Source: Nocardioides jensenii JCM 1364 = NBRC 14755 (GTDB taxonomy: Bacteria > Actinomycetota > Actinomycetes > Propionibacteriales > Nocardioidaceae). Taken from it: a stretch of DNA of 64,000 nt. The notes below the pieces were generated by a model, which had not been told where the DNA came from, searched no databases, and was given only the letters and a program-made list of their open reading frames with translations. The translations under genes and the position numbers were made by a program. Of the stretch, positions 1-64,000 are shown piece by piece. Location of the stretch: contig NZ_BCRJ01000046.1 of assembly GCF_001552535.1 (NCBI RefSeq), positions 1-64,000 of the forward strand, read 5' to 3'. How positions within the stretch are numbered: the stretch's first letter is position 1; each line of letters opens with the position of its first letter.

Positions 1-547
1 CCAGCCACTCGAGTGCGTCGCGGTGACGACCTTCCGCGGACAGGGCGAGTCCGTGCAGGGTCCGGAGCCGGTCCAGGCGCCGGGCTGCCTCCCGGCGTAC
101 CTCACCCAGGGGCCCGTTGTCGTCGTCGGCCGCGAGGACCATTCCGACCAGTGGCGTGGTCGCGGCGCTCGTGCGGCCGGCATCGCCCCCGCGCCAGGCG
201 TCGGCGGCGGAGTGCGCGGCCACGGCGAGGACCCGGGCATCGACCGGGCACTCGCCCAAGGCGTACCCCTCACCGGCACGCACGACGAGCTCCCCCGAGG
301 TGTGCGCGCGGGTGCGGGAGACCAGCACCTGGAGCGCCTTGGCCGGGTTGGCCGGGACGTCCTCACCCCAGACCGCGTCGATGAGACCGTGGGTGGTGAC
401 CGAGCGTGGTGCCTGGAGCACCAGGGCGGCGAGCAAGGCATGGCCGCGGTCGCCGGGCAGTGGTGTTCCGTGCCAGCTCACCTCGCCGAGCAGGCTGAGC
501 CCCTGCTCGGTGAGGTCGGCCGGAACGATCGCCGCCCGGGCGTTCAC
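1..547 (-). CDS. SARP/BTAD-type transcriptional regulator, C-terminus beyond window edge
   Basis: Seen on the minus strand only as the first 182 codons. The start is GTG at 545-547; a TGA (560-562) stands in frame just upstream, so no longer start is possible. The N-terminal ~100 residues read as an OmpR-type winged helix (LIDAVWGEDVPANPAKALQ, then VSRTR). They run into an alpha-helical stretch typical of bacterial transcriptional activation domains (EVRREAARRLDRLRTLHG). SARP-like regulators bind direct repeats upstream of target operons; larger ones add an ATPase and TPR repeats. It starts 24 bp after pheT ends, so read-through from pheST is possible, though a functional link is unlikely. 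The targets cannot be told. Confidence 0.7.
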   Translation of the reverse strand, partial: MNARAAIVPADLTEQGLSLLGEVSWHGTPLPGDRGHALLAALVLQAPRSVTTHGLIDAVWGEDVPANPAKALQVLVSRTRAHTSGELVVRAGEGYALGECPVDARVLAVAAHSAADAWRGGDAGRTSAATTPLVGMVLAADDDNGPLGEVRREAARRLDRLRTLHGLALSAEGRHRDALEWL

Positions 548-571
548 GACGACCGCGGCTCAGCCTGGGGC

Positions 572-3097
572 TCACGCACGCTGGACGGCTCCGGTCCGTT
601 CTGCGGCCAGGGCCACGGCCGCGTCCCGGGCGGCACCGGCCTCACCCTCCTTGAGGGTGCGGTCGGGAGCCCGGAACCGCAGGGCGAAGGCCAAGGACTT
701 CTTGCCCTCGCCGATCTGCTCGCCGGCGAACACGTCGAACAATCGCACCGACTCGAGCAGATCGCCGGCACCTTCGCGGAGCGCGGCCTCGACCTCGGCC
801 GAGGGAATCGAGCCGTCGACGACCAGGGCGACGTCTTCCTTGGCGACCGGGTACGACGTGAAGTGCGGGCTGGGCGTGACGGCCTGGGCCAGGCTCAGCA
901 GCGCGTCGAGGTCGATCTCGGCGGCAGCCGAACGGTCAGGGACGCCATAGGCCTTGCAGACCTTGGGGTGCAGCTCGCCGGCGTGGCCCAGCACGGTCGC
1001 CCCGACCCGGATCTCGGCACAGCGACCGGGGTGCCAGGGCGCGACTGCCGCGGCCGACACCTCGATCTGGACGCCCAGAGCCTCGGCGACCTCGCGGACC
1101 GCGCCGATGGCGTCGGCCCAGGAACCCTGACGCCCCTCGCCCCACCAACCCGGACGCTCGCGTTGACCGGTGACGGCCAGGGCGAGGTGCTGCGGCTGGT
1201 GCGGGACCGCCTTCTCGATCGCGGCCCACTCCTCGTCGGTCGGCCGACGGTCGACCCCGAGGATCGGCGCCTTCTCGTCGCCGGTCGGCAGGAACACCAG
1301 GCCGGTCTCGAAGAGAGACGTGTCGGCGTTGCCGCGACCCACGTTGAGTCCGAGCGAGCGGAGCACGCCGGGCAGCAGCGAGGTGGCCAGCTGTGGCTCC
1401 TCGGCGTTGAGCGGGTTGGCCATCCGGATCGTACGACGACGCTCGTCGTCGGCGGGCAGTCCGAGGTTGGCCCAGTCGGAGTCGCCGACGAACGGGTAGC
1501 TGATCGTCTCGGTCCACCCGGCTCCGGCCAGCACCAGGCCGACGCGTCGACGCAGCTTCTGCGCCAGCGGCAGCCCGCGCCCGGAGGGCGCCGGCGGCAG
1601 CACCGAGGGCACCATGTCGTAGCCGACGATGCGGGCGACCTCTTCGACCAGGTCGAACGGGTCGCTCATGTCGGGGCGCCACGGCGGCACGGTGGCGGTG
1701 AGGCTCTCACCGTCAACGGCCACCGCGCAGCCGACCTTCTCGAGGTTGGCCACGGCTGTCTCGGCGCTGATCTCCATGCCGGTGACACGGGCAGGGAGAT
1801 CGGTGGCCGCGGTGACGGTACGCCGAGCCGGCGCCTCACCGACCACGGTCACGCCGGCATCGGCGGTGGCGCCACCGAGCTCGACCATCAGCTCGACCAC
1901 CCGGTCGGCGGCAGCGGCGGGCAGCTCCGGGTCGACACCGCGCTCGAAGCGCTTGGACGCCTCGGAGGGCAGCTTGTGGCGGCGCTCGGTGCGGAAGATC
2001 GAGACGGCGTCGAAGTGAGCGGCCTCGATGACCACGTCGGTGGTCGTCTCCGACAGCTCGGTGGTCTCGCCGCCCATCGTGCCGGCGATGCCGATCGGGC
2101 CGGAGTCGTCGGTGATCAACAGGTCTCCTGATGGTCCCGGGCTGAGCTTGCGCTTCTGTCCGTCGAGCGTGGTGAGCCGCTCGCCCTCGGTGGCGCGCCG
2201 GACCCGGATCGCCCCGGTCAGCTTGGCGCGGTCGTAGCCGTGGATCGGCTGGCCCAGCTCGAGCATCACGTAGTTGGTGATGTCGACGCCCAGCGAGATG
2301 GGACGCATGCCGGCCGCGGTGAGCCGCTTGACCATCCAGTCCGGGGTCGGTGCGGTCGGGTCGAAGCCGGTCACGCTGCGGGCCACGAAGACCGGGCAGC
2401 CCCCGGCGTCGTCGACCACGACCGGGTGTCCGTCGCCGTTGGCTGCCGGCACGTCGCGGTCGGCGGGGTCGCGGAAGGGCACGTCGAAGCCGATGCCGGC
2501 CTCACGCGCGATGCCGCGCAGGGAGAGGGCGTAGGCCCGGTCGGGGTTGATCTCGAACTCGATCACCGAGTCGAACATGTCGAGGACGGCGAATGCGTCG
2601 TCACCGGGCTGTACTGGCTCTGCGGGCTGACCGTCGCCAGGAGCGCCGGCGTCGGCTGGCAGCACGATGATGCCGTCATGGTCTTCACCCAGGCCGAGCT
2701 CGCGCGAGGAGCAGATCATGCCGGCCGAGATGTGGCCGTAGGTCTTGCGCGCGGAGATCTCGAAGTTGCCCGGCAGCACGGCGCCGGGCAGGCAGACCAC
2801 GACGAGGTCGCCCTCGACGAAGTTGTGGGCGCCGCAGATGATGCCCTGCGGCTCACCGGTGCCGTTGGCGTCACCGACGTCGACGGTGCACCAGTTGATC
2901 ACCTTGCCGTTCTTCTGCGGCTCCTTCTCGATGGTCAGCACGCGCCCGACCACCAGGGGCCCGGTGATGGCGTCGGCCGGGGTGATCAGGGCCTCGAGCT
3001 TGAGGCCGAGCATGGTCAGTGTGGCGGCGAGCTCGTCGGCGGTGACCTGCTCGGGCAGGTCGACGTACTCGCGGATCCAGGAAACAGGTGCTTTCAC
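572..3097 (-). CDS. pheT: Phenylalanine-tRNA ligase beta subunit
   Basis: Beta chain of the cytoplasmic alpha2-beta2 phenylalanyl-tRNA synthetase, which charges tRNA-Phe. The 841 residues are full length for the long bacterial form. Order seen: N-terminal MKAPVSWIREYVDLP; tRNA-binding OB fold (~40-155, with GIICGAHNF and ISARKTYGHISAGMICSSRELG); B3/B4 editing region (~210-370, with GGCPVFVARSVTGFDP and ELGQPIHGYD); B5 domain (~400-480); catalytic-like core; FDX-ACB anticodon-binding domain (~745-840, FTSYPVAKEDVALVV). The start is GTG at 3095-3097, only 3 bp after the pheS stop, so the two subunits are co-transcribed and probably translationally coupled. Confidence 0.96.
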   Translation of the reverse strand: MKAPVSWIREYVDLPEQVTADELAATLTMLGLKLEALITPADAITGPLVVGRVLTIEKEPQKNGKVINWCTVDVGDANGTGEPQGIICGAHNFVEGDLVVVCLPGAVLPGNFEISARKTYGHISAGMICSSRELGLGEDHDGIIVLPADAGAPGDGQPAEPVQPGDDAFAVLDMFDSVIEFEINPDRAYALSLRGIAREAGIGFDVPFRDPADRDVPAANGDGHPVVVDDAGGCPVFVARSVTGFDPTAPTPDWMVKRLTAAGMRPISLGVDITNYVMLELGQPIHGYDRAKLTGAIRVRRATEGERLTTLDGQKRKLSPGPSGDLLITDDSGPIGIAGTMGGETTELSETTTDVVIEAAHFDAVSIFRTERRHKLPSEASKRFERGVDPELPAAAADRVVELMVELGGATADAGVTVVGEAPARRTVTAATDLPARVTGMEISAETAVANLEKVGCAVAVDGESLTATVPPWRPDMSDPFDLVEEVARIVGYDMVPSVLPPAPSGRGLPLAQKLRRRVGLVLAGAGWTETISYPFVGDSDWANLGLPADDERRRTIRMANPLNAEEPQLATSLLPGVLRSLGLNVGRGNADTSLFETGLVFLPTGDEKAPILGVDRRPTDEEWAAIEKAVPHQPQHLALAVTGQRERPGWWGEGRQGSWADAIGAVREVAEALGVQIEVSAAAVAPWHPGRCAEIRVGATVLGHAGELHPKVCKAYGVPDRSAAAEIDLDALLSLAQAVTPSPHFTSYPVAKEDVALVVDGSIPSAEVEAALREGAGDLLESVRLFDVFAGEQIGEGKKSLAFALRFRAPDRTLKEGEAGAARDAAVALAAERTGAVQRA

Positions 3098-3100
3098 GGG

Positions 3101-4213
3101 TCAGATCTCAATTCCGAAGGGCTGGGCGAAACGGACGTCGCCCTCGAAGAAGTCGCGCATGTCGTCCGCACCGTGGCGGAACATCAGGGTGCGGTCGATG
3201 CCCATGCCGAACGCGAAGCCGGTGTACTTCTCGGGGTCGACGCCGCAGGCGATGAGCACGCGCGGGTTCACGACACCGCAGCCACCCCATTCGATCCAGC
3301 CCTCGCCGCGACAGGTGCGGCAGGTGTCGGAGCCCTCGTCGTTCGCACCCGTGCCGCGGCACACGAAGCAGACCAGGTCGACCTCGGCCGACGGCTCGGT
3401 GAACGGGAAGTACGACGGCCGGAACCGGGTGGTGATGCCCTCGCCGAACATGGCCGTGGCGAAGTGGTCGAGCGAGCCCTTGAGGTGGGCCATCGTGATG
3501 CCCTCGTCGATGACCAGGCCCTCGACCTGGTGGAAGACGGGCGAGTGCGTCGCGTCGATCTCATCGGTGCGGTAGACCCGGCCCGGGCACACGACGTAGA
3601 TCGGAGGCTCACGGGTCAGCATGGTGCGGGCCTGCACCGGGGACGTGTGCGTGCGCAGCACCAGCGCGGCCTCGGCGGGCTCGAGCCAGAAGGTGTCCTG
3701 CATCGTGCGCGCGGGGTGGTCCGCGCCCATGTTGAGGGCGTCGAAGTTGAGCCACTCGGCCTCGACCTGCGGACCCTCGGCGACCTCCCAGCCCATCGCG
3801 ACGAACACGTCGGCAATGCGCTCGGACATCATCGTGATCGGGTGCCGGGCACCCGTCACCGTGCGGTCGGTCGGCAGGGTGACGTCGACGGTCTCCTCGA
3901 CGAGCATGCGCTCCTCGTGCTCGGCCTCCAGCACGGCGAGTCGCTCTCCGAGTGCCTTGTTGACCAGCCCGCGGGCCTGGCCCACGCGGGCACCGGCCTC
4001 CTTGCGGGCCTGGGGCGGCAGCGCACCGATCTCGCGGTTGGCCAGGGCCAGCGGGGACCGGTCACCGGCGTGCTCGAGGCGCACCTGCTTGAGTGCCTCG
4101 AGGTCCGCGGCCGCGGCAATGGCGGCGATCGCGGCGTCGCGCTGGGCTTCGACCTCGTCGGCACGCAACGGCGTGACCTCGACAGGGTCGTATTCGGTGT
4201 TGGGTCCCGACAT
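3101..4213 (-). CDS. pheS: Phenylalanine-tRNA ligase alpha subunit
   Basis: Catalytic alpha chain of phenylalanyl-tRNA synthetase, a class II enzyme. The 370 residues begin with the coiled-coil arm (~20-110, rich in Ala/Glu/Arg) used in tRNA binding. The class II core follows: the [20 protein letters not shown] segment, motif 2 around [15 protein letters not shown] and [19 protein letters not shown], and motif 3 [20 protein letters not shown] near the C-terminus. [13 protein letters not shown] cysteines sit in the insertion ahead of motif 3, as in other actinobacteria. ATG start at 4213. First gene of the pheS-pheT pair; 92 bp separate it from the upstream kinase remnant. Confidence 0.97.
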
Positions 4214-4279
4214 GACTGCCTTCCGGGAAAGAGGGTGTGGCCAAGGGCAAGTCTAGGAAGTACGGCGCAACTCCCGCGA

Positions 4280-4303
4280 CCGGGTTTGGATTGTCGAACC
4301 CGG
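4280..4303 (-). terminator. Hairpin between kinase remnant and pheS
   Basis: A perfect 7-bp stem, CCGGGTT with AACCCGG, and a 10-nt loop directly follow the kinase stop codon on the minus strand. There is no clear T-run after it. It may end kinase transcription or be part of the pheS leader; the sequence does not decide. Confidence 0.4.
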
Positions 4304-4305
4304 CG

Positions 4306-5361
4306 CTACATCTGTCGGCGGTCGTCCTGGGGCCAGGCGATGGAGATCCGGGCTCCGCCCGCCGGCGAGTCGTCGATCGTGAGGACCCCTCCGTGGGCAC
4401 GCACGAGTCCGTTGACGATGTACATCCCCAGACCCGACCCACCGCGCTCGCCGTGCTTCCAGAACTTGGTGAACACCCGGCGCCGCATCTCCTCGGGGAT
4501 GCCGTCGCCCTCGTCGTCGACGGTGAGCAGGACCCCGGAGAAGTCGGCCTCGGCGGGGAGCGCCGCGAGGGAGACGCTGACCACTCCCTCGCCGTGACGG
4601 ATGCCGTTCTCGATCAGGTTGGTGATCACCTGGGTGAACTTGTCGGGGTCGACGTGCGCCTCGGGCAACGGCCGGCTGACCAGCAGGACGACCGGCCGCG
4701 AGGTGCCCGCCCGCACGGACTCCACCACGCGTTGCACAAGCACCTCGAGGTCGGCCGGCCGCGGGAACAGCGACAACCTGCCGGTGTCGATGCGGGCGAC
4801 GTCGAGGAGCTCCGCGATCAACCGGCTCAGACGGTCGGAGTCGGCGTTGACCGTGGTCAGCATCAGTTTCTTCTGCTCGTCGTTGAGCTTGTCCTACCGG
4901 TTCAACAGGGCCTGGACGAAACCCTTCACGCCGGTCAGCGGGGAACGGATCTCGTGGGCGACCGTGGCGACCAGGTCGGAGCGTTCCCGGTCGAGCCGGG
5001 CTCGACCGCGACCCGATCGCAGGCTGACCGCGACCCGCTGCACCGGCTCGGCCAGGCTGGGCCGCACGATGCGGGCGTTGACCAGCACCTCGGTGCCGTT
5101 GGGCAGCACCCACGGCTGCTCGGGTACGCCGGTGCGGGTGGCAAGGCCGACGTACGGCTGGTTGCGGTCACACCAGGTCAGGCCCGACTTGTCCTGCAGC
5201 ACCAGCGCGTCGGCCAGCTTGGCGCCGATCAGCTCGTCGGCCGAGCCGGCGCCCAGCATGCGCACCGCCTCCGCGTTGGCGAACAGCACGACCTGGTCGG
5301 CTCCGGCGACCACGACGCCGTCGGGCAGCTGGTCGAGGGTCTCGCGGGCGGTCTGGTCCAC
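4306..5361 (-). pseudogene. PAS-domain sensor histidine kinase split by an in-frame TAG
   Basis: One reading frame of 352 codons (GTG start at 5361) encodes a soluble kinase: a PAS domain (~5-105), the phosphoacceptor H-box VATVAHEIRSPLTGVKGFV (~135), then an HATPase with N-box QVITNLIENGIRHG, G1 VDDEGDGIP and G2 GGSGLGMYIVNG. The frame is broken once, at codon 156, by TAG (4894-4896). Around it the sequence reads ...ALLNR, stop, DKLNDEQKKLM with no shift in frame. Related kinases usually carry Trp at this linker position, so a TGG to TAG change is the simplest reading. No transmembrane segment is seen. It is either a recent pseudogene, a suppressed stop or a base-call error. The 185-codon ATPase part could start again at the ATG at 4863 but would lack the histidine. 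No response regulator gene is adjacent. Confidence 0.8.
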
Positions 5362-5419
5362 ACCGCGAGGCTATAGCGTCAGGGGCGTCGGCGGGCGCCG
5401 CCGACAGGACGCACGCGGC

Positions 5420-6235
5420 TCAGCGGTGCGCGCGGGCGGAGGCGTAGAGGCAGACTGCGGCCGCAGTGGAGAGGTTGAGACTCTCCGCACGGCCGGTGAT
5501 CGGGATGCGCACCCGGTGGTCGGCCAGGGCGGCCAGCTCCTCGGGCAGCCCCCAGGCCTCGTTGCCGAACAGCCACGCGGTCGGCCCGGTCAGCAGCTCG
5601 TCGGCCTCGAACAGGTCGAGCTCTCCGGCACCGTCGGCGGCCAGCACCACGAGCCCGGCACGCTGGGCGCGGCGTACGGCGTCCGCTGGGTCGTCGACGA
5701 CCGAGATCGGGACGTGGAAGAGACTGCCGACCGTGGCCCGGACCGTCTTCGGGTTGTGCGCGTCGACGGAGCTGCCGGCCAGGACCACGGCGTCGACACC
5801 GACTGCGTCACTGGTGCGGATCACCGTGCCGGCGTTGCCGGGGTCGCGGACGTCGGCGCAGATCGAGACGAGACGGGGTTCGCCGTCGAGCACGTGGTCG
5901 GCGGGCCGGTCCACGAACCGGCAGACCGCGATCACCCCGGCCGGATTGACCGCGTCGGACAGTGAGGCCAGAGCGCGTTCGTCGACCGGGGTCCAGGCGA
6001 CGTCGTGAACGATCGCGTTGGCCCGCAGCTCGGCGTACCGGGTGCTCGCCTCCGGGGTGGCGAAGACCTCGACCACGCAGCCGGTCAGGGACAACGCGCC
6101 CTCCACCGCCTTGGGGCCGTCGGCCAGGAAGAGCCGGTGCTCGGAGCGAAATGCACGACGGGCGAGCCTCCGCGCGTTCTTGACCCGTGCGTTGCCGCTC
6201 GTGAGCGGGGTCGGGTCACAGCGGAAGCTCGCCAC
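5420..6235 (-). CDS. TrmH/SpoU family RNA 2'-O-methyltransferase
   Basis: SAM-dependent methylase of the SPOUT superfamily, probably acting on 23S rRNA ribose 2'-OH. The 271 residues have an N-terminal RNA-binding part (NARVKNARRLARRAFR, then FLADGPKAVEGAL) and the knotted catalytic domain with its three motifs: VRDPGNAGTVIRTSDAVG (~140), WLFGNEAWGLPEEL (~220) and IPITGRAESLNLSTAAAVCLY (~245). It lies 17 bp after rplT and is probably in the same transcript as infC-rpmI-rplT, an order common in actinobacteria. It resembles the avilamycin/tylosin-resistance-type methylases, but the exact target nucleotide cannot be told. Confidence 0.9.
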   Translation of the reverse strand: MASFRCDPTPLTSGNARVKNARRLARRAFRSEHRLFLADGPKAVEGALSLTGCVVEVFATPEASTRYAELRANAIVHDVAWTPVDERALASLSDAVNPAGVIAVCRFVDRPADHVLDGEPRLVSICADVRDPGNAGTVIRTSDAVGVDAVVLAGSSVDAHNPKTVRATVGSLFHVPISVVDDPADAVRRAQRAGLVVLAADGAGELDLFEADELLTGPTAWLFGNEAWGLPEELAALADHRVRIPITGRAESLNLSTAAAVCLYASARAHR

Positions 6236-6252
6236 GTCAGTGAACGAGACGC

Positions 6253-6645
6253 TCAGGCAGTCGCGTCTTCGCGGGGCGCGTTGACGTCCTCGGGAAGGGC
6301 CGCCTTGGCGACCTCGACCAGGGCGAGGAACGCCGGGGCGTCGTTGACGGCGAGGTCGGCCAGGATCTTGCGGTCGACCTCGACCTCAGCGGCCTTCAGG
6401 CCCTGGATGAAGCGGTTGTAGGTGAGGCCGTTCGCGCGGGCAGCGGCGTTGATGCGCTGGATCCACAGCTTGCGGAACTCGCCCTTCTTGGCCTTGCGGT
6501 CACGGTAGCTGTAGACCAGCGAGTGGGTGACCTGCTCCTTGGCCTTGCGGTAGAGGCGCGAGCGCTGCCCCCGGTAGCCGGATGCGCGCTCGAGGACTAC
6601 CCGGCGCTTCTTGTGGGCGTTGACCGCCCGCTTGACGCGTGCCAC
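6253..6645 (-). CDS. rplT: 50S ribosomal protein L20
   Basis: Large-subunit protein that binds 23S rRNA early in assembly and in many bacteria represses its own operon. The 130-residue protein starts [15 protein letters not shown] from GTG at 6643-6645, preceded on the minus strand by an AAGGAG-like site. It has the invariant [15 protein letters not shown] and [14 protein letters not shown] stretches. An acidic Ala/Glu-rich tail (~115-130) is typical of actinobacterial L20. It is 79 bp downstream of rpmI in the infC-rpmI-rplT operon. Confidence 0.97.
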
Positions 6646-6724
6646 TGTCTTACTCCTTGTTGCTCGAAAAGTTGGGGGATGCGGTGCCCGCCGATCGGGG
6701 CGGGGTCACCAGCCGAAGTCGGTC

Positions 6725-6919
6725 TCAGAGACCCAGCATCTTCTTGGCGGACTTGACGTCAGCCTTGGCCAGCTCGACGGTGCCGGTCATCCGGCGGGTC
6801 ACCTTGGACGGCTTCTTCTCGAGGTTGTGGCGCTTGCCGGCCTTCTCGCGAAGGATCTTGCCGGTGCCGGTCACGCGGAAGCGCTTCTTGGCACCGGAGT
6901 GCGTCTTGTTCTTCGGCAT
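6725..6919 (-). CDS. rpmI: 50S ribosomal protein L35
   Basis: Small basic large-subunit protein of 64 residues, the usual length. It begins [20 protein letters not shown] and continues with the [11 protein letters not shown] segment, both diagnostic of L35. ATG start at 6919, with a purine-rich AGAGAGC stretch upstream. It lies between infC (62 bp upstream) and rplT. Confidence 0.97.
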
Positions 6920-6981
6920 CTCTCTGCTCTCTGTCTCTGGATCTGGTGAACGTGTGGGGTCCGGTCGGGCTCGACCTGGAC

Positions 6982-7665
6982 TCAGGCCTCGATCTCGGGA
7001 TCGAGGTTCTCGGAGCGCTTGCGCTCCTTCTTCTGGGCCACGGGCTTGGTGCCGGCGGAGGCCTTGCGGAACGAGGACTCCTCGGCCTCGCCTGCGGCGC
7101 GCTCGGCGGCCTTGGTCTCCTTCTCGGCCTGCATCTCGACCTTGGCGTCGGCCTTCTTGCGGTGCGGACCGAGCACCATGATCATGTTGCGGCCGTCCTG
7201 CTTGGGTGAGCTCTCGACGAAGCCCAGCTCCTCGACGTCCTCGGCCAGACGCTGGAGCAGGCGGAAGCCGAGCTCGGGGCGGTGCTGCTCACGACCGCGG
7301 AACATGATCGTGATCTTGACCTTGTCGCCGGCCTTGAGGAAGCGGACGACGTGGCCCTTCTTCGTCTCGTAGTCGTGCGCGTCGATCTTGGGACGAAGCT
7401 TCATCTCCTTGATGATCACGTTCGTCTGGTTGCGTCGGGCTTCACGGGCCTTCTGGGCGTTCTCGTACTTGAACTTCCCGTAGTCCATGAGCTTGCAGAC
7501 GGGCGGCTTGCCCTGGGGCGCGATCTCGACGAGGTCGAGGTCTGCCTCCTGGGCAAGGCGCAGCGCGTCAGCCGTCGGCACGATGCCGACGGTCTCGCCG
7601 TTGGGTCCAACGAGCCGGACCTCGGAAACCCGGATCCGGTCGTTGATGCGCAGCTCTGTGCTGAT
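6982..7665 (-). CDS. infC: Translation initiation factor IF-3 (ATC start)
   Basis: IF-3 binds the 30S subunit and proofreads the initiator tRNA/start-codon match. The core ([13 protein letters not shown], then the [16 protein letters not shown] linker and the C-terminal domain with [12 protein letters not shown]) matches the family. A basic, charged tail (~180-227) is usual in actinobacteria. The start is taken as ATC at 7663-7665, because AGGAGG sits 4 nt upstream and conservation begins at exactly this codon. The frame stays open upstream to 7902, but that extension would run through the leader hairpin and has no IF-3 features. Length 227 codons. IF-3 discriminates against non-AUG starts, so a rare start codon lets it limit its own synthesis. 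First gene of infC-rpmI-rplT. Confidence 0.93.
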
Positions 7666-7675
7666 GGGTCCTCCT
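7663..7675 (-). promoter_or_regulatory. infC ribosome binding site and ATC start
   Basis: On the minus strand AGGAGG (7675-7670) is followed after ACCC by ATC AGC ACA GAG. No ATG, GTG or TTG occurs at a suitable distance. Rare infC start codons are a known basis of IF-3 autoregulation. Confidence 0.8.
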
Positions 7676-7730
7676 GGGGACGATGGTGCAGATCTGTGGA
7701 TGGAACGAATTCGCCCTTGTGGAACGAAAA

Positions 7731-7761
7731 TGGGCTTCCGCTCATTCCAAGCGGAAGCCCA
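7731..7761 (-). terminator. Attenuator-like hairpin in the infC leader
   Basis: A perfect 11-bp inverted repeat (TGGGCTTCCGC with GCGGAAGCCCA) closes a 9-nt loop and is followed on the minus strand by TTTTCGTT. It lies ~65 nt ahead of the infC ribosome site, the layout of an intrinsic terminator controlling the IF3-L35-L20 operon. A GGTGCA at 7685-7690 can pair with TGCACC at 7779-7784, a possible alternative fold. The rest of the 363-bp leader (7762-8028) shows no gene; a minus-strand TAGTCT at 7943-7948 is a weak -10 candidate. Confidence 0.6.
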
Positions 7762-8028
7762 GTCTCCAGATGCACAGGTGCACCACGCGTCTCCATGTCT
7801 GCGCCACGGCGTACGCCGCGCAGATCTGGTTCTGCGGACCGGACCCGACGACCTCGCGGTCGATGCGGGTGGGAAGTCGAAACCTCCGCTTGTCTGATCC
7901 ACTCCACCATGAGGTCATGGCGATGCAGATCGGTCGAACGACAGACTACTCGCCCTGCGACCACTCCCCCAAATCGCTTGCGGCCCACCCTTCTCGGGCC
8001 GGGCCCGATCTGGTGCGGTGAAGGTCGG

Positions 8029-8556
8029 TCAGTCTTCGCCCGGCTGCAGCCACGCAGAGCGACCGGAGACCTCGACGAGCTGCCAGCCGTTGGCCACGCC
8101 CAGCAGGTCATCGCCCTCGATCACGAACGTCACCGGCCCGGCGATGTCGATGACCAGCGCCGAGGCCTGGTCCTGGATCGCCGACTGGGCGGCCGCCTGC
8201 GCGGGCACCACCACCGGGCGCGCCTCGCGGTTCCAGGCGGTCAGCTGCTCGGTTCCGGTGAACGCCAGCAGCGCCATCCGGCCGTCCGCCCCCTCCATCA
8301 GCACCGCCGCCATGTCGCTGGACTTGTCGTGGGCCAGCCCGCGGTCGTCGTACTCCACCTCGCCGAGGAGTGCCACCACCGGAACCAGCAGGCGGGAGGA
8401 CTGCAGCACGGCCAATGCCTCGGCGTACCTGCTGTGATCGCCGGCGTACGCCGTCAGTGCGGTGCCGACCTGCGGGAACTGGCTGCCGTCGTCGTCGGGG
8501 AAGGACGATTCGAGGATTCTGGCACCGGCGAAACGGTCGGGGTTCGGAGTGGTCAT
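8029..8556 (-). CDS. SseB N-terminal-domain protein
   Basis: Cytoplasmic protein of 175 residues resembling the SseB family N-terminal domain, whose role is unknown in actinobacteria. Features seen are an opening FAGARILESSFPDDDGSQFPQVG, then LLVPVVALLGEVEYD, a segment with LMEGADGRMALLAFTGTEQL, and an all-beta end with ALVIDIAGPVTFVIEGDDL. ATG start at 8556 with a good divergent intergenic space (99 bp) to the plus-strand gene at 8656. The stop lies ~360 bp before infC. No signal peptide or membrane segment. Confidence 0.75.
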   Translation of the reverse strand: MTTPNPDRFAGARILESSFPDDDGSQFPQVGTALTAYAGDHSRYAEALAVLQSSRLLVPVVALLGEVEYDDRGLAHDKSSDMAAVLMEGADGRMALLAFTGTEQLTAWNREARPVVVPAQAAAQSAIQDQASALVIDIAGPVTFVIEGDDLLGVANGWQLVEVSGRSAWLQPGED

Positions 8557-8655
8557 GGTGATGCCAGCCTAGGGGGCATTCCCGGGCAGCGACCGGTTGG
8601 GCGACCCGCGCCGCCGGGAAGAGCAATGTCACCGGGGATGTGAAATGCTGGGGTC

Positions 8656-9087
8656 ATGTCGGACGTGAGCTGGATGGCGCTGGCCGTGGCCTTGACCGTG
8701 TGTGGCGGCCTGTGGACCTGGTACGCCGCGCGCAACCGGGGCGCCGCATCGGCGACCCGGGGTGCCGCGCTGACCTTGCTGCCCGGTGCGGCCTACCTCA
8801 CCGGAACCCTCGAGATGTTCGGCGAGATCTCGTCGTCGGTCGCCGACTGGGCCACCGGATTCGTGTTCAGCCCCCTGGTCTGGCTCGGCATCGCGATGGC
8901 GGGGGTCGCCGTGGTGCTCTTCGGCGTCTCCGGGCGACTCTCCGGCAGCGGCGAGGAAGCACCGAAGCCGAAGCCGTCGCGCAAGGAGCGCAAGGCGCTG
9001 CCGCCCTCCTCCCAGAAGGGTGCGCCCGCGATCGACGACGACCTGGCCGACATCGAGGCGATCCTGAAGAAGCGCGGCATCAACTGA
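8656..9087 (+). CDS. Small membrane protein with cytoplasmic basic tail
   Basis: A 143-residue protein with three hydrophobic segments (~5-22, 38-55, 70-90) and a charged C-terminal tail rich in Lys/Pro (EEAPKPKPSRKERKALPPS) that ends DLADIEAILKKRGIN. The tail motif DLADIEAILKKRGI recurs in small membrane proteins next to this operon in related actinobacteria, but no function is known to me. ATG start at 8656. The stop shares its last base with the next start (TGATG at 9085-9089), so the four genes 8656-11832 form one translationally coupled operon. Confidence 0.7.
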   Translation: MSDVSWMALAVALTVCGGLWTWYAARNRGAASATRGAALTLLPGAAYLTGTLEMFGEISSSVADWATGFVFSPLVWLGIAMAGVAVVLFGVSGRLSGSGEEAPKPKPSRKERKALPPSSQKGAPAIDDDLADIEAILKKRGIN

Positions 9088-10301
9088 TGGACGACGGCAT
9101 CGCCCGCCACCGGCTGCGGGCCCGGCTCGACGCCGCCGTGGCCAAGCTCCCGGGACACCTGCGCACGCCGGCCATGGTCGTCGACCTCGACGCGTTCGAC
9201 GCCAACGCGGCCGATCTGGTGCGTCGGGCCTCCGGCACTCCCCTGCGCGTCGCGTCCAAGTCCTTGCGCGTGCCCGCGTTGCTGGAGCGGGCCCTGGCCC
9301 GGCCGGGCTTCCACGGGGTGCTCGGCTACTCCCTGCGTGAGGCCCTGTGGCTGCACGAGCAGGGCATCACCGACGACATCGTGATGGGCTACCCCAGCGT
9401 CGACCGTGAGTCCCTGTCTGCTCTGGTCAGCTCGCCGTCCGCAGCGGCCGCGATCACGCTGATGGTCGACTCGGTCGACCACCTCGACGTGGTCGACTCG
9501 GTGCGCTCCTCCAAGGCCGTGGCGATCCGGATCGCGATCGACGTCGACGCGGGGCTCCGGGTCAGCGGCCAGCATGTCGGGCCCAAGCGGTCACCGCTCT
9601 ACGACACCTCCGCGGTCGTCGAGCTCGCGCGCACCGTCGTCGGACGCCCCGGCTTCACCCTGGTCGGGGTGATGACCTACGAGGGCCAGGTCGCCGGCGT
9701 GCCCGACGACGTACCGTCCCAACGGACGAAGTCGATGATCGTGCGCCGACTGAAGTCCGCCTCGATCGAGCAGATCAAGGTGCGCCGCCGCGAGATCGAC
9801 GCAGCCGTGCGCCGGCTGACGACGTTGGAGTTCTGGAACGCCGGCGGTTCGGGCTCCGTGGAGTCCTCGGCCGCCGACCCGGTGGTCACCGAGGTCGCCG
9901 CAGGCTCGGGGCTGCTCGTGCCCGGGCTCTTCGACCACTACCAGTCCTTCACGCCCCGTCCGGCGTCCTTCTTCGCAGTCCCGGTCGTACGACGTCCGTC
10001 GGCGAACGTGGCGACCGTGGCCGGCGGCGGGTTCATCGCCTCCGGGCCCACGGGCGATGACCGGGCGCCGATCCCGTGGGCGCCGCCGGGGCTGCACCTG
10101 ACCGGGCTCGAAGGCGCAGGCGAGGTGCAGACCCCGCTGACCGGGCATCCGGCTGCGACCCTGCGCATCGGCGATCTCGTGTGGTTCCGCCACGCCAAGT
10201 CCGGGGAGCTCTTCGAGCACACGGACACGGTGCACCTGCTGACCGGGGCGGAGTTCACCGCTGCCGTGCCGACGTACCGCGGCACGGGCAACTCCTTCTG
10301 A
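9087..10301 (+). CDS. Amino-acid deaminase/aldolase-like PLP protein (alanine racemase fold)
   Basis: A 404-residue member of the fold-type III PLP enzymes related to D-threonine aldolase and D-serine deaminase. The PLP lysine is expected in TPLRVASKSLRVPALLERAL (~50-65), preceded by the hallmark HLRTPAMVVDLDAFDANA. The GVMTYEGQVAGVPDD and FWNAGGSGSVESS regions line the phosphate-binding side. The C-terminal domain (~300-404) carries GDLVWFRHAKSGELFEHTDTVHLL, which matches the metal-binding C-terminal domain of the D-threonine aldolase group. ATG at 9087 overlaps the previous stop; the stop overlaps the next ATG at 10301. The substrate is not clear. Confidence 0.82.
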   Translation: MDDGIARHRLRARLDAAVAKLPGHLRTPAMVVDLDAFDANAADLVRRASGTPLRVASKSLRVPALLERALARPGFHGVLGYSLREALWLHEQGITDDIVMGYPSVDRESLSALVSSPSAAAAITLMVDSVDHLDVVDSVRSSKAVAIRIAIDVDAGLRVSGQHVGPKRSPLYDTSAVVELARTVVGRPGFTLVGVMTYEGQVAGVPDDVPSQRTKSMIVRRLKSASIEQIKVRRREIDAAVRRLTTLEFWNAGGSGSVESSAADPVVTEVAAGSGLLVPGLFDHYQSFTPRPASFFAVPVVRRPSANVATVAGGGFIASGPTGDDRAPIPWAPPGLHLTGLEGAGEVQTPLTGHPAATLRIGDLVWFRHAKSGELFEHTDTVHLLTGAEFTAAVPTYRGTGNSF

Positions 10302-10918
10302 TGGCAGGCGTGGTCGCGGACGTCCTGACGCACGCCCGGTCCGGCCCCGGCCTGCTCTCCGGCAACCACCTGATCTGCATCGACGGCCCGACCGGCTCCG
10401 GGAAGACGACCTTGGCAGCCGCGCTCGCCGAGGCCGCGCCCCAGGCCCACGTGCTGCACATGGACGACATGTATGCGGGCTGGAGCGGTCTCAACGGCGA
10501 CACCGGAGCCCGGCTGCGGGAGCAGGTGATGGTTCCCCTCGCCGCCGGCGAACCCGGACACTACCGGCGCTACGACTGGCACCAGGGCGACTTCGCCGAG
10601 CTTCACCTGGTGCCACCCACCGCACTGCTCGTCCTCGAGGGTGTCGGCTCCGGAGACCTCGCCCTCGCACCCTGGCGGAGCACCCTGGTCTGGGTCTCGG
10701 CGCCCGACGACCTGCGCCTGGAGCGAGGCCTGGCCCGCGACCGAGCCCTCCATTCACGCGAGGGCGAGCCGTGGGACGAGGCCGATCACCGGGCGAAGCT
10801 GACCGGTTTCATGGCCGACGAGCGACGGTTCTTCGCCGCTCACGGACTGCCCGGAACCGCCGACCTGCGGGTCGACGGCACGGGCCCGTGGTTCGGCGGC
10901 GCCGGCCCGCTACCGTGA
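10301..10918 (+). CDS. Uridine-kinase-like P-loop ATPase
   Basis: A 205-residue P-loop kinase of the uridine kinase/AAA group. The Walker A is ICIDGPTGSGKTTLA (~25-38). HMDDMYAGWSGL follows at ~55 as the acidic substrate loop, and LLVLEGVGSGDL (~110) is the Walker-B-like strand. Arg-rich LERGLARDRALHSREGEPWDE forms the lid. It phosphorylates an unknown small molecule, possibly a nucleoside. ATG at 10301 overlaps the preceding stop by one base. No in-window partner in nucleotide salvage is seen. Confidence 0.75.
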   Translation: MAGVVADVLTHARSGPGLLSGNHLICIDGPTGSGKTTLAAALAEAAPQAHVLHMDDMYAGWSGLNGDTGARLREQVMVPLAAGEPGHYRRYDWHQGDFAELHLVPPTALLVLEGVGSGDLALAPWRSTLVWVSAPDDLRLERGLARDRALHSREGEPWDEADHRAKLTGFMADERRFFAAHGLPGTADLRVDGTGPWFGGAGPLP

Positions 10919-10923
10919 CGACC

Positions 10924-11832
10924 ATGGTGATGCCCTCGGGGGAACAGTTCGAGATCAGTGCGGCCGGCTACCGAGCGGTGGTCACGGAGTCCGGAGGGGC
11001 CCTGCGACACCTGTCCCACGACGGCCAGCCGCTGATCGACGGCTTCGAGGAGAACGAGCCTGCCTCGGGCGGTCGGGGCCAGCTGCTGATGCCGTGGCCC
11101 AACCGGATCGAGGACGGGCAGTACTCCTTCGGGGGCCACGACCACCAGCTCGCGTTGACCGAGCCGAAGCGCCACAACGCCTCACACGGGTTGGCCCGCT
11201 GGGCGGCCTGGACGCTCGAGGAGCACAGCGTCAACTCCGTCTCACTCACCCTGCGGGTGATGGCCCAGACCGGCTATCCCTGGGCTGTGGACCTGCACGT
11301 TCTCTACGACCTCTCCGCCGACGGGTTGACCGTCACCCAGACCGCCACCAACCTCTCGGACTCCCCCGCCCCCTACGCCTGCGGGGCCCACCCCTACCTC
11401 TGCGCGGGTGACGACACCGTGGACTCGTGGGAGCTCACCCTGCCCGCGTCGCGACGCTCCCTGGTCTCGCCCGACCGGCTGTTGCCGATCGGCAGTGCCG
11501 ACGTCGAGGACACCGGGTTCGACTTCCGGGTCTCCCGACCGATCCGCGACACCGTGCTCAACGACGCGTTCACCGATCTCGTGCGTGACGAGTCCGGCCG
11601 CGCGGAGGTCGTACTCCGGGGGCCGGAGCGGGGTGTGGTGCTGTGGGTGGACGAGAACGTGAAGTGGCTGCAGGTCTACTCCGCCGACGACGTGCCGGCA
11701 ACCGCCCGCCGGTCACTGGCCGTCGAGCCGATGACCGCGCAGGCCAACGCGTTCCGCACCGGGGAGGACCTCGTCACCCTCGCACCGGACGGCGGCGAGC
11801 TCTCCGTCTCGTGGGGCATCCGGGCCCTCTGA
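10924..11832 (+). CDS. Aldose 1-epimerase family protein
   Basis: Galactose-mutarotase-like protein, 302 residues, converting alpha and beta anomers of an aldohexose. The family landmarks are GGALRHLSHDGQPLIDGF (~20-40), LLMPWPNRIEDGQYSFGG (~60), a catalytic His in HNASHGLARWAAW (~95), the second His in YACGAHPYLCAG (~155), and a C-terminal Glu (RSLAVEPMTAQANAF, ~270). The start is taken at ATG 10924; GTG at 10915-10917, overlapping the preceding TGA as GTGA, is equally possible and would add three residues. Last gene of the plus-strand operon; 40 bp then separate it from the convergent PH-domain gene. Confidence 0.87.
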   Translation: MVMPSGEQFEISAAGYRAVVTESGGALRHLSHDGQPLIDGFEENEPASGGRGQLLMPWPNRIEDGQYSFGGHDHQLALTEPKRHNASHGLARWAAWTLEEHSVNSVSLTLRVMAQTGYPWAVDLHVLYDLSADGLTVTQTATNLSDSPAPYACGAHPYLCAGDDTVDSWELTLPASRRSLVSPDRLLPIGSADVEDTGFDFRVSRPIRDTVLNDAFTDLVRDESGRAEVVLRGPERGVVLWVDENVKWLQVYSADDVPATARRSLAVEPMTAQANAFRTGEDLVTLAPDGGELSVSWGIRAL

Positions 11833-11872
11833 CACAGCGCGCCCGGACGAGCGTTCCGCGGCAGCGCCCGGA

Positions 11873-12313
11873 TCAGGCGAGAAGCGCCCGGATCTCGCGC
11901 ACCGCCTGGGTCGCCCTGGCGCCGTCCGTGCCCTGGAGGGCCATCACGGCGCACGTGGTGCCGTCGGCCAGGTCGAGGGTGGCCCAGGGTGCTCCCCGGG
12001 GAAGGTGGATGGCGACGATCTCGGCCCACTCGAAGAACCGCGACTTGTAGCCGTTGACGACCAGCAGCCCTTCGACGGAGGCGACCGCACGCGCCCGGAT
12101 CAAGGCGTGCACGAGCGCGCCCACGAACACACCCAGCAGCAGCGCGGTCACCCGCTGGAACAGGTCGAACGTCGCTCGCACCTCAGCGTCCAACAGGAAC
12201 CAGGCGGCCCCGCAGAGCACGAGCAGCATGATGCTGCCGGCGATGCCGGCCATCCGAACGCCGAGCGGGCGCCAGGTGTGCGGCAGGGTCAGGTCGGACA
12301 CGGGGACGGTCAC
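11873..12313 (-). CDS. PH-domain membrane-associated protein
   Basis: A 146-residue protein with two hydrophobic segments (~18-40 and ~48-68) followed by a small beta-rich domain (~75-146) of the bacterial PH type: NGYKSRFFEWAEIVAIHLPRGAPWATLDLADGTT and a final helix ATQAVREIRALL. Start GTG at 12313 overlaps the hisG stop as GTGA; a second GTG five codons in is the alternative. Genes of this type commonly follow hisG in actinobacteria, but I know of no function in histidine synthesis. Confidence 0.75.
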   Translation of the reverse strand: MTVPVSDLTLPHTWRPLGVRMAGIAGSIMLLVLCGAAWFLLDAEVRATFDLFQRVTALLLGVFVGALVHALIRARAVASVEGLLVVNGYKSRFFEWAEIVAIHLPRGAPWATLDLADGTTCAVMALQGTDGARATQAVREIRALLA

Positions 12314-13191
12314 ACCCGACAGGCGTGGATGTCGGTGAGCAGGATGCCGCGGGCCCCGATGTCGTAGAGCTCGTCCATCAGCCTCTGGGCGCCGTCGCGG
12401 GGCACCATCGCACGCACCGCGACCCACCCTTCGCGATGCAACGGGCTGACCGTCGGGCTCTCGATGCCGGGGGTCAGGTCGACCGCCTTCGAGACGTGCT
12501 CGCTGCGGATGTCGTAGTCCATCATCACGTAGGAGCGTGCGACGAGGACGCCCTGGAGGCGGCGCAGGAACACCTCGAAGCCGGCCGGGCGAACACCGCC
12601 GCGGGTGATCAGCACGCCCTCGGACTCGAGCACGACCTCACCGAACGTGGCCAGCCCGGCCGCACGCAGCGTGCTGCCGGTCTCGACGACGTCGGCGATC
12701 ACATCGGCCACGCCGAGCTGGATGCTGGTCTCGACCGCACCGTCGAGCCGGGTCACGGTCGCGTTGATGCCACGGCTGTCCAGGAACTGCTGCACCACGC
12801 CGACGTACGACGTGGCGATGCGCTTGCCCTCGAGCTGGGCCGCGTCGGTGAACTGGCCGGCCGGTCCGGCGAAGTAGAACCTCGAACGGCCGAACCCGAG
12901 CCGGACCACCTCTTCGGCCTCGGCGCCCGAGTCGAGCAGCAGGTCACGGCCGGTGATGCCGATGTCGAGCGTGCCCTCGCCGACGTACAACGCGATGTCG
13001 CGCGGGCGGAGGTAGAAGAACTCGACGCCGTTCTCGGCGTCGATGAGGGCGAGCTCCTTGGAGTCGCTGCGTTGGCGGTAGCCGGCCTCGCGCAGGATCT
13101 CGGTCGCGGACTGGGACAGCGAGCCCTTGTTGGGCACCGCGATCCGGAGGAGCTTCTGGCCGGCTTGGTTCAGGTTGGCGGGCTGCGTCAT
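12310..13191 (-). CDS. hisG: ATP phosphoribosyltransferase, long form
   Basis: First enzyme of histidine biosynthesis, joining PRPP and ATP to phosphoribosyl-ATP and inhibited by histidine. The 293 residues match the long (HisG-L) form. The catalytic part has LRIAVPNKGSLSQSATEIL and YVGEGTLDIGITGRDLLLDSG, and the PRPP loop is DVIADVVETGSTLRAAGL (~165). A C-terminal regulatory domain (~220-293) ends GARGILLTDIHACRV. ATG start at 13191, 10 bp after hisE. The pair hisE-hisG is co-transcribed with the PH-domain gene. Confidence 0.96.
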   Translation of the reverse strand: MTQPANLNQAGQKLLRIAVPNKGSLSQSATEILREAGYRQRSDSKELALIDAENGVEFFYLRPRDIALYVGEGTLDIGITGRDLLLDSGAEAEEVVRLGFGRSRFYFAGPAGQFTDAAQLEGKRIATSYVGVVQQFLDSRGINATVTRLDGAVETSIQLGVADVIADVVETGSTLRAAGLATFGEVVLESEGVLITRGGVRPAGFEVFLRRLQGVLVARSYVMMDYDIRSEHVSKAVDLTPGIESPTVSPLHREGWVAVRAMVPRDGAQRLMDELYDIGARGILLTDIHACRV

Positions 13192-13201
13192 GTGGGGTTC
13201 C

Positions 13202-13465
13202 TCAGAGGTGTGAGTAGACGTCGTCGAGGGTGATGCCGGTGGCGATCATCAGCACCTGGGCGTGGTAGAGGAGCTGGCTGATCTCCTCGGCCGCGGCTTC
13301 CTTGCCCTCATGCTCGGCGGCCATCCAGGACTCGGCAGCCTCCTCCACCAGCTTCTTGCCGATGGCATGGACGCCGGCGTCGAGCTGTCGCACGGTGCCG
13401 GATCCCTCGGGTCGGGTCTGGGCCTTCTCGTTGAGCTCGGCCCAGAGTTCCTCGAACGTCTTCAC
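13202..13465 (-). CDS. hisE: Phosphoribosyl-ATP pyrophosphatase
   Basis: Second histidine step, hydrolysing phosphoribosyl-ATP to phosphoribosyl-AMP and pyrophosphate. It is an all-alpha MazG-like fold with the acidic motif [18 protein letters not shown] and [16 protein letters not shown]. The chosen start is GTG at 13465 ([14 protein letters not shown], 87 residues), because the family begins at this point. A TTG at 13474 adds three residues. Upstream (13466-13680) is 215 bp to ribH in which I see no gene; a long minus-strand frame there has no family features. Confidence 0.93.
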
Positions 13466-13680
13466 GATCGACAAGCCTACGGCGTACGACGCCCGCCACC
13501 GGCGTCGGTCTCACCGCGACAGGGCATGGGGATCGCCGGGAGCTCCGCCTCCTCTGAACGCGAGCTGCTTGCGGGCACCGATCAACCGCGCCCAGCGCCA
13601 ACAGCCCGCCCGGGATGGTGGCGCCGCTGCCACCACGAATCCGTTGCTCACCGAGCGGAAACGGTTCAGCCCGAGTGGCG

Positions 13681-15408
<1,728 letters not shown>

Positions 15409-15416
<8 letters not shown>

Positions 15417-16044
15417 GCCCAGGTCCTTCATTGGTGCTGTCTCCTTGGTTGATGTAGCCACTGGCCAGCAACTTCTCGACATGCTTGGCGATGACGTCGG
15501 CCTCGAGGTTGACCCGGTCGCCCGGGGCCCGGAAGCCGAGAGTGGTGCGCGCCAGGGTCTCGGGGATGAGGCTGACGGTGAACGTGTCGCCGTGGGTCTC
15601 CACGACGGTGAGGGAGATGCCGTCGACCGTGATCGAGCCCTTGTCGACCAAGTAGCGGCCCATCCCCCCGGGCATCCGGATCTCGACGATCTCCCAGTGC
15701 TCACTGGGGGTTCGGCGTACGACGGTGCCGACGCCGTCGACGTGGCCCTGCACGATGTGGCCGCCCAGGCGCTTCTCGACGGTGACCGCACGCTCGAGGT
15801 TCACCTTGTCGCCCGGCTGTACGCCGAGGAGCGAGGTCTTGTCGAGCGTCTCCTGCATGACGTCGGCGGTCCAGACCGCTCCGTCGTGCTCCACGACAGT
15901 CAGGCAGCATCCGTTGACCGCGATGGAGTCACCCGGGCCGGTGCCCTCGAGCACCACCGTCGAGCGGAGGGAGAGGCGGATCGCGTCATCCTGCGACTCG
16001 ATCGCCTCGACGGTGCCGAGTTCCTCGACGATTCCGGTGAACAT
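15409..16044 (-). CDS. ribE: Riboflavin synthase alpha chain
   Basis: Last riboflavin step: dismutation of two lumazines to riboflavin plus the pyrimidine. The 211 residues form two lumazine-binding barrels, each opening with a related motif ([16 protein letters not shown] at 1 and [15 protein letters not shown] at ~95). The active-site segment [10 protein letters not shown] (~45) carries the conserved Cys. ATG at 16044 directly abuts the ribD stop, with AAGGAG inside the ribD end as ribosome site. Confidence 0.96.
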
Positions 16045-17139
16045 TCAGCTCTCCTTCGTGGATGGTGTCATGGTGAGGCGGATGTTGGTCTCGGCACCGG
16101 TGCCGAGCACGGTGACGTCGACGACCTCGAAATGCAACGCGTCGGCGATCGTGCTGATTCCGAGGTCGGCCACGGCGTTGCGGCCGGCGCCGAGAATCAT
16201 CGGCGCGACGTAGGTGACGATCTCGTCGACCAGGCCCGCCGTCAGGAACGCAGCAGCCAGGGTCGGCCCGCCCTCGAGGAAGACGTGACGGTGACCGAGG
16301 TCGAAGATCTGGTGCAGCGCGTCGTGCGGATCCTGCGTGCGCAGGTGCAGGCTCTGGGCCCTGTCGTTGAAGATTCGCTTGGTGGCCGGGAGGTCCCGCA
16401 GACCCATCACCACCCGCAGTGGTTGCACGCCAACAAGCTGGCCGGGTTCGTCAGGCAGGGTCTCGTCGCGCACCGTCAGCTCGGGGTCGTCCACCTCGAC
16501 CGTGTTGGCGCCGACCATCATCACATCGCACTCGCCACGGAGACGGTGCGTGTCGCGCCGAGCCGGGGCCGAGGACACCCAGCGACTGGTGCCGTCGGCG
16601 GCGGCGCTGCGACCGTCGAGGGTGGTGGCGAACTTCCACGTCACGAACGGACGCTCGTGCTCGACGGCGAAGGTCCAGGCCCGGTTGAGACCTCGGGCGG
16701 CGTCCTCCTGCAGGCCGTGCACGACCTCGACGCCCGCTGCACGCAGCGTCTCCGCTCCCCCGGCCGCGATCGGGTTCGGGTCGGACTGCGCGAAGACCAC
16801 GCGTCGCACACCCGCGTTGATCAGGGCCTGCGCACACGGCCCCGTGCGACCGGTGTGGTTGCAGGGTTCGAGGGTGACCACGGCCGTCGTACCGCGGGCC
16901 AGGTCACCCGGCGCCTGGCGGGCGGCCTCGGCGAGCGCGGCCGCCTCGGCGTGCGGTGTACCGGCTCCGCGATGGAAGCCCTCAGCCACCTCGACGCCGT
17001 CGTCATCGAGCAGGACACAGCCCACGCGTGGGTTCGGGCCGAGTGGTACACCGGGCGTGGCCGCGATCTCGAGCGCACGCAGCATGGCGCGCTGCTCGGC
17101 GGCGGAGAACTCGCCGACGGGCGCTCCTGTGACAGTCAC
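16045..17139 (-). CDS. ribD: Bifunctional pyrimidine deaminase/reductase
   Basis: Second and third riboflavin steps. The N-terminal cytidine-deaminase-like zinc domain (~1-140) shows HAEAAALAEA and EPCNHTGRTGPCAQALI. The C-terminal reductase (~150-364) shows PFVTWKFATTLDGRSA, GANTVEVDDPELTVR and FLEGGPTLAAAFL. The start is set at GTG 17139, which has GAGAGGGG 8 nt upstream and gives the usual length of 364; the frame runs on to 17208 without family features. First gene after the FMN riboswitch. Confidence 0.94.
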   Translation of the reverse strand: MTVTGAPVGEFSAAEQRAMLRALEIAATPGVPLGPNPRVGCVLLDDDGVEVAEGFHRGAGTPHAEAAALAEAARQAPGDLARGTTAVVTLEPCNHTGRTGPCAQALINAGVRRVVFAQSDPNPIAAGGAETLRAAGVEVVHGLQEDAARGLNRAWTFAVEHERPFVTWKFATTLDGRSAAADGTSRWVSSAPARRDTHRLRGECDVMMVGANTVEVDDPELTVRDETLPDEPGQLVGVQPLRVVMGLRDLPATKRIFNDRAQSLHLRTQDPHDALHQIFDLGHRHVFLEGGPTLAAAFLTAGLVDEIVTYVAPMILGAGRNAVADLGISTIADALHFEVVDVTVLGTGAETNIRLTMTPSTKES

Positions 17140-17238
17140 CTGCGTTGCCCCTCTCGGTCCGGTCGCGGACTCGGGGGCCGTGATGCGGGTCGATCGGCAG
17201 GGGGTCAACTCGTGCGTGCTGCGCGTCGGACGGCCTCA

Positions 17239-17259
17239 CGCAGAGCATCAACCTCTGCG
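17239..17259 (-). other. Hairpin overlapping riboswitch P1, probable expression platform
   Basis: Minus-strand CGCAGAG-loop-CTCTGCG, a perfect 7-bp stem with a 7-nt loop. Its 5' arm (17253-17259) shares two bases with the 3' strand of riboswitch helix P1 (17258-17262), so the two helices compete. No T-run follows, which argues against a classic intrinsic terminator. Confidence 0.5.
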
Positions 17260-17406
17260 TGCACTTCCCATCCGGACTTTGACCGTCGGTCCAGGAATCT
17301 CACCTGGTCAACCGATCACTGGTTGTGACCGGGTCGCGGACTTCCGGGCGAAGAACCTCTTCGTCCAGTCACCGCCGGCTCGGAATTGCACCGACCCCAG
17401 AGCACG
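17258..17406 (-). promoter_or_regulatory. FMN riboswitch (RFN element)
   Basis: On the minus strand the conserved blocks occur in order: GGGGTCGGTG, AATTCCGAGCCGGCGGTGAC, AGTCCGCGACCCGG, CCGACGGTCAAAGTCCGGAT and GGGAAGTGCACG. Helix P1 forms between CGTGC (17402-17406) and GCACG (17258-17262). It binds FMN and lowers expression of the ribD-ribE-ribBA-ribH operon that starts 119 nt downstream. Confidence 0.96.
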
Positions 17407-17475
17407 CGAGTTGAAAACTCGACAAAGACCATGCTGCCACACGACCTTCAGGATTGCGCCAAGAGCCCGATCACT

Positions 17476-17519
17476 GGACATCGGGACTCGTAGGACATCG
17501 GGACTCGTAGGACATCGGG
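17476..17519. repeat. 17-bp tandem repeat, 2.6 copies
   Basis: GGACATCGGGACTCGTA occurs twice head to tail (17476-17492, 17493-17509), then GGACATCGGG. It lies between the riboswitch and the TetR operator, in the 309-bp space before the TetR gene. The function is unknown. Confidence 0.85.
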
Positions 17520-17567
17520 TCTGTTGGTCCGGAAGGGCACGGGAGCAGAGCAGGGCACCATGCCGCG

Positions 17568-17615
17568 TTGCATGAACGTTTGTTCACGGGCGACCTTGGA
17601 CAAACGTTCATGCAA
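17568..17615. promoter_or_regulatory. Perfect 16-bp inverted repeat, likely TetR operator pair
   Basis: TTGCATGAACGTTTGT (17568-17583) and its exact reverse complement (17600-17615) are separated by 16 bp. Within the left arm TGAAC-GTTT-GTTCA (17573-17586) is itself a TetR-type palindrome, and the right arm holds a near copy. The site is 100 bp ahead of the TetR gene at 17716. It may autoregulate that gene or control leftward transcription. Confidence 0.65.
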
Positions 17616-17715
17616 CAAGGATCGAGCCTGGCCCAGCCACTCGCTCCCACCCGTGGATCGACCGACCTGTGGATGAACAGCTCGGAGTGTCGGCAGGCGC
17701 GGGTCGGATGGTGGC

Positions 17716-18360
17716 ATGCCACGACTCATCGACACCCAGACCCGGGCCGCCTCACTGACCATCGCCATCAATCACGTCATCGCCACGGACGGCACCCCCG
17801 CCCTCAGCCTGCGCAGAATCGCAGAGGTGAGCCGGGTGAGCCCTTCAACGATGGTCAACGACTACGGGTCGCGGGAGCAGCTGCTGCGCATCGCTGCCCA
17901 CCTGACCGCCAACGATCGGTTGCGCCAGTTCGTGATCGGGCAGCCCTGCACCGGGCTCCTCGCCCTGTTGCCCGGCTCCGATCCCGAGCACTCCGACCAC
18001 GTCGACGCCGTGGTCCAAGCCCGCGTGTGGCAGGGCTGGATGGAGCTCTGGCGATCCCTTCCGGGGCTCGAGTGCCGGCTCCAGACCCACTACACGACGC
18101 TCCAGGAGTTCCTCTCGGTGCTGACCGAAGGTCGACTCTCGACCACAACGATCAACGGCATCCTTGCCATGAGCGAGGGGCTGGAGCAGCAGATGGCGCG
18201 GCCGGTGACACCGCTGTCACCAACCGCCGCCCGCGAGCTCCTGGCACGGCACCTGAGGCACCAAGGGATCCCTGCCGCGCCGGTGCGGCCAGGAGAGCGC
18301 ACGCCTGATCATCTCGTCGCGGCCATCAACTGGATGCGGCACAGCGTGCTGGAGCGGTGA
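17716..18360 (+). CDS. TetR-type transcriptional regulator
   Basis: A 214-residue repressor-like protein. The N-terminal HTH (~12-58) reads LTIAINHVIATDGTPALSLRRIAEVSRVSPSTMVNDYGSREQLLRIA, where Asn-Asp-Tyr replaces the common N/HHF recognition triplet. The C-terminal ligand domain is not assignable. ATG start at 17716; the next gene, rpe, is convergent. The perfect inverted repeat ~100 bp upstream is its likely operator. No neighbouring enzyme gene points to a ligand. Confidence 0.78.
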   Translation: MPRLIDTQTRAASLTIAINHVIATDGTPALSLRRIAEVSRVSPSTMVNDYGSREQLLRIAAHLTANDRLRQFVIGQPCTGLLALLPGSDPEHSDHVDAVVQARVWQGWMELWRSLPGLECRLQTHYTTLQEFLSVLTEGRLSTTTINGILAMSEGLEQQMARPVTPLSPTAARELLARHLRHQGIPAAPVRPGERTPDHLVAAINWMRHSVLER

Positions 18361-18373
18361 AGACGCACTCGCC

Positions 18374-19036
18374 CTAGCTCGCGGCGGCTTCGGCCTTGAC
18401 CTTGAGCTCACGCACCATGGCGTCGGGGTCCTGCGCGGAGTAGACCGCGGAGCCGGCGACGAACACGTCGGCGCCGGCCTCGGCGCAACGCTCGATGGTC
18501 TCGAGCGAGACACCACCGTCGATCTGCAGCCAGGTCTCGAGTCCGTGCTTGTCCATCAGGGCGCGGGCCTTGCGGATCTTGGGCAGGCAGAGGTCGAGGA
18601 ACTTCTGACCACCGAAGCCCGGCTCGACGGTCATGATCAGCAGCATGTCGAGCTCGGCGAGGAGGTCCTCGTAGGGCTCGATCGGCGTGGCCGGCTTGAG
18701 CGCCATCGACGCCCGCGCGCCCTGGTTGCGGATCTCGCGGGCCAGCCGGATCGGCGCCTTGGCCGCCTCGACGTGGAAGGTCACCGAGCCGCACCCTGCT
18801 TCGGCGTACGCCGGGGCCCAGCGGTCCGGGTCCTCGATCATCAGGTGCGCGTCCATCGGCAACGGCGTCGACTTGGCCAGCGACTCGACGACCGGCAGGC
18901 CCAAGGTCAGGTTCGGCACGAAGTGGTTGTCCATCACGTCGACATGCACCCAGTCGGCACTGCCGATCCGGCGTACTTCGTTGGTCAGGTCGGCAAGGTC
19001 GGCGTTGAGGATGCTCGGAGTGATCTGGATACCCAC
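18374..19036 (-). CDS. rpe: Ribulose-phosphate 3-epimerase
   Basis: Pentose-phosphate enzyme interconverting ribulose-5-phosphate and xylulose-5-phosphate, 220 residues, TIM barrel. Landmarks: [14 protein letters not shown] (start), the metal ligands in [18 protein letters not shown] and [27 protein letters not shown] (~145) and [28 protein letters not shown] (~180). ATG at 19036. It stands alone between a convergent TetR gene and the hemerythrin gene, 44 bp upstream. Confidence 0.96.
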
Positions 19037-19080
19037 GAGCCGGACTCTATCTGTCCGGTGCGGACCACCGACGAGAGCGG

Positions 19081-19869
19081 TCAGCTGATACGGACGAGCT
19101 CCAGGCGCCAGGCCTCGGGTCCACGAGTCAGGTAGTCGATGCTGAACGCTCCCGGCGAGCGTCGTTCGAGCTGCGCCAGCAGCGGCAGCGGGTCGTGCGG
19201 CGCGACCAGGACCAGCCCCTTGCCCGGACGCACGGCGTCCAACGCACCGAAGACCGTCGCGTGCCGGATGGCGTGCGGAATGGTCCGGGCATCGAGCTCC
19301 GGGTAGCCGTGACCGTCCTCCTCACCGCAGGTGCAGTCCTGCCCCGGCTCCGACGTCGAGTGCACGTGAGCGGACCCGTCCGACACCTCCGCCCCGAGCA
19401 GTTCGTGCATGCCGTCGAGCAGGCCGGCGAGCGAGACGGCCGGGTCGGCAACGAGCAGCGGGAGGATCTGGTCGTTCTCCTTGGCGAGGTGCGTCCCGAA
19501 GACCGCCTTCAGGGCGCCGGCCGCGGCCACGGCGGACATCCGATCTTCCGCGGTGGCGAGCTCGTCGATCACCGCACCGATGAAGGAGTGCTCGCTCAGC
19601 ATCGCCTCGACCAACAACCGTCCCGAGGCGTGGGCGGCGGCCGCGCGATAGAGCGTGCCCTCCTCGGCGATCGCGTGCGGCAGCAGGTCGTCGCGGCCCC
19701 ACGCCACGAGATCGTCGCGCACAGCGGTGACGTCACCGCCCGTGCGCGCGACGCCGATCAGTGCCTCCACCTTCAACGACAGGACTCCTGCCATCTGTGC
19801 GTGGTGCTCCTCGACAGCCTCGGCTGCCCTGGCATCCGCCTCGTTCGAGGCGATGGTCACGTCGTTCAT
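19081..19869 (-). CDS. Hemerythrin HHE-domain / DUF2249 fusion protein
   Basis: A 262-residue two-domain protein. Residues ~15-150 are a four-helix hemerythrin-like bundle with candidate di-iron ligands in [26 protein letters not shown] and [14 protein letters not shown]. After a short His/Cys linker ([21 protein letters not shown], possible extra metal site), residues ~190-262 form a DUF2249/TusA-like domain ([32 protein letters not shown]). Such fusions are associated with nitric-oxide or redox sensing and iron-sulphur repair. ATG at 19869, divergent from the regulator at 19934 with only 64 bp between. Confidence 0.85.
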
Positions 19870-19920
19870 GTCGATCCCTTCACCGGCCGCTCACCGTGGC
19901 GGCATCCACCATCTATTTAC

Positions 19921-19926
19921 TACACT
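19921..19926 (+). promoter_or_regulatory. Leaderless-type -10 box of the regulator gene
   Basis: TACACT ends 7 bp before the GTG start at 19934, and no Shine-Dalgarno lies between them. This is the layout of a leaderless actinobacterial transcript. Confidence 0.55.
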
Positions 19927-19933
19927 GTCCTCC

Positions 19934-20623
19934 GTGGAAAACAATCGCCAGCTCGGGCCCCGCTCCGGCGCGGGCCGAAAGCCTCTCTCCGCGTCACGGG
20001 CAGGCATCCTGGATCGACTCCGCGACCAACCCGAACCCATCACGCTCGCGGCACTGGTCCGGATCACCGCCCTGCACGAGAACACCATCCGAGAACACCT
20101 CGAGGCGCTCGTCCACCGCGGACTGGTGCGCCGCACCAAGGCCGAGCCGCACGGCCGGGGTCGCCCCGCCTGGCTCTACGAGCTCAGTGGCGAGTCAGAG
20201 AGCAGCGAGTACGCCGGGCTGGCCACGGCGCTCGCGTCGGCGATCGCCCGGACAAGTTCCGACCCCCACGCAGCAGCCGTGGCCTCAGGCGAGGAATGGG
20301 GCCACCAGTTGGCCGCGGGCCGCTCCCCCGCCCGAGAGCTCACCGCCGACGCCGCACGCGCGGAGACGCTGGACATGCTCGACGACCTGGGATTCGCCCC
20401 CGAACCCGACGAGACGGACACCCTCAGCAGAACGCGGCTGACCCGCTGCCCACTGCTGGAGGCAGCGCACCGCCACCCGGACATCGTCTGCGCCGTGCAC
20501 CTCGGCATCGTGCGCGGGGCACTCGAGGAGCACGGCATGTCACCCGACGGAACAGACCTGATCCCGTTCGCCGAGCCCGGCGCCTGCCACCTCGTCGTAC
20601 CCCCGACGCCACCACCGGCGTAG
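19934..20623 (+). CDS. Helix-turn-helix regulator (ArsR/MarR-like) paired with hemerythrin
   Basis: A 229-residue protein with an N-terminal winged helix (~20-75: LRDQPEPITLAALVRITALHENTIREHLEALVHRGLVRRTKAEPHGRGRPAWLYEL). The C-terminal part (~140-229) keeps a Cys/His-bearing core (TRLTRCPLLEAAHRHPDIVCAVHLGIV and a final GACHLVV). Its arrangement resembles the iron-sulphur-binding region of SufR/RsrR-like or DUF-type redox regulators. Start GTG at 19934. The divergent partner is the hemerythrin/DUF2249 gene, so this is a likely sensor-effector pair responding to NO or oxidative stress; that role is inferred. Confidence 0.75.
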   Translation: MENNRQLGPRSGAGRKPLSASRAGILDRLRDQPEPITLAALVRITALHENTIREHLEALVHRGLVRRTKAEPHGRGRPAWLYELSGESESSEYAGLATALASAIARTSSDPHAAAVASGEEWGHQLAAGRSPARELTADAARAETLDMLDDLGFAPEPDETDTLSRTRLTRCPLLEAAHRHPDIVCAVHLGIVRGALEEHGMSPDGTDLIPFAEPGACHLVVPPTPPPA

Positions 20624-20702
20624 CCGCCGGGGTCGGCCGACAGCGTGGCCGGCCGGGGTCGGCCGGGGTCGGCCGGGGTCGGTCGACAGCGTGGCCGGCC
20701 GG
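20624..20702. repeat. GC-rich tandem repeat between convergent genes
   Basis: GGTCGGCCGG units repeat head to tail at ~20650-20682, flanked by two copies of a CGACAGCGTGGCCGGCCGG segment (20638-20657 and 20684-20702). The tract fills the 88 bp between the convergent stops at 20623 and 20712, can fold into several hairpins and may serve as a bidirectional terminator. Confidence 0.7.
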
Positions 20703-20711
20703 GTGGTGCGA

Positions 20712-21728
20712 CTACTCGCCCACCTTCACCAGGAGCTTGCCGAAGTTGCGGCCCGTCAGCAGTCCACGGAACGCCTCCGGCGTCTGCTCGAGCCCCTCGA
20801 CGATGTCTTCGCGGTAGCGCACCGATCTGTCGGCGACCCACGCAGCCATGTCCCGCAGGAAGTCTTCGTGATGCGTCGGCACGAACTCCTGCTGGATGAA
20901 CCCGCGGATGGTCAGGCTCAGCGACAGCACCTTGCCCATGAACGCCGGCAGCTGGTCCGGGCCCTGGGGCGCGGACGTGGCGTTGTAGTTGGCCACCAGG
21001 CCGCACACCGGAATGCGGGCGAACGTGTTGAGTCGGCGTACGACGGCCGCGGTCACCGGGCCGCCGACGTTCTCGAAGTAGACGTCGATGCCATCGGGCG
21101 TGGCCGCGGCCAGGTCATCGACGAACGTCGGTGAGCGGTGGTCGACGGCCGCGTCGAACCCGAACTCCTCCAGGAGCGCACGGCACTTCTCGGGTCCGCC
21201 GGCGACACCGACCGCGCGGGCACCCTTGATCTTGGCGATCTGGCCGACCGCAGAGCCGACCGGGCCGGTGGCTGCCGCGACGACGACCGTCTCCCCCGGC
21301 TTCGGCTTGCCGATCTCGAGCAGTCCCGCGTACGCGGTGAAGCCGGGCATGCCCAGCACGCCCAACGCGGTCGAGACCGGTGCGGCCTCCGGGTCGAGGC
21401 GGCGGGTCTGCCCGGCGTCGACGACGGCGTGGGTCTGCCAGCCGGCGAACGCCAGCACCAGGTCACCGGGCTGACGGTTCGGCGAGCGCGACTCGACCAC
21501 CTCGCACACGGTGCCGCCGATCATCACTGCGCCGACCTCGACGGGCTCGGCGTACGACTTGGCGGCGCTCATCCGGCCGCGCATGTAGGGGTCGAGGGAG
21601 AGATAGATGGTGCGCAGCAGGACCTGTCCTTCCTCGAGTGCCGGGAGTTCCTCGTCGACGAAGGAGAAGTCGCTGTCCTGGGGCTCGCCGACGGGTCGGG
21701 AGGCCAGGCGGATCTGGGTTGTCTTCAC
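20712..21728 (-). CDS. NADP-dependent oxidoreductase, CurA/leukotriene-B4 dehydrogenase family
   Basis: Zinc-free medium-chain reductase of 338 residues that reduces alkenal/one double bonds with NADPH (CurA, PTGR1 and YncB-type). Motifs: IRLASRPVGEPQDSDF (start), YLSLDPYMRGRMS, the nucleotide-binding AAATGPVGSAVGQIAKIKG (~145), YFENVGGPVTAAVVRRLN (~220) and ITIRGF-like LSLTIRGFIQQEF (~265). GTG at 21728 (VKTTQIRLASR) is chosen because the family begins there; the frame is open further upstream without similarity. It is a single gene, with 94 bp to the divergent membrane-protein gene. Confidence 0.9.
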   Translation of the reverse strand: MKTTQIRLASRPVGEPQDSDFSFVDEELPALEEGQVLLRTIYLSLDPYMRGRMSAAKSYAEPVEVGAVMIGGTVCEVVESRSPNRQPGDLVLAFAGWQTHAVVDAGQTRRLDPEAAPVSTALGVLGMPGFTAYAGLLEIGKPKPGETVVVAAATGPVGSAVGQIAKIKGARAVGVAGGPEKCRALLEEFGFDAAVDHRSPTFVDDLAAATPDGIDVYFENVGGPVTAAVVRRLNTFARIPVCGLVANYNATSAPQGPDQLPAFMGKVLSLSLTIRGFIQQEFVPTHHEDFLRDMAAWVADRSVRYREDIVEGLEQTPEAFRGLLTGRNFGKLLVKVGE

Positions 21729-21822
21729 TGTCGCGATGCTACTGACCCGCCGTCCGTGCCCCGGTACTGTCACCTCATGGGTGCCGAGGTACGCACGATC
21801 GACGACGAGACGGGCTCCGCGC

Positions 21823-22320
21823 GTGACGCCAGCGTCTGAGAGAACCGGCCGGGACGAGACCGTGGAAGAACGGGCAGACCGCAACTGGAACGAGCTGCTC
21901 CAGGAGTTCCGGGTGCTGCAGACCGGCGTACAGATCCTCGGCGGCTTCCTGTTGACGCTGCCCTTCCAGTCACGCTTCGCAGATCTGGACGACTTTCAGC
22001 GGACCCTCTACCTGGTGCTGGTGCTCCTCGCCACGGTCAGCACGTGCGCGATGTTGGCTCCGATCGCGCTGCACCGCCGGGTGTTCCGTTGGCGACGCAA
22101 GCAGCGCCTCGTGGCAGCAGGGCATCGGCTGGCCCAGGTCGTGATGGTGCTGGTCGGACTGCTGGTCACGGGGATCGCCGTCTTCGTCTTCGACGTCGTG
22201 CTCGATCGGCAGGCCGCCCTGATCGTGGGTTGTGCGATGTCGGCACTGGTGCTGGTGGCACTGGTCGGCATTCCACTTCTCGCCGGGGGGCGGCACCCAC
22301 CGCGTCATCCCGAGGCCTGA
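21823..22320 (+). CDS. DUF6328 family membrane protein
   Basis: Membrane protein of about 165 residues with four hydrophobic segments. A soluble N-terminal ~20 residues (TGRDETVEERADRNWNELLQE) is followed by FRVLQTGVQILGGFLLTLPFQSRF, a motif that defines this family, then transmembrane spans (~32-48, 60-82, 108-128, 135-155). An Arg/Lys-rich loop (HRRVFRWRRKQRL) lies inside. The start is set at GTG 21823; an upstream GTG at 21780 would add 14 residues without family similarity. No function is known. Confidence 0.75.
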   Translation: MTPASERTGRDETVEERADRNWNELLQEFRVLQTGVQILGGFLLTLPFQSRFADLDDFQRTLYLVLVLLATVSTCAMLAPIALHRRVFRWRRKQRLVAAGHRLAQVVMVLVGLLVTGIAVFVFDVVLDRQAALIVGCAMSALVLVALVGIPLLAGGRHPPRHPEA

Positions 22321-22340
22321 CCGGTCGCGGTTGGGCAGGG

Positions 22341-23264
22341 TCAGGCCTGCGACGTCGCCGCCCAGTCCACCAGGTCACGGGCCGGTCCGGCAGGAGGATG
22401 CGCGCCGCCCTTCCAGACCGCGTGGAGCAGTCGGGGCAGTTCGAGCCCGGTGATCGCGATGCGGACGAGTCGCCCGGCGGCCAGGTCGTCGTACACCGCG
22501 TGGGCGCTGAGGGCCGCGGGGCCGGCTCCGGCCGCGACGGCCGAACGCACCGCCGCGGTGCTGGACAGCTCCAACGCGGGCTCGGTGGTCGGTCGGTCGG
22601 CGAGCGCCCTCTCCAGAACCGTCCGCGTCCCGGAGCCGGCCTCACGCACCACCAGGGGGGTGGCGGCGAGCGTGTGCACGCTGACCCGACGGCTCGGGCG
22701 CGAGGCCCAGGGATGGCTCGGCGCGACCACGACCACGAGCTCGTCGACTCCGACGAGCCGATTGCGCAGATCACGCGGCGGTTCCGGGCCCTCCACGAAT
22801 CCGACCTGGGCCTCCCCTGAGGCGACCATGGCTGCGACCTGTTCACTGTTGGTCGCGGTGAGCATGAACTCGGTGGCCGGCACCCCGAGCCGTTGCTGTT
22901 GCGTCCGGACGGCGACCAGCCAGCTCGGCAGCAGGTATTCGGCAATCGTCAGGCTGGCCGCGATGTCCAGGTGTCCGCGGCGGTCCTGGCGCAGTGCGGT
23001 GATGCCGGCGTCGAGCTGGTCGGCGGCGTCCAGCACGCGGCTGGCCCACTGCACCACCAGCTCCCCCGTGGGGGTGAGGGCCGAGCCCCGGCGGGTCCGG
23101 TCGAGCAACGGCGCCCCGACGAGGCTGTCCATGGTCCGCATGCGTGAGGATGCCGCCTGCTGGCTGATGCCGACCTCGGCGGCCGCGGAGCTGAGGCTCC
23201 CGGTTCGGGCGACGACCACGAGCAACTCGAGTGCGCGCAGCTCCGGCACGTGTGGACCCAACAT
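22341..23264 (-). CDS. LysR-type transcriptional regulator
   Basis: A 307-residue regulator. The HTH (~5-62) reads LRALELLVVVARTGSLSSAAAEVGISQQAASSRMRTMDSLVGAPLLDRTRRG. The effector domain (~90-300) has the periplasmic-binding-protein fold, with LDIAASLTIAEYLLPSWL and TPLVVREAGSGTRTVLERAL as in CysB/ArgP/YeiE-like members. ATG at 23264; TAGCCT seven bases upstream suggests a leaderless transcript, and a GTG six bases upstream is an alternative. It is divergent (76 bp) from the ferredoxin-NADP reductase gene, its likely target. Confidence 0.85.
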   Translation of the reverse strand: MLGPHVPELRALELLVVVARTGSLSSAAAEVGISQQAASSRMRTMDSLVGAPLLDRTRRGSALTPTGELVVQWASRVLDAADQLDAGITALRQDRRGHLDIAASLTIAEYLLPSWLVAVRTQQQRLGVPATEFMLTATNSEQVAAMVASGEAQVGFVEGPEPPRDLRNRLVGVDELVVVVAPSHPWASRPSRRVSVHTLAATPLVVREAGSGTRTVLERALADRPTTEPALELSSTAAVRSAVAAGAGPAALSAHAVYDDLAAGRLVRIAITGLELPRLLHAVWKGGAHPPAGPARDLVDWAATSQA

Positions 23265-23340
23265 GGTCACAAGGCTACCTTGTGACCAGACAACCTCGTT
23301 CTCGTTCCATGGCTGGCCGCGGATCCACAGACTGGGAACC

Positions 23341-24675
23341 ATGACTCTTCGCGTTGCCATCGTGGGTGGCGGTCCCGCCGGCATCTATGCCGCTGACCTG
23401 CTGACCAAGTCCGAGACGGATGTCTCCGTCGACATCATCGAGCGCCTGCCCGTGCCCTTCGGGCTGGTGCGCTACGGCGTGGCTCCGGACCACCCGCGGA
23501 TCAAGGAGATCGTCAAGGCCCTGCAGCGCGTGCTGGCCAAGCCCGAGGTCCGCTTCCTGGGCAACGTGGAGTACGGCGTCGACGTGAAGCTCGAGGACCT
23601 GCGCGAGTTCTACGACGCGGTCGTGGTCGCCACCGGCGCCATGTCTGATCGAGCTCTCGGGATCCCGGGCGAGGACCTGCCCGGCTCATTCGGTGCCGCG
23701 GACTTCGTCTCGTGGTACGACGCACACCCGGACGTGCCGCGCACCTGGCCACTGGAGGCGGAGCACGTGGCCGTCCTCGGCGTCGGCAACGTGGCACTCG
23801 ACGTGGCACGTGTCCTGGCCAAGAAGGCCGAGGAGATGCTGGCCACCGACATCCCGGCGAACGTCCATGAAGGACTTCTGACCAAGCGGGCCACCGACGT
23901 TCACGTGTTCGCTCGCCGCGGACCGGCGTACGCGAAGTTCTCGCCGCTCGAGCTTCGCGAGCTGGCCCACTCCCCCAACGTCGACGTCATCGTGCACCCC
24001 GAGGGCTTCGAGGTGGATGAGGCGAGCATGGCGCACGTGGCCGCGAACAAGCAGGCCAAGATGGTGCTGAACACACTCTCCAACTGGGTGGGTCGCGAGC
24101 CCACGGGCAAGGCGCACCGCATCCACCTGCACTTCCTCGAGCAGCCCGTCGAGATCCTCGGCGATGACGGCGTCACCGGTCTGCGCACCGAGCGCACCAG
24201 CCTGGTCGGCGACGGCTCCGTGGCGGGCACCGGCGAGATCACCGACTGGGACGTCCAGGCGGTCTACCGTGCGGTCGGCTACCGCAGCACGTCGCTGCCG
24301 GGCCTGCCGTTCGACGACCGGGTTGCAGTCATCCCGAACGACGGAGGCCGGGTGCTGGACCTGGACGGCGAGTCCATCCCCGGCACGTATGTGACCGGCT
24401 GGATCAAGCGCGGACCGGTCGGCCTGATCGGGCACACCAAGAGCGACGCGGCCGAGACGGTCGCGCACCTCGTCGCCGAGACCACCGCCACGGCGACCGA
24501 GCGCGACCCGGGGGCGGTCAACGCCTACTTCGCCGAGCGTGGCGTCGACGTGGTGGAGTTCGCGAACTGGGAGCGCCTCGACCAGCACGAGATCACTCTC
24601 GGTGAGGTCGCTGGCAGAGCACGCGTGAAGGTCGGCGACCGCGAGGAGATGCTGCGCGTCGCCCACGCCGGTTGA
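23341..24675 (+). CDS. fprA: Ferredoxin/flavodoxin-NADP+ reductase, FprA type
   Basis: FAD enzyme of the adrenodoxin-reductase family, 444 residues, moving electrons between NADPH and ferredoxins that feed cytochromes P450 and other acceptors. The FAD site is VAIVGGGPAGIYAADLL at the N-terminus. The family motif LPVPFGLVRYGVAPDHPRIK follows (~40), then the NADP Rossmann VAVLGVGNVALDVARVL (~140), HVFARRGPAYAKFSPLELREL, and a C-terminal TGWIKRGPVGLIGHTKSDA loop (~360). ATG 23341. LysR divergent upstream; the downstream gene is convergent. Confidence 0.93.
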   Translation: MTLRVAIVGGGPAGIYAADLLTKSETDVSVDIIERLPVPFGLVRYGVAPDHPRIKEIVKALQRVLAKPEVRFLGNVEYGVDVKLEDLREFYDAVVVATGAMSDRALGIPGEDLPGSFGAADFVSWYDAHPDVPRTWPLEAEHVAVLGVGNVALDVARVLAKKAEEMLATDIPANVHEGLLTKRATDVHVFARRGPAYAKFSPLELRELAHSPNVDVIVHPEGFEVDEASMAHVAANKQAKMVLNTLSNWVGREPTGKAHRIHLHFLEQPVEILGDDGVTGLRTERTSLVGDGSVAGTGEITDWDVQAVYRAVGYRSTSLPGLPFDDRVAVIPNDGGRVLDLDGESIPGTYVTGWIKRGPVGLIGHTKSDAAETVAHLVAETTATATERDPGAVNAYFAERGVDVVEFANWERLDQHEITLGEVAGRARVKVGDREEMLRVAHAG

Positions 24676-24697
24676 GGAGGTCGCGCCAGCACCTGCC

Positions 24698-25243
24698 TCA
24701 ATCAGCAGCCTGGTCGCGGACGAGGACGAAGAAGTACGGCTGCGGGATGTCCCTGAAGTCCATCAACCCCAACAAGGTGTCGTCGTCGACTCGTCGAAAG
24801 ACATCGATGATCGGCAGGTGGTCATAGACCATCGCCGCGCTGACCACGCCGCGATGGTCAAGCTCGCGCAGACGGGCCCGGTGCTTCGTGGTGGTCAGGG
24901 CAGGTTTGAGCAGGCTCATGACACGTCGGCCCCGAGCCACGACTGGCGCCGGAAGGCGAGGTGCCAGTCCGAGCGGGATACGTCGCGGATCCACGGCGAA
25001 CACGTCGCCGTCCGGTGCCCGGAAGAGCAGCGGGTGGACGGCGTCAGGACCGTCGAACTGCTTGCCGTACCAGCCAGAGGCCGCGAGCAGGCCGTCCATC
25101 GGGTGACCGGTGCCCAGCTCACGACCGTGCCACCGTCCCGAGATCTCCGCGGCACGGACCGGCGGCAGGTCGTCGTACAGGGCCAACGCTGCGGCGACTG
25201 GACAGACGGGTTCAAGGGACGCCAACCGGGTGCTGGCGCTCAT
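24698..25243 (-). CDS. DUF4334/GXWXG-domain protein
   Basis: A 181-residue protein of the GXWXG plus DUF4334 architecture. Seen: AAEISGRWHGRELGTGHPMDGLLAASGWYGKQFDG (GXWXG domain, ~30-70), HPLLFRAPDGDVFAVDP, LRELDHRGVVSAAMVYDHLPIIDVFRRVDDDTLLGLMDFRD (DUF4334, ~125-170) and PYFFVLVRD. The fold is predicted to be a small beta-barrel; the molecular role is unknown. ATG at 25243 overlaps the stop of the GMC oxidase gene (ATGA), so it is the third gene of a three-gene operon with two flavoenzymes. It may bind their product or substrate; that is inference. Confidence 0.85.
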   Translation of the reverse strand: MSASTRLASLEPVCPVAAALALYDDLPPVRAAEISGRWHGRELGTGHPMDGLLAASGWYGKQFDGPDAVHPLLFRAPDGDVFAVDPRRIPLGLAPRLPAPVVARGRRVMSLLKPALTTTKHRARLRELDHRGVVSAAMVYDHLPIIDVFRRVDDDTLLGLMDFRDIPQPYFFVLVRDQAAD

Positions 25244-26934
25244 GCGGTGTCGCCCGTCGAACTGCCGGTCATGTTCCCGACTCGCAGTGCGCCCGGCGCC
25301 GAGGCCGGCACGGCGGGGTGGTGGGGATGGACCGGGGAGATCCGTTCATAGGGATCGCCCAGCTCGGGTCGCGGGTCCGGCTCCCCCTTGTTGGGCCAGA
25401 ACGACATGGCCCGCTCGGCCTGCGCCGTGATGGTGAGTGACGGGTTCACGCCGAGGTTGGCGGTGATCGCGCTGCCGTCGGCGATGTGCAGTCCGGGATG
25501 TCCGAAGACCCGCTGATAGGGGTCGATCACGCCCTTCTCGGCAGACTCACCGATGGTGCAGCCGCCGATGTAGTGGGCCGTGGCCGGAATGTTGAGGATG
25601 TCCGTGGCGATGTTCATCGAGAACCCGTCGAGGTCGTTGGCGTAGTCGCGCGCAATCTCGTGCGCCAGCGGGATCCAGTCCGGGTTGGGCTCACCCACGC
25701 CCTGCCTGGTCCGGAGCCACCCGCCCTTGAGGTAGGAGGTGAGGCTGTTGTCGAACGACTGCATCACCAGCAGGATCACCGAGCGCTCGGAGGCGGCCCG
25801 CGGGTTCTGCGAACGAAGGAAGGTGAGCGGGTGCAGCAGGATCGTCACCAGCAGTCGCAGCGCCCGGAACGCGCCACCGTCGACCATCGGGACGGTCTGC
25901 ACGAAGAGAGAGTTCTGACCCTTGCCATAGCCGACGGCCTCGATGTGGGTCTGGGGGTCAGGGTGGATCGACGACGTGATGGCCACCCCCTGGGCCAGGT
26001 CGTCACGGGTGTTGCTCGTCACCGCGATGATCGCCTCGGAATTGCTTCGGGTGAGCTCACCCAACCGGGTCGACAGGTTGGGCAGGGTCTCGTCGCCACG
26101 CAGCTTGTGCAGCAGTTTCTGGGTGCCCAGGGCAGCGGCTGCGAAGACGACGTGCTGTGCCGTGAACGTGCGACGCCCCTTGCGCAGCTTGCCGTTCGAG
26201 CGCACCGTCTCGACGACATACCCTCCCTGGCCGTCGGGAGCCACCGAGGTGACCGTCGTCAGCGGGTGCACCTGCGCACCCTTCTGCTCGGCGAGGTAGA
26301 GGTAGTTGGTGGTGGTCGTGTTCTTCGCGTTGTGCGTGCACCCCGTCATGCACTCGGAGCAGTGGATGCACCCGGCGCGACGCGGGCCGGCGCCACCGAA
26401 ATAGGGGTCGTCGACCTCGACACCTTCGTTGCCTTCGTTGAAGAAGACGCCGACGTCGGTCTTGTGGAAGGTGTCCTCCACGCCCCGGCGGCGAGCGATC
26501 TGCAGCAGCACCTCGTCCCTCGGCCCGACCCGGGGATTCTCGGCGACGCCGAGCATCCGCTTTGCCTGGTCATAGAAGGGCGCGAGCTCAGACTGCCAGT
26601 CGGTGATGTCGGCCCAGGCACGGTCTCGGTAGAACTCCGGCAGCGGCTCATAGAGGGTGTTGCCGTAGATCAACGATCCGCCGCCGACGCCGGCACCACT
26701 GAAGACCATGCACTTGCCCAGCATGCTGATCCGCTGAGGACCCGTCAGCCCGAGTCTCGGCGCCCAGATCGACTTGCGCAGGTTCCAGTTGCTCGTCGGG
26801 ATGTCGTCGGCGTTCCACCGTCGTCCGGACTCGAGCACACCGACCCGATAGCCCTTCTCGGTCAGACGCAGTGCGCTGACACTGCCGCCGAATCCGGAGC
26901 CGACGACGATCACGTCGTAGTCATGGGTCTTCAT
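25240..26934 (-). CDS. GMC-family oxidoreductase, cholesterol-oxidase-like
   Basis: FAD oxidase/dehydrogenase of 564 residues of the GMC superfamily, closest in layout to actinobacterial ChoD-type proteins. FAD site YDVIVVGSGFGGSVSALRL (~7-25). Then SGAGVGGGSLIYGNTLYEP (~85), a Cys-rich RRAGCIHCSECMTGCTHNAKNT (~185-205) that resembles the cysteines seen in this sub-branch, and C-terminal HYIGGCTIGESAEKGVIDP with catalytic-site GLHIADGSAITANLGVNPSLTITAQAERAM (~490-520). No twin-arginine signal is visible, so it is probably cytoplasmic. ATG 26934 overlaps the monooxygenase stop (ATGA); its stop overlaps the DUF4334 start. Confidence 0.88.
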   Translation of the reverse strand: MKTHDYDVIVVGSGFGGSVSALRLTEKGYRVGVLESGRRWNADDIPTSNWNLRKSIWAPRLGLTGPQRISMLGKCMVFSGAGVGGGSLIYGNTLYEPLPEFYRDRAWADITDWQSELAPFYDQAKRMLGVAENPRVGPRDEVLLQIARRRGVEDTFHKTDVGVFFNEGNEGVEVDDPYFGGAGPRRAGCIHCSECMTGCTHNAKNTTTTNYLYLAEQKGAQVHPLTTVTSVAPDGQGGYVVETVRSNGKLRKGRRTFTAQHVVFAAAALGTQKLLHKLRGDETLPNLSTRLGELTRSNSEAIIAVTSNTRDDLAQGVAITSSIHPDPQTHIEAVGYGKGQNSLFVQTVPMVDGGAFRALRLLVTILLHPLTFLRSQNPRAASERSVILLVMQSFDNSLTSYLKGGWLRTRQGVGEPNPDWIPLAHEIARDYANDLDGFSMNIATDILNIPATAHYIGGCTIGESAEKGVIDPYQRVFGHPGLHIADGSAITANLGVNPSLTITAQAERAMSFWPNKGEPDPRPELGDPYERISPVHPHHPAVPASAPGALRVGNMTGSSTGDTA

Positions 26935-28379
26935 CGGGAAACCACCTCGTAGTCGGCCGGGTCGAACTTCGCCTGATTCTTGTAGTCGAGCCCGAGCAGG
27001 GGCCAGTTGGTCGTGATTCGCCCGTCCTCCTGGCGATACCAGGACGTGCACTGGCTCCAGACACTGCCGCCGAGCTTCGCCTGAATGCGCTTGTCGTGGG
27101 CCTGCTCCACGTCGCGGCGTACGGCGACGGGCGCCCCCGAGGAGGCGATGTGTCGGACGTAGTCACCGAGGTGTCTGGCCTGGGCTTCGAGGAAGTAGAT
27201 GATCGAGCCGCCACCGGTGTTGGTGTTGGGGCCGTACATGATCAGCAGGTTGGGGAACCCGGGCACGGTCATGCCGAAGAAGGCGTGCGCTCCACTGGCC
27301 CATTCGTCGTGCAGCTCGCGGCCACCCGGGCCCTTGATCGACATCGGCGCCAAGAACTCGGTCGCCTTGAAACCAGTGCCCCAGATGATCACGTCGACCT
27401 CGTGCTCGACGCCGTCGGCAGTTCGCACCCCCTGGGGCGTGATCTCGGAGATCGCATCGGTGGTCACCTCGACGTTGGGTCTGGCCAGTGCAGGAAGGTA
27501 GTTGTTGGAGAAGAGGATGCGCTTGCAGCCGACCGGGTAGTCGGGCCAGATCTTCTCGAACAGGCCCGGCTTCGCCTTGGTCTGCCGCTTCATGTGCGCC
27601 TTGGAGGCCGCCTTGATCGCTGCGGCCAACGGCTTCGCGTGCACCCAGGCGACGCTCAGGCTCTCGACGACGCCGTACCACGTGGCGCGCTCGGCGAGCT
27701 GGGTGGCGGGCACCCGTTCGAAGACCTTGTGGTGTCGGTCCGAGAACTTCCGGTCGGGGCGCGGGATGATGTAGGGCGCCGAGCGCTGGAAGAGCGTCAG
27801 TTCGGCGACCTCGGGCTGGATCTCGGGAACGAACTGCACCGCACTGGCCCCGGTGCCGATCACCGCGACCCGCTTGCCGGCCAGATCGACGTCGTGGTCC
27901 CACAGCGCGGAGTGGAAGGCCGGGCCCGAGAACGAGTCGCGGCCCGGGATGTCGGGGTACGACGGTCGCGAGAGCTGCCCGACCGCCGACACCAGCACGT
28001 CGACCACGACGGTCTCGCCGGTGCTGAGCTCGACGGACCATGTGCCGGCGGCATCGTCGTAGTCGGCCCCGAGCACTTCGGTGTCGAAACGCACGTGCCG
28101 GCGTACGTCGAAGGTGTCGGCGACCTCGCGCATGTAGTCGAGGATCGCGGGCTGGCGGGAGAACCGGCGTGGCCAACGAGGGTTGGGCGCGAACGAGAAC
28201 GAGTAGAACGGCGAGGGCACGTCACAGGCAGCACCGGGGTAGGTGTTCTCGCGCCAGACACCGCCGACGTCAGCAGCCTTCTCGAAGACAACGATGTCGT
28301 CGAAGCCCTGCTTCTTCAGCTCGATGACGGCGGCCAGGCCACCGAAGCCGGTGCCGATGACGGCAATGGAGGGGCTCAT
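26931..28379 (-). CDS. Baeyer-Villiger-type flavin monooxygenase
   Basis: Class B flavin monooxygenase of 482 residues that inserts oxygen next to a ketone, using FAD and NADPH. The FAD site is AVIGTGFGGLAAVIELKKQG at the N-terminus. The family fingerprint FSGPAFHSALWDHD (~155, variant of FxGxxxHxxxW) is followed by the NADPH Rossmann GKRVAVIGTGASAVQFVPEI (~172). DVIIWGTGFKATEFL (~355) and LIMYGPNTNTGGGSIIYFLEAQ (~405) are typical. ATG 28379 is chosen; the longer open frame upstream has no similarity. First gene of the operon with the GMC oxidase and DUF4334 protein. Confidence 0.9.
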   Translation of the reverse strand: MSPSIAVIGTGFGGLAAVIELKKQGFDDIVVFEKAADVGGVWRENTYPGAACDVPSPFYSFSFAPNPRWPRRFSRQPAILDYMREVADTFDVRRHVRFDTEVLGADYDDAAGTWSVELSTGETVVVDVLVSAVGQLSRPSYPDIPGRDSFSGPAFHSALWDHDVDLAGKRVAVIGTGASAVQFVPEIQPEVAELTLFQRSAPYIIPRPDRKFSDRHHKVFERVPATQLAERATWYGVVESLSVAWVHAKPLAAAIKAASKAHMKRQTKAKPGLFEKIWPDYPVGCKRILFSNNYLPALARPNVEVTTDAISEITPQGVRTADGVEHEVDVIIWGTGFKATEFLAPMSIKGPGGRELHDEWASGAHAFFGMTVPGFPNLLIMYGPNTNTGGGSIIYFLEAQARHLGDYVRHIASSGAPVAVRRDVEQAHDKRIQAKLGGSVWSQCTSWYRQEDGRITTNWPLLGLDYKNQAKFDPADYEVVSR

Positions 28380-28400
28380 CGATTCCTCTCGAATCCAACA

Positions 28401-28422
28401 AAACAGTTGATGCATACGGTTT
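28401..28422. promoter_or_regulatory. Candidate TetR operator
   Basis: An imperfect palindrome, AAACAGT-8 bp-ACGGTTT, lies 22 bp upstream of the monooxygenase start in the 161-bp space shared with the TetR gene at 28541. Six of seven arm positions pair. Confidence 0.4.
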
Positions 28423-28540
28423 CTAGTTTCACCAGCACGTCGGCACACTGTCAAGAGGTGGCAGCCGCGAATGGGCAAAAGCGGGACATCCCGTTGCCGA
28501 CGATTGACCCATGTAACCGTCACATCGTATTGTTTGTTGC

Positions 28541-29203
28541 GTGACAGTGACTCCGCCCCGACGCACCCAGGCCGAGCGCCGGGCGTCGACCCGCGCCCGG
28601 ATCCTCACCTGCACGGCCGATTCCCTGCTCGAGCGGGGCTATGCCGCGACCACGATCAGCGAGATCCAGGAACGGGCCGGCATGGCCCGCGGCACGGTGC
28701 AGCACCACTTCCCCACGCGAGCCGAGTTGCTGATCGCCGCCATCACCCACGTGGTCGACGCGCGACTGGAGAAGTTCCGTCGCGAGGCCGAGCTCCTGCC
28801 GCCCGATCAGGACCGCATGCAGGCCGTGGTCGATCTGGCTTGGCGCGACCTGAACAGTCCGGCGTTCTTCACTGCCCTCGAGCTCTGGGTCGCGGCGCGC
28901 ACCGACGCCGACCTGCGCGAGCGACTGCTCAGCGAGGAGACGCGAGTCTTCGCTGAGATGCGCAAGCTCTATGCCCAGGTGCTCTGCGAGCCCTACACCT
29001 CAGACGCCCGCACCGAGACCCTGGTCGAGTTCACCATCGCCCTGCTGAGTGGCCTGTCGGTGACCGCGATGCTCACCGGCTCTCTCGGCCAACGCGAGGC
29101 CGTGCTCCGGCGGTGGAAGCGCGCCCTGGCCGTGATGGTCGGTCAACTGCCGGCCGATGAGCTGCTCGAGGGCCGCCCACTCCGCCGGGCCTCCACGGAC
29201 TGA
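28541..29203 (+). CDS. TetR-type regulator divergent from the monooxygenase operon
   Basis: A 220-residue regulator with the N-terminal HTH RRASTRARILTCTADSLLERGYAATTISEIQERAGMARGTVQHHFPTRAELLIAAI (~8-62). The C-terminal ligand domain (~80-200) has a TetR_C-type helix set (FFTALELWVAARTDADLRERLL). GTG start at 28541. By position it should control the divergent BVMO-GMC-DUF4334 operon and possibly sense its substrate; the ligand is not known. Confidence 0.85.
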   Translation: MTVTPPRRTQAERRASTRARILTCTADSLLERGYAATTISEIQERAGMARGTVQHHFPTRAELLIAAITHVVDARLEKFRREAELLPPDQDRMQAVVDLAWRDLNSPAFFTALELWVAARTDADLRERLLSEETRVFAEMRKLYAQVLCEPYTSDARTETLVEFTIALLSGLSVTAMLTGSLGQREAVLRRWKRALAVMVGQLPADELLEGRPLRRASTD

Positions 29204-29260
29204 CCCAGACATCCTTCACCGCGACCGCGACTCAGGCCGGGCTCATCGGCAGATCGAGAC

Positions 29261-29581
29261 TCAGAGGCTGAGCACGCGCAGCCTCACGCCCCGTGCCCTC
29301 GCCGAGCCCCGCCAGCTGCGCAGACGGGGGCGGCAGAGCAGGTGGACGCTGACCGCACAGTCGCACCCCTCCGCACGGCACACCACGGTGACCCTGACCT
29401 CGGCAGGCTCGGCACAGCGCCGCGGAGGGACGTCGTCCGAGTGCCGACAGTCGCAGCGCGGTGCATTCGCGTCTCGGGCGACGACGAGTCGCGAGGTGAG
29501 ATCTGGGCGGACGGATGTCTTCGGCACGGTGCCTCCTGGGATCGGTTCGTGACCGATCACGATCCGCAGTTCCACCGACAT
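29261..29581 (-). CDS. Doubtful Cys-rich small protein
   Basis: A 106-codon frame from ATG 29581 has six cysteines in its middle (RCDCRHSDD, RRCAEP, VCRAEGCDCAVSVHLLC), which could suggest a metal site. The Arg content is high, no ribosome site is clear, and I recognise no family. The surrounding 29204-29799 otherwise shows no supported gene; this is the best of several weak frames. Confidence 0.18.
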   Translation of the reverse strand: MSVELRIVIGHEPIPGGTVPKTSVRPDLTSRLVVARDANAPRCDCRHSDDVPPRRCAEPAEVRVTVVCRAEGCDCAVSVHLLCRPRLRSWRGSARARGVRLRVLSL

Positions 29582-29799
29582 TTCCCGGCGGTTCTCCACA
29601 GGTGCTTGATTGACCCCAATGACGACGTCCCCGCGGGCGAGCGACAAGTGGATCGATCTCGGAGCCCTGCCGGATCCTGCGCCAGTCCGGCCGCGATCTC
29701 GCACTGACTCATCCCGCTCGCGGTGGACTCGGCTTCCTCACGGAGATAGCCGCTCGCCGGCCTCGGTGCGATGCCGCGCTCTCGCGGCGCCTCGTCGTC

Positions 29800-30198
29800 C
29801 CAGCCTGCGAACCATACCCAGTTGCTTCGGCTGGCGGCGGTCAGCCGGCGGAGGCCGCCGCAGCGCTCAGCGGATCACACGGGTTCGTCCTCGGCAACCC
29901 GGTACACCGCTCGACCTACTCCTCGCTGACGGCCAGCTTCCTTGAAGCCGTTCAGCGAGCACCGGGTCCGTTGGCGGGCAAGCCGGTGGCAATCGTGATG
30001 ACGGCTGCAGCGCCTGAGCATCTTTTGGCTACTGAGCGCTTGAACGCGCCGCTCGGAAGCTCCTTCGCTGCGTTGTGTTTGACGCCCGAGCTCTTCCTCC
30101 GAAGCGAGGCATTCGAGGACGAGCGACTCTCAGCTCGGTTCGAGGCACTAGCTCGAGCGCACGGAGAGGCTCTGGGTGAGCAGTGCCTGGCGTGGTGA
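29800..30198 (+). pseudogene. NADPH-dependent FMN reductase remnant
   Basis: Reading the frame backward from the stop at 30196-30198 gives GSHGFVLGNPVHRSTYSSL, FLEAVQRAPGPLAGKPVAIVMTAAAPEHLLATERLNAPLGSSFAAL and a helical end, which match the middle and C-terminal part of SsuE/flavodoxin-like FMN reductases. The frame is open upstream to 29623 but contains no ATG, GTG or TTG before TTG 29971, and the N-terminal P-loop for FMN is absent. It is therefore probably an N-terminally decayed gene. It ends 19 bp before selO. Confidence 0.45.
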
Positions 30199-30217
30199 AG
30201 GGCCGTAGCGTGGAGGG

Positions 30218-31681
30218 ATGAGCGTCACGCTGACATCGAGCATCACACTCGGCAACCGCTTCGCACGCGAGCTGCCGGAGCTGGCCGTCGACTGGCAGGC
30301 CGAGAAGTTTCCCGACCCGCGCCTGCTGGTGCTCAACGAGCTGCTGGCCGTCGACCTCGGGTTCGACCCGGCGTGGCTGCGGACGCCGCAGGGCGTCCGG
30401 CTCCTGGTGGGCAGCGCAGTGCCCGATGGGGCCACTCCGGTGGCGCAGGCCTATGCCGGCCACCAGTTCGGCGGCTACGTCCCGCGTCTCGGTGACGGCC
30501 GCGCTCTTCTCCTCGGCGAGGTCACCGACGCCGAAGGCCGGCAGCGGGACCTGCACCTGAAGGGCTCAGGCCGAACTCCGTTTGCCCGGGGCGGGGACGG
30601 ACTGGCCGCGGTGGGCCCGATGCTGCGCGAGTACGTCGTGAGTGAGGCGATGCACGCCCTCGGCGTCCCCACCACCCGGTCGCTGGCCGTCGTGGCGACC
30701 GGCCAACGGGTCTTGCGGGAGACCGCCCTGCCCGGCGCAGTGCTCAGCCGTGTGGCCAGCAGCCACCTGCGGGTGGGCACCTTCCAATACGCGCGCGACA
30801 CTGGCGACGTCGATCTGCTGCGCCGGCTGGCCGACTGCGCCATCGAGCGCCATTACCCGGCCGCAGCCGGGTCTGAGCGGCCCTACCGGGCGCTGTTCGA
30901 GGCGGTCGTCGCCGCCCAGGCGTCACTGGTCGCCCGGTGGATGCTGCTCGGCTTCGTGCATGGAGTCATGAATACCGACAACATGACGATCTCCGGGGAG
31001 AGCATCGACTACGGCCCCTGTGCGTTCATCGACTCCTTCGACCCGGACACGGTGTTCAGCTCCATTGACCACGGTGGCCGCTACGCCTACGGCAACCAGC
31101 CGCTCGTGGCCGAGTGGAACCTCGCCCGCTTCGCCGAGACCCTCCTCCCACTGCTCGACGAGGACCGGGAGCGGGCGGTCGAGCTCGCGGTCGAGTCGCT
31201 GGAGCGTTATGGACACCAGTACAGCGACGCCTGGTCGGCCGGCATGCGAGCCAAGCTCGGGCTGCCCGACGGCCTGGACACTGCTATCGGTGACGCCCTG
31301 GTCGAGGACCTGCTCCGGCTCCTGCGCCACGGACGTGTCGACTGGACCGGCTTCTTCCGAGCGATGGGTGCCGCTGCCCGGGGTGACACCCAGTTGGCGC
31401 GCAGCCTGTTCCACGACCTCGCGGCCTTCGACACCTGGGCCGAACAGTGGCGCGCAGTCGGCCCCGACGCCGACTCAATGGACCGGGTCAACCCCGTCTA
31501 CATCCCGCGCAACCACCTGGTCGAGGGGGCGCTGACCGCGGCCACCGACGGTGACCTCGATCCGGTCCTGCGGCTGCTGGAGGCGGTGTCCTCGCCGTAC
31601 GTCGAGCGGCCCGGCCTGGAGCGATACGCCGAGCCGGCACCGGAGGACTTCGGCACCTACCAGACCTTCTGCGGGACCTGA
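30218..31681 (+). CDS. selO: Protein adenylyltransferase SelO
   Basis: Pseudokinase-fold enzyme (YdiU/UPF0061) that transfers AMP to Ser/Thr/Tyr of redox-related proteins. The 487 residues carry the family blocks: [26 protein letters not shown] (~75), [49 protein letters not shown] (~110-155), [29 protein letters not shown] (~245-275) and the C-terminal [17 protein letters not shown]. It ends TYQTFCGT with Cys third from the end, the bacterial counterpart of the selenocysteine in animal SelO. ATG 30218. Confidence 0.95.
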
Positions 31682-32176
31682 GCGCCCCGAGCTGCTCGAG
31701 GTGACCCGCGCGGCGCACTTCATGCCGATCTGAAGTTCGCGGGTCCAGCCGATGCAGGATGGGCCCTCGGGGCATCGCCGCGTGCAGTAGCCCAGCACGG
31801 CTGGAAGGTCGAGCTCTCACCGGAGGGCGCCTTCGATGGCCACACAACCGGAGCCTGATCGACCCGTCTGATCAGAAAACGGCCGCCAGAGTTCGCGCCG
31901 ATTGATCGCCTGGCCGACCCGGATGCCTTGGCCTCGATCGACCGACGATCTGGGTGGCGTGAGCGCGTCGTGAAGTGAGAATGCCCTTACGTGCTGGGAA
32001 ATCTGTCTTCTCCAGGGACCGATTTCGACCATCACGACGGGCATCTCTAGATGCAACTACGCCACACGTCGGTCGGGACAGCTCCGGCACAGGTCGAGAG
32101 CAGGGCATGCAGGTGTGAGTGCACGCATGGACTCAGGGGCACATCCCTAGACTCGCATGATGGCTGACGGTGCTGC
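31682..32176. other. Gene-free stretch between selO and a TetR gene
   Basis: About 495 bp between convergent genes. Short frames here have no start plus ribosome site and no recognisable family. I see no convincing terminator hairpin or RNA gene. Confidence 0.5.
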
Positions 32177-32842
32177 TCAGGGTTGGTCGCCCACGGTCTT
32201 GCGGTCGAGCACCAACCGCAGCGCGAACTCCACATAGCGGTCGGCGATCTTCTCCGGGGTCGCGACGCCCTCGATGCGGAACCAGTCGGCCACCCCGTTG
32301 CACAACGAGAGCACCGCCCTGGTGGTCTCGTGCGGGTCACCGGGGCCGAAGTCACCGAGGGTCTGTCCCGCGATCACCTCGGTGAGCACGAGTCGCTGGA
32401 AGCGGTCCCGCAGCTCCACGTGCTTGGGTCGGTGCTTCTCGTCCAGCGCGTCGATCTCGCGCACCAGGTGCGCGAACTTCTGCATGTGGGTCAGATGCAG
32501 GACCACGCACCGGATCAGTGCCGCGAATCGTGTGCGAGGGTCCCGTCCAGCCGCCGCGAGTGCCGCCTCGGAACGGCGGGTGAGCTCCTGGTTCGAGAGC
32601 GTGAGCAACTCGGTCAGGATGTCCTGCTTTGAGGAGAAGTTGTAGTAGAGACCCGGCACCGTCATGCCTGCCTCCGCCGCGATGGCCCGGACGCTGGTCC
32701 CGTGATAGCCGAGCCGGACGAAGAGGTCCAGTGCAGCGCTGAGCAGCGGGTGCAGCTGGAGCGGCGGATTCGCGTAGTGCTGCCACTCGGCTGCGTCGAC
32801 CTCGGTCGGTTCCGTCGACGGCGTCGTCGCTTCCCTGCTCAT
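32177..32842 (-). CDS. TetR-type regulator closing the CoA-ester operon
   Basis: A 221-residue regulator. After a 30-residue acidic leader the HTH reads LHPLLSAALDLFVRLGYHGTSVRAIAAEAGMTVPGLYYNFSSKQDILTELL (~28-80). The effector domain (~95-210) resembles TetR_C_33/KstR2-like helices (HMQKFAHLVREIDALDEKHRPKHVELRDRF). ATG 32842 overlaps the MaoC stop (ATGA), so it is co-transcribed with that operon. It is the natural candidate to bind the paired operators at 37426-37441 and 37525-37540. Confidence 0.85.
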   Translation of the reverse strand: MSREATTPSTEPTEVDAAEWQHYANPPLQLHPLLSAALDLFVRLGYHGTSVRAIAAEAGMTVPGLYYNFSSKQDILTELLTLSNQELTRRSEAALAAAGRDPRTRFAALIRCVVLHLTHMQKFAHLVREIDALDEKHRPKHVELRDRFQRLVLTEVIAGQTLGDFGPGDPHETTRAVLSLCNGVADWFRIEGVATPEKIADRYVEFALRLVLDRKTVGDQP

Positions 32843-33756
32843 GTCTCCGATCGATTCCCCGGGACCGCCGGTTGTGGTGCCACTACTGCTGTGCAGTGCA
32901 CTCCGCGTGCATGTGCTGCCTGCACGCGGACGGTCTCGGGAACGATAGCGCCTGCAACTGGTTCACCGGAGAACTCCAGCACGTCGCCGGGGAACGTCGG
33001 GGCGGCGAGACGGAGGTGGAGGTGCCCCGGGTCCTCAATGCCCCACTGGCGGTGCCCATAGGCACAGACCATCCCGGCTGTGGTCACGATGCTCACGATG
33101 ATGTCGCGAAGCCCCTGGGCCGCGGCGACGGCGTGGTCGTGGTGGACCGACTCATGGTCGTTCGACGCCAGCGCTCCGGCGATCACCAGGCTCCGTGTGG
33201 CCGCCACCGACTCGGCCCTGTCCAGTACGTCGACAGCGGCACCAGGCTCCGGAGTGCCCGGAGCAGCAGCCCGGGGGCGGTAGTAGAACGTCCGCGCCCG
33301 GACCGACCCCACCTCCTGCTCATCCTGCTTGACCATGCTGAAGGCGATGGTCACGAACTGCCCGTCCCCCAGGCGGGTCGACTTCGGCTCGCTGACCTCA
33401 TCGACCCAGCAGCGCTCACTGACCAGGTCCCCCACCCGCAGGTCGGCATACCTGTTCAACTCATAGTTGGTGGCCACCACGCTGTCATAGCCGTGCTCAC
33501 GCGCCAGGGCCCGGACGCGCGCATGCACCGTGGGGTGGCGTCGTCTGCCCTCAGTCGTTCGCGGAGCTGCCCACGTCTGCAGCATCGACATCGGGGCGAC
33601 TTGGTCGGCGCCCCGATCGGGCAGATGGAGCGGACTCTCCTCGCCGATCGCTGCGCACCAGGTGGTGATGGCATGCGCGGAAACCGGGAACTCCGCCGTA
33701 CGGACCGAGGGCTCTGCCGCTGTCGCCACCGCGACCGCCTGCGTGAAGTCACTCAT
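32839..33756 (-). CDS. MaoC-like double hot-dog protein
   Basis: A 305-residue protein of the FAS1A/MaoC N-terminal dehydratase type. The N-terminal hot-dog (~10-160) contains YDSVVATNYELNRYADLRVGDLVSERCWVDEVSEPKSTRLGDGQFVTI. The second domain (~185-300) contains SNDHESVHHDHAVAAAQGLRDIIVSIVTTAGMVCAYGHRQWG and APTFPGDVLEFSGE. The hydratase Asp/His pair is only loosely visible (NDHESVHHD), so it may hydrate an enoyl-CoA or act as a thioester-binding relative. ATG 33756; overlaps both neighbours. Confidence 0.75.
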   Translation of the reverse strand: MSDFTQAVAVATAAEPSVRTAEFPVSAHAITTWCAAIGEESPLHLPDRGADQVAPMSMLQTWAAPRTTEGRRRHPTVHARVRALAREHGYDSVVATNYELNRYADLRVGDLVSERCWVDEVSEPKSTRLGDGQFVTIAFSMVKQDEQEVGSVRARTFYYRPRAAAPGTPEPGAAVDVLDRAESVAATRSLVIAGALASNDHESVHHDHAVAAAQGLRDIIVSIVTTAGMVCAYGHRQWGIEDPGHLHLRLAAPTFPGDVLEFSGEPVAGAIVPETVRVQAAHARGVHCTAVVAPQPAVPGNRSET

Positions 33757-34882
33757 CCGGGCTGACCTCCCATCGCGCGTCGTGGATCGAGCCAGCGGAG
33801 ACGGCGGCCCGCGGCGCGGGCAGGTCGACCATCTTGACCGGGGTCGCCGCACCCTTGACCCCCGAGGAGTCCACCAGGATGCCGGTCTCCGCGGTCAGCG
33901 GACTGGCCACGACTCCGGCGTGGTCCTGGACCGGCGCGGCCAGGATGCCCCGCGCCGTGAGCTCGGCCAGCCACGCGGCTGCTGACCGGGTGGAGAAGAC
34001 AGCGGCGAGTACGTCGTACAGCTCGGCGCGGTTGCGTGCACGCGCTGCCCCGGTGGCGAACCGCTCGTCCTCCGCGAGCTCAGTGAGTCCGAGGCATGAC
34101 AGCAGCTCGCGCCAGTGGTGGGGCAGATAGGCGGAAATGACGATGTCGGCGTCGGCGCACGTGAACAGGTCCGCCGGAGCGGACAGGGGGGCGGTGTTGC
34201 CCATGCGCTCACCCTGGACCCCGCTGTGCAGGAACTCGGCGAGCGGACCGGTCTGGAGGTGCACTGCCGCGTCATAGAGGCTGATCTCGACGTGTTCACC
34301 CACGTTGGTCCGCGCCCGTCGCAGCAGCGCGGCGAGGATGCCGTGGGTGAGCGCGTGCGCGGCCGCGGCGTCGACGACGGTGAACCCGACCTTCAGCGGG
34401 TGGCCACCCACCTCGCCGGTGGTCGACATGAGGCCGCTCTCGGCCTGGACCAGGATGTCCACGCCACCTCGCTTCTCACCCAGCGGTCCACGGCCGAAGC
34501 CCGTCACAGCGGCATAGACCACCGCCGGATTGATGGCGTGGATGTCGTCATGGCCGAGGCCGAGACGCTCCATGACCCCGGGGCGGGACGAGGTGAGGAC
34601 AACGTCCGCCTCGCGGCACAGGCGCAGCACGGCGGCCTTGTCGTCGGCGTCGCGCAGGTCCGCGATGACCAAGGTCTTGTTGCGGTTGTAGGCCGCGAAC
34701 ACGGGCGACGGGTCGACGTCCAGCACGGTGGACGACCGCAATTGTCGGGCACCGTCCCCTGCAGGCGGCTCCACCTTGATCACGCTGGCGCCGTAGTCGG
34801 CCAGGAGCAGGCCCGCGCCGGGGCCGGCGACCATCTGGGCGAGTTCGAGGACCTTGATCCCCTCCAACGGTGGTGTCGTCAC
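33749..34882 (-). CDS. CaiB/BaiF class III CoA-transferase
   Basis: A 377-residue CoA-transferase moving CoA between a donor and a carboxylic acid. Seen: GIKVLELAQMVAGPGAGLLLADYGASVIKVEPPAGDGAR (~8-47), NRNKTLVIADLRDA, RPGVMERLGLGHDDIHAINPAVVYAAVTGFG (~105-135). A segment GGVDILVQAESGLMSTTGEVGG carries the conserved Asp-nucleophile region (VDILVQA). Start GTG at 34882 overlaps the preceding stop as GTGA. It should activate the pathway acid; the acid is unknown. Confidence 0.88.
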   Translation of the reverse strand: MTTPPLEGIKVLELAQMVAGPGAGLLLADYGASVIKVEPPAGDGARQLRSSTVLDVDPSPVFAAYNRNKTLVIADLRDADDKAAVLRLCREADVVLTSSRPGVMERLGLGHDDIHAINPAVVYAAVTGFGRGPLGEKRGGVDILVQAESGLMSTTGEVGGHPLKVGFTVVDAAAAHALTHGILAALLRRARTNVGEHVEISLYDAAVHLQTGPLAEFLHSGVQGERMGNTAPLSAPADLFTCADADIVISAYLPHHWRELLSCLGLTELAEDERFATGAARARNRAELYDVLAAVFSTRSAAAWLAELTARGILAAPVQDHAGVVASPLTAETGILVDSSGVKGAATPVKMVDLPAPRAAVSAGSIHDARWEVSPDE

Positions 34883-35994
34883 AGGCCATACCTCGGCAGG
34901 TTCCCGCTCAGGATCAGGGTCATGCTGCCCGTGCCGGTGGTCTGGCCCTGAGCTGTGGTGAGGTTCAGGGAGACGGGCTGGATTCGGTGCCAGTGCTGGT
35001 CGCTGGAGCCGTCGGGATAGACGATCGTGGCGGGGTCACTGACGTCCCACTCGTCATGTTCCACGAGGTCGTCCCCGCGCCAAGCGCCGAGGCCGCGGCG
35101 GTCGTCATAGCCGCCGTAGTAGCCCAAACCCTGCATCGCGACGGCCGATCCCAGCGGGGTGCACACCCAGGTCAGCTCCTCGCCCGTGGCAGTGGCCGCA
35201 CGGAAGGTGGCCTTCGCGAAGCGGCGAGTTCCGGGGTGGAGCTCCACCTCCATGCCGGCGCCCTCGATCTCGGCGGTGGGGCCGTTCGGCAGCGCTCGCA
35301 GGTCGCCGGAGAGGTAGCCCTCGTCGCTCGCCCGGCCGCTGAACAGCAGGTGCCCAGCGTGAGTGTCGGTGGAATAGAACAGGAACGCCATCGCGAATCC
35401 GTCCTCATCGAGCGTCCGGCGCGGCCCGGTCACCGGTTCCTTGATGCCGATGCGCGCTCGCACTCCCCACGAGTGGTCGCGGCAGGTCCACCAGTCCTCG
35501 ACGGCGACGTCCTCGCCGCCCACATGCAGGCGGCCCTGGACGCGCCCGATCTGGTCGAAGCGCTGGTAGTCTTCCTTGACACGACTGCCGTCGCGCTCGA
35601 AGTGGGGCTTCTCCAGGGTCGGTGGGGCGATGCCGGTCCAGGTCAGGTCGGCGGACAGCCTGCCCTCCGGGTCGTCGAACCGCAGTCGCAACTGCTGGAG
35701 CGGCTCGATGATCTCCACCGAGATCGGTCCGCAGGTGCTCTCGAACTCCGTGCCCAGTGAGGTCGAGGCGCGCAGGTTGTATTGCCTGCCGTCACGGACG
35801 ATGACCACCCCGGCGTCGAGGACGTTCATGTTGCGATAGGCGCCCATCGTGACCTGGATGCTGGTCCGGCCGTCGGGGGCCACAGCGTTGAACCAGTAGC
35901 GATCGAAGAACCGTGGGTCGGAGGTGTTCACGTGGGCGAACGGCTCAGACGTCTGGTGCCACAGGGTGTCGTCCATGCGGGTGAGCACACTCAT
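34879..35994 (-). CDS. AttH/CrtC-like lipocalin-fold protein of unknown role
   Basis: A 371-residue all-beta protein. I see GRTSIQVTMGAYRNMNVLDAGVVIVRDG, then EDWWTCRDHSWGVRARIG (~170), a motif typical of AttH/hydroxyneurosporene-synthase-like double lipocalins, and later LSGDLRALPNGPTAEIEGAGMEVELHPG. Proteins of this kind occur in catabolic clusters with phosphotransferases and CoA enzymes; some relatives are isomerases or hydratases of terpenoid-like substrates. No catalytic residues can be assigned. ATG 35994, 3 bp after the small partner gene. Confidence 0.6.
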   Translation of the reverse strand: MSVLTRMDDTLWHQTSEPFAHVNTSDPRFFDRYWFNAVAPDGRTSIQVTMGAYRNMNVLDAGVVIVRDGRQYNLRASTSLGTEFESTCGPISVEIIEPLQQLRLRFDDPEGRLSADLTWTGIAPPTLEKPHFERDGSRVKEDYQRFDQIGRVQGRLHVGGEDVAVEDWWTCRDHSWGVRARIGIKEPVTGPRRTLDEDGFAMAFLFYSTDTHAGHLLFSGRASDEGYLSGDLRALPNGPTAEIEGAGMEVELHPGTRRFAKATFRAATATGEELTWVCTPLGSAVAMQGLGYYGGYDDRRGLGAWRGDDLVEHDEWDVSDPATIVYPDGSSDQHWHRIQPVSLNLTTAQGQTTGTGSMTLILSGNLPRYGL

Positions 35995-35997
35995 GAC

Positions 35998-36417
35998 TCA
36001 TTGCTCCTCTGGGTCGGTGCCGGTGTTGAGGGTCGGCACATAGCGCAAGGGATAACGACGCGCACGTGCGTCGAGATGCTGCAGGACGTCCGGGTCCGGC
36101 TGGCCGGGCTCCGCCGCGACGAGTGCTTCGAGCCGTCGACGCAGCTCCTCGTTGAGCCGATCATTGGCCTCGACGTCGAGGGGGTCGACCTCCGCGTCCG
36201 GGGTGGCCACGTCACGGTCGCCGAGCAACCGGAGCATCTCGGCGTTGTCCCAGGCCAGGAACGGCAGGATCCGGGGCCACGCTTCGGCGACCAGGACCAG
36301 GCCGGCGATCACGGACTCCGTCGTACGCCGTGACGCGTGGTCGGTGAGGTGCGGGAGGGTCACCTCGCGCAGTGTCTCGACCGTGCGGGTGAGCTGGTCG
36401 GTGATGGTGGGCTTCAT
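35998..36417 (-). CDS. Small helical partner of the APH kinase (LvaB-like arrangement)
   Basis: A 139-residue, mostly helical protein (TDQLTRTVETLREVTLPHL, TTESVIAGLVLVAEAWPRILPFLAWDNAEMLRLL, NDRLNEELRRRLEALV). ATG 36417 overlaps the kinase stop as ATGA. The pair of APH-type kinase and small helical protein mirrors LvaA-LvaB of Pseudomonas levulinate catabolism, where LvaB is needed for full activity of the hydroxyacyl-CoA kinase. Sequence similarity is only suggestive, so the role is a hypothesis from position, size and helix pattern. Confidence 0.5.
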   Translation of the reverse strand: MKPTITDQLTRTVETLREVTLPHLTDHASRRTTESVIAGLVLVAEAWPRILPFLAWDNAEMLRLLGDRDVATPDAEVDPLDVEANDRLNEELRRRLEALVAAEPGQPDPDVLQHLDARARRYPLRYVPTLNTGTDPEEQ

Positions 36418-37412
36418 GAGGACTCCCTGATCATCGTGAACATCGTGCGATAGAGCCAGGTGGGGGCGTGGTGCAGGTGGGGCAGGCCCCCGGTCAGGTA
36501 TCCGTGGATGCCGGCGTGCACGATCACGGCCAGCTTGAAGCAGGAGAAGACATTCCACCAGCGCAGCTCGTCGGGGTCGACCACGATCCCGGTTGCGCGC
36601 TCGAAGGCCTTGACCATCTGCGGTACTTCCCACTGCCCGTCGATCTGGTGCTCGCGACGCCGCACCGGGTTGGTCACCCAGCCCAGGTCCTCCAGCGGTG
36701 ACCCCAGGTGGGCCGTTTCCCAGTCCAGCAGCGCGGCGACCTCGTGGTCGCGCACCAGGACGTTGCCGGGCTTGAAGTCACCGTGGACCAGCACCCGCCG
36801 AGGTGTCTCCGGCGCGTTGTTCAACAACCAGCTCCGGACGAGCGCGAGCTCCGGGCTGGCCTCGAGGCGCATCGCCTCGTGCCGCTGGGTCCAGTCGTCG
36901 ACCGCGAGCCTGGCCGCCTCGACTCCCGGATCGTCCAGTGCTCCGGCGGCGGCGAGGGCGGTGGCATCGACCTTGACGAGCGAGGCGAGCAGCGACATCA
37001 GCCGCTCGGCAAGGGCCACCCTCGCGTCGAGGGAGTCGGTGCTCGAGAGGATGAAGGGGTCGCAGGTGCCCGCGATGAACTCTGTGATCAGGCCCGGCGC
37101 ACCGAGGACCGATCCGTTCTGGTCCAACCAGAACGGACGCGCCGCCGGGACCGGTGTGTCGACGAGTGCGGTGAGCAGGGCGTGCTCCGCGGCCAGGTCG
37201 CTCTCGAGGAGTCCCGCCTCCGGAACCACTTGGAGGATGAGGTCGAGCGGATTTGGCTCCCCGTGCGTCTGCAGCTCCAACCGCCACGTGCGCCGGGACA
37301 GGCCCCCCGACAGCGCTCGCAGCTCCCGCACCACCGGTGTACTGCCCGGAACCCGCTCCTCGACCAGGCGCTGAATGCGTGAGACCAAGGCGTCGTGCCC
37401 CATCGACATCAC
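36414..37412 (-). CDS. APH/ACAD10-type phosphotransferase family kinase
   Basis: A 332-residue kinase of the aminoglycoside-phosphotransferase fold. The glycine loop is LRALSGGLSRRTWRLEL (~28-44); DLILQVVP carries the region of the ATP lysine position (Gln/Val here, Lys not obvious). The catalytic loop is VLVHGDFKPGNVLV (~208-221) and the metal site is ALLDWETAHLGSPLEDLGW (~228-246). Relatives phosphorylate the 4-hydroxyl of hydroxyacyl-CoAs (ACAD10/11, LvaA). Antibiotic inactivation is unlikely given the operon. ATG 37412, first gene; operator 37426-37441 overlaps its promoter region. Confidence 0.82.
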   Translation of the reverse strand: MMSMGHDALVSRIQRLVEERVPGSTPVVRELRALSGGLSRRTWRLELQTHGEPNPLDLILQVVPEAGLLESDLAAEHALLTALVDTPVPAARPFWLDQNGSVLGAPGLITEFIAGTCDPFILSSTDSLDARVALAERLMSLLASLVKVDATALAAAGALDDPGVEAARLAVDDWTQRHEAMRLEASPELALVRSWLLNNAPETPRRVLVHGDFKPGNVLVRDHEVAALLDWETAHLGSPLEDLGWVTNPVRRREHQIDGQWEVPQMVKAFERATGIVVDPDELRWWNVFSCFKLAVIVHAGIHGYLTGGLPHLHHAPTWLYRTMFTMIRESS

Positions 37413-37425
37413 CTCACCTTCGTAG

Positions 37426-37441
37426 TTGACTGATCGCTAAA
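37426..37441. promoter_or_regulatory. Operator copy near the kinase promoter
   Basis: TTGACTGATCGCTAAA matches the site at 37525-37540 in 14 of 16 positions and lies 13 bp ahead of the kinase start. It is a likely binding site for the operon's TetR protein. Confidence 0.6.
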
Positions 37442-37524
37442 GTTCTTCAACACGATAGGCGCATAACCAGCGCACAAGCAACTGCCTACGGCATTCCAGG
37501 CGCGAATCAAGATTGGGGGTTGAC

Positions 37525-37540
37525 TTTACCGATCGCTAAA
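37525..37540. promoter_or_regulatory. Palindromic operator near the SnoaL/SDR promoter
   Basis: TTTACCGATCGCTAAA is a palindrome about CGATCG with one mismatched pair per arm. Together with the copy at 37426 it brackets the 210-bp divergent intergenic region, so one repressor could control both halves of the cluster. Confidence 0.65.
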
Positions 37541-37622
37541 TGCCAACGTGTGCTCACGGTCACAGAGTGACTTCTCGGGCCAATGCGCACGACCCACCGA
37601 GAGATCGAGAGACGAGGACAAC

Positions 37623-38225
37623 ATGACAAGCCCCTACGTGGACAAGTTCCGTGAGTGCCTGCAGGTCATCGGCGAGATGGCAGACGCCGAGCAGGACCCG
37701 CGCCGCAAGGCGATCGCCAACAACTTCATGCGACACGCGTGCCTGGAGTTCTCCGGACAGACCGACCTGGTCCTCAACCCCACCATGACGGTGGACGACC
37801 CGACGTACCACGTGAAGTGGGGTCCGTCGCTGAGCACCTACGAGGGCAGGGTCGACGTCCGGGGCTACTACGACGCCGCGATGAACGTGCTCTCCACCTT
37901 CCAGGACCACACCTGCTGGGTCAACGACTGGGGCATCGCTTCCTACTCCACGTTCGTCCGCTTCACCACGGGTGCAGTGCTCGCGAGCGAGGGCATGACG
38001 GTGGACAAGCCCGACGACACCGGATATGCCCAGCTGTGGCCGATGGCCATGTTCTGGCCTTACGACGTGGACGCCAAGCTTCTGGGCGAGGACGTTTTCA
38101 TGTTGGCCGACCCGGAGCACCGGGAGGTGACCCCCGACGAGGAGTTCACGCAGGCCGATCTCGACCAGGTCTGCAACGACCTCCTGCGTCCCCTCTCGGA
38201 CGCTCAGATCCCTGACGCCAACTGA
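37623..38225 (+). CDS. SnoaL/NTF2-like protein, long variant
   Basis: A 200-residue protein. I recognise only an NTF2-like pattern: a helical start (FRECLQVIGEMADAEQDPRRKAIANNFMRHACLEFSG), then strands with DPTYHVKWGPSLSTYEGRVDVRGYYDAAMN and FVRFTTGAVLASEGM, LWPMAMFWPYDVDAKLLGEDVFM. Trp/Tyr/Phe-rich strands suggest a hydrophobic substrate pocket. ATG 37623 follows GAGGACAAC. First of three plus-strand genes (19 bp to the SDR), divergent from the kinase operon. Confidence 0.6.
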   Translation: MTSPYVDKFRECLQVIGEMADAEQDPRRKAIANNFMRHACLEFSGQTDLVLNPTMTVDDPTYHVKWGPSLSTYEGRVDVRGYYDAAMNVLSTFQDHTCWVNDWGIASYSTFVRFTTGAVLASEGMTVDKPDDTGYAQLWPMAMFWPYDVDAKLLGEDVFMLADPEHREVTPDEEFTQADLDQVCNDLLRPLSDAQIPDAN

Positions 38226-38244
38226 CCACCGAAGGAGAACCCTC

Positions 38245-39060
38245 ATGACAGACGCCTACACGCCGACAGCGTCACGCTTCACCGACAAGGTCGTGATCGT
38301 GACCGGGGCCGGAGCCGGGATCGGCTGGGAGACCGCCAGGCGGTTCGCCGCCGAGGGCGGCAAGGTCGCGGTCTTCGAGCTCGACGAGGCGGCCGGCACG
38401 TCGATCGCCGAGACGATCATCTCTGACGGTGGCGAGGCCATCGCACTCACGGTGGACGTGACCGACGAGGAGTCGGTGGCTGCGGCGGTGGCGACTGTCG
38501 TGGACACCTGGGGCACCGTCGACGTACTCGTCAACAACGCCGGTCACGGCGACCCCATCTACGTGAGCGACATGAAGGTCGCCGAGTGGAACCACCTGCT
38601 CACCCTCAACCTGGGCTCGATCTTCGTGGTCTCCAAGGCGGTGTGGCCGATCTTCGCGGAGAAGAAGAAGGGCGCGATCGTCAACGCCTCCTCGATCACC
38701 GGCTCGATGGCGATGTTCGGCCTCGCGGCGTACGGCGCCTCCAAGGCAGGCATCGCCACCGCCACCCGCGTCATGGCGATCGAGGGCGGCAAGGACGGCA
38801 TCCGCGTCAACGCCATCTCCCCCGGCTACATCCTCACCCCAGGCTTCCAGGAGTACATCGACATCCAGGACGACCCGCAGGCCTTCCACGACTCGATGGC
38901 GCTCCAGTCGACCCTCGGCCGGTTCGGCTCTCCGGGTGACGTCGCCGAGGGCTACCTCTACCTCGCCTCCGACGCCGCCGGCTGGGTGACCGGCACCAAC
39001 CTCGTCGTGGACGGTGGCATCACCGCCGGCCAACTCCCCGACGCCGACCCCCGCAACTGA
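38245..39060 (+). CDS. Short-chain dehydrogenase/reductase
   Basis: Classical SDR of 271 residues. The NAD-binding loop is VIVTGAGAGIGWETARRF (~16-33), and an acidic residue at the end of strand 2 (AVFELDEAAG) favours NAD(H). Also seen are NNAGHGD (~92), catalytic Ser in IVNASSITGSMAMFG, and Tyr/Lys in AAYGASKAG (~163-171). The C-terminal SDAAGWVTGTNLVVDGGITAG is standard. It presumably oxidises a hydroxyl group in the pathway. ATG 38245 follows GAAGGAGAA. Confidence 0.93.
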   Translation: MTDAYTPTASRFTDKVVIVTGAGAGIGWETARRFAAEGGKVAVFELDEAAGTSIAETIISDGGEAIALTVDVTDEESVAAAVATVVDTWGTVDVLVNNAGHGDPIYVSDMKVAEWNHLLTLNLGSIFVVSKAVWPIFAEKKKGAIVNASSITGSMAMFGLAAYGASKAGIATATRVMAIEGGKDGIRVNAISPGYILTPGFQEYIDIQDDPQAFHDSMALQSTLGRFGSPGDVAEGYLYLASDAAGWVTGTNLVVDGGITAGQLPDADPRN

Positions 39061-39082
39061 CCTCAACGTGAAGGAGAGACAG

Positions 39083-39523
39083 ATGAAGGACCTCGAGTGG
39101 GCCAAGGCCTACATCGCGACATTCGCCAAGGGCTCCGACGCCGTGCTCGCACACTGGGCCGACCGTGACGACATCGTCCACGAAGACCCGGTGCTCGGCC
39201 AGCGCAGCGACACCCGCGCCAACGTCGCGGCCACGTTCGACATCTACGCCAACCAAGACCGCTCGAACGGCTACGGAGTACACACCTTCACCGCTGACGA
39301 GTACTTCCCCGGCGAGCGCTGCGGCACCACGCACTGGACCTGGGTCGCCGAGGACTGCGCCGAGTTCTTGGGCCTGCCCACCAACGGCAAGCGCATCACC
39401 ACCAAGGGCGTCTCGGTCGACATCTTTGACGAAGACGGCAACATCATCCGCGAGCTCGCCTACTGGGATGCCGTCGGCATCTCCGAGCAGCTCGGTGGTT
39501 CGCTCAAGAAGCCCTCAGCCTGA
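39083..39523 (+). CDS. SnoaL-like (NTF2-fold) protein
   Basis: A 146-residue SnoaL-type protein. Pattern: WAKAYIATFAKGSDAVLAHWADRDDIVHEDPVLGQRSDTRANVAATFDIYAN, then TTHWTWVAEDCAEFLGLPTNGKRITTKGVSVDIFDEDGNIIRELAYWDAVGISEQLGG. This matches polyketide-cyclase/ketosteroid-isomerase-like members; the Asp/His in DIVHEDP could serve as acid-base. ATG 39083 is preceded by AAGGAGAG. Last gene of the three, followed by a strong hairpin. Confidence 0.8.
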   Translation: MKDLEWAKAYIATFAKGSDAVLAHWADRDDIVHEDPVLGQRSDTRANVAATFDIYANQDRSNGYGVHTFTADEYFPGERCGTTHWTWVAEDCAEFLGLPTNGKRITTKGVSVDIFDEDGNIIRELAYWDAVGISEQLGGSLKKPSA

Positions 39524-39558
39524 CCGCCTGCACGCTGGGCACAGTCCAGACTTCGCAG

Positions 39559-39589
39559 CCCTCCCGGCATTCGCTCCAAGCCGGGAGGG
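39559..39589 (+). terminator. Hairpin terminator after the SnoaL/SDR genes
   Basis: A perfect 10-bp stem CCCTCCCGGC/GCCGGGAGGG with an 11-nt loop, 36 bp after the stop at 39523. No T-run, as is common in actinobacteria. The rest of the gap to 39969 (about 380 bp) shows no supported gene. Confidence 0.7.
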
Positions 39590-39969
39590 CCCCGAGCCTG
39601 ATGCACAGTCCGGTGGCAGTGAACGCTTGTCCCCCACGCGCCGGGAAGCTCGAAATCTCTCATCACGATTGATCGCTCCGGGCGTCCTCGACCACCCAGG
39701 TGCCTAGGAGCCCTGCTGTGGTCTGAATGCGGATGTTGACCGCAGTGAAAACCACTGCGTCCTGACCTGCGACGACTGTCCGAGGCGGATGTTGGTTAGC
39801 TCTGCGCCCCGCATTCACGCGGCGACTCCACAGGATGCCTGTGATGAGTCGCCTCACCCAGCGCCACCGACATGCTTGCAGGCCCTCTTGCAGCGGCGGC
39901 GGCCTGATGATGACGCAGAGGACCCCGGTCACCAGTGGGCGACTGGGGCCCTGTGCGTCGTCGGGTATG

Positions 39970-40908
39970 TCAGTCGCGCACAGCGACCAGACGTCCCTTG
40001 GTCGCGTCACCGCGCTCAAAGCGCTTGATCGACTCGTCGATGTCGTCGAAGCTGACTACCTCGACCTCCGAGGACACCTTGCCTGCGGCCATCAGCTCGA
40101 GGACCTCTGCGGCGTCCTCGTTGGTACCGCCGAGGGAGCCGAGGAGGTTCACCTGCTTGAGCATGATGGCGGTGGTGGAGATGTCGGCGCGGTCCACACC
40201 CATGCCGACCTGGACCACGGTGCCGTTGACGCCGACAGTCTCGATCGCGTCGTCAGTGGTGGTGCCGAAGCCTGCGTAGTCAACGATCACCTCGAGCTCC
40301 TTGTCGGCGAACTCACGGATGTTCTCGACGAGTCCGTCCACGCCGAGTGCGGAGATTCGGTCCCATGCGTCACGGTTGGTCTCGGCGACGTACACCTCTG
40401 CGCCCAGACCCTTCGCGAACTGGATCGCCAGGCTGCCCAGGCCGCCCGCACCGATAATGCCGAGTCTGGTGCCAGCCTTTACCCCACCGCGCTTGAGTGC
40501 GTGGTAGGACGTCATCCCGGCGTCGGTTGCAGGCGCAGCCTGCTCCCACGGAATACCGTCCGGCAACGCAATGACCTGGTAGTCGAAGGCCTTGACCTTG
40601 TCGGCGAAGCCGCCGTCGGTGCCAGTTCCCGGTCCGGGGACAGAGGCCGGGATGACGACCTTCTGGCCGATCTCGAACCCGGTGACGTCCTTGCCAAGTT
40701 GGGAGACAACGCCCGCGATCTCGTGGCCGAGGGTAATGGGCGTGAAGCCGAGGATGCTGGTCAGTGTTCCGTCGAGGTAACCAGTGTCGGTATGGCAGAT
40801 GCCTGCGGCCTTCACGTCCACGACGATCTCGTTGGCGCCGGCCTCAGGGTCAGGGATGTCGAAGAGCTGCAGGGGTTCCTTGGCTGCCGTGAGTCGCCAT
40901 GCCTTCAT
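39970..40908 (-). CDS. Zinc-type alcohol dehydrogenase lacking the structural-zinc loop
   Basis: Medium-chain dehydrogenase of 312 residues. Catalytic zinc ligands appear as GICHTDTGY (~38) and TLGHEIAGVV (~62). After VGQKV-type GQKVVIPASVP the usual four-Cys structural-zinc loop is missing; GPGTGTDGGFADK stands in its place, which explains the short length. NAD site GIIGAGGLGSLAIQFAKGLGAEVYVAE (~150-175), with Glu at the strand end favouring NAD. ATG 40908. AT-rich sequence upstream (40970-41000) probably holds the promoter; 40909-41280 has no gene. Confidence 0.85.
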   Translation of the reverse strand: MKAWRLTAAKEPLQLFDIPDPEAGANEIVVDVKAAGICHTDTGYLDGTLTSILGFTPITLGHEIAGVVSQLGKDVTGFEIGQKVVIPASVPGPGTGTDGGFADKVKAFDYQVIALPDGIPWEQAAPATDAGMTSYHALKRGGVKAGTRLGIIGAGGLGSLAIQFAKGLGAEVYVAETNRDAWDRISALGVDGLVENIREFADKELEVIVDYAGFGTTTDDAIETVGVNGTVVQVGMGVDRADISTTAIMLKQVNLLGSLGGTNEDAAEVLELMAAGKVSSEVEVVSFDDIDESIKRFERGDATKGRLVAVRD

Positions 40909-41280
40909 GGATGATTCCAACCTTTCCGCGGTGAGGTGTCGGGGCCTGTCCCTCGGCACCATCAAGTATTCACCCAACCTAACGTTTAATCTTCAATTAC
41001 TCTTCCCCGGGGGCGGTCTCGCCGAGGGATTCCCGCATCCGTTCATGACGCAGAGGCCCCTACACGATCCTCACGTCACGCCATGGTCGGTCACCAGATC
41101 GTGTAGCAGATCCGGTTGCCCTTCTCGGATTTCGCTAGCGTGTGCTTCGCGGGTGCCTCGAAACAGCCACATCTGCCCGGCTCCACATCTCGGTGGTTCG
41201 CGCCGCCACTGCCGGGCTACATCAGCAAGTGCAGACTCCGCACGTCTAGCCACGGTGAGCGACCCGCAGCCCACCGCACG

Positions 41281-41286
41281 ATGCAG
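41281..41286. repeat. Left target-site duplication of the IS21-type element
   Basis: ATGCAG, identical to 43938-43943, directly flanks the TGT end of the element. Six bases fits the IS21 family. Confidence 0.85.
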
Positions 41287-41306
41287 TGTCAAGGGCCAGT
41301 AGGAAC

Positions 41307-41403
41307 TGCCCAGGGGCGGTCATGAAACCTGCCCAGGGGCGGTCATGAAACCTGCCCGGTGACGGTCACGAGATCTGCCCGGTGGTGGCCATGGGATCTG
41401 CCC
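41307..41403. repeat. Left terminal 23-bp repeats of the IS21 element
   Basis: TGCCC recurs at 41307, 41330, 41353, 41376 and 41399, exactly 23 bp apart. Units share GGTCATGA-like sequence; the first two are identical. These are likely transposase binding sites. Confidence 0.9.
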
Positions 41404-41438
41404 ATAGGGGGCTGGGTGGCCACCACCGACCAAGGGTG

Positions 41439-42212
41439 TCAGCTCAACGGGCTCACCCCTTGCCCGGCGAGTGCTTGAGTGAGCCGTACGGAGTCGCCGG
41501 TCGTTTGGCAGACGTGGGCGTGGTGCAGCAGCCGGTCGACGGTGGCGGTGGCCAGCGTCTTGGGCATCAGTTCGTCGAACCCGGCGGGGTGCAGGTTCGA
41601 GCTGATCGCCACCGACCGTTTCTCATACGCGGCATCGACAAGCCGGTACAGCCCCTCGGCCGCGTCGGCTGCTACCGGCAGCAGGCCAATGTCATCAACG
41701 ACAACGAGATCGGCGCGCAGGATCCGGGCGATGGCCTTCGACACGGTGTCGTCCGCACGATGACGACGCAGCATGACGCCGAGGTCCTCCAGGGTGAACC
41801 AGGCGACCTTCAACCCTTCCTCGACAGCCTGTTGGCCCAGTGCTTCCAACAGGAATGTCTTCCCGGTCCCCGACGGCCCACACAGCACGAGGTTCTCTCG
41901 GCGATGCACCCACTCCAAGGTCTGTAGCGCTTGCTGAGTCGGTGCCGGGATCGACGACACTGCAGGGTCCCAGGCGTCGAACGTCTTCCCGGTCGGGAAC
42001 CCGGCTGCCGCCCTACGGGTGGCCAGTGCGGAGCGTTCCCGGCCGGCAACCTCCTCGACGAACAGGGCCTTCAACACCTCGGCAGGCTCCCAACGTTGGG
42101 CCTTCGCGGTCGCCACCACCTCGGGTGCGTGGCGGCGGATGTGCGGCAGCCGCAGCCGACGCAGCAGGTCCTCCAACTCGGCGGGCAACGGTGGTGCGTC
42201 CGGGGTCTTCAC
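41439..42212 (-). CDS. istB: IS21 helper ATPase IstB
   Basis: AAA+ ATPase of 257 residues that assists the IstA transposase. Walker A NLVLCGPSGTGKTFLLEAL (~105), Walker B RADLVVVDDIGLLPVA (~165), sensor region SVAISSNLHPAGFDELM, and a C-terminal HHAHVCQTTGDSVRL. N-terminal LEDLLRRLRLPHIRRHAPEVVATAKAQRW is typical. Start GTG at 42212 overlaps the istA stop (GTGA); the frame is open for 19 further codons upstream inside istA. Confidence 0.95.
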   Translation of the reverse strand: MKTPDAPPLPAELEDLLRRLRLPHIRRHAPEVVATAKAQRWEPAEVLKALFVEEVAGRERSALATRRAAAGFPTGKTFDAWDPAVSSIPAPTQQALQTLEWVHRRENLVLCGPSGTGKTFLLEALGQQAVEEGLKVAWFTLEDLGVMLRRHRADDTVSKAIARILRADLVVVDDIGLLPVAADAAEGLYRLVDAAYEKRSVAISSNLHPAGFDELMPKTLATATVDRLLHHAHVCQTTGDSVRLTQALAGQGVSPLS

Positions 42213-43747
42213 GCGTCTGCCTCCTCGTCGCTGTCTGACGGGTTCACCGGCTGGCCCAGTCGTGCCCACGCGCTGGTGCCCTGGGTCAGCGAGGACTGCT
42301 CGCCGGCGCGGTGCTCACCAGCGGCTGGTCGGGTGGCGTGATGGTCGAGGATCGGGGACAGGTCGGCTTCGGCGAACCGGCTGTGCACCGCCGCATGTCC
42401 CAGCGCCCAGTCGACCTCGACGGGGTCGAACAGCTTCGCCAACGCGAGTGCCTCGGCCATCTTGACCCGCATCTTGGTGGTGCCGGCGGCGGCTGCCTCG
42501 ACCAGCCACAACGCGGCGCCTTCGCCCAGATCAAGAAACTCCGACTCGGCCGCGCTTTTTGCGCGTGGCCGTCGCTCCAACGCCCCCGGTGGCTGGGGTG
42601 GGAAGTGGTCGTCGTTGATCTTCGGACTGCCGGGTGTGGCCCGGGCATGTCGGGCCACCTCGACGGGTCCGTCGTCGCCGACGTGGACGATGACGACCTG
42701 CTCGTCGACCCCCACACCTTGGGTGCGCACCCACACCGTTTCGCCCAACAGGGCGTGTGGGACCGAGTACTGGCCGGACTCGAACATCACCATCGGCGTG
42801 TTCGCCGGCACCACCCGCGTGGTCCCGAACGCCACCGTGTGCGGCAACGCCGGAACCGGGTGAAGGCGCCGGCGTTCCTCGGCCAGCATCTCGACCGGCG
42901 GCCGCTTGGTAATCCGGTGGGGTCGGGTGTTGACCTTCTCGCAGAACGCCACACATGCCTGCTCAAGCTCGGCGAACGACGTGTACTCGTCCAACAAGTT
43001 CGTCTCACGAGGCACGAGGTCGGCCTTACTGATCTTCACCGATGACTCGGTGCCGCCCTTCGACGCCGGGTCCACCGGGACGCAGGTGTGCACCACGACC
43101 GAGTAGTGCTCGGCGAAGGTGACCAGTTGCTGGTTGCGGACCGCGATCCCGGCGATGTGCTCGGTCGTGACGGTCTTCTCGTTGTCGGTCAACACATAGG
43201 TCGGCACGCCACCGAGTCGGCGGAACGTCTGGTCCAGTGCGGCGAACACGCTCGGCATTGTCTTGTCCCGCAACGCGATCACCACCCGAAACCGCGACCA
43301 CGCCAGCCAAGCCACGAACAGCACCGTCTTCACGCCGTCGATCCGCGGACCGTCGCCGTAGTCGTACTGCAACCACATGCCAGGTTCGGTGACCCACGGC
43401 CGGTGCACGCGCACGTTGCCGACCCGATACGACTTCTTCACCGCCGCGACCGCACGCCGCGTGGTGCGCTCCGACCCGGCATAACCCAACGCGAGCAGCT
43501 TCTCGTGAGCCACATCGGCACGGACCTTGCCCTGGCTGCGTTCCACCCACTCCTCGACCTTGTCCAAGTAGGCATCGATCAACTGCGCCCGCGCCGCGGC
43601 CCGGTCCAACTCGCCGGCCGCAGCGCGGCGCTGGACGTAGTGCTTCACCGTGTGGTGAGAGCAACCGGCCAACTCACCGGCATCACGCAACGACCCAGTC
43701 AGGTCGTAGGCATCCAAGATTTTCATGATCTCCTCGGCAGACTTCAC
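42209..43747 (-). CDS. istA: IS21 transposase IstA
   Basis: DDE transposase of 512 residues. N-terminal HTH (AYDLTGSLRDAGELAGCSHHTVKHYVQRR, ~12-40). The catalytic core shows Asp in WLQYDYGDGPRID (~125), Asp in PTYVLTDNEKTVTTEHI (~185) and Glu in DPASKGGTESSVKISK (~230). The C-terminal beta domain has GQYSVPHALLGETVWVR. ATG 43747 follows GAGGGAC. It runs on the minus strand ahead of istB. Confidence 0.96.
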   Translation of the reverse strand: MKSAEEIMKILDAYDLTGSLRDAGELAGCSHHTVKHYVQRRAAAGELDRAAARAQLIDAYLDKVEEWVERSQGKVRADVAHEKLLALGYAGSERTTRRAVAAVKKSYRVGNVRVHRPWVTEPGMWLQYDYGDGPRIDGVKTVLFVAWLAWSRFRVVIALRDKTMPSVFAALDQTFRRLGGVPTYVLTDNEKTVTTEHIAGIAVRNQQLVTFAEHYSVVVHTCVPVDPASKGGTESSVKISKADLVPRETNLLDEYTSFAELEQACVAFCEKVNTRPHRITKRPPVEMLAEERRRLHPVPALPHTVAFGTTRVVPANTPMVMFESGQYSVPHALLGETVWVRTQGVGVDEQVVIVHVGDDGPVEVARHARATPGSPKINDDHFPPQPPGALERRPRAKSAAESEFLDLGEGAALWLVEAAAAGTTKMRVKMAEALALAKLFDPVEVDWALGHAAVHSRFAEADLSPILDHHATRPAAGEHRAGEQSSLTQGTSAWARLGQPVNPSDSDEEADA

Positions 43748-43844
43748 ATGTCCCTCCTCAGGACGACGGGCGCTTCAGCACCGCCGATCGCACCTGAGGA
43801 GGGGCCTCAACCGTGGGAACCGGTGAGGCAGACGACGTCGTGTC

Positions 43845-43918
43845 GGGCAGATCCCATGACCGCTACCGGGCAGGTCTCATGACCGCCAGCGGGCAACTTC
43901 GTGGCCGTCTCCGAGCAG
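43845..43918. repeat. Right terminal 23-bp repeats of the IS21 element
   Basis: GGGCA (inverted TGCCC) at 43845, 43868 and 43891, then GAGCA at 43914, again at 23-bp steps and in opposite orientation to the left set. The outermost unit is the most diverged. Confidence 0.9.
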
Positions 43919-43937
43919 AATTTCATGGCCGCCGACA

Positions 43938-43943
43938 ATGCAG
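43938..43943. repeat. Right target-site duplication of the IS21-type element
   Basis: ATGCAG follows the GACA tip and matches 41281-41286. The next ~310 bp (43944-44253) contain only weak frames and no recognisable gene. Confidence 0.85.
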
Positions 43944-44253
43944 CCCCGAGAGTGCTGCCTTACCCTCGGCCGCCATGGCTGCCAGGCACCTTTCTTCCGC
44001 GTTCCGGGCATCCGCACAAGACCCGGCGTCGCGATCTGGTCTCAACCACTTTGCAAATGACCCAGAGGTCGCGGCCAAGACGCGGCCAAAACGGCGTCCA
44101 CATCGGGCTCAGTTCGTGCCCGGATGTCCCCGCGCATCCAGACTCGTGCAGGACGGCACGCTCAGCTCGTGGCTGAGCCGCTGGACGCCGCGACCGCCCT
44201 GGCGCGCGCTGACTGCTTACAGATGCTGACAACCAGCGGTCCGGGAACGCCAA

Positions 44254-44285
44254 AGGCGGTTCCCGGATCTCTCCGAAAACCGCCT
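44254..44285 (-). terminator. Terminator downstream of the left tRNA 3' fragment
   Basis: AGGCGGTT and AACCGCCT form an 8-bp stem, followed on the minus strand by TTTGG. It sits ~20 bp beyond the tRNA 3' end, as expected for a tRNA terminator carried along with the attachment site. Confidence 0.65.
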
Positions 44286-44300
44286 CTGACCTGCACTTCC

Positions 44301-44340
44301 ACTTTGTAGCGGGGGCAGGATTTGAACCTGCGACCTCTGG
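44301..44340 (-). repeat. Left attachment repeat: 3' part of an initiator-tRNA gene
   Basis: Forty bases identical to 61185-61224. Read on the minus strand they end in a T arm (GCAGGTTCAAATCCTGC) and acceptor half CCCCGCTA, preceded by AGAGGTC. Adding the neighbouring ACCC this is the 3' half of an initiator tRNA-Met. The match to a tRNA stops at ~44343; no D arm or 5' acceptor follows, so it is not a working gene. It marks the left edge of the island. Confidence 0.85.
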
Positions 44341-44501
44341 GTAAGGTCGACCACTTGCCCGCTGGTACTCGTCAGTGCCCGTTACAGCTCATCTCTGCTG
44401 GTGACGGCCGATGAACGGCACTCTGACGCTTCTCATTGTAGCCCGCTGATCCCCACTGTTGCCCAACCGTCTCTGGCCCATAGATGGCCCACGCTCGAAT
44501 C

Positions 44502-45290
44502 TCATTCGTCCTCGGCTGCCTCCAATGCGCTACGGACTGCGTCTCGGGCTACCTCAAGATCGAAGGTGGCTGGATGCCATCCGATAGGCAACCACTCTCG
44601 TGCGTGCTTGGCGTCATCGAACTGGTCCGGCAGCAGTGCCTTGTCGTATCCGCCGTCGACCCACTGCGCTACGCCTTGGTAGCCCCAGGGGCCGCCGACG
44701 TCCTCGGGCGGGCAAGCCCGTCTCCCGGTGACGAGCTCGACCTCGTCCGGCGGATCGGGCAGGACGGCTTCGACCTTGATGACGTGTTCCCATCCATCGC
44801 CGAAGTCGTAGTCGTACCAAAGTTTGTCGCCGACCTTGGCTAGCACTTGATCCAGTCGGACGTCGTCTTCCAAGACTCCACGGTCGCCCTCCTCCAGATC
44901 GAACTCGGTGATGAAGTGCGGTGCATAAGGATCGTTGCCGGTGCGGAATCGGTGCAAGTGGCTGTCGGTCCACCCCATCGCCTCGTTGAGCACGACGTGT
45001 ACGAGGTTGAGGGTGAGATCCCCTGGCAGGATCAGTCGCCGCCAGATCGGGGGCTTCACGTGGAGCAGATCCATTCGGATCTTGAAGCCTCGAACCTTGC
45101 GCGGCTTGCGTCGCAGCGTCGGCGCCAGGCTCTGGTCGGCTTCGATGGCGGTCTGACCCAGCAGGGTGTCCAACAGCTCGCGTTGCCCTGCCGGTGACAT
45201 GGAAGACACCAGCCGGAGTGCGGCGGCTCGTTGGTCGTCAGCGGGCACGAGAGGAGTCAAGCACACCGAGAGGGTCTGCTGCACGGATAG
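44502..45290 (-). CDS. Plasmid pRiA4b ORF-3 family protein, 5' end cut by IS3
   Basis: The C-terminal ~185 residues match the pRiA4b ORF-3/IS1096 TnpR-like domain: RGFKIRMDLLHVKPPIWRRLILPGDLTL, GWTDSHLHRFRTGNDPYAP, KLWYDYDFGDGWEHVIKVEAVLPDP and CPPEDVGGPWGYQGVAQWVDGG. An upstream helical part (RAAALRLVSSMSPAGQRELLDTLLGQ) is also kept. The frame continues past ~45290 only because it runs antisense through the IS3 left end, so the native start is probably lost; ATG 45200 could serve. The family function is unknown. Confidence 0.75.
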   Translation of the reverse strand, partial: LSVQQTLSVCLTPLVPADDQRAAALRLVSSMSPAGQRELLDTLLGQTAIEADQSLAPTLRRKPRKVRGFKIRMDLLHVKPPIWRRLILPGDLTLNLVHVVLNEAMGWTDSHLHRFRTGNDPYAPHFITEFDLEEGDRGVLEDDVRLDQVLAKVGDKLWYDYDFGDGWEHVIKVEAVLPDPPDEVELVTGRRACPPEDVGGPWGYQGVAQWVDGGYDKALLPDQFDDAKHAREWLPIGWHPATFDLEVARDAVRSALEAAEDE

Positions 45291-45341
45291 GTGACAACTG
45301 ATCTGGCTAGTCCGAGAGGGCTGGCCTGGAAGGATGTCATC

Positions 45342-45635
45342 ATGCCGAAGCCGTTTCCCAGAGAGTTCCGCGATGATGTGGTGCGGGTTGCCCTGAACCG
45401 TGACCCCGATGTTCCGTTGGCGCAGATCGCGAAGGATTTCGGGATTCATGTCGGGACGCTCGACAAGTGGCTGCGACAGGCTCGTATCGATGCTGGTGGG
45501 CAGAGCGGCGTGACCGTGAGCGAGTCTGCTGAGTTGCGTGAACTTCGCAAACGGAACCGACTACTGGAGCAGGAGAACGAGGTTCTGCGGCGGGCGGCAG
45601 CGTATCTGTCGCAGGCGAATCTGCCGGGAAAATGA
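45342..45635 (+). CDS. IS3 OrfA (DNA-binding)
   Basis: A 97-residue protein. HTH of the transposase-8 type (PREFRDDVVRVALNRDPDVPLAQIAKDFGIHVGTLDKWLRQAR, ~6-50), then a leucine zipper ELRELRKRNRLLEQENEVLRRAAAYL (~65-90). The stop overlaps orfB as ATGA; GGAAAATGA just before it could support a -1 ribosomal shift giving an OrfAB fusion. ATG 45342 was preferred to the upstream start at 45291. Confidence 0.92.
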   Translation: MPKPFPREFRDDVVRVALNRDPDVPLAQIAKDFGIHVGTLDKWLRQARIDAGGQSGVTVSESAELRELRKRNRLLEQENEVLRRAAAYLSQANLPGK

Positions 45636-46564
45636 TGTTCCCGCTCGTCCGTGAACTGGCCGCCACGGATGCCCCGATCAGGGTGCCTGTGACGGTGACG
45701 TGCAGGGTGCTCAAACTCGCCCGCCAGCAGTACTACCGGTGGCTCAACAACCCGGTCACCGACTCCGAACTCGTCGAGGCGTATCGCGCCAACGCGTTGT
45801 TCGACGCGCATCGCGACGACCCCGAGTTCGGCTATCGGTTCCTCGTCGATGAAGCTGCTGAGGACGGCGAGCCGATGGCGGAGCGGACCGCGTGGCGGAT
45901 CTGCTCGACCAACGGCTGGTGGAGCGCGTTCGGCAAACCCAAGAAGGGCAAGGCGAAGAAGCCCGGCCCACCGGTCCACGACGACCTGTGCGCAATGGTC
46001 GATAAGCACGGCGTGACCCGCCACGTCTTCGAAGCAGATGCCCCGAACGAGCTGTGGCTCTCCGACATCACCGAGCACCGCACCGGTGAAGGGAAGCTCT
46101 ACCTGTGCGCGATCAAGGACATCTACTCCAACCGGATCGTGGGCTACTCGATCGACTCCAGGATGAAGTCCCGGCACGCGGTCGCGGCGTTGAACAACGC
46201 TGTCGCCAGACGCGGTGAGGTGGCCGGCTGCATCGTTCACACGGACAGAGGATCGCAGTACACGTCGTTGGCGTTCACCGAAGCGCTCATCGATGCCGGG
46301 ATCACCGGCTCGATCGGGACCGTCGGTGACGCGCTGGACAACGCGCTCATGGAGTCCACGATCGGCCTGTTCAAGACCGAGGTCATCGGGCACGAGCAGA
46401 AGATCTGGGCTAGTTGGCGACAGGTTGAGGAGGCGACCGCAGCATGGGTCCACTGGTTCAATCACGACAGGCTGCACTCAGCGATCGGTGACGTCCCACC
46501 GGCCGAACTGGAGCAGGCGCACTACGCTTCAACACGAGGGCATGACAATCCCGTCGCGGCCTAA
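45632..46564 (+). CDS. IS3 OrfB (DDE integrase-core transposase)
   Basis: A 310-residue transposase. HTH_21-like region FDAHRDDPEFGYRFLVDEA, then the rve core with Asp in NELWLSDITEHRTGEGKLYL (~155), Asp in GCIVHTDRGSQYTSLAF (~205) and Glu in DNALMESTIGLFKTEVI (~240). The C-terminal HWFNHDRLHSAIGDVPPAELE is standard. Intact as read. Confidence 0.95.
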   Translation: MMFPLVRELAATDAPIRVPVTVTCRVLKLARQQYYRWLNNPVTDSELVEAYRANALFDAHRDDPEFGYRFLVDEAAEDGEPMAERTAWRICSTNGWWSAFGKPKKGKAKKPGPPVHDDLCAMVDKHGVTRHVFEADAPNELWLSDITEHRTGEGKLYLCAIKDIYSNRIVGYSIDSRMKSRHAVAALNNAVARRGEVAGCIVHTDRGSQYTSLAFTEALIDAGITGSIGTVGDALDNALMESTIGLFKTEVIGHEQKIWASWRQVEEATAAWVHWFNHDRLHSAIGDVPPAELEQAHYASTRGHDNPVAA

Positions 46565-46606
46565 CCACGCCCTCCAAAAATCTCAGGCCGATTCACAGCA
46601 CTACAC

Positions 46607-47687
46607 CACCACCGGGGACTTGACCCGTCGTTCTCGCCCCGGTCCAAGCAACGCCACCTGACCATGCCCAAAGCGACCGGTGAACTCGACATCCTGATCG
46701 GGACCGACGTGATCAGTGAGGGGCAGAACCTCCAGGACTGCGACTACCTCGTCAACTACGACATCCACTGGAACCCGGTCCGCATCATCCAACGCTTCGG
46801 CCGCGTTGACCGGATCGGCTCGACCGGTCGCGATGCGCGTGGTCGCCACCGAGTCCGGGCAGCGCAACCACTCGGTCACATCCAGATCGCCGCACCGAGC
46901 GGCGTTCAACGCTCAGATCCAGTTGGTCAACTTCTGGCCGGACATCTCGCTCGACGAATACATCAATCTCAAAGAGCGCGTCGAGAACCGAATGGTCATC
47001 GCCGACCTCGCCGCAGTCGGTGACGACAACATTCTCGACCCGGCCAGTGCGGACGCCGCTAACCGCAAAGAACAACTGCGCAAACTCCAGGATGAGGTCA
47101 TCGAACTCGAAGACGTCCGATCGGGTGTCTCCATCACTGACCTTGGCCTCAATGACTTCCGGATGGACCTTCTCGGCTACATCAAGCAACACGGCCACCT
47201 CGACTCGACCCCGAAGGGTCTGCACGCAGTCGTCCCGGCCGACGCGGCCAAGGGCTTGCATCCCGGCGTGATCTTCCCGCTGCGAAACCTCAGCGGCGGA
47301 GAAGGAGCGCATCGGGGCAACCGTTTGCATCCGCACTAATTGGTCTACCTTGGCGACGACGGCACAGTTCTATCCGACCACACCGAGGTCAAGAGCCTCC
47401 TCGATCTGCTCCGCGGCGGCTGCCGCCCCCACGAAGAACCAGTCATGGCAGTGACACGGTTTTTCAACACGGCCACCAACGAGGGTGCAGAGATGGGCGC
47501 GTACTCCGAGTTGCTGACCGAAGCCATCCAATCAATGATCGACGTCACCGATGAACAAGACCTCGACAGCCTCTTCACCGACGGCGCCACGACCGCGCTC
47601 GCCCAGACCATCAGTGGCTTGGATGACTTTGAACTGATCGCCTTCATTGCCGTCGTGGACACAGGGGCGGTGATTCCTGGTGGTTGA
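46607..47687 (+). pseudogene. SNF2-type helicase remnant (C-terminal part), multiply broken
   Basis: Three blocks of one helicase gene. Block 1 (frame of 46664) has SFSPRSKQRHLTMPKATG, ELDILIGTDVISEGQNLQD and IIQRFGRVDRIGST (helicase motifs V-VI). An extra ~82 bp (46826-46907) then shifts the frame. Block 2 (from ~46908) has NAQIQLVNFWPDISLDEY, KERVENRMVIADLAAVGDDN and GVSITDLGLNDFRMDLLGY. A TAA at 47337-47339 interrupts RLHPH-LVYLGDDG. Block 3 reaches 47687 with TTALAQTISGLDDFELIAF. The ATPase half is missing, probably lost at the IS3. Confidence 0.85.
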
Positions 47688-47973
47688 ACCTGTCGAAACC
47701 CACCTCTACCGCTGGCCGCCAGCGGCCAAGTACGGCCGCGTGATCCCGAAGGTGAAATTCTACGAACAGGCGACGCTCGGCGCGACCGTCAAGGACAAGT
47801 TCGTCTCTGACGTTCGTAGGATCACCTGGGCCTACAAGCTGGCTGAGTCCACGATCAACCTTTCGGGCAGCGCCGAGGTGCCAGAGATTCAGCCGCATTG
47901 CCCAGCACCGTGGCGGCGACGTCGTATCGCTCGCCTGCCTCGGCCATCCGGCACGACGCTCACCGGCCACTAG
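47680..47973 (+). pseudogene. DUF4391 protein, C-terminally truncated
   Basis: From GTG 47680 the frame overlaps the helicase end by 8 bp. It reads HLYRWPPAAKYGRVIPKVKFYEQ and VRRITWAYKLAESTINLSGS, the N-terminal half of DUF4391. Family similarity stops at ~47892 (AEVPEIQ) and unrelated Arg-rich sequence follows, meeting the convergent oxidase gene. Helicase plus DUF4391 commonly accompany type III restriction-modification or related phage-defence loci; here the locus is dead. Confidence 0.75.
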
Positions 47974-49100
47974 TCCTGGGCCGCGCCGAGGCGCGCCTCG
48001 GGCGTGAGGTCGGCGGCGAGACCGCCGCCGGTCGCAGCCCGGGCAAGAGCGCGACCCAGCGCAGGTGCCTGCTTGAACAGGTTGTGACCGGCCACAAAAA
48101 TGACAGAGCCTGCCTCCCACACGGCCACGCCGTCCTCGCTCCATGGGAGGTCGGTCACCCAGCAGTGAAGAAAGTCGCGCGGCTCTGGGTGGAGACCGGG
48201 CAGCGCCCGTGTCACGTATTCGCGCGCGCGTTCGTCCAGCGATCGAATCGCCGCAGGGTCGATGAACGTTCCGTCGTCGCGGACGCCGACGGTTTCGCTG
48301 AGTCCGACCGAATAACTGCTGTTGCCCGGTAGCGGCGTCGCGTACACGCCGACTTCGCCGAAGACGCCGCTGCTGTCCTGCAGGCACGCGACTCGTGCCG
48401 GGGCGGCGGCTTTCACGTCGAAGGTCAGCCGGACGTGTGCGGCAAGGCGAACCGGCAGCGACAGGCCGACGCTGCGGGCCAGGCGGGCGGTTTCGCGGCC
48501 GGCGCACACGACCACCTTGGAGTAGACAGCCCGGTCGGTGACGCTGCGTACCTCGACCGTCCCATCGGCGCGGGGATCGATTGAGATGACCTCTGCGGTG
48601 GTGACGGCATCTGCGAGGGCACCCGCGAGTGCCGTGATCGCGGTGCGGGTGCGGATCGCGCCGCCCGACTCGTCGAGCACCGCTGGCCCCGAGTACCCAG
48701 CGAGCAGCGGCATTCGCTGGGCGAGCTCGGCTGCATCGATCTCGTGCGCTTCCACGCCGCCGACCTGGTCGAGCACCCGCAGCCGCGCCAGGGCGCTGTC
48801 GCCGATCGCCACGACACCGTCTGATGAGACCAGCTCGACGTCGAAGTGTTGGGCCCACTCATCCCATACGCCGCGGCTTTCGCGCGCGAAAGCCGCGAGT
48901 CGCGGGTCGTCGTGGGCATGCCGGAAGATCCGCGACTCGCCTGCGGACTGACCCGTTCCGGGCAGACCGGCCTCGTACAAGCGCACCGGCACGCCCTGCT
49001 CCCGCAGCGCGTACGCCGTCGACAGACCGACGATCCCGCCCCCGATCACTGCTACCTCGGGTGAACGCGTCGGGGCAACGTCGTCGTCAGTTCCTGTCAT
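47970..49100 (-). CDS. Sarcosine / N-methyl amino-acid oxidase-like FAD enzyme
   Basis: DAO-family flavoprotein of 376 residues that oxidatively demethylates a secondary amine, releasing formaldehyde and H2O2. FAD motif EVAVIGGGIVGLSTAYALREQGVPVRLYEAG (~14-44), then TGQSAGESRIFRHAHDDPR. KVVVCAGRETARLARSVGLSLPVR (~195-220) and the C-terminal HCWVTDLPWSEDGVAV, FVAGHNLFKQAPALGRALA resemble SoxA/SolA, with a Cys (HCW, ~318) at the region of the flavin-linked Cys. ATG 49100. 140 bp from the monooxygenase operon upstream, same strand. Confidence 0.82.
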   Translation of the reverse strand: MTGTDDDVAPTRSPEVAVIGGGIVGLSTAYALREQGVPVRLYEAGLPGTGQSAGESRIFRHAHDDPRLAAFARESRGVWDEWAQHFDVELVSSDGVVAIGDSALARLRVLDQVGGVEAHEIDAAELAQRMPLLAGYSGPAVLDESGGAIRTRTAITALAGALADAVTTAEVISIDPRADGTVEVRSVTDRAVYSKVVVCAGRETARLARSVGLSLPVRLAAHVRLTFDVKAAAPARVACLQDSSGVFGEVGVYATPLPGNSSYSVGLSETVGVRDDGTFIDPAAIRSLDERAREYVTRALPGLHPEPRDFLHCWVTDLPWSEDGVAVWEAGSVIFVAGHNLFKQAPALGRALARAATGGGLAADLTPEARLGAAQD

Positions 49101-49201
49101 CGCGGTTCCTCGATCTGTTAGGGATGTGCGATAGGCCGCAAGAGAAGGGCCGCTGCCACGACGTCAACGGGCTGTGTCAGCCCGAAGTCGCCGCGCGCAG
49201 C

Positions 49202-49220
49202 GACCCCTCATGTCGGGGTC
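49202..49220 (-). terminator. Hairpin after the small monooxygenase gene
   Basis: GACCCC-7 nt-GGGGTC, a perfect 6-bp stem 21 bp after the stop at 49241. It may separate the formaldehyde operon from the oxidase gene. No T-run. Confidence 0.4.
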
Positions 49221-49240
49221 AGTACTCCCGGTCTGTGGTG

Positions 49241-49543
49241 TCAGGCGGGAAGTTTGGAGCCCAACACGTCGAGCTTCTCGATGGTCGGTTCGGAGAACAA
49301 CGCACCGGTCTGCTCGCCGAGAGCTACCGCAACAGGGCCGGACAGGTGAGCGTCACGTCCGGCGTCATCGGGGAACACGTCGAAGATCCCGAAGGAGGAC
49401 GGCCCGAGGCGGATCGCGAACCACGCGGTGGTCGCCGACTCTTCCTCAACAAGCGCACGGCCGCTGTCAAGGAACTCCTTCACGTCGTCCTCCTTGCCTG
49501 GCAACGCGTCAAACCTGACCAGCAATCCCTTGGCCACACTCAT
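49241..49543 (-). CDS. ABM-domain (antibiotic biosynthesis monooxygenase-like) protein
   Basis: A 100-residue ferredoxin-like dimeric barrel: KGLLVRFDALPGKEDDVKEFLDSGRALVEEESATTAWFAIRLGPSSFGIFDVFPDDAGRDAHLSG in two parts, ending LDVLGSKLP. Relatives oxidise quinones or act as stress proteins without a bound cofactor. ATG 49543 overlaps the stop of the DJ-1 gene (ATGA). A paralogue with the same FxIFDxFPDxAxRDAH core is at 57436 in the same island. Confidence 0.85.
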   Translation of the reverse strand: MSVAKGLLVRFDALPGKEDDVKEFLDSGRALVEEESATTAWFAIRLGPSSFGIFDVFPDDAGRDAHLSGPVAVALGEQTGALFSEPTIEKLDVLGSKLPA

Positions 49544-50109
49544 GACTTCTCCTCTTCCTGTGTCGTGGTGCCCGCGAGTTGGGACACGATCGCCTCGGAG
49601 AACGCCGGCAGGTCCTCCGGCGAGCGGCTGGTGATGAGATTCTTGTCGACCACGACCTCCTGGTCAACGACGTTCGCGCCGGCATTGCGCAGATCCGTGC
49701 GGATGCTCGGGAAGGACGTCAGGGTGCGACCGGTGGCCACGCCGGCTTCGATCAACGTCCACGGTCCGTGACAGATCGCCGCCACCGGCTTGCCGCTCTC
49801 GACGAAGTCCCGGACGAAGGCGACAGCGTCCTCGTCGACCCGGAGCTTGTCGGGGTTCACCGTGCCGCCCGGAAGCACCAAGGCGTCGTAGTCGGCCACC
49901 GAGGCCTCAGCCACCAGCCCGTCGACGCCGAACGTCCCCGCCGGATCCAGGTCGTTCTCGCGGGCCTGGATCTCGCCCTCATCGACCGAGAGGACCTCGG
50001 TCCGAGCGCCGGCCCTGTCCAGAGCCTCGCGGGGTTGCTCGAGTTCGACGCGCTCGACCCCGTCCGCGGCGAGGATCGCGACTCTCTTGCCCTGCAGATC
50101 TGCTGCCAT
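49540..50109 (-). CDS. DJ-1/PfpI family protein (YhbO-like)
   Basis: A 189-residue type 1 glutamine-amidotransferase-like protein, of the kind linked to protease, deglycase or chaperone stress roles. It reads GKRVAILAADGVERVELEQP at the start, DYDALVLPGGTVNPDKLR (~75) and the nucleophile elbow PVAAICHGPWTLIEAGV (~115, Cys-His). It ends NLITSRSPEDLPAFSEAIV. It starts 1 bp after the dehydrogenase stop and overlaps the next gene by 4 bp. Confidence 0.92.
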   Translation of the reverse strand: MAADLQGKRVAILAADGVERVELEQPREALDRAGARTEVLSVDEGEIQARENDLDPAGTFGVDGLVAEASVADYDALVLPGGTVNPDKLRVDEDAVAFVRDFVESGKPVAAICHGPWTLIEAGVATGRTLTSFPSIRTDLRNAGANVVDQEVVVDKNLITSRSPEDLPAFSEAIVSQLAGTTTQEEEKS

Positions 50110-50110
50110 G

Positions 50111-51277
50111 TCAGTTTGTCTTCTTTCCGTCGGACATACCCGGCTTGATGACGACCTTGGTCCAGCCCTCGGACCTGGAGTCGAAGTTCCTGTAGGCGTC
50201 GGCGGCCTGGTCCAGCGAGATCTCGTGGGAGACGATCCAGGACGGCTTCGCCTTGTCAGCCGCGATCAGGTCACGCAGCCGGCGGTTGTACTTCTTGACC
50301 GGGCACTGACCGTTGCCCATGGTCTGTCCCCTGAACCAGTGGGTGCCGAAGTCGATGGCCGCCTTGCCCTGCTTGGCCAATTCGTCCTTGGCCCCCGGGT
50401 CCTGGGGGACGAACACGCCGACGGTGCCGATCCCGCCGGTAAAACGCACCGAGTTGATGAGCATGTTCAAGGTGGCAGCCGGGTCTTCGTTCCCCTGCGG
50501 GTCGTGGGCCTGGTAGCCCACGCACTCGCAGCCACGGTCGGCTCCGAGCCCCATGGTCTCGTCCAGCACAGCCTGCACAGGGTCGGTCTTGGAGTCGTCG
50601 ATGGCGATCGCTCCGATCTGCTCGGCCAGCGCGAGCCGGTCGGGGTGGCGATCGACCACCATGACCTTCGCGGCGCCCTTGATCGTCGCGGACAGCGCAG
50701 CCATCAGACCCACCGGACCGGCTCCAGCGATCACGACGCTGTCGCCCGGGATCACGCCGGCCATCTCGGTGGCGTGGTAACCGGTGGGGAAGATGTCGGA
50801 GAGCATGACGTAGTCATTCTCCTTCTCCTCCGCGTCCTCGCCCAGGCGCAGTGCGTTGTGGTCGCCGAAGGGCACCCGGAGCAGCTCGGCCTGGCCGCCG
50901 CCGTACGGGCCCATGTCTGCGAACCCGTAGGCCGCACCGGCGGCAGACGGGTCAGGCTGGGTGGTGAGGCAGTAGTTGGTCAGCCCGCGTTCGCAGTTCT
51001 TGCAGAACCCGCACGAGATGTTGAACGGCAGCACGACCCGGTCGCCCACCTTGACCTTCTCCACGCCCTGACCGACCTCCACCACCTCCCCCATGTTCTC
51101 GTGACCGAACGTCCGGCCTTCCTCGAAGGAGGTCCGCCCCTCGTACATGTGCAGGTCCGAGCCGCAGATGTTGGTGGTTGTGATCTTGACCAGCACATCA
51201 GTGGGTCGCTCGATCTTCGCGTCCGGAACATCGGTGACTGCGACGTCTCGGGGTCCCTGATACACGACAGCCTTCAT
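50111..51277 (-). CDS. fdhA: Glutathione-independent formaldehyde dehydrogenase
   Basis: Zinc-dependent medium-chain dehydrogenase of 388 residues of the Pseudomonas FdhA type, oxidising formaldehyde with tightly bound NAD. Catalytic zinc: TNICGSDLHMYEGR (~37), RTFGHENMGEVVEVG (~57). The structural-zinc cysteines are in SCGFCKNCERGLTNYC (~88-103). NAD site SVVIAGAGPVGLMAALSATI (~172-190). The FdhA-specific GCECVGYQAHDPQGNEDPAATLN follows. ATG 51277 was chosen over a longer open frame. First of three tightly packed genes; divergent from the PucR regulator. Confidence 0.9.
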   Translation of the reverse strand: MKAVVYQGPRDVAVTDVPDAKIERPTDVLVKITTTNICGSDLHMYEGRTSFEEGRTFGHENMGEVVEVGQGVEKVKVGDRVVLPFNISCGFCKNCERGLTNYCLTTQPDPSAAGAAYGFADMGPYGGGQAELLRVPFGDHNALRLGEDAEEKENDYVMLSDIFPTGYHATEMAGVIPGDSVVIAGAGPVGLMAALSATIKGAAKVMVVDRHPDRLALAEQIGAIAIDDSKTDPVQAVLDETMGLGADRGCECVGYQAHDPQGNEDPAATLNMLINSVRFTGGIGTVGVFVPQDPGAKDELAKQGKAAIDFGTHWFRGQTMGNGQCPVKKYNRRLRDLIAADKAKPSWIVSHEISLDQAADAYRNFDSRSEGWTKVVIKPGMSDGKKTN

Positions 51278-51425
51278 ACGAATCTCCAATCGTTGTGTGG
51301 GCCTTTCGACCCCTCCACGCTCGCCGCCGACCAGCAGGAAGTCATGGGCACGCCAGGTCCAAACCACGGGGCCCCACTTGGGTCGAGTGCACAACTCGCT
51401 GCGTCGCGTGCACAGCGCAAGGGGT

Positions 51426-51431
51426 AGGATG
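51426..51431 (+). promoter_or_regulatory. Possible -10 box in the FDH/PucR intergenic region
   Basis: TAGGAT on the plus strand, within the 326-bp divergent region 51278-51603, could drive the regulator gene. Two GTGCAC sites (51391-51396 and 51408-51413 approx.) lie just upstream as a candidate binding pair. No small gene is seen there. Confidence 0.35.
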
Positions 51432-51603
51432 GGCGCAACGCCGCCCCCGAGAGTTGACGAGGACCGATGAGCTCTCACGGACTCGGACTGGATCCCGCGA
51501 TACATCAGTGCTGCAGGCACCGAGGTGTCGCCGCTCAGCGCGACGACCTGTCGGGTCCCTACGTCACAGAGGGATCCCGGGTGGGTAGGCGAGGGACCGC
51601 GAG

Positions 51604-53271
51604 ATGAGTGTCTTGGAGCCTGCCTCGACCCGAACTGTTGCGGACATCGACGGGCTGGATCTGGAACATGCCCTCACCGGCCTCCATGAGTTGCTGGTGA
51701 TGTCGCTGACGATGCTGCAACGTCACGACGTGGACGGGGTCATCGACGTCCTGGCGCGTGGGGTCGAGTCGGCGACCGGCTGCACCTTGGTTCACGTCAA
51801 CTTCCAGCGTCACCAGGAGTGGACCACCCTGCCCCCCGGGGAGCCAACGAGACCGGCGGAACCGATCCCCCCAACCGGTGAACGGGTGTTCGTGCAGGAC
51901 CACGGCGACTCCTGGACGTCTACGACCTCTGTCACGGTCGCGAACGGCGTACCCGGCCAACTGGTCCTTCGCAGCTCCACCCGACCCGACCCCGAACAGC
52001 TGTTCGTCATCGAGCGTTTGGGCGACCTCCTCCGGACGGCGCTGGCGGAGGCGGAGTCGCACGAGCGCGACCGCCGACGCGCCCGCGAACTCGAGGCAGC
52101 CAACAACGAGATGGCGCGCACCGTCGCGGTCCTGAAGCACCGGGAGGGGGTGCTTGAGGAGTTCGCCCGACTCGCCACGTCCGGGACTGAGCTCGACGTG
52201 GCCACCTCGCTGAGCCGGTTCACTGGCTCCACGGTCGTGCTGCGGGACGGATTCGGCCACGAGACGACACGGATCACGGTTGCCGGCAGGTACCAACCGG
52301 TCCTCGAGCGAACCTCGCTCGAGGCGGTGATCGGCGGACGCCCCGAACTCGGCACGATCGAACTGGAGGTGCCATCGGACAAAGAGCAAGACGACGCATT
52401 GTTCGCTCTGCAATACGCCGGCGTCGCACTGGGGCTGCTGAGGGCTCATGCCGCAGCGATGAATGAACTGGAGAACGGCTTGAGTCGAGACCTCCTCGAC
52501 GACCTTCTCGAAGGGCTCCCGAACGACGTTGCCGTGGACCGGGCATCCGCCCAGGGCCACGACCTTGGCGTTCCGCACGACTTGATCGTGTCCGCGTGGT
52601 CCTCCGACCGGGGTCAGCGCGGTCACGACCGCGACGTCGATCACCTCCGGAGGGCTTTGGCTCGTCAGCGGCTGCCCTGCTTGGTCGGCCGGAACCAGGG
52701 GCTGGTGGTCGCTCTCACCTATCGAGGTGTCGACATCGGCCGCTTGTTCGACGACTTGTCCCGCGGTTACGGCGACACCAACGGTGTGATCGCCAAGGGG
52801 GAGCCGTTCAACTCGCCGCAGCAGATCCCACGAGCCTATGAGCAAGCCCAACGAGCACTCAGGGCTCGCCAGCAGTCCCCCAAGCCGTATGGCTCCATCG
52901 CCTACGCCGACTTGGGAGTGGACCGGCTCCTTGCCCTTGACGCCAATGCCGACGAGGTCGAACGCCTCGTCAGTGACTGGCTCGGCGACCTGCTGAGCTA
53001 CGACCGCCGCCACGGCACCGAACTCGTCCTCACCCTAGCGGCGTACCTCGACCACGGAGGCAAGTACGCCGACACGGCAGCAGCGCTCTCCATCCACCGC
53101 AACACACTGCGGTACCGACTCAGCCGCATCACCGAGATCTCGGGCCACGACCTCACCGACGTCGAGACGAAACTCAACCTCCACCTGGCCGCCCGTGCCT
53201 GGCGACTGCGCCGTGCCCCCGTCGGCGAGCCCCCGCGGGACACCGTCCGGAGCGGTACTCCCATTCCGTAG
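51604..53271 (+). CDS. PucR-family transcriptional regulator
   Basis: A 555-residue regulator. The N-terminal ~150 residues resemble a GAF-like sensor (HALTGLHELLVMSLTMLQRHDVDGVIDVLARGVESATG). A helical segment (~150-190) leads to a CdaR GGDEF-like central part. The C-terminal PucR HTH is LAAYLDHGGKYADTAAALSIHRNTLRYRLSRITEISGHDL (~480-520). Divergent from the formaldehyde dehydrogenase operon, its likely target. ATG 51604, though the ribosome site is poor (GGACCGCGAG). Confidence 0.85.
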   Translation: MSVLEPASTRTVADIDGLDLEHALTGLHELLVMSLTMLQRHDVDGVIDVLARGVESATGCTLVHVNFQRHQEWTTLPPGEPTRPAEPIPPTGERVFVQDHGDSWTSTTSVTVANGVPGQLVLRSSTRPDPEQLFVIERLGDLLRTALAEAESHERDRRRARELEAANNEMARTVAVLKHREGVLEEFARLATSGTELDVATSLSRFTGSTVVLRDGFGHETTRITVAGRYQPVLERTSLEAVIGGRPELGTIELEVPSDKEQDDALFALQYAGVALGLLRAHAAAMNELENGLSRDLLDDLLEGLPNDVAVDRASAQGHDLGVPHDLIVSAWSSDRGQRGHDRDVDHLRRALARQRLPCLVGRNQGLVVALTYRGVDIGRLFDDLSRGYGDTNGVIAKGEPFNSPQQIPRAYEQAQRALRARQQSPKPYGSIAYADLGVDRLLALDANADEVERLVSDWLGDLLSYDRRHGTELVLTLAAYLDHGGKYADTAAALSIHRNTLRYRLSRITEISGHDLTDVETKLNLHLAARAWRLRRAPVGEPPRDTVRSGTPIP

Positions 53272-53442
53272 GTCCCAGACCAGGAGTATCTCGGCTCGCA
53301 CCCGGACACACCGCCTGGGCCGTCACGCAAAAACGCACGTGCTGCATCCCGTGCGCGGCGGAGCAGTCTCAGTGACGATGGCGCTCGGGGAGCGCGATAA
53401 GTTGTCGTCGAGGACACCCGGAGCGACCGACAGGGGCAGCAT

Positions 53443-55809
53443 GTGACCACCGACGCGATCGACGACTTCGTGCGTGTCCGCGGCGCCAATGAGCACAACC
53501 TGCGCAACGTCGACGTGGACATCCCTCGCAACGTGATGGTGGCGTTCACCGGGATCTCTGGCTCGGGGAAGTCGTCGCTGGCCTTCGGCACGCTGTACGC
53601 CGAGGCGCAGCGCCGCTACTTCGAGTCGGTCGCGCCATACGCGCGCCGGCTGTTGCAGCAGGTCGGCGCCCCGCACGTCCAGGAGATCACCGGCCTGCCG
53701 CCTGCGGTCGCGCTCCAGCAGCGCCGGGGCGCGGCCACCTCGCGCTCGTCGGTCGGTACCATCACCACGCTGTCCAACCTGCTGCGGATCCTCTACTCGC
53801 GGGCCGGCGATTACCCGGCTGGTGCCGATCACCTCCCGGCCGAGGCGTTCTCGCCCAACACCGTCGCTGGCGCGTGCCCGCGCTGCCACGGCCTGGGCGT
53901 CGTCCACGACGTCACCGAGGAGCTGCTTGTCCCGGACCCGTCACTGAGCATCCGTGAAGGCGCGATCGCCGCCTGGCCGGGCGCGTGGCAGGGCGCCAAC
54001 CTGCGCAGCATCGTGATGGGGCTCGGCATCGACGTCGACAAGCCGTGGCGCAGGCTCAGGAAGCGGGACCGCGACTGGCTGCTGTTCACCGACGAGCAGC
54101 CGTCGGTGCTCATCGAGCCGGAACCAGGTCGCGTCGACCATGGCTACTACGGGAAGTTCTGGAGCGCGCGCAAGCACGTCATGCACGTGCTGGCCGACTC
54201 CACGAGCGAGCGGATGCGCGAGCGAGCCCGGCGGTTCGTGGAGGAAGCGCCCTGCCCGGATTGCCAGGGCAGTGGACTGCGGCCAGAGGCCCTCGCGGTG
54301 ACCTTCCTCGGGTGTTCGATTGCCGAGGTCAACGACCTGCCCTTCACAGCGCTGGTGGCTCTGCTGCGTCCGGTCGCTGAGCGGCCCGCGGGTGCCGACG
54401 AGGTCGCGGTGCGGATCTGCGCTGACCTGGTCGCGCGCGTCGAGGTGCTTCTCGATCTGGGACTGGGCTATCTGAGCTTGGGACGGAGCTCGACGTCCCT
54501 GTCGGCCGGAGAGGCGCAGCGCCTGCGGATCGCCACCCAGCTGCGTTCGGGTCTGTTCGGGGTCGTCTACGTCCTCGATGAGCCTTCCGCCGGCCTGCAC
54601 CCGGCCGACGCGGAGCCGCTGCTGGATGTCCTGGACCGCCTCAAGGCGTCCGGCAACACGCTGTTCGTCGTGGAGCACGACCTCGACGTCGTACGACGAG
54701 CAGATTGGGTCGTCGATATCGGCCCGGGTGCGGGCGAGGCCGGAGGTCGAGTGCTTCACAGCGGCCCTGTCGCGGGCCTCGAGGATGTCACGGAGTCGGT
54801 CACCAGCGCCTACCTGTTCGGTCGCGCCGAGCGGCTCGTGCACGATGCGCGGGCCCCGCAGGGCTGGCTGCGACTGACCGGCGCACATCGCCACAACCTG
54901 CGCGACCTGTCTGTCGATATCCCGCTGTGCGTGCTGACCGCCGTCACCGGGGTATCCGGGTCCGGCAAGTCGACCCTGGTCACCCAGGTCCTGGCCGAGG
55001 ACCCGACTGCTCGTGAGTCGTTCGACCGACTGGTATTGGTCGATCAGCGCCCGATCGGCCGGACGCCGCGGTCCAACCTCGCGACGTACACGGGGATGTT
55101 CGATGCCGTGCGGAAGTTGTACGCCGCCACGGACGCGGCCCGGGCCCGCGGCTACGGCGCCGGCCGCTTCTCCTTCAACGTCGCCGGGGGCCGCTGCGAG
55201 ACCTGTCAGGGCGAGGGTTTCGTCTCCGTCGAACTGCTCTTTCTGCCTGGCAACTACGCACCATGCCCGACGTGCCACGGCGATCGCTACAACTCCGAGA
55301 CGCTCGAGATCACCTACCGCGACAAGAACATCGCGGAGGTCCTAGCCTTGTCCGTCGACGATGCCGCGACGTTCCTCGCCGACGTGCCGGCCGCCGTACG
55401 CAGCCTTCGGACGCTTCGCGAGGTGGGCTTGGGCTATCTGCCACTGGGACAGCCGGCGACCGAGCTGAGCGGCGGGGAGGCACAGCGCATCAAGCTCGCT
55501 ACCGAGCTCCAGCGCGCGCACCGCGGCCATGCCCTCTACCTGCTCGACGAGCCGACCTCCGGACTGCACCCCGCCGACACCGCGCTCCTGCTGCGTCAGC
55601 TGCACCGGCTAGTCGACGCCGGCAACACGGTGGTTCTCGTCGAGCACGACCTCGACGCGATCGCCACAGCCGACTGGGTCATCGATCTCGGCCCGGGCGG
55701 AGGAGACGCCGGCGGTCGGGTCGTCGCGACCGGGACGCCGGCCGACATCGCGCAGGCCGACGAAAGCGTGACCGCGCCGTACCTGGCACGGCGGCTCGAG
55801 CGGACATGA
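53443..55809 (+). CDS. UvrA2-like ABC ATPase (drug-resistance class)
   Basis: A 788-residue twin-ATPase UvrA paralogue. First module: Walker [24 protein letters not shown] (~35), signature [19 protein letters not shown], Walker [16 protein letters not shown]. Second: [16 protein letters not shown] (~505), [30 protein letters not shown]. Zinc-type CxxC pairs: CPRCHG, CPDCQG, CETCQG, CPTCHG. At ~150 residues shorter than UvrA, it seems to lack the UvrB-interaction region. Class II UvrA proteins are tied to DNA-damaging drugs or self-resistance. GTG start 53443. Confidence 0.88.
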
Positions 55810-55852
55810 TCCGGCTGCGGCCGCCGCTGAGCACGTCGTCAAGGATGGCGAC

Positions 55853-56014
55853 ATGACCGTCTACCTGGCTTGGACCTCGGAAGACCTGACCGACCTGGCC
55901 GACCTGGAGGGGCCGTGGCATGAAGCGATGCTTCTTGCTCCGGGACTCATCGCCGTGGACAGCACTGAATCGCTGTCAGCCGTCTATCACGGCTCTTCCC
56001 AGATGAGGGTGTAG
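55853..56014 (+). pseudogene. Small gene truncated by an ISL3 end
   Basis: ATG 55853 opens a 53-codon frame (MTVYLAWTSEDLTDLADLEG, then LIAVDSTESLSAVYHGSS). Its last ~7 codons lie in the ISL3 left-end fragment beginning at 55991, so the original C-terminus is gone. Family not recognised. Confidence 0.4.
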
Positions 56015-56156
56015 GTCGGCCGGGCGCGTCGGTCCGCAGATAGACGTCGAGGTCTCCCGACGATGGAGGTTCCTACGCCATCCATCCGAAAGACCTCGAC
56101 GTGACCGACGCTACCCCGCCGGCCGGCTTCGGCCGCCCTGACCTGACCGCCTTCGC
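55991..56156 (+). mobile_element. ISL3 left-end fragment
   Basis: About 166 bp nearly identical to 58269-58434: terminal GGCTCTTCCCAGATGAGGG, the GTAGGTCGGCCGGGCGCGTC stretch and the first ~17 codons of the transposase, then an abrupt break. After the break GTCTCATCCCAATC resembles an ISL3 right end in inverted orientation. Remaining sequence to 56385 has no gene. Confidence 0.85.
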
Positions 56157-56385
56157 GTCTCATCCCAATCGACCCTGATCGGGTCTGCTGACCCCCCTCG
56201 ACGAGAACGCAGCGACATCACAGCCGCCCGACCCCGACCGTCCGGGGAGCCGGGGCACGTCACATGGCCTGTGCTGCGGCCGTGTCGAGTGGGTCGTCCA
56301 GGGGCCACGCAGGAGCGTCGACGCGACGTGCTGAGAGCTGGTTCCAACCGAGCGCTAGGAGGCCGGCTACAGGCATGGCGATAGG

Positions 56386-57327
56386 TCAGGAACGGCGTCG
56401 CTCCCTGCGCAGGAGGGAGCGCAGAGTCTCGGCGTTCGCGTAGCCGACCCGTCGCGCGATCTCGGCGGAGGTGAGGTCCGTGGTTGCTGAGAGGTGCCGA
56501 GCTCGTTCGATGCGAAGCCGTTGGACGAAGCCGAGCGGAGTGAGGTTGAGCGCCGCACGGACTCGTCGTTCGAGGGTGCGCCGGCTGGTGCCGAGCGACT
56601 GCGCGACGAAGGCGACGTTGAACGGTTCGTCCAGGCGGGCGCGCACGAAGCGTTCGAACTCGACGACGATCGGGTCCTCGTGCCGGAGATGTTCGTAGGC
56701 GACGAAGGCCGCCTGCGACGGACGCTCGTCGATGATGAGGAGCTTGGCGACATGTTGGGCCAGGTCGGGGCTGATCGATCGCACGAGTGAGAGCGCGAGG
56801 TCGATGTGGGCGAACGCGGCGCCGGCGGTGACGAGGTTCCCGTCGACCACGACCATGGTGTCGAGATCGAGGGCGACGGTCGGATAGCGCTTCAGGAACT
56901 CCGGCCCCAGGAACCAGCTGGTCGTCGCCCGCCGATGATGCATCCGTCCGGTCTCGGCGACAGCGAACACGCCGGTGCACGCCGCGGCGATCCGGGTGGT
57001 CGCGTCGTCGAGGCGCCCGAGCGAGGCGATGACCGAACGAGCATCTCGGCTCTGGAGGGCGTCGTTGGTAGCGGCGGCCGTGAGGGTTCCAAGCGCAGGG
57101 ACGACGACCACGTCGAACTCTGCGGACTCCGACAGCGGGTGGTCCACCGACAGGGTCATCGATGCCGTCGTGGTCACTCTCCGTTTCGGTCCGAGGATGG
57201 CGAGTTCGATCGGGTCGATCCGCGGGTCGACATCGGCGCGAGCTCCGTCGGCCACCCGCACGATGTCGATGATCGACGCGACAGCCGAACCGAAGCAGCC
57301 GTCGATCGCGATTAGTCCGATACGCAT
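56386..57327 (-). CDS. GlxA-type AraC-family regulator (DJ-1 plus HTH)
   Basis: A 313-residue regulator. An N-terminal DJ-1/PfpI-like ligand domain (~1-185) has IGLIAIDGCFGSAVASIIDIV, FDVVVVPALGTLTAA and IAAACTGVFAVAETG with Cys at the elbow position. A C-terminal AraC double HTH (~215-313) has FVRARLDEPFNVAFVAQSLGTSRRTLERRVRAAL and LTSAEIARRVGYANAETLRSLLRR. ATG 57327; the upstream AT-rich GTATTGCTATTG is a plausible -10 region. Divergent from the small monooxygenase gene at 57436, 108 bp away. Confidence 0.88.
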   Translation of the reverse strand: MRIGLIAIDGCFGSAVASIIDIVRVADGARADVDPRIDPIELAILGPKRRVTTTASMTLSVDHPLSESAEFDVVVVPALGTLTAAATNDALQSRDARSVIASLGRLDDATTRIAAACTGVFAVAETGRMHHRRATTSWFLGPEFLKRYPTVALDLDTMVVVDGNLVTAGAAFAHIDLALSLVRSISPDLAQHVAKLLIIDERPSQAAFVAYEHLRHEDPIVVEFERFVRARLDEPFNVAFVAQSLGTSRRTLERRVRAALNLTPLGFVQRLRIERARHLSATTDLTSAEIARRVGYANAETLRSLLRRERRRS

Positions 57328-57435
57328 GGCGCGAACAATAGCAATACTGCCGTATACGCCACTTCTCACATGCCCTTGCTCGTCATACGCTGAACTCGCT
57401 TCACCAAGAAACCTCGACACCTAGGAGAACCCCTC

Positions 57436-57747
57436 ATGTCCACACCCGCATCACTTCCGTATGCCTTCGTCGCCAAGATCGTCGCGGCCGATGGACAGCA
57501 CGACGCGCTCGCCGATCTGCTCGCCGGCGCTGTCGCGCTCGCCAACGAAGAAGTAGGAACGATTGTCTGGTTCGCGGTCAGGACCCACGCCGACACCTTC
57601 TGGATCTTCGATGCATTCCCCGACGAGGCCGCTCGCGACGCCCACGCCAACGGCGCCATCGTCGCAGCCCTGATGGCCAACCAGCACCTCCTCGGCGCAG
57701 CACCCGAGATCCTGGCGGCCGACGTCCTCGCGTCCAAGCTCCCGTAG
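57436..57747 (+). CDS. ABM-domain protein, second copy in the island
   Basis: A 103-residue ABM-type protein, paralogous to the one at 49241: YAFVAKIVAADGQHDALADLLAGAVALANEEVGTIVWFAVRTHADTFWIFDAFPDEAARDAHANG in two parts, ending DVLASKLP. ATG 57436 with AGGAGAACCCC upstream. Divergent from the GlxA-type regulator, which probably controls it. 57748-57964 shows no gene. Confidence 0.85.
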   Translation: MSTPASLPYAFVAKIVAADGQHDALADLLAGAVALANEEVGTIVWFAVRTHADTFWIFDAFPDEAARDAHANGAIVAALMANQHLLGAAPEILAADVLASKLP

Positions 57748-57964
57748 TCCGCCAACGCACGAGACGATCGCGCCCCGCCGAGCCGTCGCCAGGTCGCGAC
57801 GCAACGCCACGCTGCGTTGCCGAGCGGTGCGAGGCCTATCGGCACACGGACAGGATGCCGGCCGCGAGCGCTCAGCCGGCGAGGGGTCCGTCGCAGAGGA
57901 GAGCGACGTCGGTGTCGGGCAGAGCCGTGAGGCCAGCGCATCGCGCGACCACCAGAACCGAACC

Positions 57965-57996
57965 GCCCCTGCCCTGCGTTTCCGCAGGTCAGGGGC
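57965..57996 (-). terminator. Hairpin beyond the threonine-type tRNA fragment
   Basis: GCCCCTGCCCTGCG pairs with CGCAGGTCAGGGGC across a 4-nt loop with one mismatch. On the minus strand it follows the tRNA 3' end by ~10 bp, as a tRNA terminator would. Confidence 0.55.
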
Positions 57997-58004
57997 TGTT
58001 CGCC

Positions 58005-58036
58005 GGAGCCGCCTGTCGGAATCGAACCGACGACCT
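58005..58036 (-). repeat. 3' fragment of a threonine-type tRNA gene
   Basis: The minus strand reads AGGTCGTCGGTTCGATTCCG followed by ACAGGCGGCTCC: a T arm plus acceptor half of a tRNA resembling tRNA-Thr. The match ends at AGGT (58036); no anticodon or D arm follows, so it is a remnant, probably an old att site of another element. 58037-58268 has no gene. Confidence 0.65.
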
Positions 58037-58268
58037 AATCACGTCGGCTTTGCGTCTATCGCTTGATGCGCCCACTGGGCGAACGAGCCGCTGACCTGCG
58101 CAAACGCCGAGCGTGGGGACGCCGCCATCCGGTGGTGACCGACGACGACCGACCAGTACCGACCGTTTCACCGGAGCTTGCGGCGGCGTCGAAGCCGAGC
58201 AAGCTCCATTCCTTTAGCTCACCGCGCCCTCCTCCTCGCCGGTCCCGTCGTCGTCGAAGACGTTTCAG

Positions 58269-59707
58269 GGGTCTTCTCAGATGACGGTGTAGGTCGGCCG
58301 GGCGCGTCGGTCCGCAGATAGACGTCGAGGTCTCCTGACGACGGAGGTTCCTACGCCATCCATCCGAAAGACCTCGACGTGTCCGACGCTACCCCGCCGG
58401 CCGGCTTCGGCCGCCCTGACCTGACCGCCTTCGCTCGACTCGACGGCCTCGGTCTGAGCGTGACCGGACAACGACTTGAACCGGATCGTGCGGTCCTCAC
58501 GTGCCGCGTGGTGGAACCAGATCAGTGGTGCCGACGGTGCGGCAGCGAAGGCGCTGCTCGTGACACCGTGATCCGGCGGTTGGCCCACGAGCCGCTGGGC
58601 TGGCGACCGACCGTGCTGGAAGTTGTAGTGCGCCGCTACCGCTGTGCCGACTGCGGACACGTGTGGCGCCAAGACACCAGCGCCGCGGCGGAGCCACGCG
58701 CGAAGCTCTCGCGCACCGGGCTGCGGAGGGCGCTGGAAGGGATCGTGGTCGCACACCTCACCGTCGCCCGTGTCGCCGAGGGACTCGGGGTCGCGTGGGA
58801 CACCGCCAACAACGCGGTCCTGGCTGAAGGCAAGCGGCTGCTGATCAACGACCCCACGCGGTTTGAGGGCGTGAAGGTCATTGGCGTCGATGAGCACGTC
58901 TGGCGCCACACCAGGCGTGGCGACAAGTACGTCACCGTGATCATCGACCTCACCCCGGTCCGCGATGGCGCCGGCCCAGCAAGGCTGCTGGACATGGTCG
59001 AGGGCCGGTCGAAGGCGGCGTTCAAGACCTGGCTCGCCGACCGCGACGACGCCTTCCTTGACGCGGTCGAGGAGGTCGCGATGGACGGCTTCACCGGGTT
59101 CAAGACCGCCGCTGCAGAGGAGATCCCGGACGCGGTCACGGTGATGGATCCCTTCCACGTCGTGCGCCTGGCCGGTGACGCCCTCGACAGGTGCCGGCGC
59201 CGGGTCCAACTCGCGATCCACGGGCACCGTGGGTTCAGGGACGACCCGCTCTACAAGTCGCGGCGCACGCTGCACACCGGCGCGGACCTGCTCACCGACA
59301 AGCAGAGCGACAGGCTACGCGCGCTGTTCGTTGATGACGCTCACGTCGAGGTCGAGGCGACCTGGGGTGTCTACCAGCGCATGATCGCCGCCTATCGCCA
59401 CGAGGACCGGCAACGTGGCCGCGAGCTCATGGAGAAGCTGATCACCGACCTCAGCGCCGGCGTCCCCAAGGTGCTCACCGAGCTCACCACCCTGGGCCGG
59501 ACCCTGAAGAAGCGAGCCGCTGACGTGCTCGCCTACTTCGAACGACCCGGCACCAGCAACGGGCCGACCGAGGCGCTCAACGGACGGCTCGAACACCTGC
59601 GCGGCTCCGCACTCGGGTTCCGCAACCTGACCAACTACATCGCCCGAAGCCTGCTCGAGACCGGCGGCTTCAGACCCCAACTCCTACACCCCCCATTGGG
59701 ATGAGCC
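58269..59707 (+). mobile_element. ISL3-family insertion sequence
   Basis: About 1439 bp. The left end GGGTCTTCTCAGATGACGG and the inverted right end GGCTCATCCCAATGGGGGG share the inner GGTGTAGG box and most outer bases. It holds one intact transposase gene. No 8-bp target duplication is seen, suggesting rearrangement with the fragment at 55991. Confidence 0.85.
58379..59704 (+). CDS. ISL3 family transposase
   Basis: A 441-residue transposase. N-terminal zinc finger CRRCGSEG...YRCADCGHVW (~50-85), HTH (~100-135), and the DDE core: Asp in VKVIGVDEHVWRHTR (~168), Asp in EVAMDGFTGFKTAAAEE (~230), Glu in GTSNGPTEALNGRLEHLRG (~405). The end GFRNLTNYIARSLLETGG is normal. GTG start at 58379. Appears intact; its stop lies inside the right IS end. 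Confidence 0.94.
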   Translation: MSDATPPAGFGRPDLTAFARLDGLGLSVTGQRLEPDRAVLTCRVVEPDQWCRRCGSEGAARDTVIRRLAHEPLGWRPTVLEVVVRRYRCADCGHVWRQDTSAAAEPRAKLSRTGLRRALEGIVVAHLTVARVAEGLGVAWDTANNAVLAEGKRLLINDPTRFEGVKVIGVDEHVWRHTRRGDKYVTVIIDLTPVRDGAGPARLLDMVEGRSKAAFKTWLADRDDAFLDAVEEVAMDGFTGFKTAAAEEIPDAVTVMDPFHVVRLAGDALDRCRRRVQLAIHGHRGFRDDPLYKSRRTLHTGADLLTDKQSDRLRALFVDDAHVEVEATWGVYQRMIAAYRHEDRQRGRELMEKLITDLSAGVPKVLTELTTLGRTLKKRAADVLAYFERPGTSNGPTEALNGRLEHLRGSALGFRNLTNYIARSLLETGGFRPQLLHPPLG

Positions 59708-59755
59708 CAAATAGGTCGGCCGGGTGAGTCTGCACACTTACATCGAGCCAATAGT

Positions 59756-59769
59756 CCGTACGTACTACA
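59756..59769 (+). promoter_or_regulatory. 14-bp element ahead of xis, shared with int
   Basis: CCGTACGTACTACA ends on the A of the xis start codon. The same 14 bases occur at 61059-61072, in the same orientation relative to int. Contains the palindrome GTACGTAC. Likely promoter or regulator/Xis binding site. Confidence 0.6.
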
Positions 59770-59957
59770 TGGAACAACAGTCTGTAACACGTCCCGACTT
59801 CTACACCCTCGAAGAAGTGGGTGCGCTCTTGCGATTAAGCCGTACGTCGCTCTGGAGGATGCGCAAGCGTGGAGAAGTCCCCGTGGTCTTTCTCGGAGGA
59901 CGCCCCAAGGTGCCGCGACGTTGGGTTGAATCGCTGTCAGAATCCGAGAGCCACTGA
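59769..59957 (+). CDS. xis: Excisionase-like MerR-type HTH protein
   Basis: A 62-residue protein reading DFYTLEEVGALLRLSRTSLWRMRKRGEVPVVFLGGRPKVPRRWVESL: the helix-turn-helix_17/excisionase pattern, with a basic recognition wing. It would bind the att region and bias integrase toward excision. ATG 59769 (MEQQSVTRPD) is preferred; a GTG at 59724 would add 15 residues. Convergent with int, overlapping it by 21 bp. Confidence 0.82.
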   Translation: MEQQSVTRPDFYTLEEVGALLRLSRTSLWRMRKRGEVPVVFLGGRPKVPRRWVESLSESESH

Positions 59958-61037
59958 CACCTTCTCGGCAGCCGCGCGAGCCGCTTCGTCCGTGACGTGG
60001 CCGTAGATGTCGGCAGTGATCTGGATGGAGGCGTGGCCCATGTTGACGCTGACCACCTTGAGCGGAACACCCGCCATGAGGGCAGTCGTGGCGTAGGTGT
60101 GGCGCAGGCTGTGCACCTTGACGCCTTGCAGACCTGCCTTCTGCGAGGCGATGCGCACGGTCCGCAGCAAGTTCTGAGGCTCGATGGGCTTTCCAAGGTC
60201 GGTGGTGAATACGAGTCCAGATTCCACCCAGAGATTCCCCGCGGTGAGCCGTTCGGCCGCTTGCCGTGCCTTCTGTGACTTGAGGAGCGCTAACATGTGC
60301 GCGCTGAGTGCAATCTTCCGGCGGCTCTTGTCCGTCTTGGTGTCCACGACCCGCAAGCCTCCGTTTTGCCGAACCAGGGAACCATTCACCTTCGCCTCGC
60401 CACGCACGAGGTCGATGTCTTCCCACCGCAAGGCGCAGGCCTCGCCCCGCCGGAGACCAGTCCCCAAGATGAGGCGAAGCGCATCGACGTATCGGAGGCC
60501 CTGGGCAGCCTTCATAAGCAGGGCGACCTCGTCGAGGGTGAGGAAGCGTGCCTCACTTCGTCGGGCAGATGGCTGCTTGATCCGGTGTACGGGGTTCGCG
60601 GCGAGAAGTCCGTTGACCACGGCGTCGTCCAGCGCCTTCCTCAACGCCGTGTAGCAATTGCGTCGGGTGCTTTCGGCCTTGCCCGCCTCCTTCATCGCGA
60701 GCATGAGCCGAGTGACGTCGGCAGGGGTGATCTTGCCGAGCGGGATATGTCCCAGGGTCGGAACGATCCAGTGGTTGCAGTAGCCCGCGTGCATCACCTT
60801 CGTCGATTCAGCACGATCAGAAACACGGAGGTATGTCGCCTCCCACTCCGCGATCCACGCAGCGAGCGTGCGGCTGGCATCGCGCACTGGCGACCCAGCC
60901 CTGATGCGCGTCCGCATCTCCTCAGCCTTGCCGCGTACGTCTGCGCGTGTTCGGCCATAGACGATCCGGGGACCATCCGGTGTCGTGACCTTCAACTGGT
61001 AGCGCCCGTCTGCACGCTTCTTCATCCCTGCTGCCAT
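59937..61037 (-). CDS. int: Tyrosine recombinase / site-specific integrase
   Basis: A 366-residue phage-type integrase. N-terminal arm-binding AP2-like domain (~1-45, GMKKRADGRYQLKVTTPDGPRIVYG), SAM-like core-binding domain (~60-145), and catalytic domain (~170-366): Arg in ILGTGLRRGEACALRWEDID, His-x-x-Arg in VHSLRHTYATTALMAG, and His/Tyr in VNMGHASIQITADIYGHV. ATG 61037 has GGAGG 7 nt upstream. It lies 148 bp from the right tRNA-fragment repeat, which it presumably recognises. Confidence 0.95.
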   Translation of the reverse strand: MAAGMKKRADGRYQLKVTTPDGPRIVYGRTRADVRGKAEEMRTRIRAGSPVRDASRTLAAWIAEWEATYLRVSDRAESTKVMHAGYCNHWIVPTLGHIPLGKITPADVTRLMLAMKEAGKAESTRRNCYTALRKALDDAVVNGLLAANPVHRIKQPSARRSEARFLTLDEVALLMKAAQGLRYVDALRLILGTGLRRGEACALRWEDIDLVRGEAKVNGSLVRQNGGLRVVDTKTDKSRRKIALSAHMLALLKSQKARQAAERLTAGNLWVESGLVFTTDLGKPIEPQNLLRTVRIASQKAGLQGVKVHSLRHTYATTALMAGVPLKVVSVNMGHASIQITADIYGHVTDEAARAAAEKVSVALGF

Positions 61038-61058
61038 GTGAACCTCCAAGAGAGCCGT

Positions 61059-61072
61059 TGTAGTACGTACGG
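61059..61072 (-). promoter_or_regulatory. 14-bp element ahead of int, shared with xis
   Basis: On the minus strand CCGTACGTACTACA, identical to the element ahead of xis, 22 bp upstream of the int start and before its ribosome site. Suggests joint control of int and xis. Confidence 0.6.
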
Positions 61073-61133
61073 CTTTGGAGCCCCAAGCGAAGGCGGAGGT
61101 AGTCAGAGCGGTAGTCAACGCCCACTGAAATGC

Positions 61134-61170
61134 AGAAAACCGCTTCCCTCAGTTTGAGGAAAACGGCTTC
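61134..61170 (-). terminator. Terminator downstream of the right tRNA 3' fragment
   Basis: CCGTTTTCCTCA pairs with TGAGGGAAGCGG (two G-U pairs) across a short loop and is followed by TTTTC on the minus strand. It resembles the hairpin next to the left repeat in place and partly in sequence, so the whole tRNA 3' end plus terminator was duplicated. Confidence 0.7.
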
Positions 61171-61184
61171 TGACCTGCGCTTTT

Positions 61185-61224
61185 ACTTTGTAGCGGGGGC
61201 AGGATTTGAACCTGCGACCTCTGG
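61185..61224 (-). repeat. Right attachment repeat: 3' part of an initiator-tRNA gene
   Basis: Identical over 40 bp to 44301-44340. Tiny flanking differences begin at once on both sides. The tRNA match ends in CCAGAGG; no upstream tRNA half is present, so the true gene must lie elsewhere, most simply at higher coordinates. Confidence 0.85.
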
Positions 61225-61227
61225 AAT

Positions 61228-61287
61228 CACACAAGGCGATTCCGGTGACTACCGAACATTGCGGGAAACAGCCGAATCGCTTGTGTT
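61228..61287. repeat. Imperfect inverted repeat beside the right att repeat
   Basis: ACACAAGGCGATTCCGG (61229-61245) and CCGAATCGCTTGTGT (61272-61286) pair with two bulged bases. It starts four bases from the att core. It could be an arm-type integrase site of the neighbouring element, or a terminator. 61288-61421 shows nothing further. Confidence 0.55.
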
Positions 61288-61421
61288 GACGCGGTGAACG
61301 CTGTCTCGAACAACTCCGATCCTACCCGATCACTACTGGGTGAGGCTGGCTGAATCCGGAGGGTAAGCGGAGGGTGTTCAAGTTCGCGCTTCATGGAGGG
61401 CGCTCGAATCCGCTGTGGCCG

Positions 61422-63959
61422 TTAGATGACGATGGAAGTCGGGATCCGGAGGGTGTTCGCAACCGGGGTGTAGAGGTCGACGTTCTGCTCGGTGGTCTTG
61501 AGGGAGATCACGAGTGCGTATCTGACTGGCTGGTCGACTCGCGCTTTTGCAGTCTTGTTCTTCCACCATCCGCCGACCGGGAAGACAGCGAGCTTTCCCG
61601 AGTGCCCAAGCTCGACTCCCGAGGTTTGCCAGATGTCCTGGTGTAGCGAACCGAGGTTGCGCTGATTAGCGCCCACGAGCCACTTGACCTGTCCGCCCTC
61701 AGGGCGGCCCCCCGACTCCTCGGTGCGCGCGTCGTGGTTGACCCGTTGCGTGAACTGAGATTCCGTTTCCAGCGGATCTTGAACCTCGAAGCGTAGGTGG
61801 TGGGACGCGTAGCTGTAGCGGCGGCGCCATCCCCGGCGCGACGCTGTGGGCTCCACAAAGTACGAGAGCGTGACCCGCAGGTCCACCTGTGCGCCTCCCA
61901 GGTCTTGGAGCACCTGAGTCGGCCACGGTAGGTCATGGAGCCGGAACGCGGGGATCTTGAATTCATCACCCTCGAACGGTACGAACTCGTCCTGAACGAC
62001 CAAGGTCACCGCTTGGTCCGTCGAATACAGCACCCGGTCCTCGGTCGGAACTCCCCAGCCGTATCGACGCAACATGGCCTGCTGAGCCCGCTTACCAGAC
62101 TTGCCCGCCTCCTTTACGGCAGCCTGCATCACTGGGGTCCACTCTGCTCCATGCACCACCAGTGCTCGGATGGTCTCGGGCCAGTACTCCGGGTAGGTGG
62201 CCATCGCCAACGCAGCAAGACGCGCGCCTTGAGCTGTGGCTGCACTGGTGGCGTGCGCCGAGGTCAGCGCCAGATCGTTGACGTGTCCTGTGGTTCTGGT
62301 CGACAGCACCGGCACTCCGGGTTCGAACAACGAACCCCCGTCGTGCAGGACGTTGCCGCCCTCCATCACAATGTCCGGCTTGATCGGCCAGGGCTTGATC
62401 CCAAAAGGCAACGAGGTGCGGCTATACGGAGAGAGCTCGCCGTCCTCGGCGACCACGTCCCACCCCGTGTAGGCCGGGTCCGTCGGCGATTCGGTGAGCT
62501 CCGTATATGCGCCCACCGTCAGGGCATTCCAGGCCTGTCCGGGGTCCAGGACCGCGGACAGATCAGACTGAACAAGATGGTCTGCGACGCACTGGTCGGT
62601 GTTCCCGGCCGAAACCACCAGCAGTCGCGTCCGTTCGGGCGCCGGCGCGGAGAGCAGTCCAAGTTCGTCGCCGTTGCGAACAACCTCTGCTCCGACCGCG
62701 AGGGCGTCCACGGTTGCCGACCAGAGGGTTGGCTGACCTGGCACGTCTGCGGTGTCAGACTTGACGCTGATCGGCATGCAGAACACTCGGTCCCGCCTGG
62801 AGACGGCCTCAGGCATCGCTACCGCTTGAGCGGTCACGTCGCCGTAGGTGATTGGGACGTGCTGCGGCTCAGCGTTCTGCGGCATGATTCTCACAGACTC
62901 CAAGCGGTGTCGAAGCAGCACCGGGGCGGATCCTGCCAGTTGTGCTTCCAGGTCGCCGAACAAGGCAATTCCGGCCATGTTGGTGCCATGACCGTCCTGA
63001 TCGAAGCCGCTGACGCCGAGCACCGTGTGCAGATCCTGCGCGGCGAGCGAGTCGCCCAGCAGGACATGGGTGCGAGCCACACCCGTATCGAGATGGCAGA
63101 CAGCTGGCGCCGTCTCCGCTGCGGGTTCAAGTCGCTCGAGGAGATCGTCGAGGTACTCCTGCTGTTCCTCCATCGTCAGGTCCTCGATCGTTTCCACGAA
63201 CTCCGGGCGGCGGATCTCCGCTACCGGGACGGCGGTAAACGGAAGAGCTTCCAGTTGAGACCATGTGGCCTGTACCCACATCACGTTGCGGTCGATCAGG
63301 CGCAGGACTCGCGGCGAGACGACGAGGTCTGCGAACTGTGCGTAGTGGCGCAAGACATCCGGCCCGTCAGCCGTCGCCCGTAGCCAGACCTCCCACCAGC
63401 GCTTCCCGGTCTGCGGAGGCTGTCCATCGGATTGCCAGAGGTCGGAGAGCACGCTTTGACGGATCCGGGCGATGTTCGCCACGAGCTCGTTGTTCCTCGG
63501 GTTCCCAGCAGAGCTGGAAAGCTCAAGGTAGTCCTCGAAGAGCTTCAGGAACTGGGCTCGGTAGTCGTCGCTGACCCAGACCATCGCACGTTCCGGCAGC
63601 TCCAGGTCAGGCTGCGCCGGGAGCACTGAGAGGAGAAGCCACTGCGGACGCTTCGGCGTCTTGCGGTGAGTGGACATGCGTTCGAGGCGATCGATCGCCA
63701 GCGGGTACTCGGCGTTGGTTCCTTCAAGTGTGATCACGGTCCCGAGCGCGCGTAGCTCTTCCTCAGTCAGCAACTCGGCTCGTGCCTGATCGGCGGCATC
63801 CAGTGCTGTTCGAGTTTCACCCAGACGTCCTCCTCCGTGTCCGGCGCGGCTCTCGACCGGTCGGATCTTGGGATCGCCTCCGCCGCGTCGTCGAAACTCC
63901 TCGTCTGTGGACCTGTTCTCAACTAGGAGATGACTCAGATGCTGACGCGGTTCAGCCAA
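61422..63959 (-). CDS. S8 subtilisin-like serine protease, Ietas-type (IetS-like)
   Basis: An 845-residue cytoplasmic S8 protease without signal peptide. A long N-terminal region (~1-285) starts EPRQHLSHLLVENRSTDEEFRRRGGG. The catalytic triad is Asp in AVCHLDTGVARTH (~291), His in DQDGHGTNMAGIALFG (~323) and Ser in SAHATSAATAQGARLAALAMA (about residue 565). A C-terminal beta-rich part follows. Start TTG at 63959 overlaps the preceding stop by 8 bp. Proteases of this size and opening sequence occur next to an AAA ATPase as the two-gene defence system Ietas; the ATPase would lie just right of the window. Confidence 0.82.
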   Translation of the reverse strand: MAEPRQHLSHLLVENRSTDEEFRRRGGGDPKIRPVESRAGHGGGRLGETRTALDAADQARAELLTEEELRALGTVITLEGTNAEYPLAIDRLERMSTHRKTPKRPQWLLLSVLPAQPDLELPERAMVWVSDDYRAQFLKLFEDYLELSSSAGNPRNNELVANIARIRQSVLSDLWQSDGQPPQTGKRWWEVWLRATADGPDVLRHYAQFADLVVSPRVLRLIDRNVMWVQATWSQLEALPFTAVPVAEIRRPEFVETIEDLTMEEQQEYLDDLLERLEPAAETAPAVCHLDTGVARTHVLLGDSLAAQDLHTVLGVSGFDQDGHGTNMAGIALFGDLEAQLAGSAPVLLRHRLESVRIMPQNAEPQHVPITYGDVTAQAVAMPEAVSRRDRVFCMPISVKSDTADVPGQPTLWSATVDALAVGAEVVRNGDELGLLSAPAPERTRLLVVSAGNTDQCVADHLVQSDLSAVLDPGQAWNALTVGAYTELTESPTDPAYTGWDVVAEDGELSPYSRTSLPFGIKPWPIKPDIVMEGGNVLHDGGSLFEPGVPVLSTRTTGHVNDLALTSAHATSAATAQGARLAALAMATYPEYWPETIRALVVHGAEWTPVMQAAVKEAGKSGKRAQQAMLRRYGWGVPTEDRVLYSTDQAVTLVVQDEFVPFEGDEFKIPAFRLHDLPWPTQVLQDLGGAQVDLRVTLSYFVEPTASRRGWRRRYSYASHHLRFEVQDPLETESQFTQRVNHDARTEESGGRPEGGQVKWLVGANQRNLGSLHQDIWQTSGVELGHSGKLAVFPVGGWWKNKTAKARVDQPVRYALVISLKTTEQNVDLYTPVANTLRIPTSIVI

Positions 63960-64000
63960 GGCTGCCCGCCTTTCGCGCCTCCAGCGAATCGCGTAGATCC
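63952..64000 (-). CDS. C-terminus of the gene preceding the S8 protease (partial)
   Basis: On the minus strand the last 15 codons DLRDSLEARKAGSLG and TGA (63952-63954) enter the window. The frame overlaps the protease start. Too short to identify; an AAA-type ATPase is predicted from the protease family. Confidence 0.45.
   Translation of the reverse strand, partial: DLRDSLEARKAGSLG

What the first reader, a model, noticed from the sequence alone, without database searches (positions are those of the whole stretch)
61422..64000. Protease half of an Ietas-like defence pair beside an integration array
Seen: an 845-residue S8 protease with the full Asp-His-Ser triad and no export signal, whose TTG start overlaps the stop of an upstream gene running off the window. 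Known: in the Ietas system an AAA ATPase gene directly precedes such a protease. Its position next to tRNA-linked repeats is a typical defence-island site.
Basis: partly seen in the sequence, partly recalled or inferred. Interest (0 to 1): 0.62.

Follow-up and report, generated by a model that had tools for sequence, protein, structure and literature searches.

The report
Protease toxin with its ATPase antidote
A bacterium carries, on a mobile stretch of its genome, a known kind of two-gene module: a protein-cutting enzyme that probably harms the cell when let loose, and an ATP-driven partner that probably restrains it; this is a new member of a known family, not a new kind of system.

Summary
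The gene at 61422-63959 (-) encodes an 845-residue S8 protease without export signal (IetS). The gene upstream, cut by the window edge, encodes a 320-residue AAA ATPase that matches PADLOC IetA at 227.5 bits. Stop of ietA and start of ietS overlap by 8 bases. The pair is intact, patchy among relatives, and closest (90%) to one in Janibacter, another order. Among 135 related loci, 108 of 108 intact ietS genes with enough upstream DNA had an intact ietA directly before them. The tree puts it with IetS of plasmid pTiC58, in print a toxin-antitoxin pair, and apart from the branch that the profile models describe best. So 'Ietas' is the right name, but the experiments that I read for this branch concern toxicity and maintenance of mobile elements; defence is inferred. 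Three relatives do sit near CBASS genes. The nearby repeats are 3' fragments of tRNA-Met, one beside an integrase gene. Likely mechanism: IetA restrains IetS; without that, IetS cuts host proteins. An ordinary new member of a known kind.

The parts
61422..63959 (-). ietS: 845-aa S8 (subtilisin-type) protease without export signal; N-terminal family-specific domain about 1-268, catalytic domain about 269-645, C-terminal beta-rich part to about 820
63952..64000 (-). 3' end of ietA; the whole gene is contig C46:63952-64914 (L005:3953-4915, -), 320-aa AAA ATPase, GTG start; overlaps ietS by 8 bases
61136..61224 (-). direct-repeat copy with the last 35 bases of tRNA-Met(CAT): probable attachment-site relic, next to the integrase
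44252..44340 (-). second copy of the same repeat (82% over 89 bases; its tRNA part identical)
59937..61118 (-). 393-aa tyrosine recombinase (Phage_integrase PF00589, 96.7 bits), adjacent to the repeat; neighbour, not part of the pair
58379..59704 (+). ISL3-family transposase; neighbour, not part of the pair

Best explanation
This is an IetAS pair of the pTiC58/SGI1 type: a protease toxin (IetS) and an AAA-ATPase antidote (IetA) encoded by overlapping genes in a mobile region. Most likely mechanism: IetA, an ATPase of the proteasome-ATPase/p97 type that probably forms a ring, binds IetS through its N-terminal helical domain or its pore and keeps it inactive while IetA lasts. When IetA is lost (loss of the element) or diverted (plasmid entry, phage infection), IetS is released in the cytosol and cuts host proteins, so the cell stops growing or dies. 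That keeps the element in the population and could also stop a phage. Shown here: both genes, their overlap, complete catalytic and ATPase motifs, close pairing across relatives, branch membership, horizontal spread. Inferred: the restraint, its release, host targets, phage defence in this host.
For: IetS has a complete S8 triad and no export signal. IetA has Walker A GPPGTGKT, pore-loop KFMGE, Walker B LFDEFDA, sensor-1 AATN and RRFD arginines (motif roles recalled); a 40-row alignment of relatives keeps them with small variation. The model of the Janibacter relative (93% identical to ours) resembles 26S proteasome ATPases, PAN and p97. Of 135 related loci, 108 of 108 intact ietS genes with more than 1150 bases upstream have an intact ietA directly before them; 9 loci have intact ietA and broken ietS, and none with enough upstream DNA the reverse. 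PMC5006074 (abstract and sections 4-6 read) reports the same: every SgiT homologue lay next to an SgiA homologue, and there were more SgiA than SgiT. There sgiT was toxic in E. coli in under 30 min, sgiA counteracted it, and deletion of sgiAT raised loss of the island when an IncA/C plasmid was present. Mycoplasma pairs behave likewise (PMC6755753 and PMC8562856, passages). Window IetS groups with pTiC58 IetS. Mobility: the DNA shared with Janibacter is the two genes and about 54 bases before ietA (C46:61429-64968, 85%); 476 plasmid records and 48 IMG/VR contigs hold relatives.
Against: No toxicity, binding or phage test was possible. The asymmetry of broken genes (9 to 0) is not significant against gene length (my arithmetic: about 0.06-0.08 if damage falls in proportion to length; two of the nine, L086 and L181, look like one record), and many loci are metagenome assemblies in which frameshifts may be errors. 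A pore-loop motor could equally feed substrates to IetS. sgiAT gave no post-segregational killing from its own promoter, and without an IncA/C plasmid its deletion led to no loss of SGI1 in 350 generations (PMC5006074, sections 4 and 5). For the Mycoplasma pair, tests in E. coli and B. subtilis showed clear limitations (PMC8562856, passage of abstract).
Confidence: 0.65

Rival explanations
1. Dedicated ATP-dependent protease: IetA recognises and unfolds foreign (phage or plasmid) proteins and threads them into IetS, which degrades them. Defence without suicide; IetA is a motor, not an antidote.
For: IetA has a pore loop, Walker motifs and arginine pair and models like proteasome-type unfolding ATPases. 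Close pairing fits a two-part enzyme as well.
Against: IetS-type proteases of relatives are toxic without the ATPase (PMC5006074 section 4; PMC6755753 and PMC8562856 passages), so they act without a motor. Oligomers were not modelled here, so a closed chamber is not excluded.
Confidence: 0.2
2. Pure maintenance (addiction) module of an integrative element, with no role against phages.
For: Position between two tyrosine recombinase genes and beside tRNA-derived repeats; within its branch the tested systems that I read about act in maintenance (PMC5006074; pTiC58 through its citation in the papers read). In 5 of 46 relatives a tRNA gene lies within 1.6 kb upstream of ietA on the same strand, twice at about 84 bases (ietA starts).
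Against: Three actinobacterial relatives carry CBASS genes about 1 kb upstream of ietA; the family is catalogued as anti-phage by PADLOC and NCBIfam, and PMC11878078 (passages) associates IetAS in a Pf phage with phage resistance.
Confidence: 0.3
3. Unrelated ordinary gene pair: a housekeeping or secreted subtilase next to an AAA ATPase by chance.
For: S8 proteases are common; this genome has nine PF00082 matches.
Against: 8-base gene overlap, 108 of 108 pairing, specific PADLOC IetA and IetS matches, no export signal, patchy distribution.
Confidence: 0.02

Closest known systems
IetAS of Agrobacterium plasmid pTiC58 (Yamamoto et al. 2009; seen only as a cited reference)
   Same: AAA-ATPase gene directly before an S8 protease gene; IetS 37.2% identical over 804 residues; same side of the tree. 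That this AAA-S8 pair of pTiC58 is the published ietAS is taken from its gene content, not from a gene name in the record
   Different: Plasmid-borne in an alphaproteobacterium; here on a contig of an actinobacterium; genes overlap here by 8 bases, in L119 they are separated by 3 bases
SgiAT of Salmonella genomic island 1 (PMC5006074)
   Same: Same gene order and domains, on an integrative element with an int gene; reported 50% (SgiA) and 36% (SgiT) identity to the pTiC58 pair
   Different: Not compared by sequence here; island and host unrelated
Ietas / IteAS as modelled by PADLOC (PDLC04232, PDLC04233 and others) and NCBIfam (NF042956, NF042959)
   Same: Same two protein families and gene order; IetA 227.5 bits, IetS 119.1 bits
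   Different: Another branch: a protein that PDLC04233 describes well scores 1016 bits (L100) and is 21.1% identical to window IetS; NCBIfam cut-offs are not reached (57.1 of 900 and 189.1 of 510)
Mycoplasma _0132/_0133 pair (PMC6755753, PMC8562856, passages)
   Same: AAA ATPase antitoxin gene before S8 protease toxin gene; loss of the ATPase alone was lethal
   Different: Not compared by sequence here

Membership tests
IetAS (pTiC58 / Ietas) | AAA ATPase gene directly upstream, same strand, of the protease gene | tested here: met
   C46:63952-64914 (-), 8-base overlap with ietS; PF00004 104.7 bits
IetAS (pTiC58 / Ietas) | ATPase belongs to the IetA family, with N-terminal domain | tested here: met
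   PDLC04232 227.5 bits, residues 5-314 of 320
IetAS (pTiC58 / Ietas) | Protease is an S8 enzyme with full triad, the family's long N-terminal domain and no export signal | tested here: met
   PF00082; triad 41 of 41, W192 41 of 41, E190 40 of 41 rows; no hydrophobic N-terminus
IetAS (pTiC58 / Ietas) | Protease groups with a characterised IetS | tested here: met
   38 of 41 rows, among them window and pTiC58 IetS, on one side of a branch of length 1.83 (99/99)
NCBIfam IteS / IteA equivalogs | Scores over the curated cut-off (900 and 510 bits) | tested here: not met
   57.1 and 189.1 bits; the pTiC58 IetS itself has no NCBIfam match at E 1e-10, so the cut-off marks a sub-branch, not the family
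IetAS as toxin-antitoxin | Protease toxic alone, neutralised by the ATPase | not testable with these tools
   Only indirect: 0 of 108 intact ietS with enough upstream DNA lack an intact ietA
Ietas as anti-phage system | Protects against phage | not testable with these tools
   Only indirect: CBASS genes near the pair in 3 of 13 actinobacterial flanks examined, two of them one recent transfer
Secreted subtilases | N-terminal export signal | tested here: not met
   Highest 19-residue hydropathy mean in the first 60 residues -0.59; no signal-peptide program run

The most novel reading that the evidence does not exclude
The pTiC58 branch of IetAS, filed in print as plasmid or island addiction, is itself a defence module that travels alone or joined to a CBASS locus (patatin-type effector, cyclase, E1-E2), and its protease acts as a second, independent way to shut down an infected cell. 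The 9087-base CBASS-IetAS block that is 99.7% identical in Agromyces and Microbacterium would then be a composite defence cassette.
Probability: 0.2. Interest if true: 0.45.

Novelty: new member of a known kind. Interest (0 to 1): 0.22.

Why it matters
It adds an intact actinobacterial member to IetAS and shows that the branch to which the name was first given is poorly covered by the profile models held here (pTiC58 IetS scores 85.6 bits and window IetS 119.1, against 1016 for a protein that the model describes well). Counts of 'Ietas' made with such models may therefore miss this branch; the models' own thresholds were not available to me. If the CBASS linkage holds up, it makes the question 'addiction or defence' testable in one cassette.

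Tried and rejected
Sequence search of IetS against solved structures gave no match at E 1e-5. The structural second look covers mainly residues 269-652 and says little on the N-terminal domain. A beta-alpha-beta-beta-alpha-beta run at about 187-250 and several pro-forms of subtilases among the top Foldseek hits suggested a retained propeptide-like domain; superposition is poor (rmsd over 20 for several) and I do not claim it.

Chance pairing was rejected. General enrichment of defence genes around relatives was not shown: a control of 100 ORFs sampled from 128, from 13 stretches of four genomes of the host's genus, also held PADLOC matches (16 families at E 1e-10, among them a type IV restriction enzyme), and for the 100 flank ORFs only the first 25 of 113 matching families were printed, all with CBASS part names. 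That the three members matching them are the gene trio of L023, L029 and L031 is my reading together; one search does not name members. Ten of the 100 flank proteins scanned singly gave two with matches, both helicase-type. ORFs in flanks and controls were called by a simple script, not by a gene finder. The three CBASS-bearing loci are not independent: L023 and L029 are 99.7% identical over 9087 bases, and L031 shares 90% over the CBASS part.

An integrase next to the pair is not general: with the two recombinases of this contig as queries, 2 of the 82 loci searched (80 plus L016 and L017) had a match, L032 and L071. A first suspicion that the gene trio upstream in L023, L029 and L031 was a recombinase trio was wrong.

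tRNA enrichment: 6 of 46 loci had a tRNA gene, which may be no more than ordinary tRNA density (not computed in a call); only the position upstream of ietA in 5 of them is suggestive, and L058 and L060 look like close relatives.

The family-wide IetA search counted 149 of 149 genomes as matching because of ordinary AAA ATPases; I used only matches over 400 bits (3 of 149).

Paper searches listed no paper whose title or printed start of abstract announces a mechanism of IetAS. I opened seven papers: the four cited (PMC5006074, PMC6755753, PMC8562856, PMC11878078) and PMC10194956, PMC8765062 and PMC10286901 (passages, little on IetAS). PMC11878078 says the mechanism is unknown. The paper that I recall as reporting Ietas as anti-phage (Gao et al. 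2020) is not held and was not read.

Full report
What is there. The window is the first 64000 bases of an 82261-base contig (C46) of a 5.1 Mb genome. The ORF 61422-63959 (-) is an 845-aa S8 protease. Past the window edge, C46:63952-64914 (-) encodes a 320-aa AAA ATPase. The two genes overlap by 8 bases, so coupled translation is likely. A third gene on the same strand, a 367-aa tyrosine recombinase at C46:65010-66113, ends 95 bases before ietA.

Identity of the pair. The ATPase matches PADLOC IetA (227.5 bits, residues 5-314) and the protease PADLOC IetS (119.1 bits, residues 269-841). NCBIfam anti-phage models are matched but far below their cut-offs (57.1 of 900; 189.1 of 510). To see why, I compared known points. 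The ietAS region fetched from an Agrobacterium fabrum plasmid is identical over 3501 bases to pTiC58 (NC_003065.3:97873-101373). Its IetS scores only 85.6 bits with PADLOC and has no NCBIfam match at E 1e-10. A protein of the same genus as our host that PDLC04233 describes well scores 1016 bits (L100). In a 41-row tree, window IetS and pTiC58 IetS are on one side, with 36 others, of a branch of length 1.83 (support 99/99); L100, L102 and L103 are on the other. The rows were my choice: 32 of the 80 loci, four plasmid loci and four loci. L103 has a very long branch (4.02), so its own place is unsure. Window IetS is 37.2% identical to pTiC58 IetS (804 residues) and 21.1% to L100 (731 residues). 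So this is IetAS in the original sense of the name.

Conservation and anatomy. D291, H324 and S572 are the same in 41 of 41 rows, N453 in 40 of 41; W192 and E190 of the N-terminal domain in 41 and 40. The AlphaFold model of IetS (44-row alignment, mean pLDDT 82.1, pTM 0.72) aligns best with the alkaline protease KP-43 (1wmd, Z 26.3, rmsd 2.9, 379 residues aligned, reaching residue 820). The IetA model is that of the Janibacter relative (mean pLDDT 83.5), 93% identical to ours; it has three N-terminal helices and an AAA core like 26S proteasome ATPases, PAN and p97. Neither protein has an export signal or long hydrophobic stretch (highest 19-residue means 1.26 and 1.28).

Pairing across relatives. 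The search for related loci gave 80 loci in many phyla (90 matched, the best 80 were kept). 76 of 80 had an IetA-like ORF next to IetS (one of them, L082, only a fragment), and the other four begin inside ietS. With 48 loci from IMG/VR contigs and 7 from a phylum search, 135 loci were classified: 108 intact ietS with more than 1150 bases upstream, all 108 with intact ietA; 6 intact ietS with less upstream DNA (4 with intact ietA, 2 with the part of ietA that the contig or locus holds); 9 with broken ietS and intact ietA; 2 with both damaged; 2 broken with little upstream DNA; 8 cut by a contig end. SgiAT authors saw the same in 2016 (412 SgiA, 187 SgiT, every SgiT next to an SgiA; PMC5006074 section 6), so this is confirmation, not discovery. 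IMG/VR membership was taken as given; I did not check for phage structural genes.

Mobility. The closest relative (90% protein identity) is in Janibacter sp. HTCC2649, of another order (Micrococcales against Propionibacteriales). The shared DNA is the two genes and about 54 bases before ietA (C46:61429-64968, 85%). By protein search, 3 of 58 relatives matched, our genome included (37 of the genus, 21 of the order). With the PADLOC model, 14 of 147 genomes of the genus had some IetS-like match, one of them (G078) 69% identical to ours. Full-length IetA over 400 bits occurred in 3 of 149 genomes of the family sample, and IetS at E 1e-40 in 8 of 396 of the phylum sample, our genome included in both. 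Relatives lie on 476 of 72556 plasmid records and 2 of 50697 phage records. The repeats at 44252-44340 and 61136-61224 carry the last 35 bases of tRNA-Met(CAT), whose intact gene is at about C8:162310-162384; a degenerate related region lies near C46:73.4 kb. The pair thus lies between attachment-site relics and outside the 17-kb stretch that the two clear repeats enclose. To the right of ietA are the second recombinase and genes for CueP, a DUF305 protein and a P-type ATPase: a metal-resistance neighbourhood.

Defence or addiction. In three actinobacterial relatives (Agromyces, Microbacterium, Tersicoccus; L023, L029, L031) a gene trio that ends about 0.7-1.1 kb before ietA, with one small ORF between, matches CBASS phospholipase effector, cyclase and E1-E2 models (3 of 13 flanks examined). 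Two of these are one recent transfer (99.7% over 9087 bases) and the third is akin. This links the branch to defence genes, but the control set also held some PADLOC matches, so I claim only the CBASS link. In print, what I read for the branch is toxicity and neutralisation in E. coli and maintenance of SGI1 in the presence of an IncA/C plasmid (PMC5006074, abstract and sections 4-6). Lethality of losing only the ATPase is shown in a minimal Mycoplasma (PMC6755753, passages; PMC8562856, passages). IetAS in a Pf phage goes with resistance, mechanism unknown (PMC11878078, passages).

Verdict. The most likely working is a restrained cytosolic killer protease that serves the mobile element, with phage defence plausible but untested in this branch as far as I read. 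It is a new member of a known kind.

Noticed in passing
L023:1-9087 and L029:1-9087; L031:428-9063: A block with CBASS-like genes followed by ietAS is 99.7% identical over 9087 bases in Agromyces mediolanus and a Microbacterium, and 80-90% identical in Tersicoccus: a recently moved composite block.
   Followed up: partly
C46:73380-73620 (L005:13381-13621): Degenerate region similar (80% over 183 bases) to the tRNA-Met fragment region at C8:54.8 kb; suggests an older attachment site to the right of ietAS.
   Followed up: partly
L008 (C8:54801) and L009 (C8:162319): A tRNA-Met 3' fragment and the intact tRNA-Met gene lie in the same orientation about 107 kb apart on contig C8, as if flanking a large integrated element.
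   Followed up: no
L005:6163-12006 (C46:66162-72005): CueP, DUF3152, DUF305 and P-type ATPase genes right of the recombinase: a copper-resistance-like cluster in the same region.
   Followed up: no
55987-56156 and 58265-58434: 170-base repeat, 96% identical; the second copy overlaps the start of the ISL3 transposase gene, so the first may be a fragment of the same IS.
   Followed up: no
L058:4722-4810 and L060:4738-4826: tRNA-Leu genes end about 84 bases before ietA in two alphaproteobacterial metagenome genomes, as expected if the pair entered at a tRNA 3' end.
   Followed up: no
L030, L052, L086, L089, L090, L093, L143, L157, L181: Nine loci with an interrupted or shortened ietS frame and an intact ietA frame.
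   Followed up: partly
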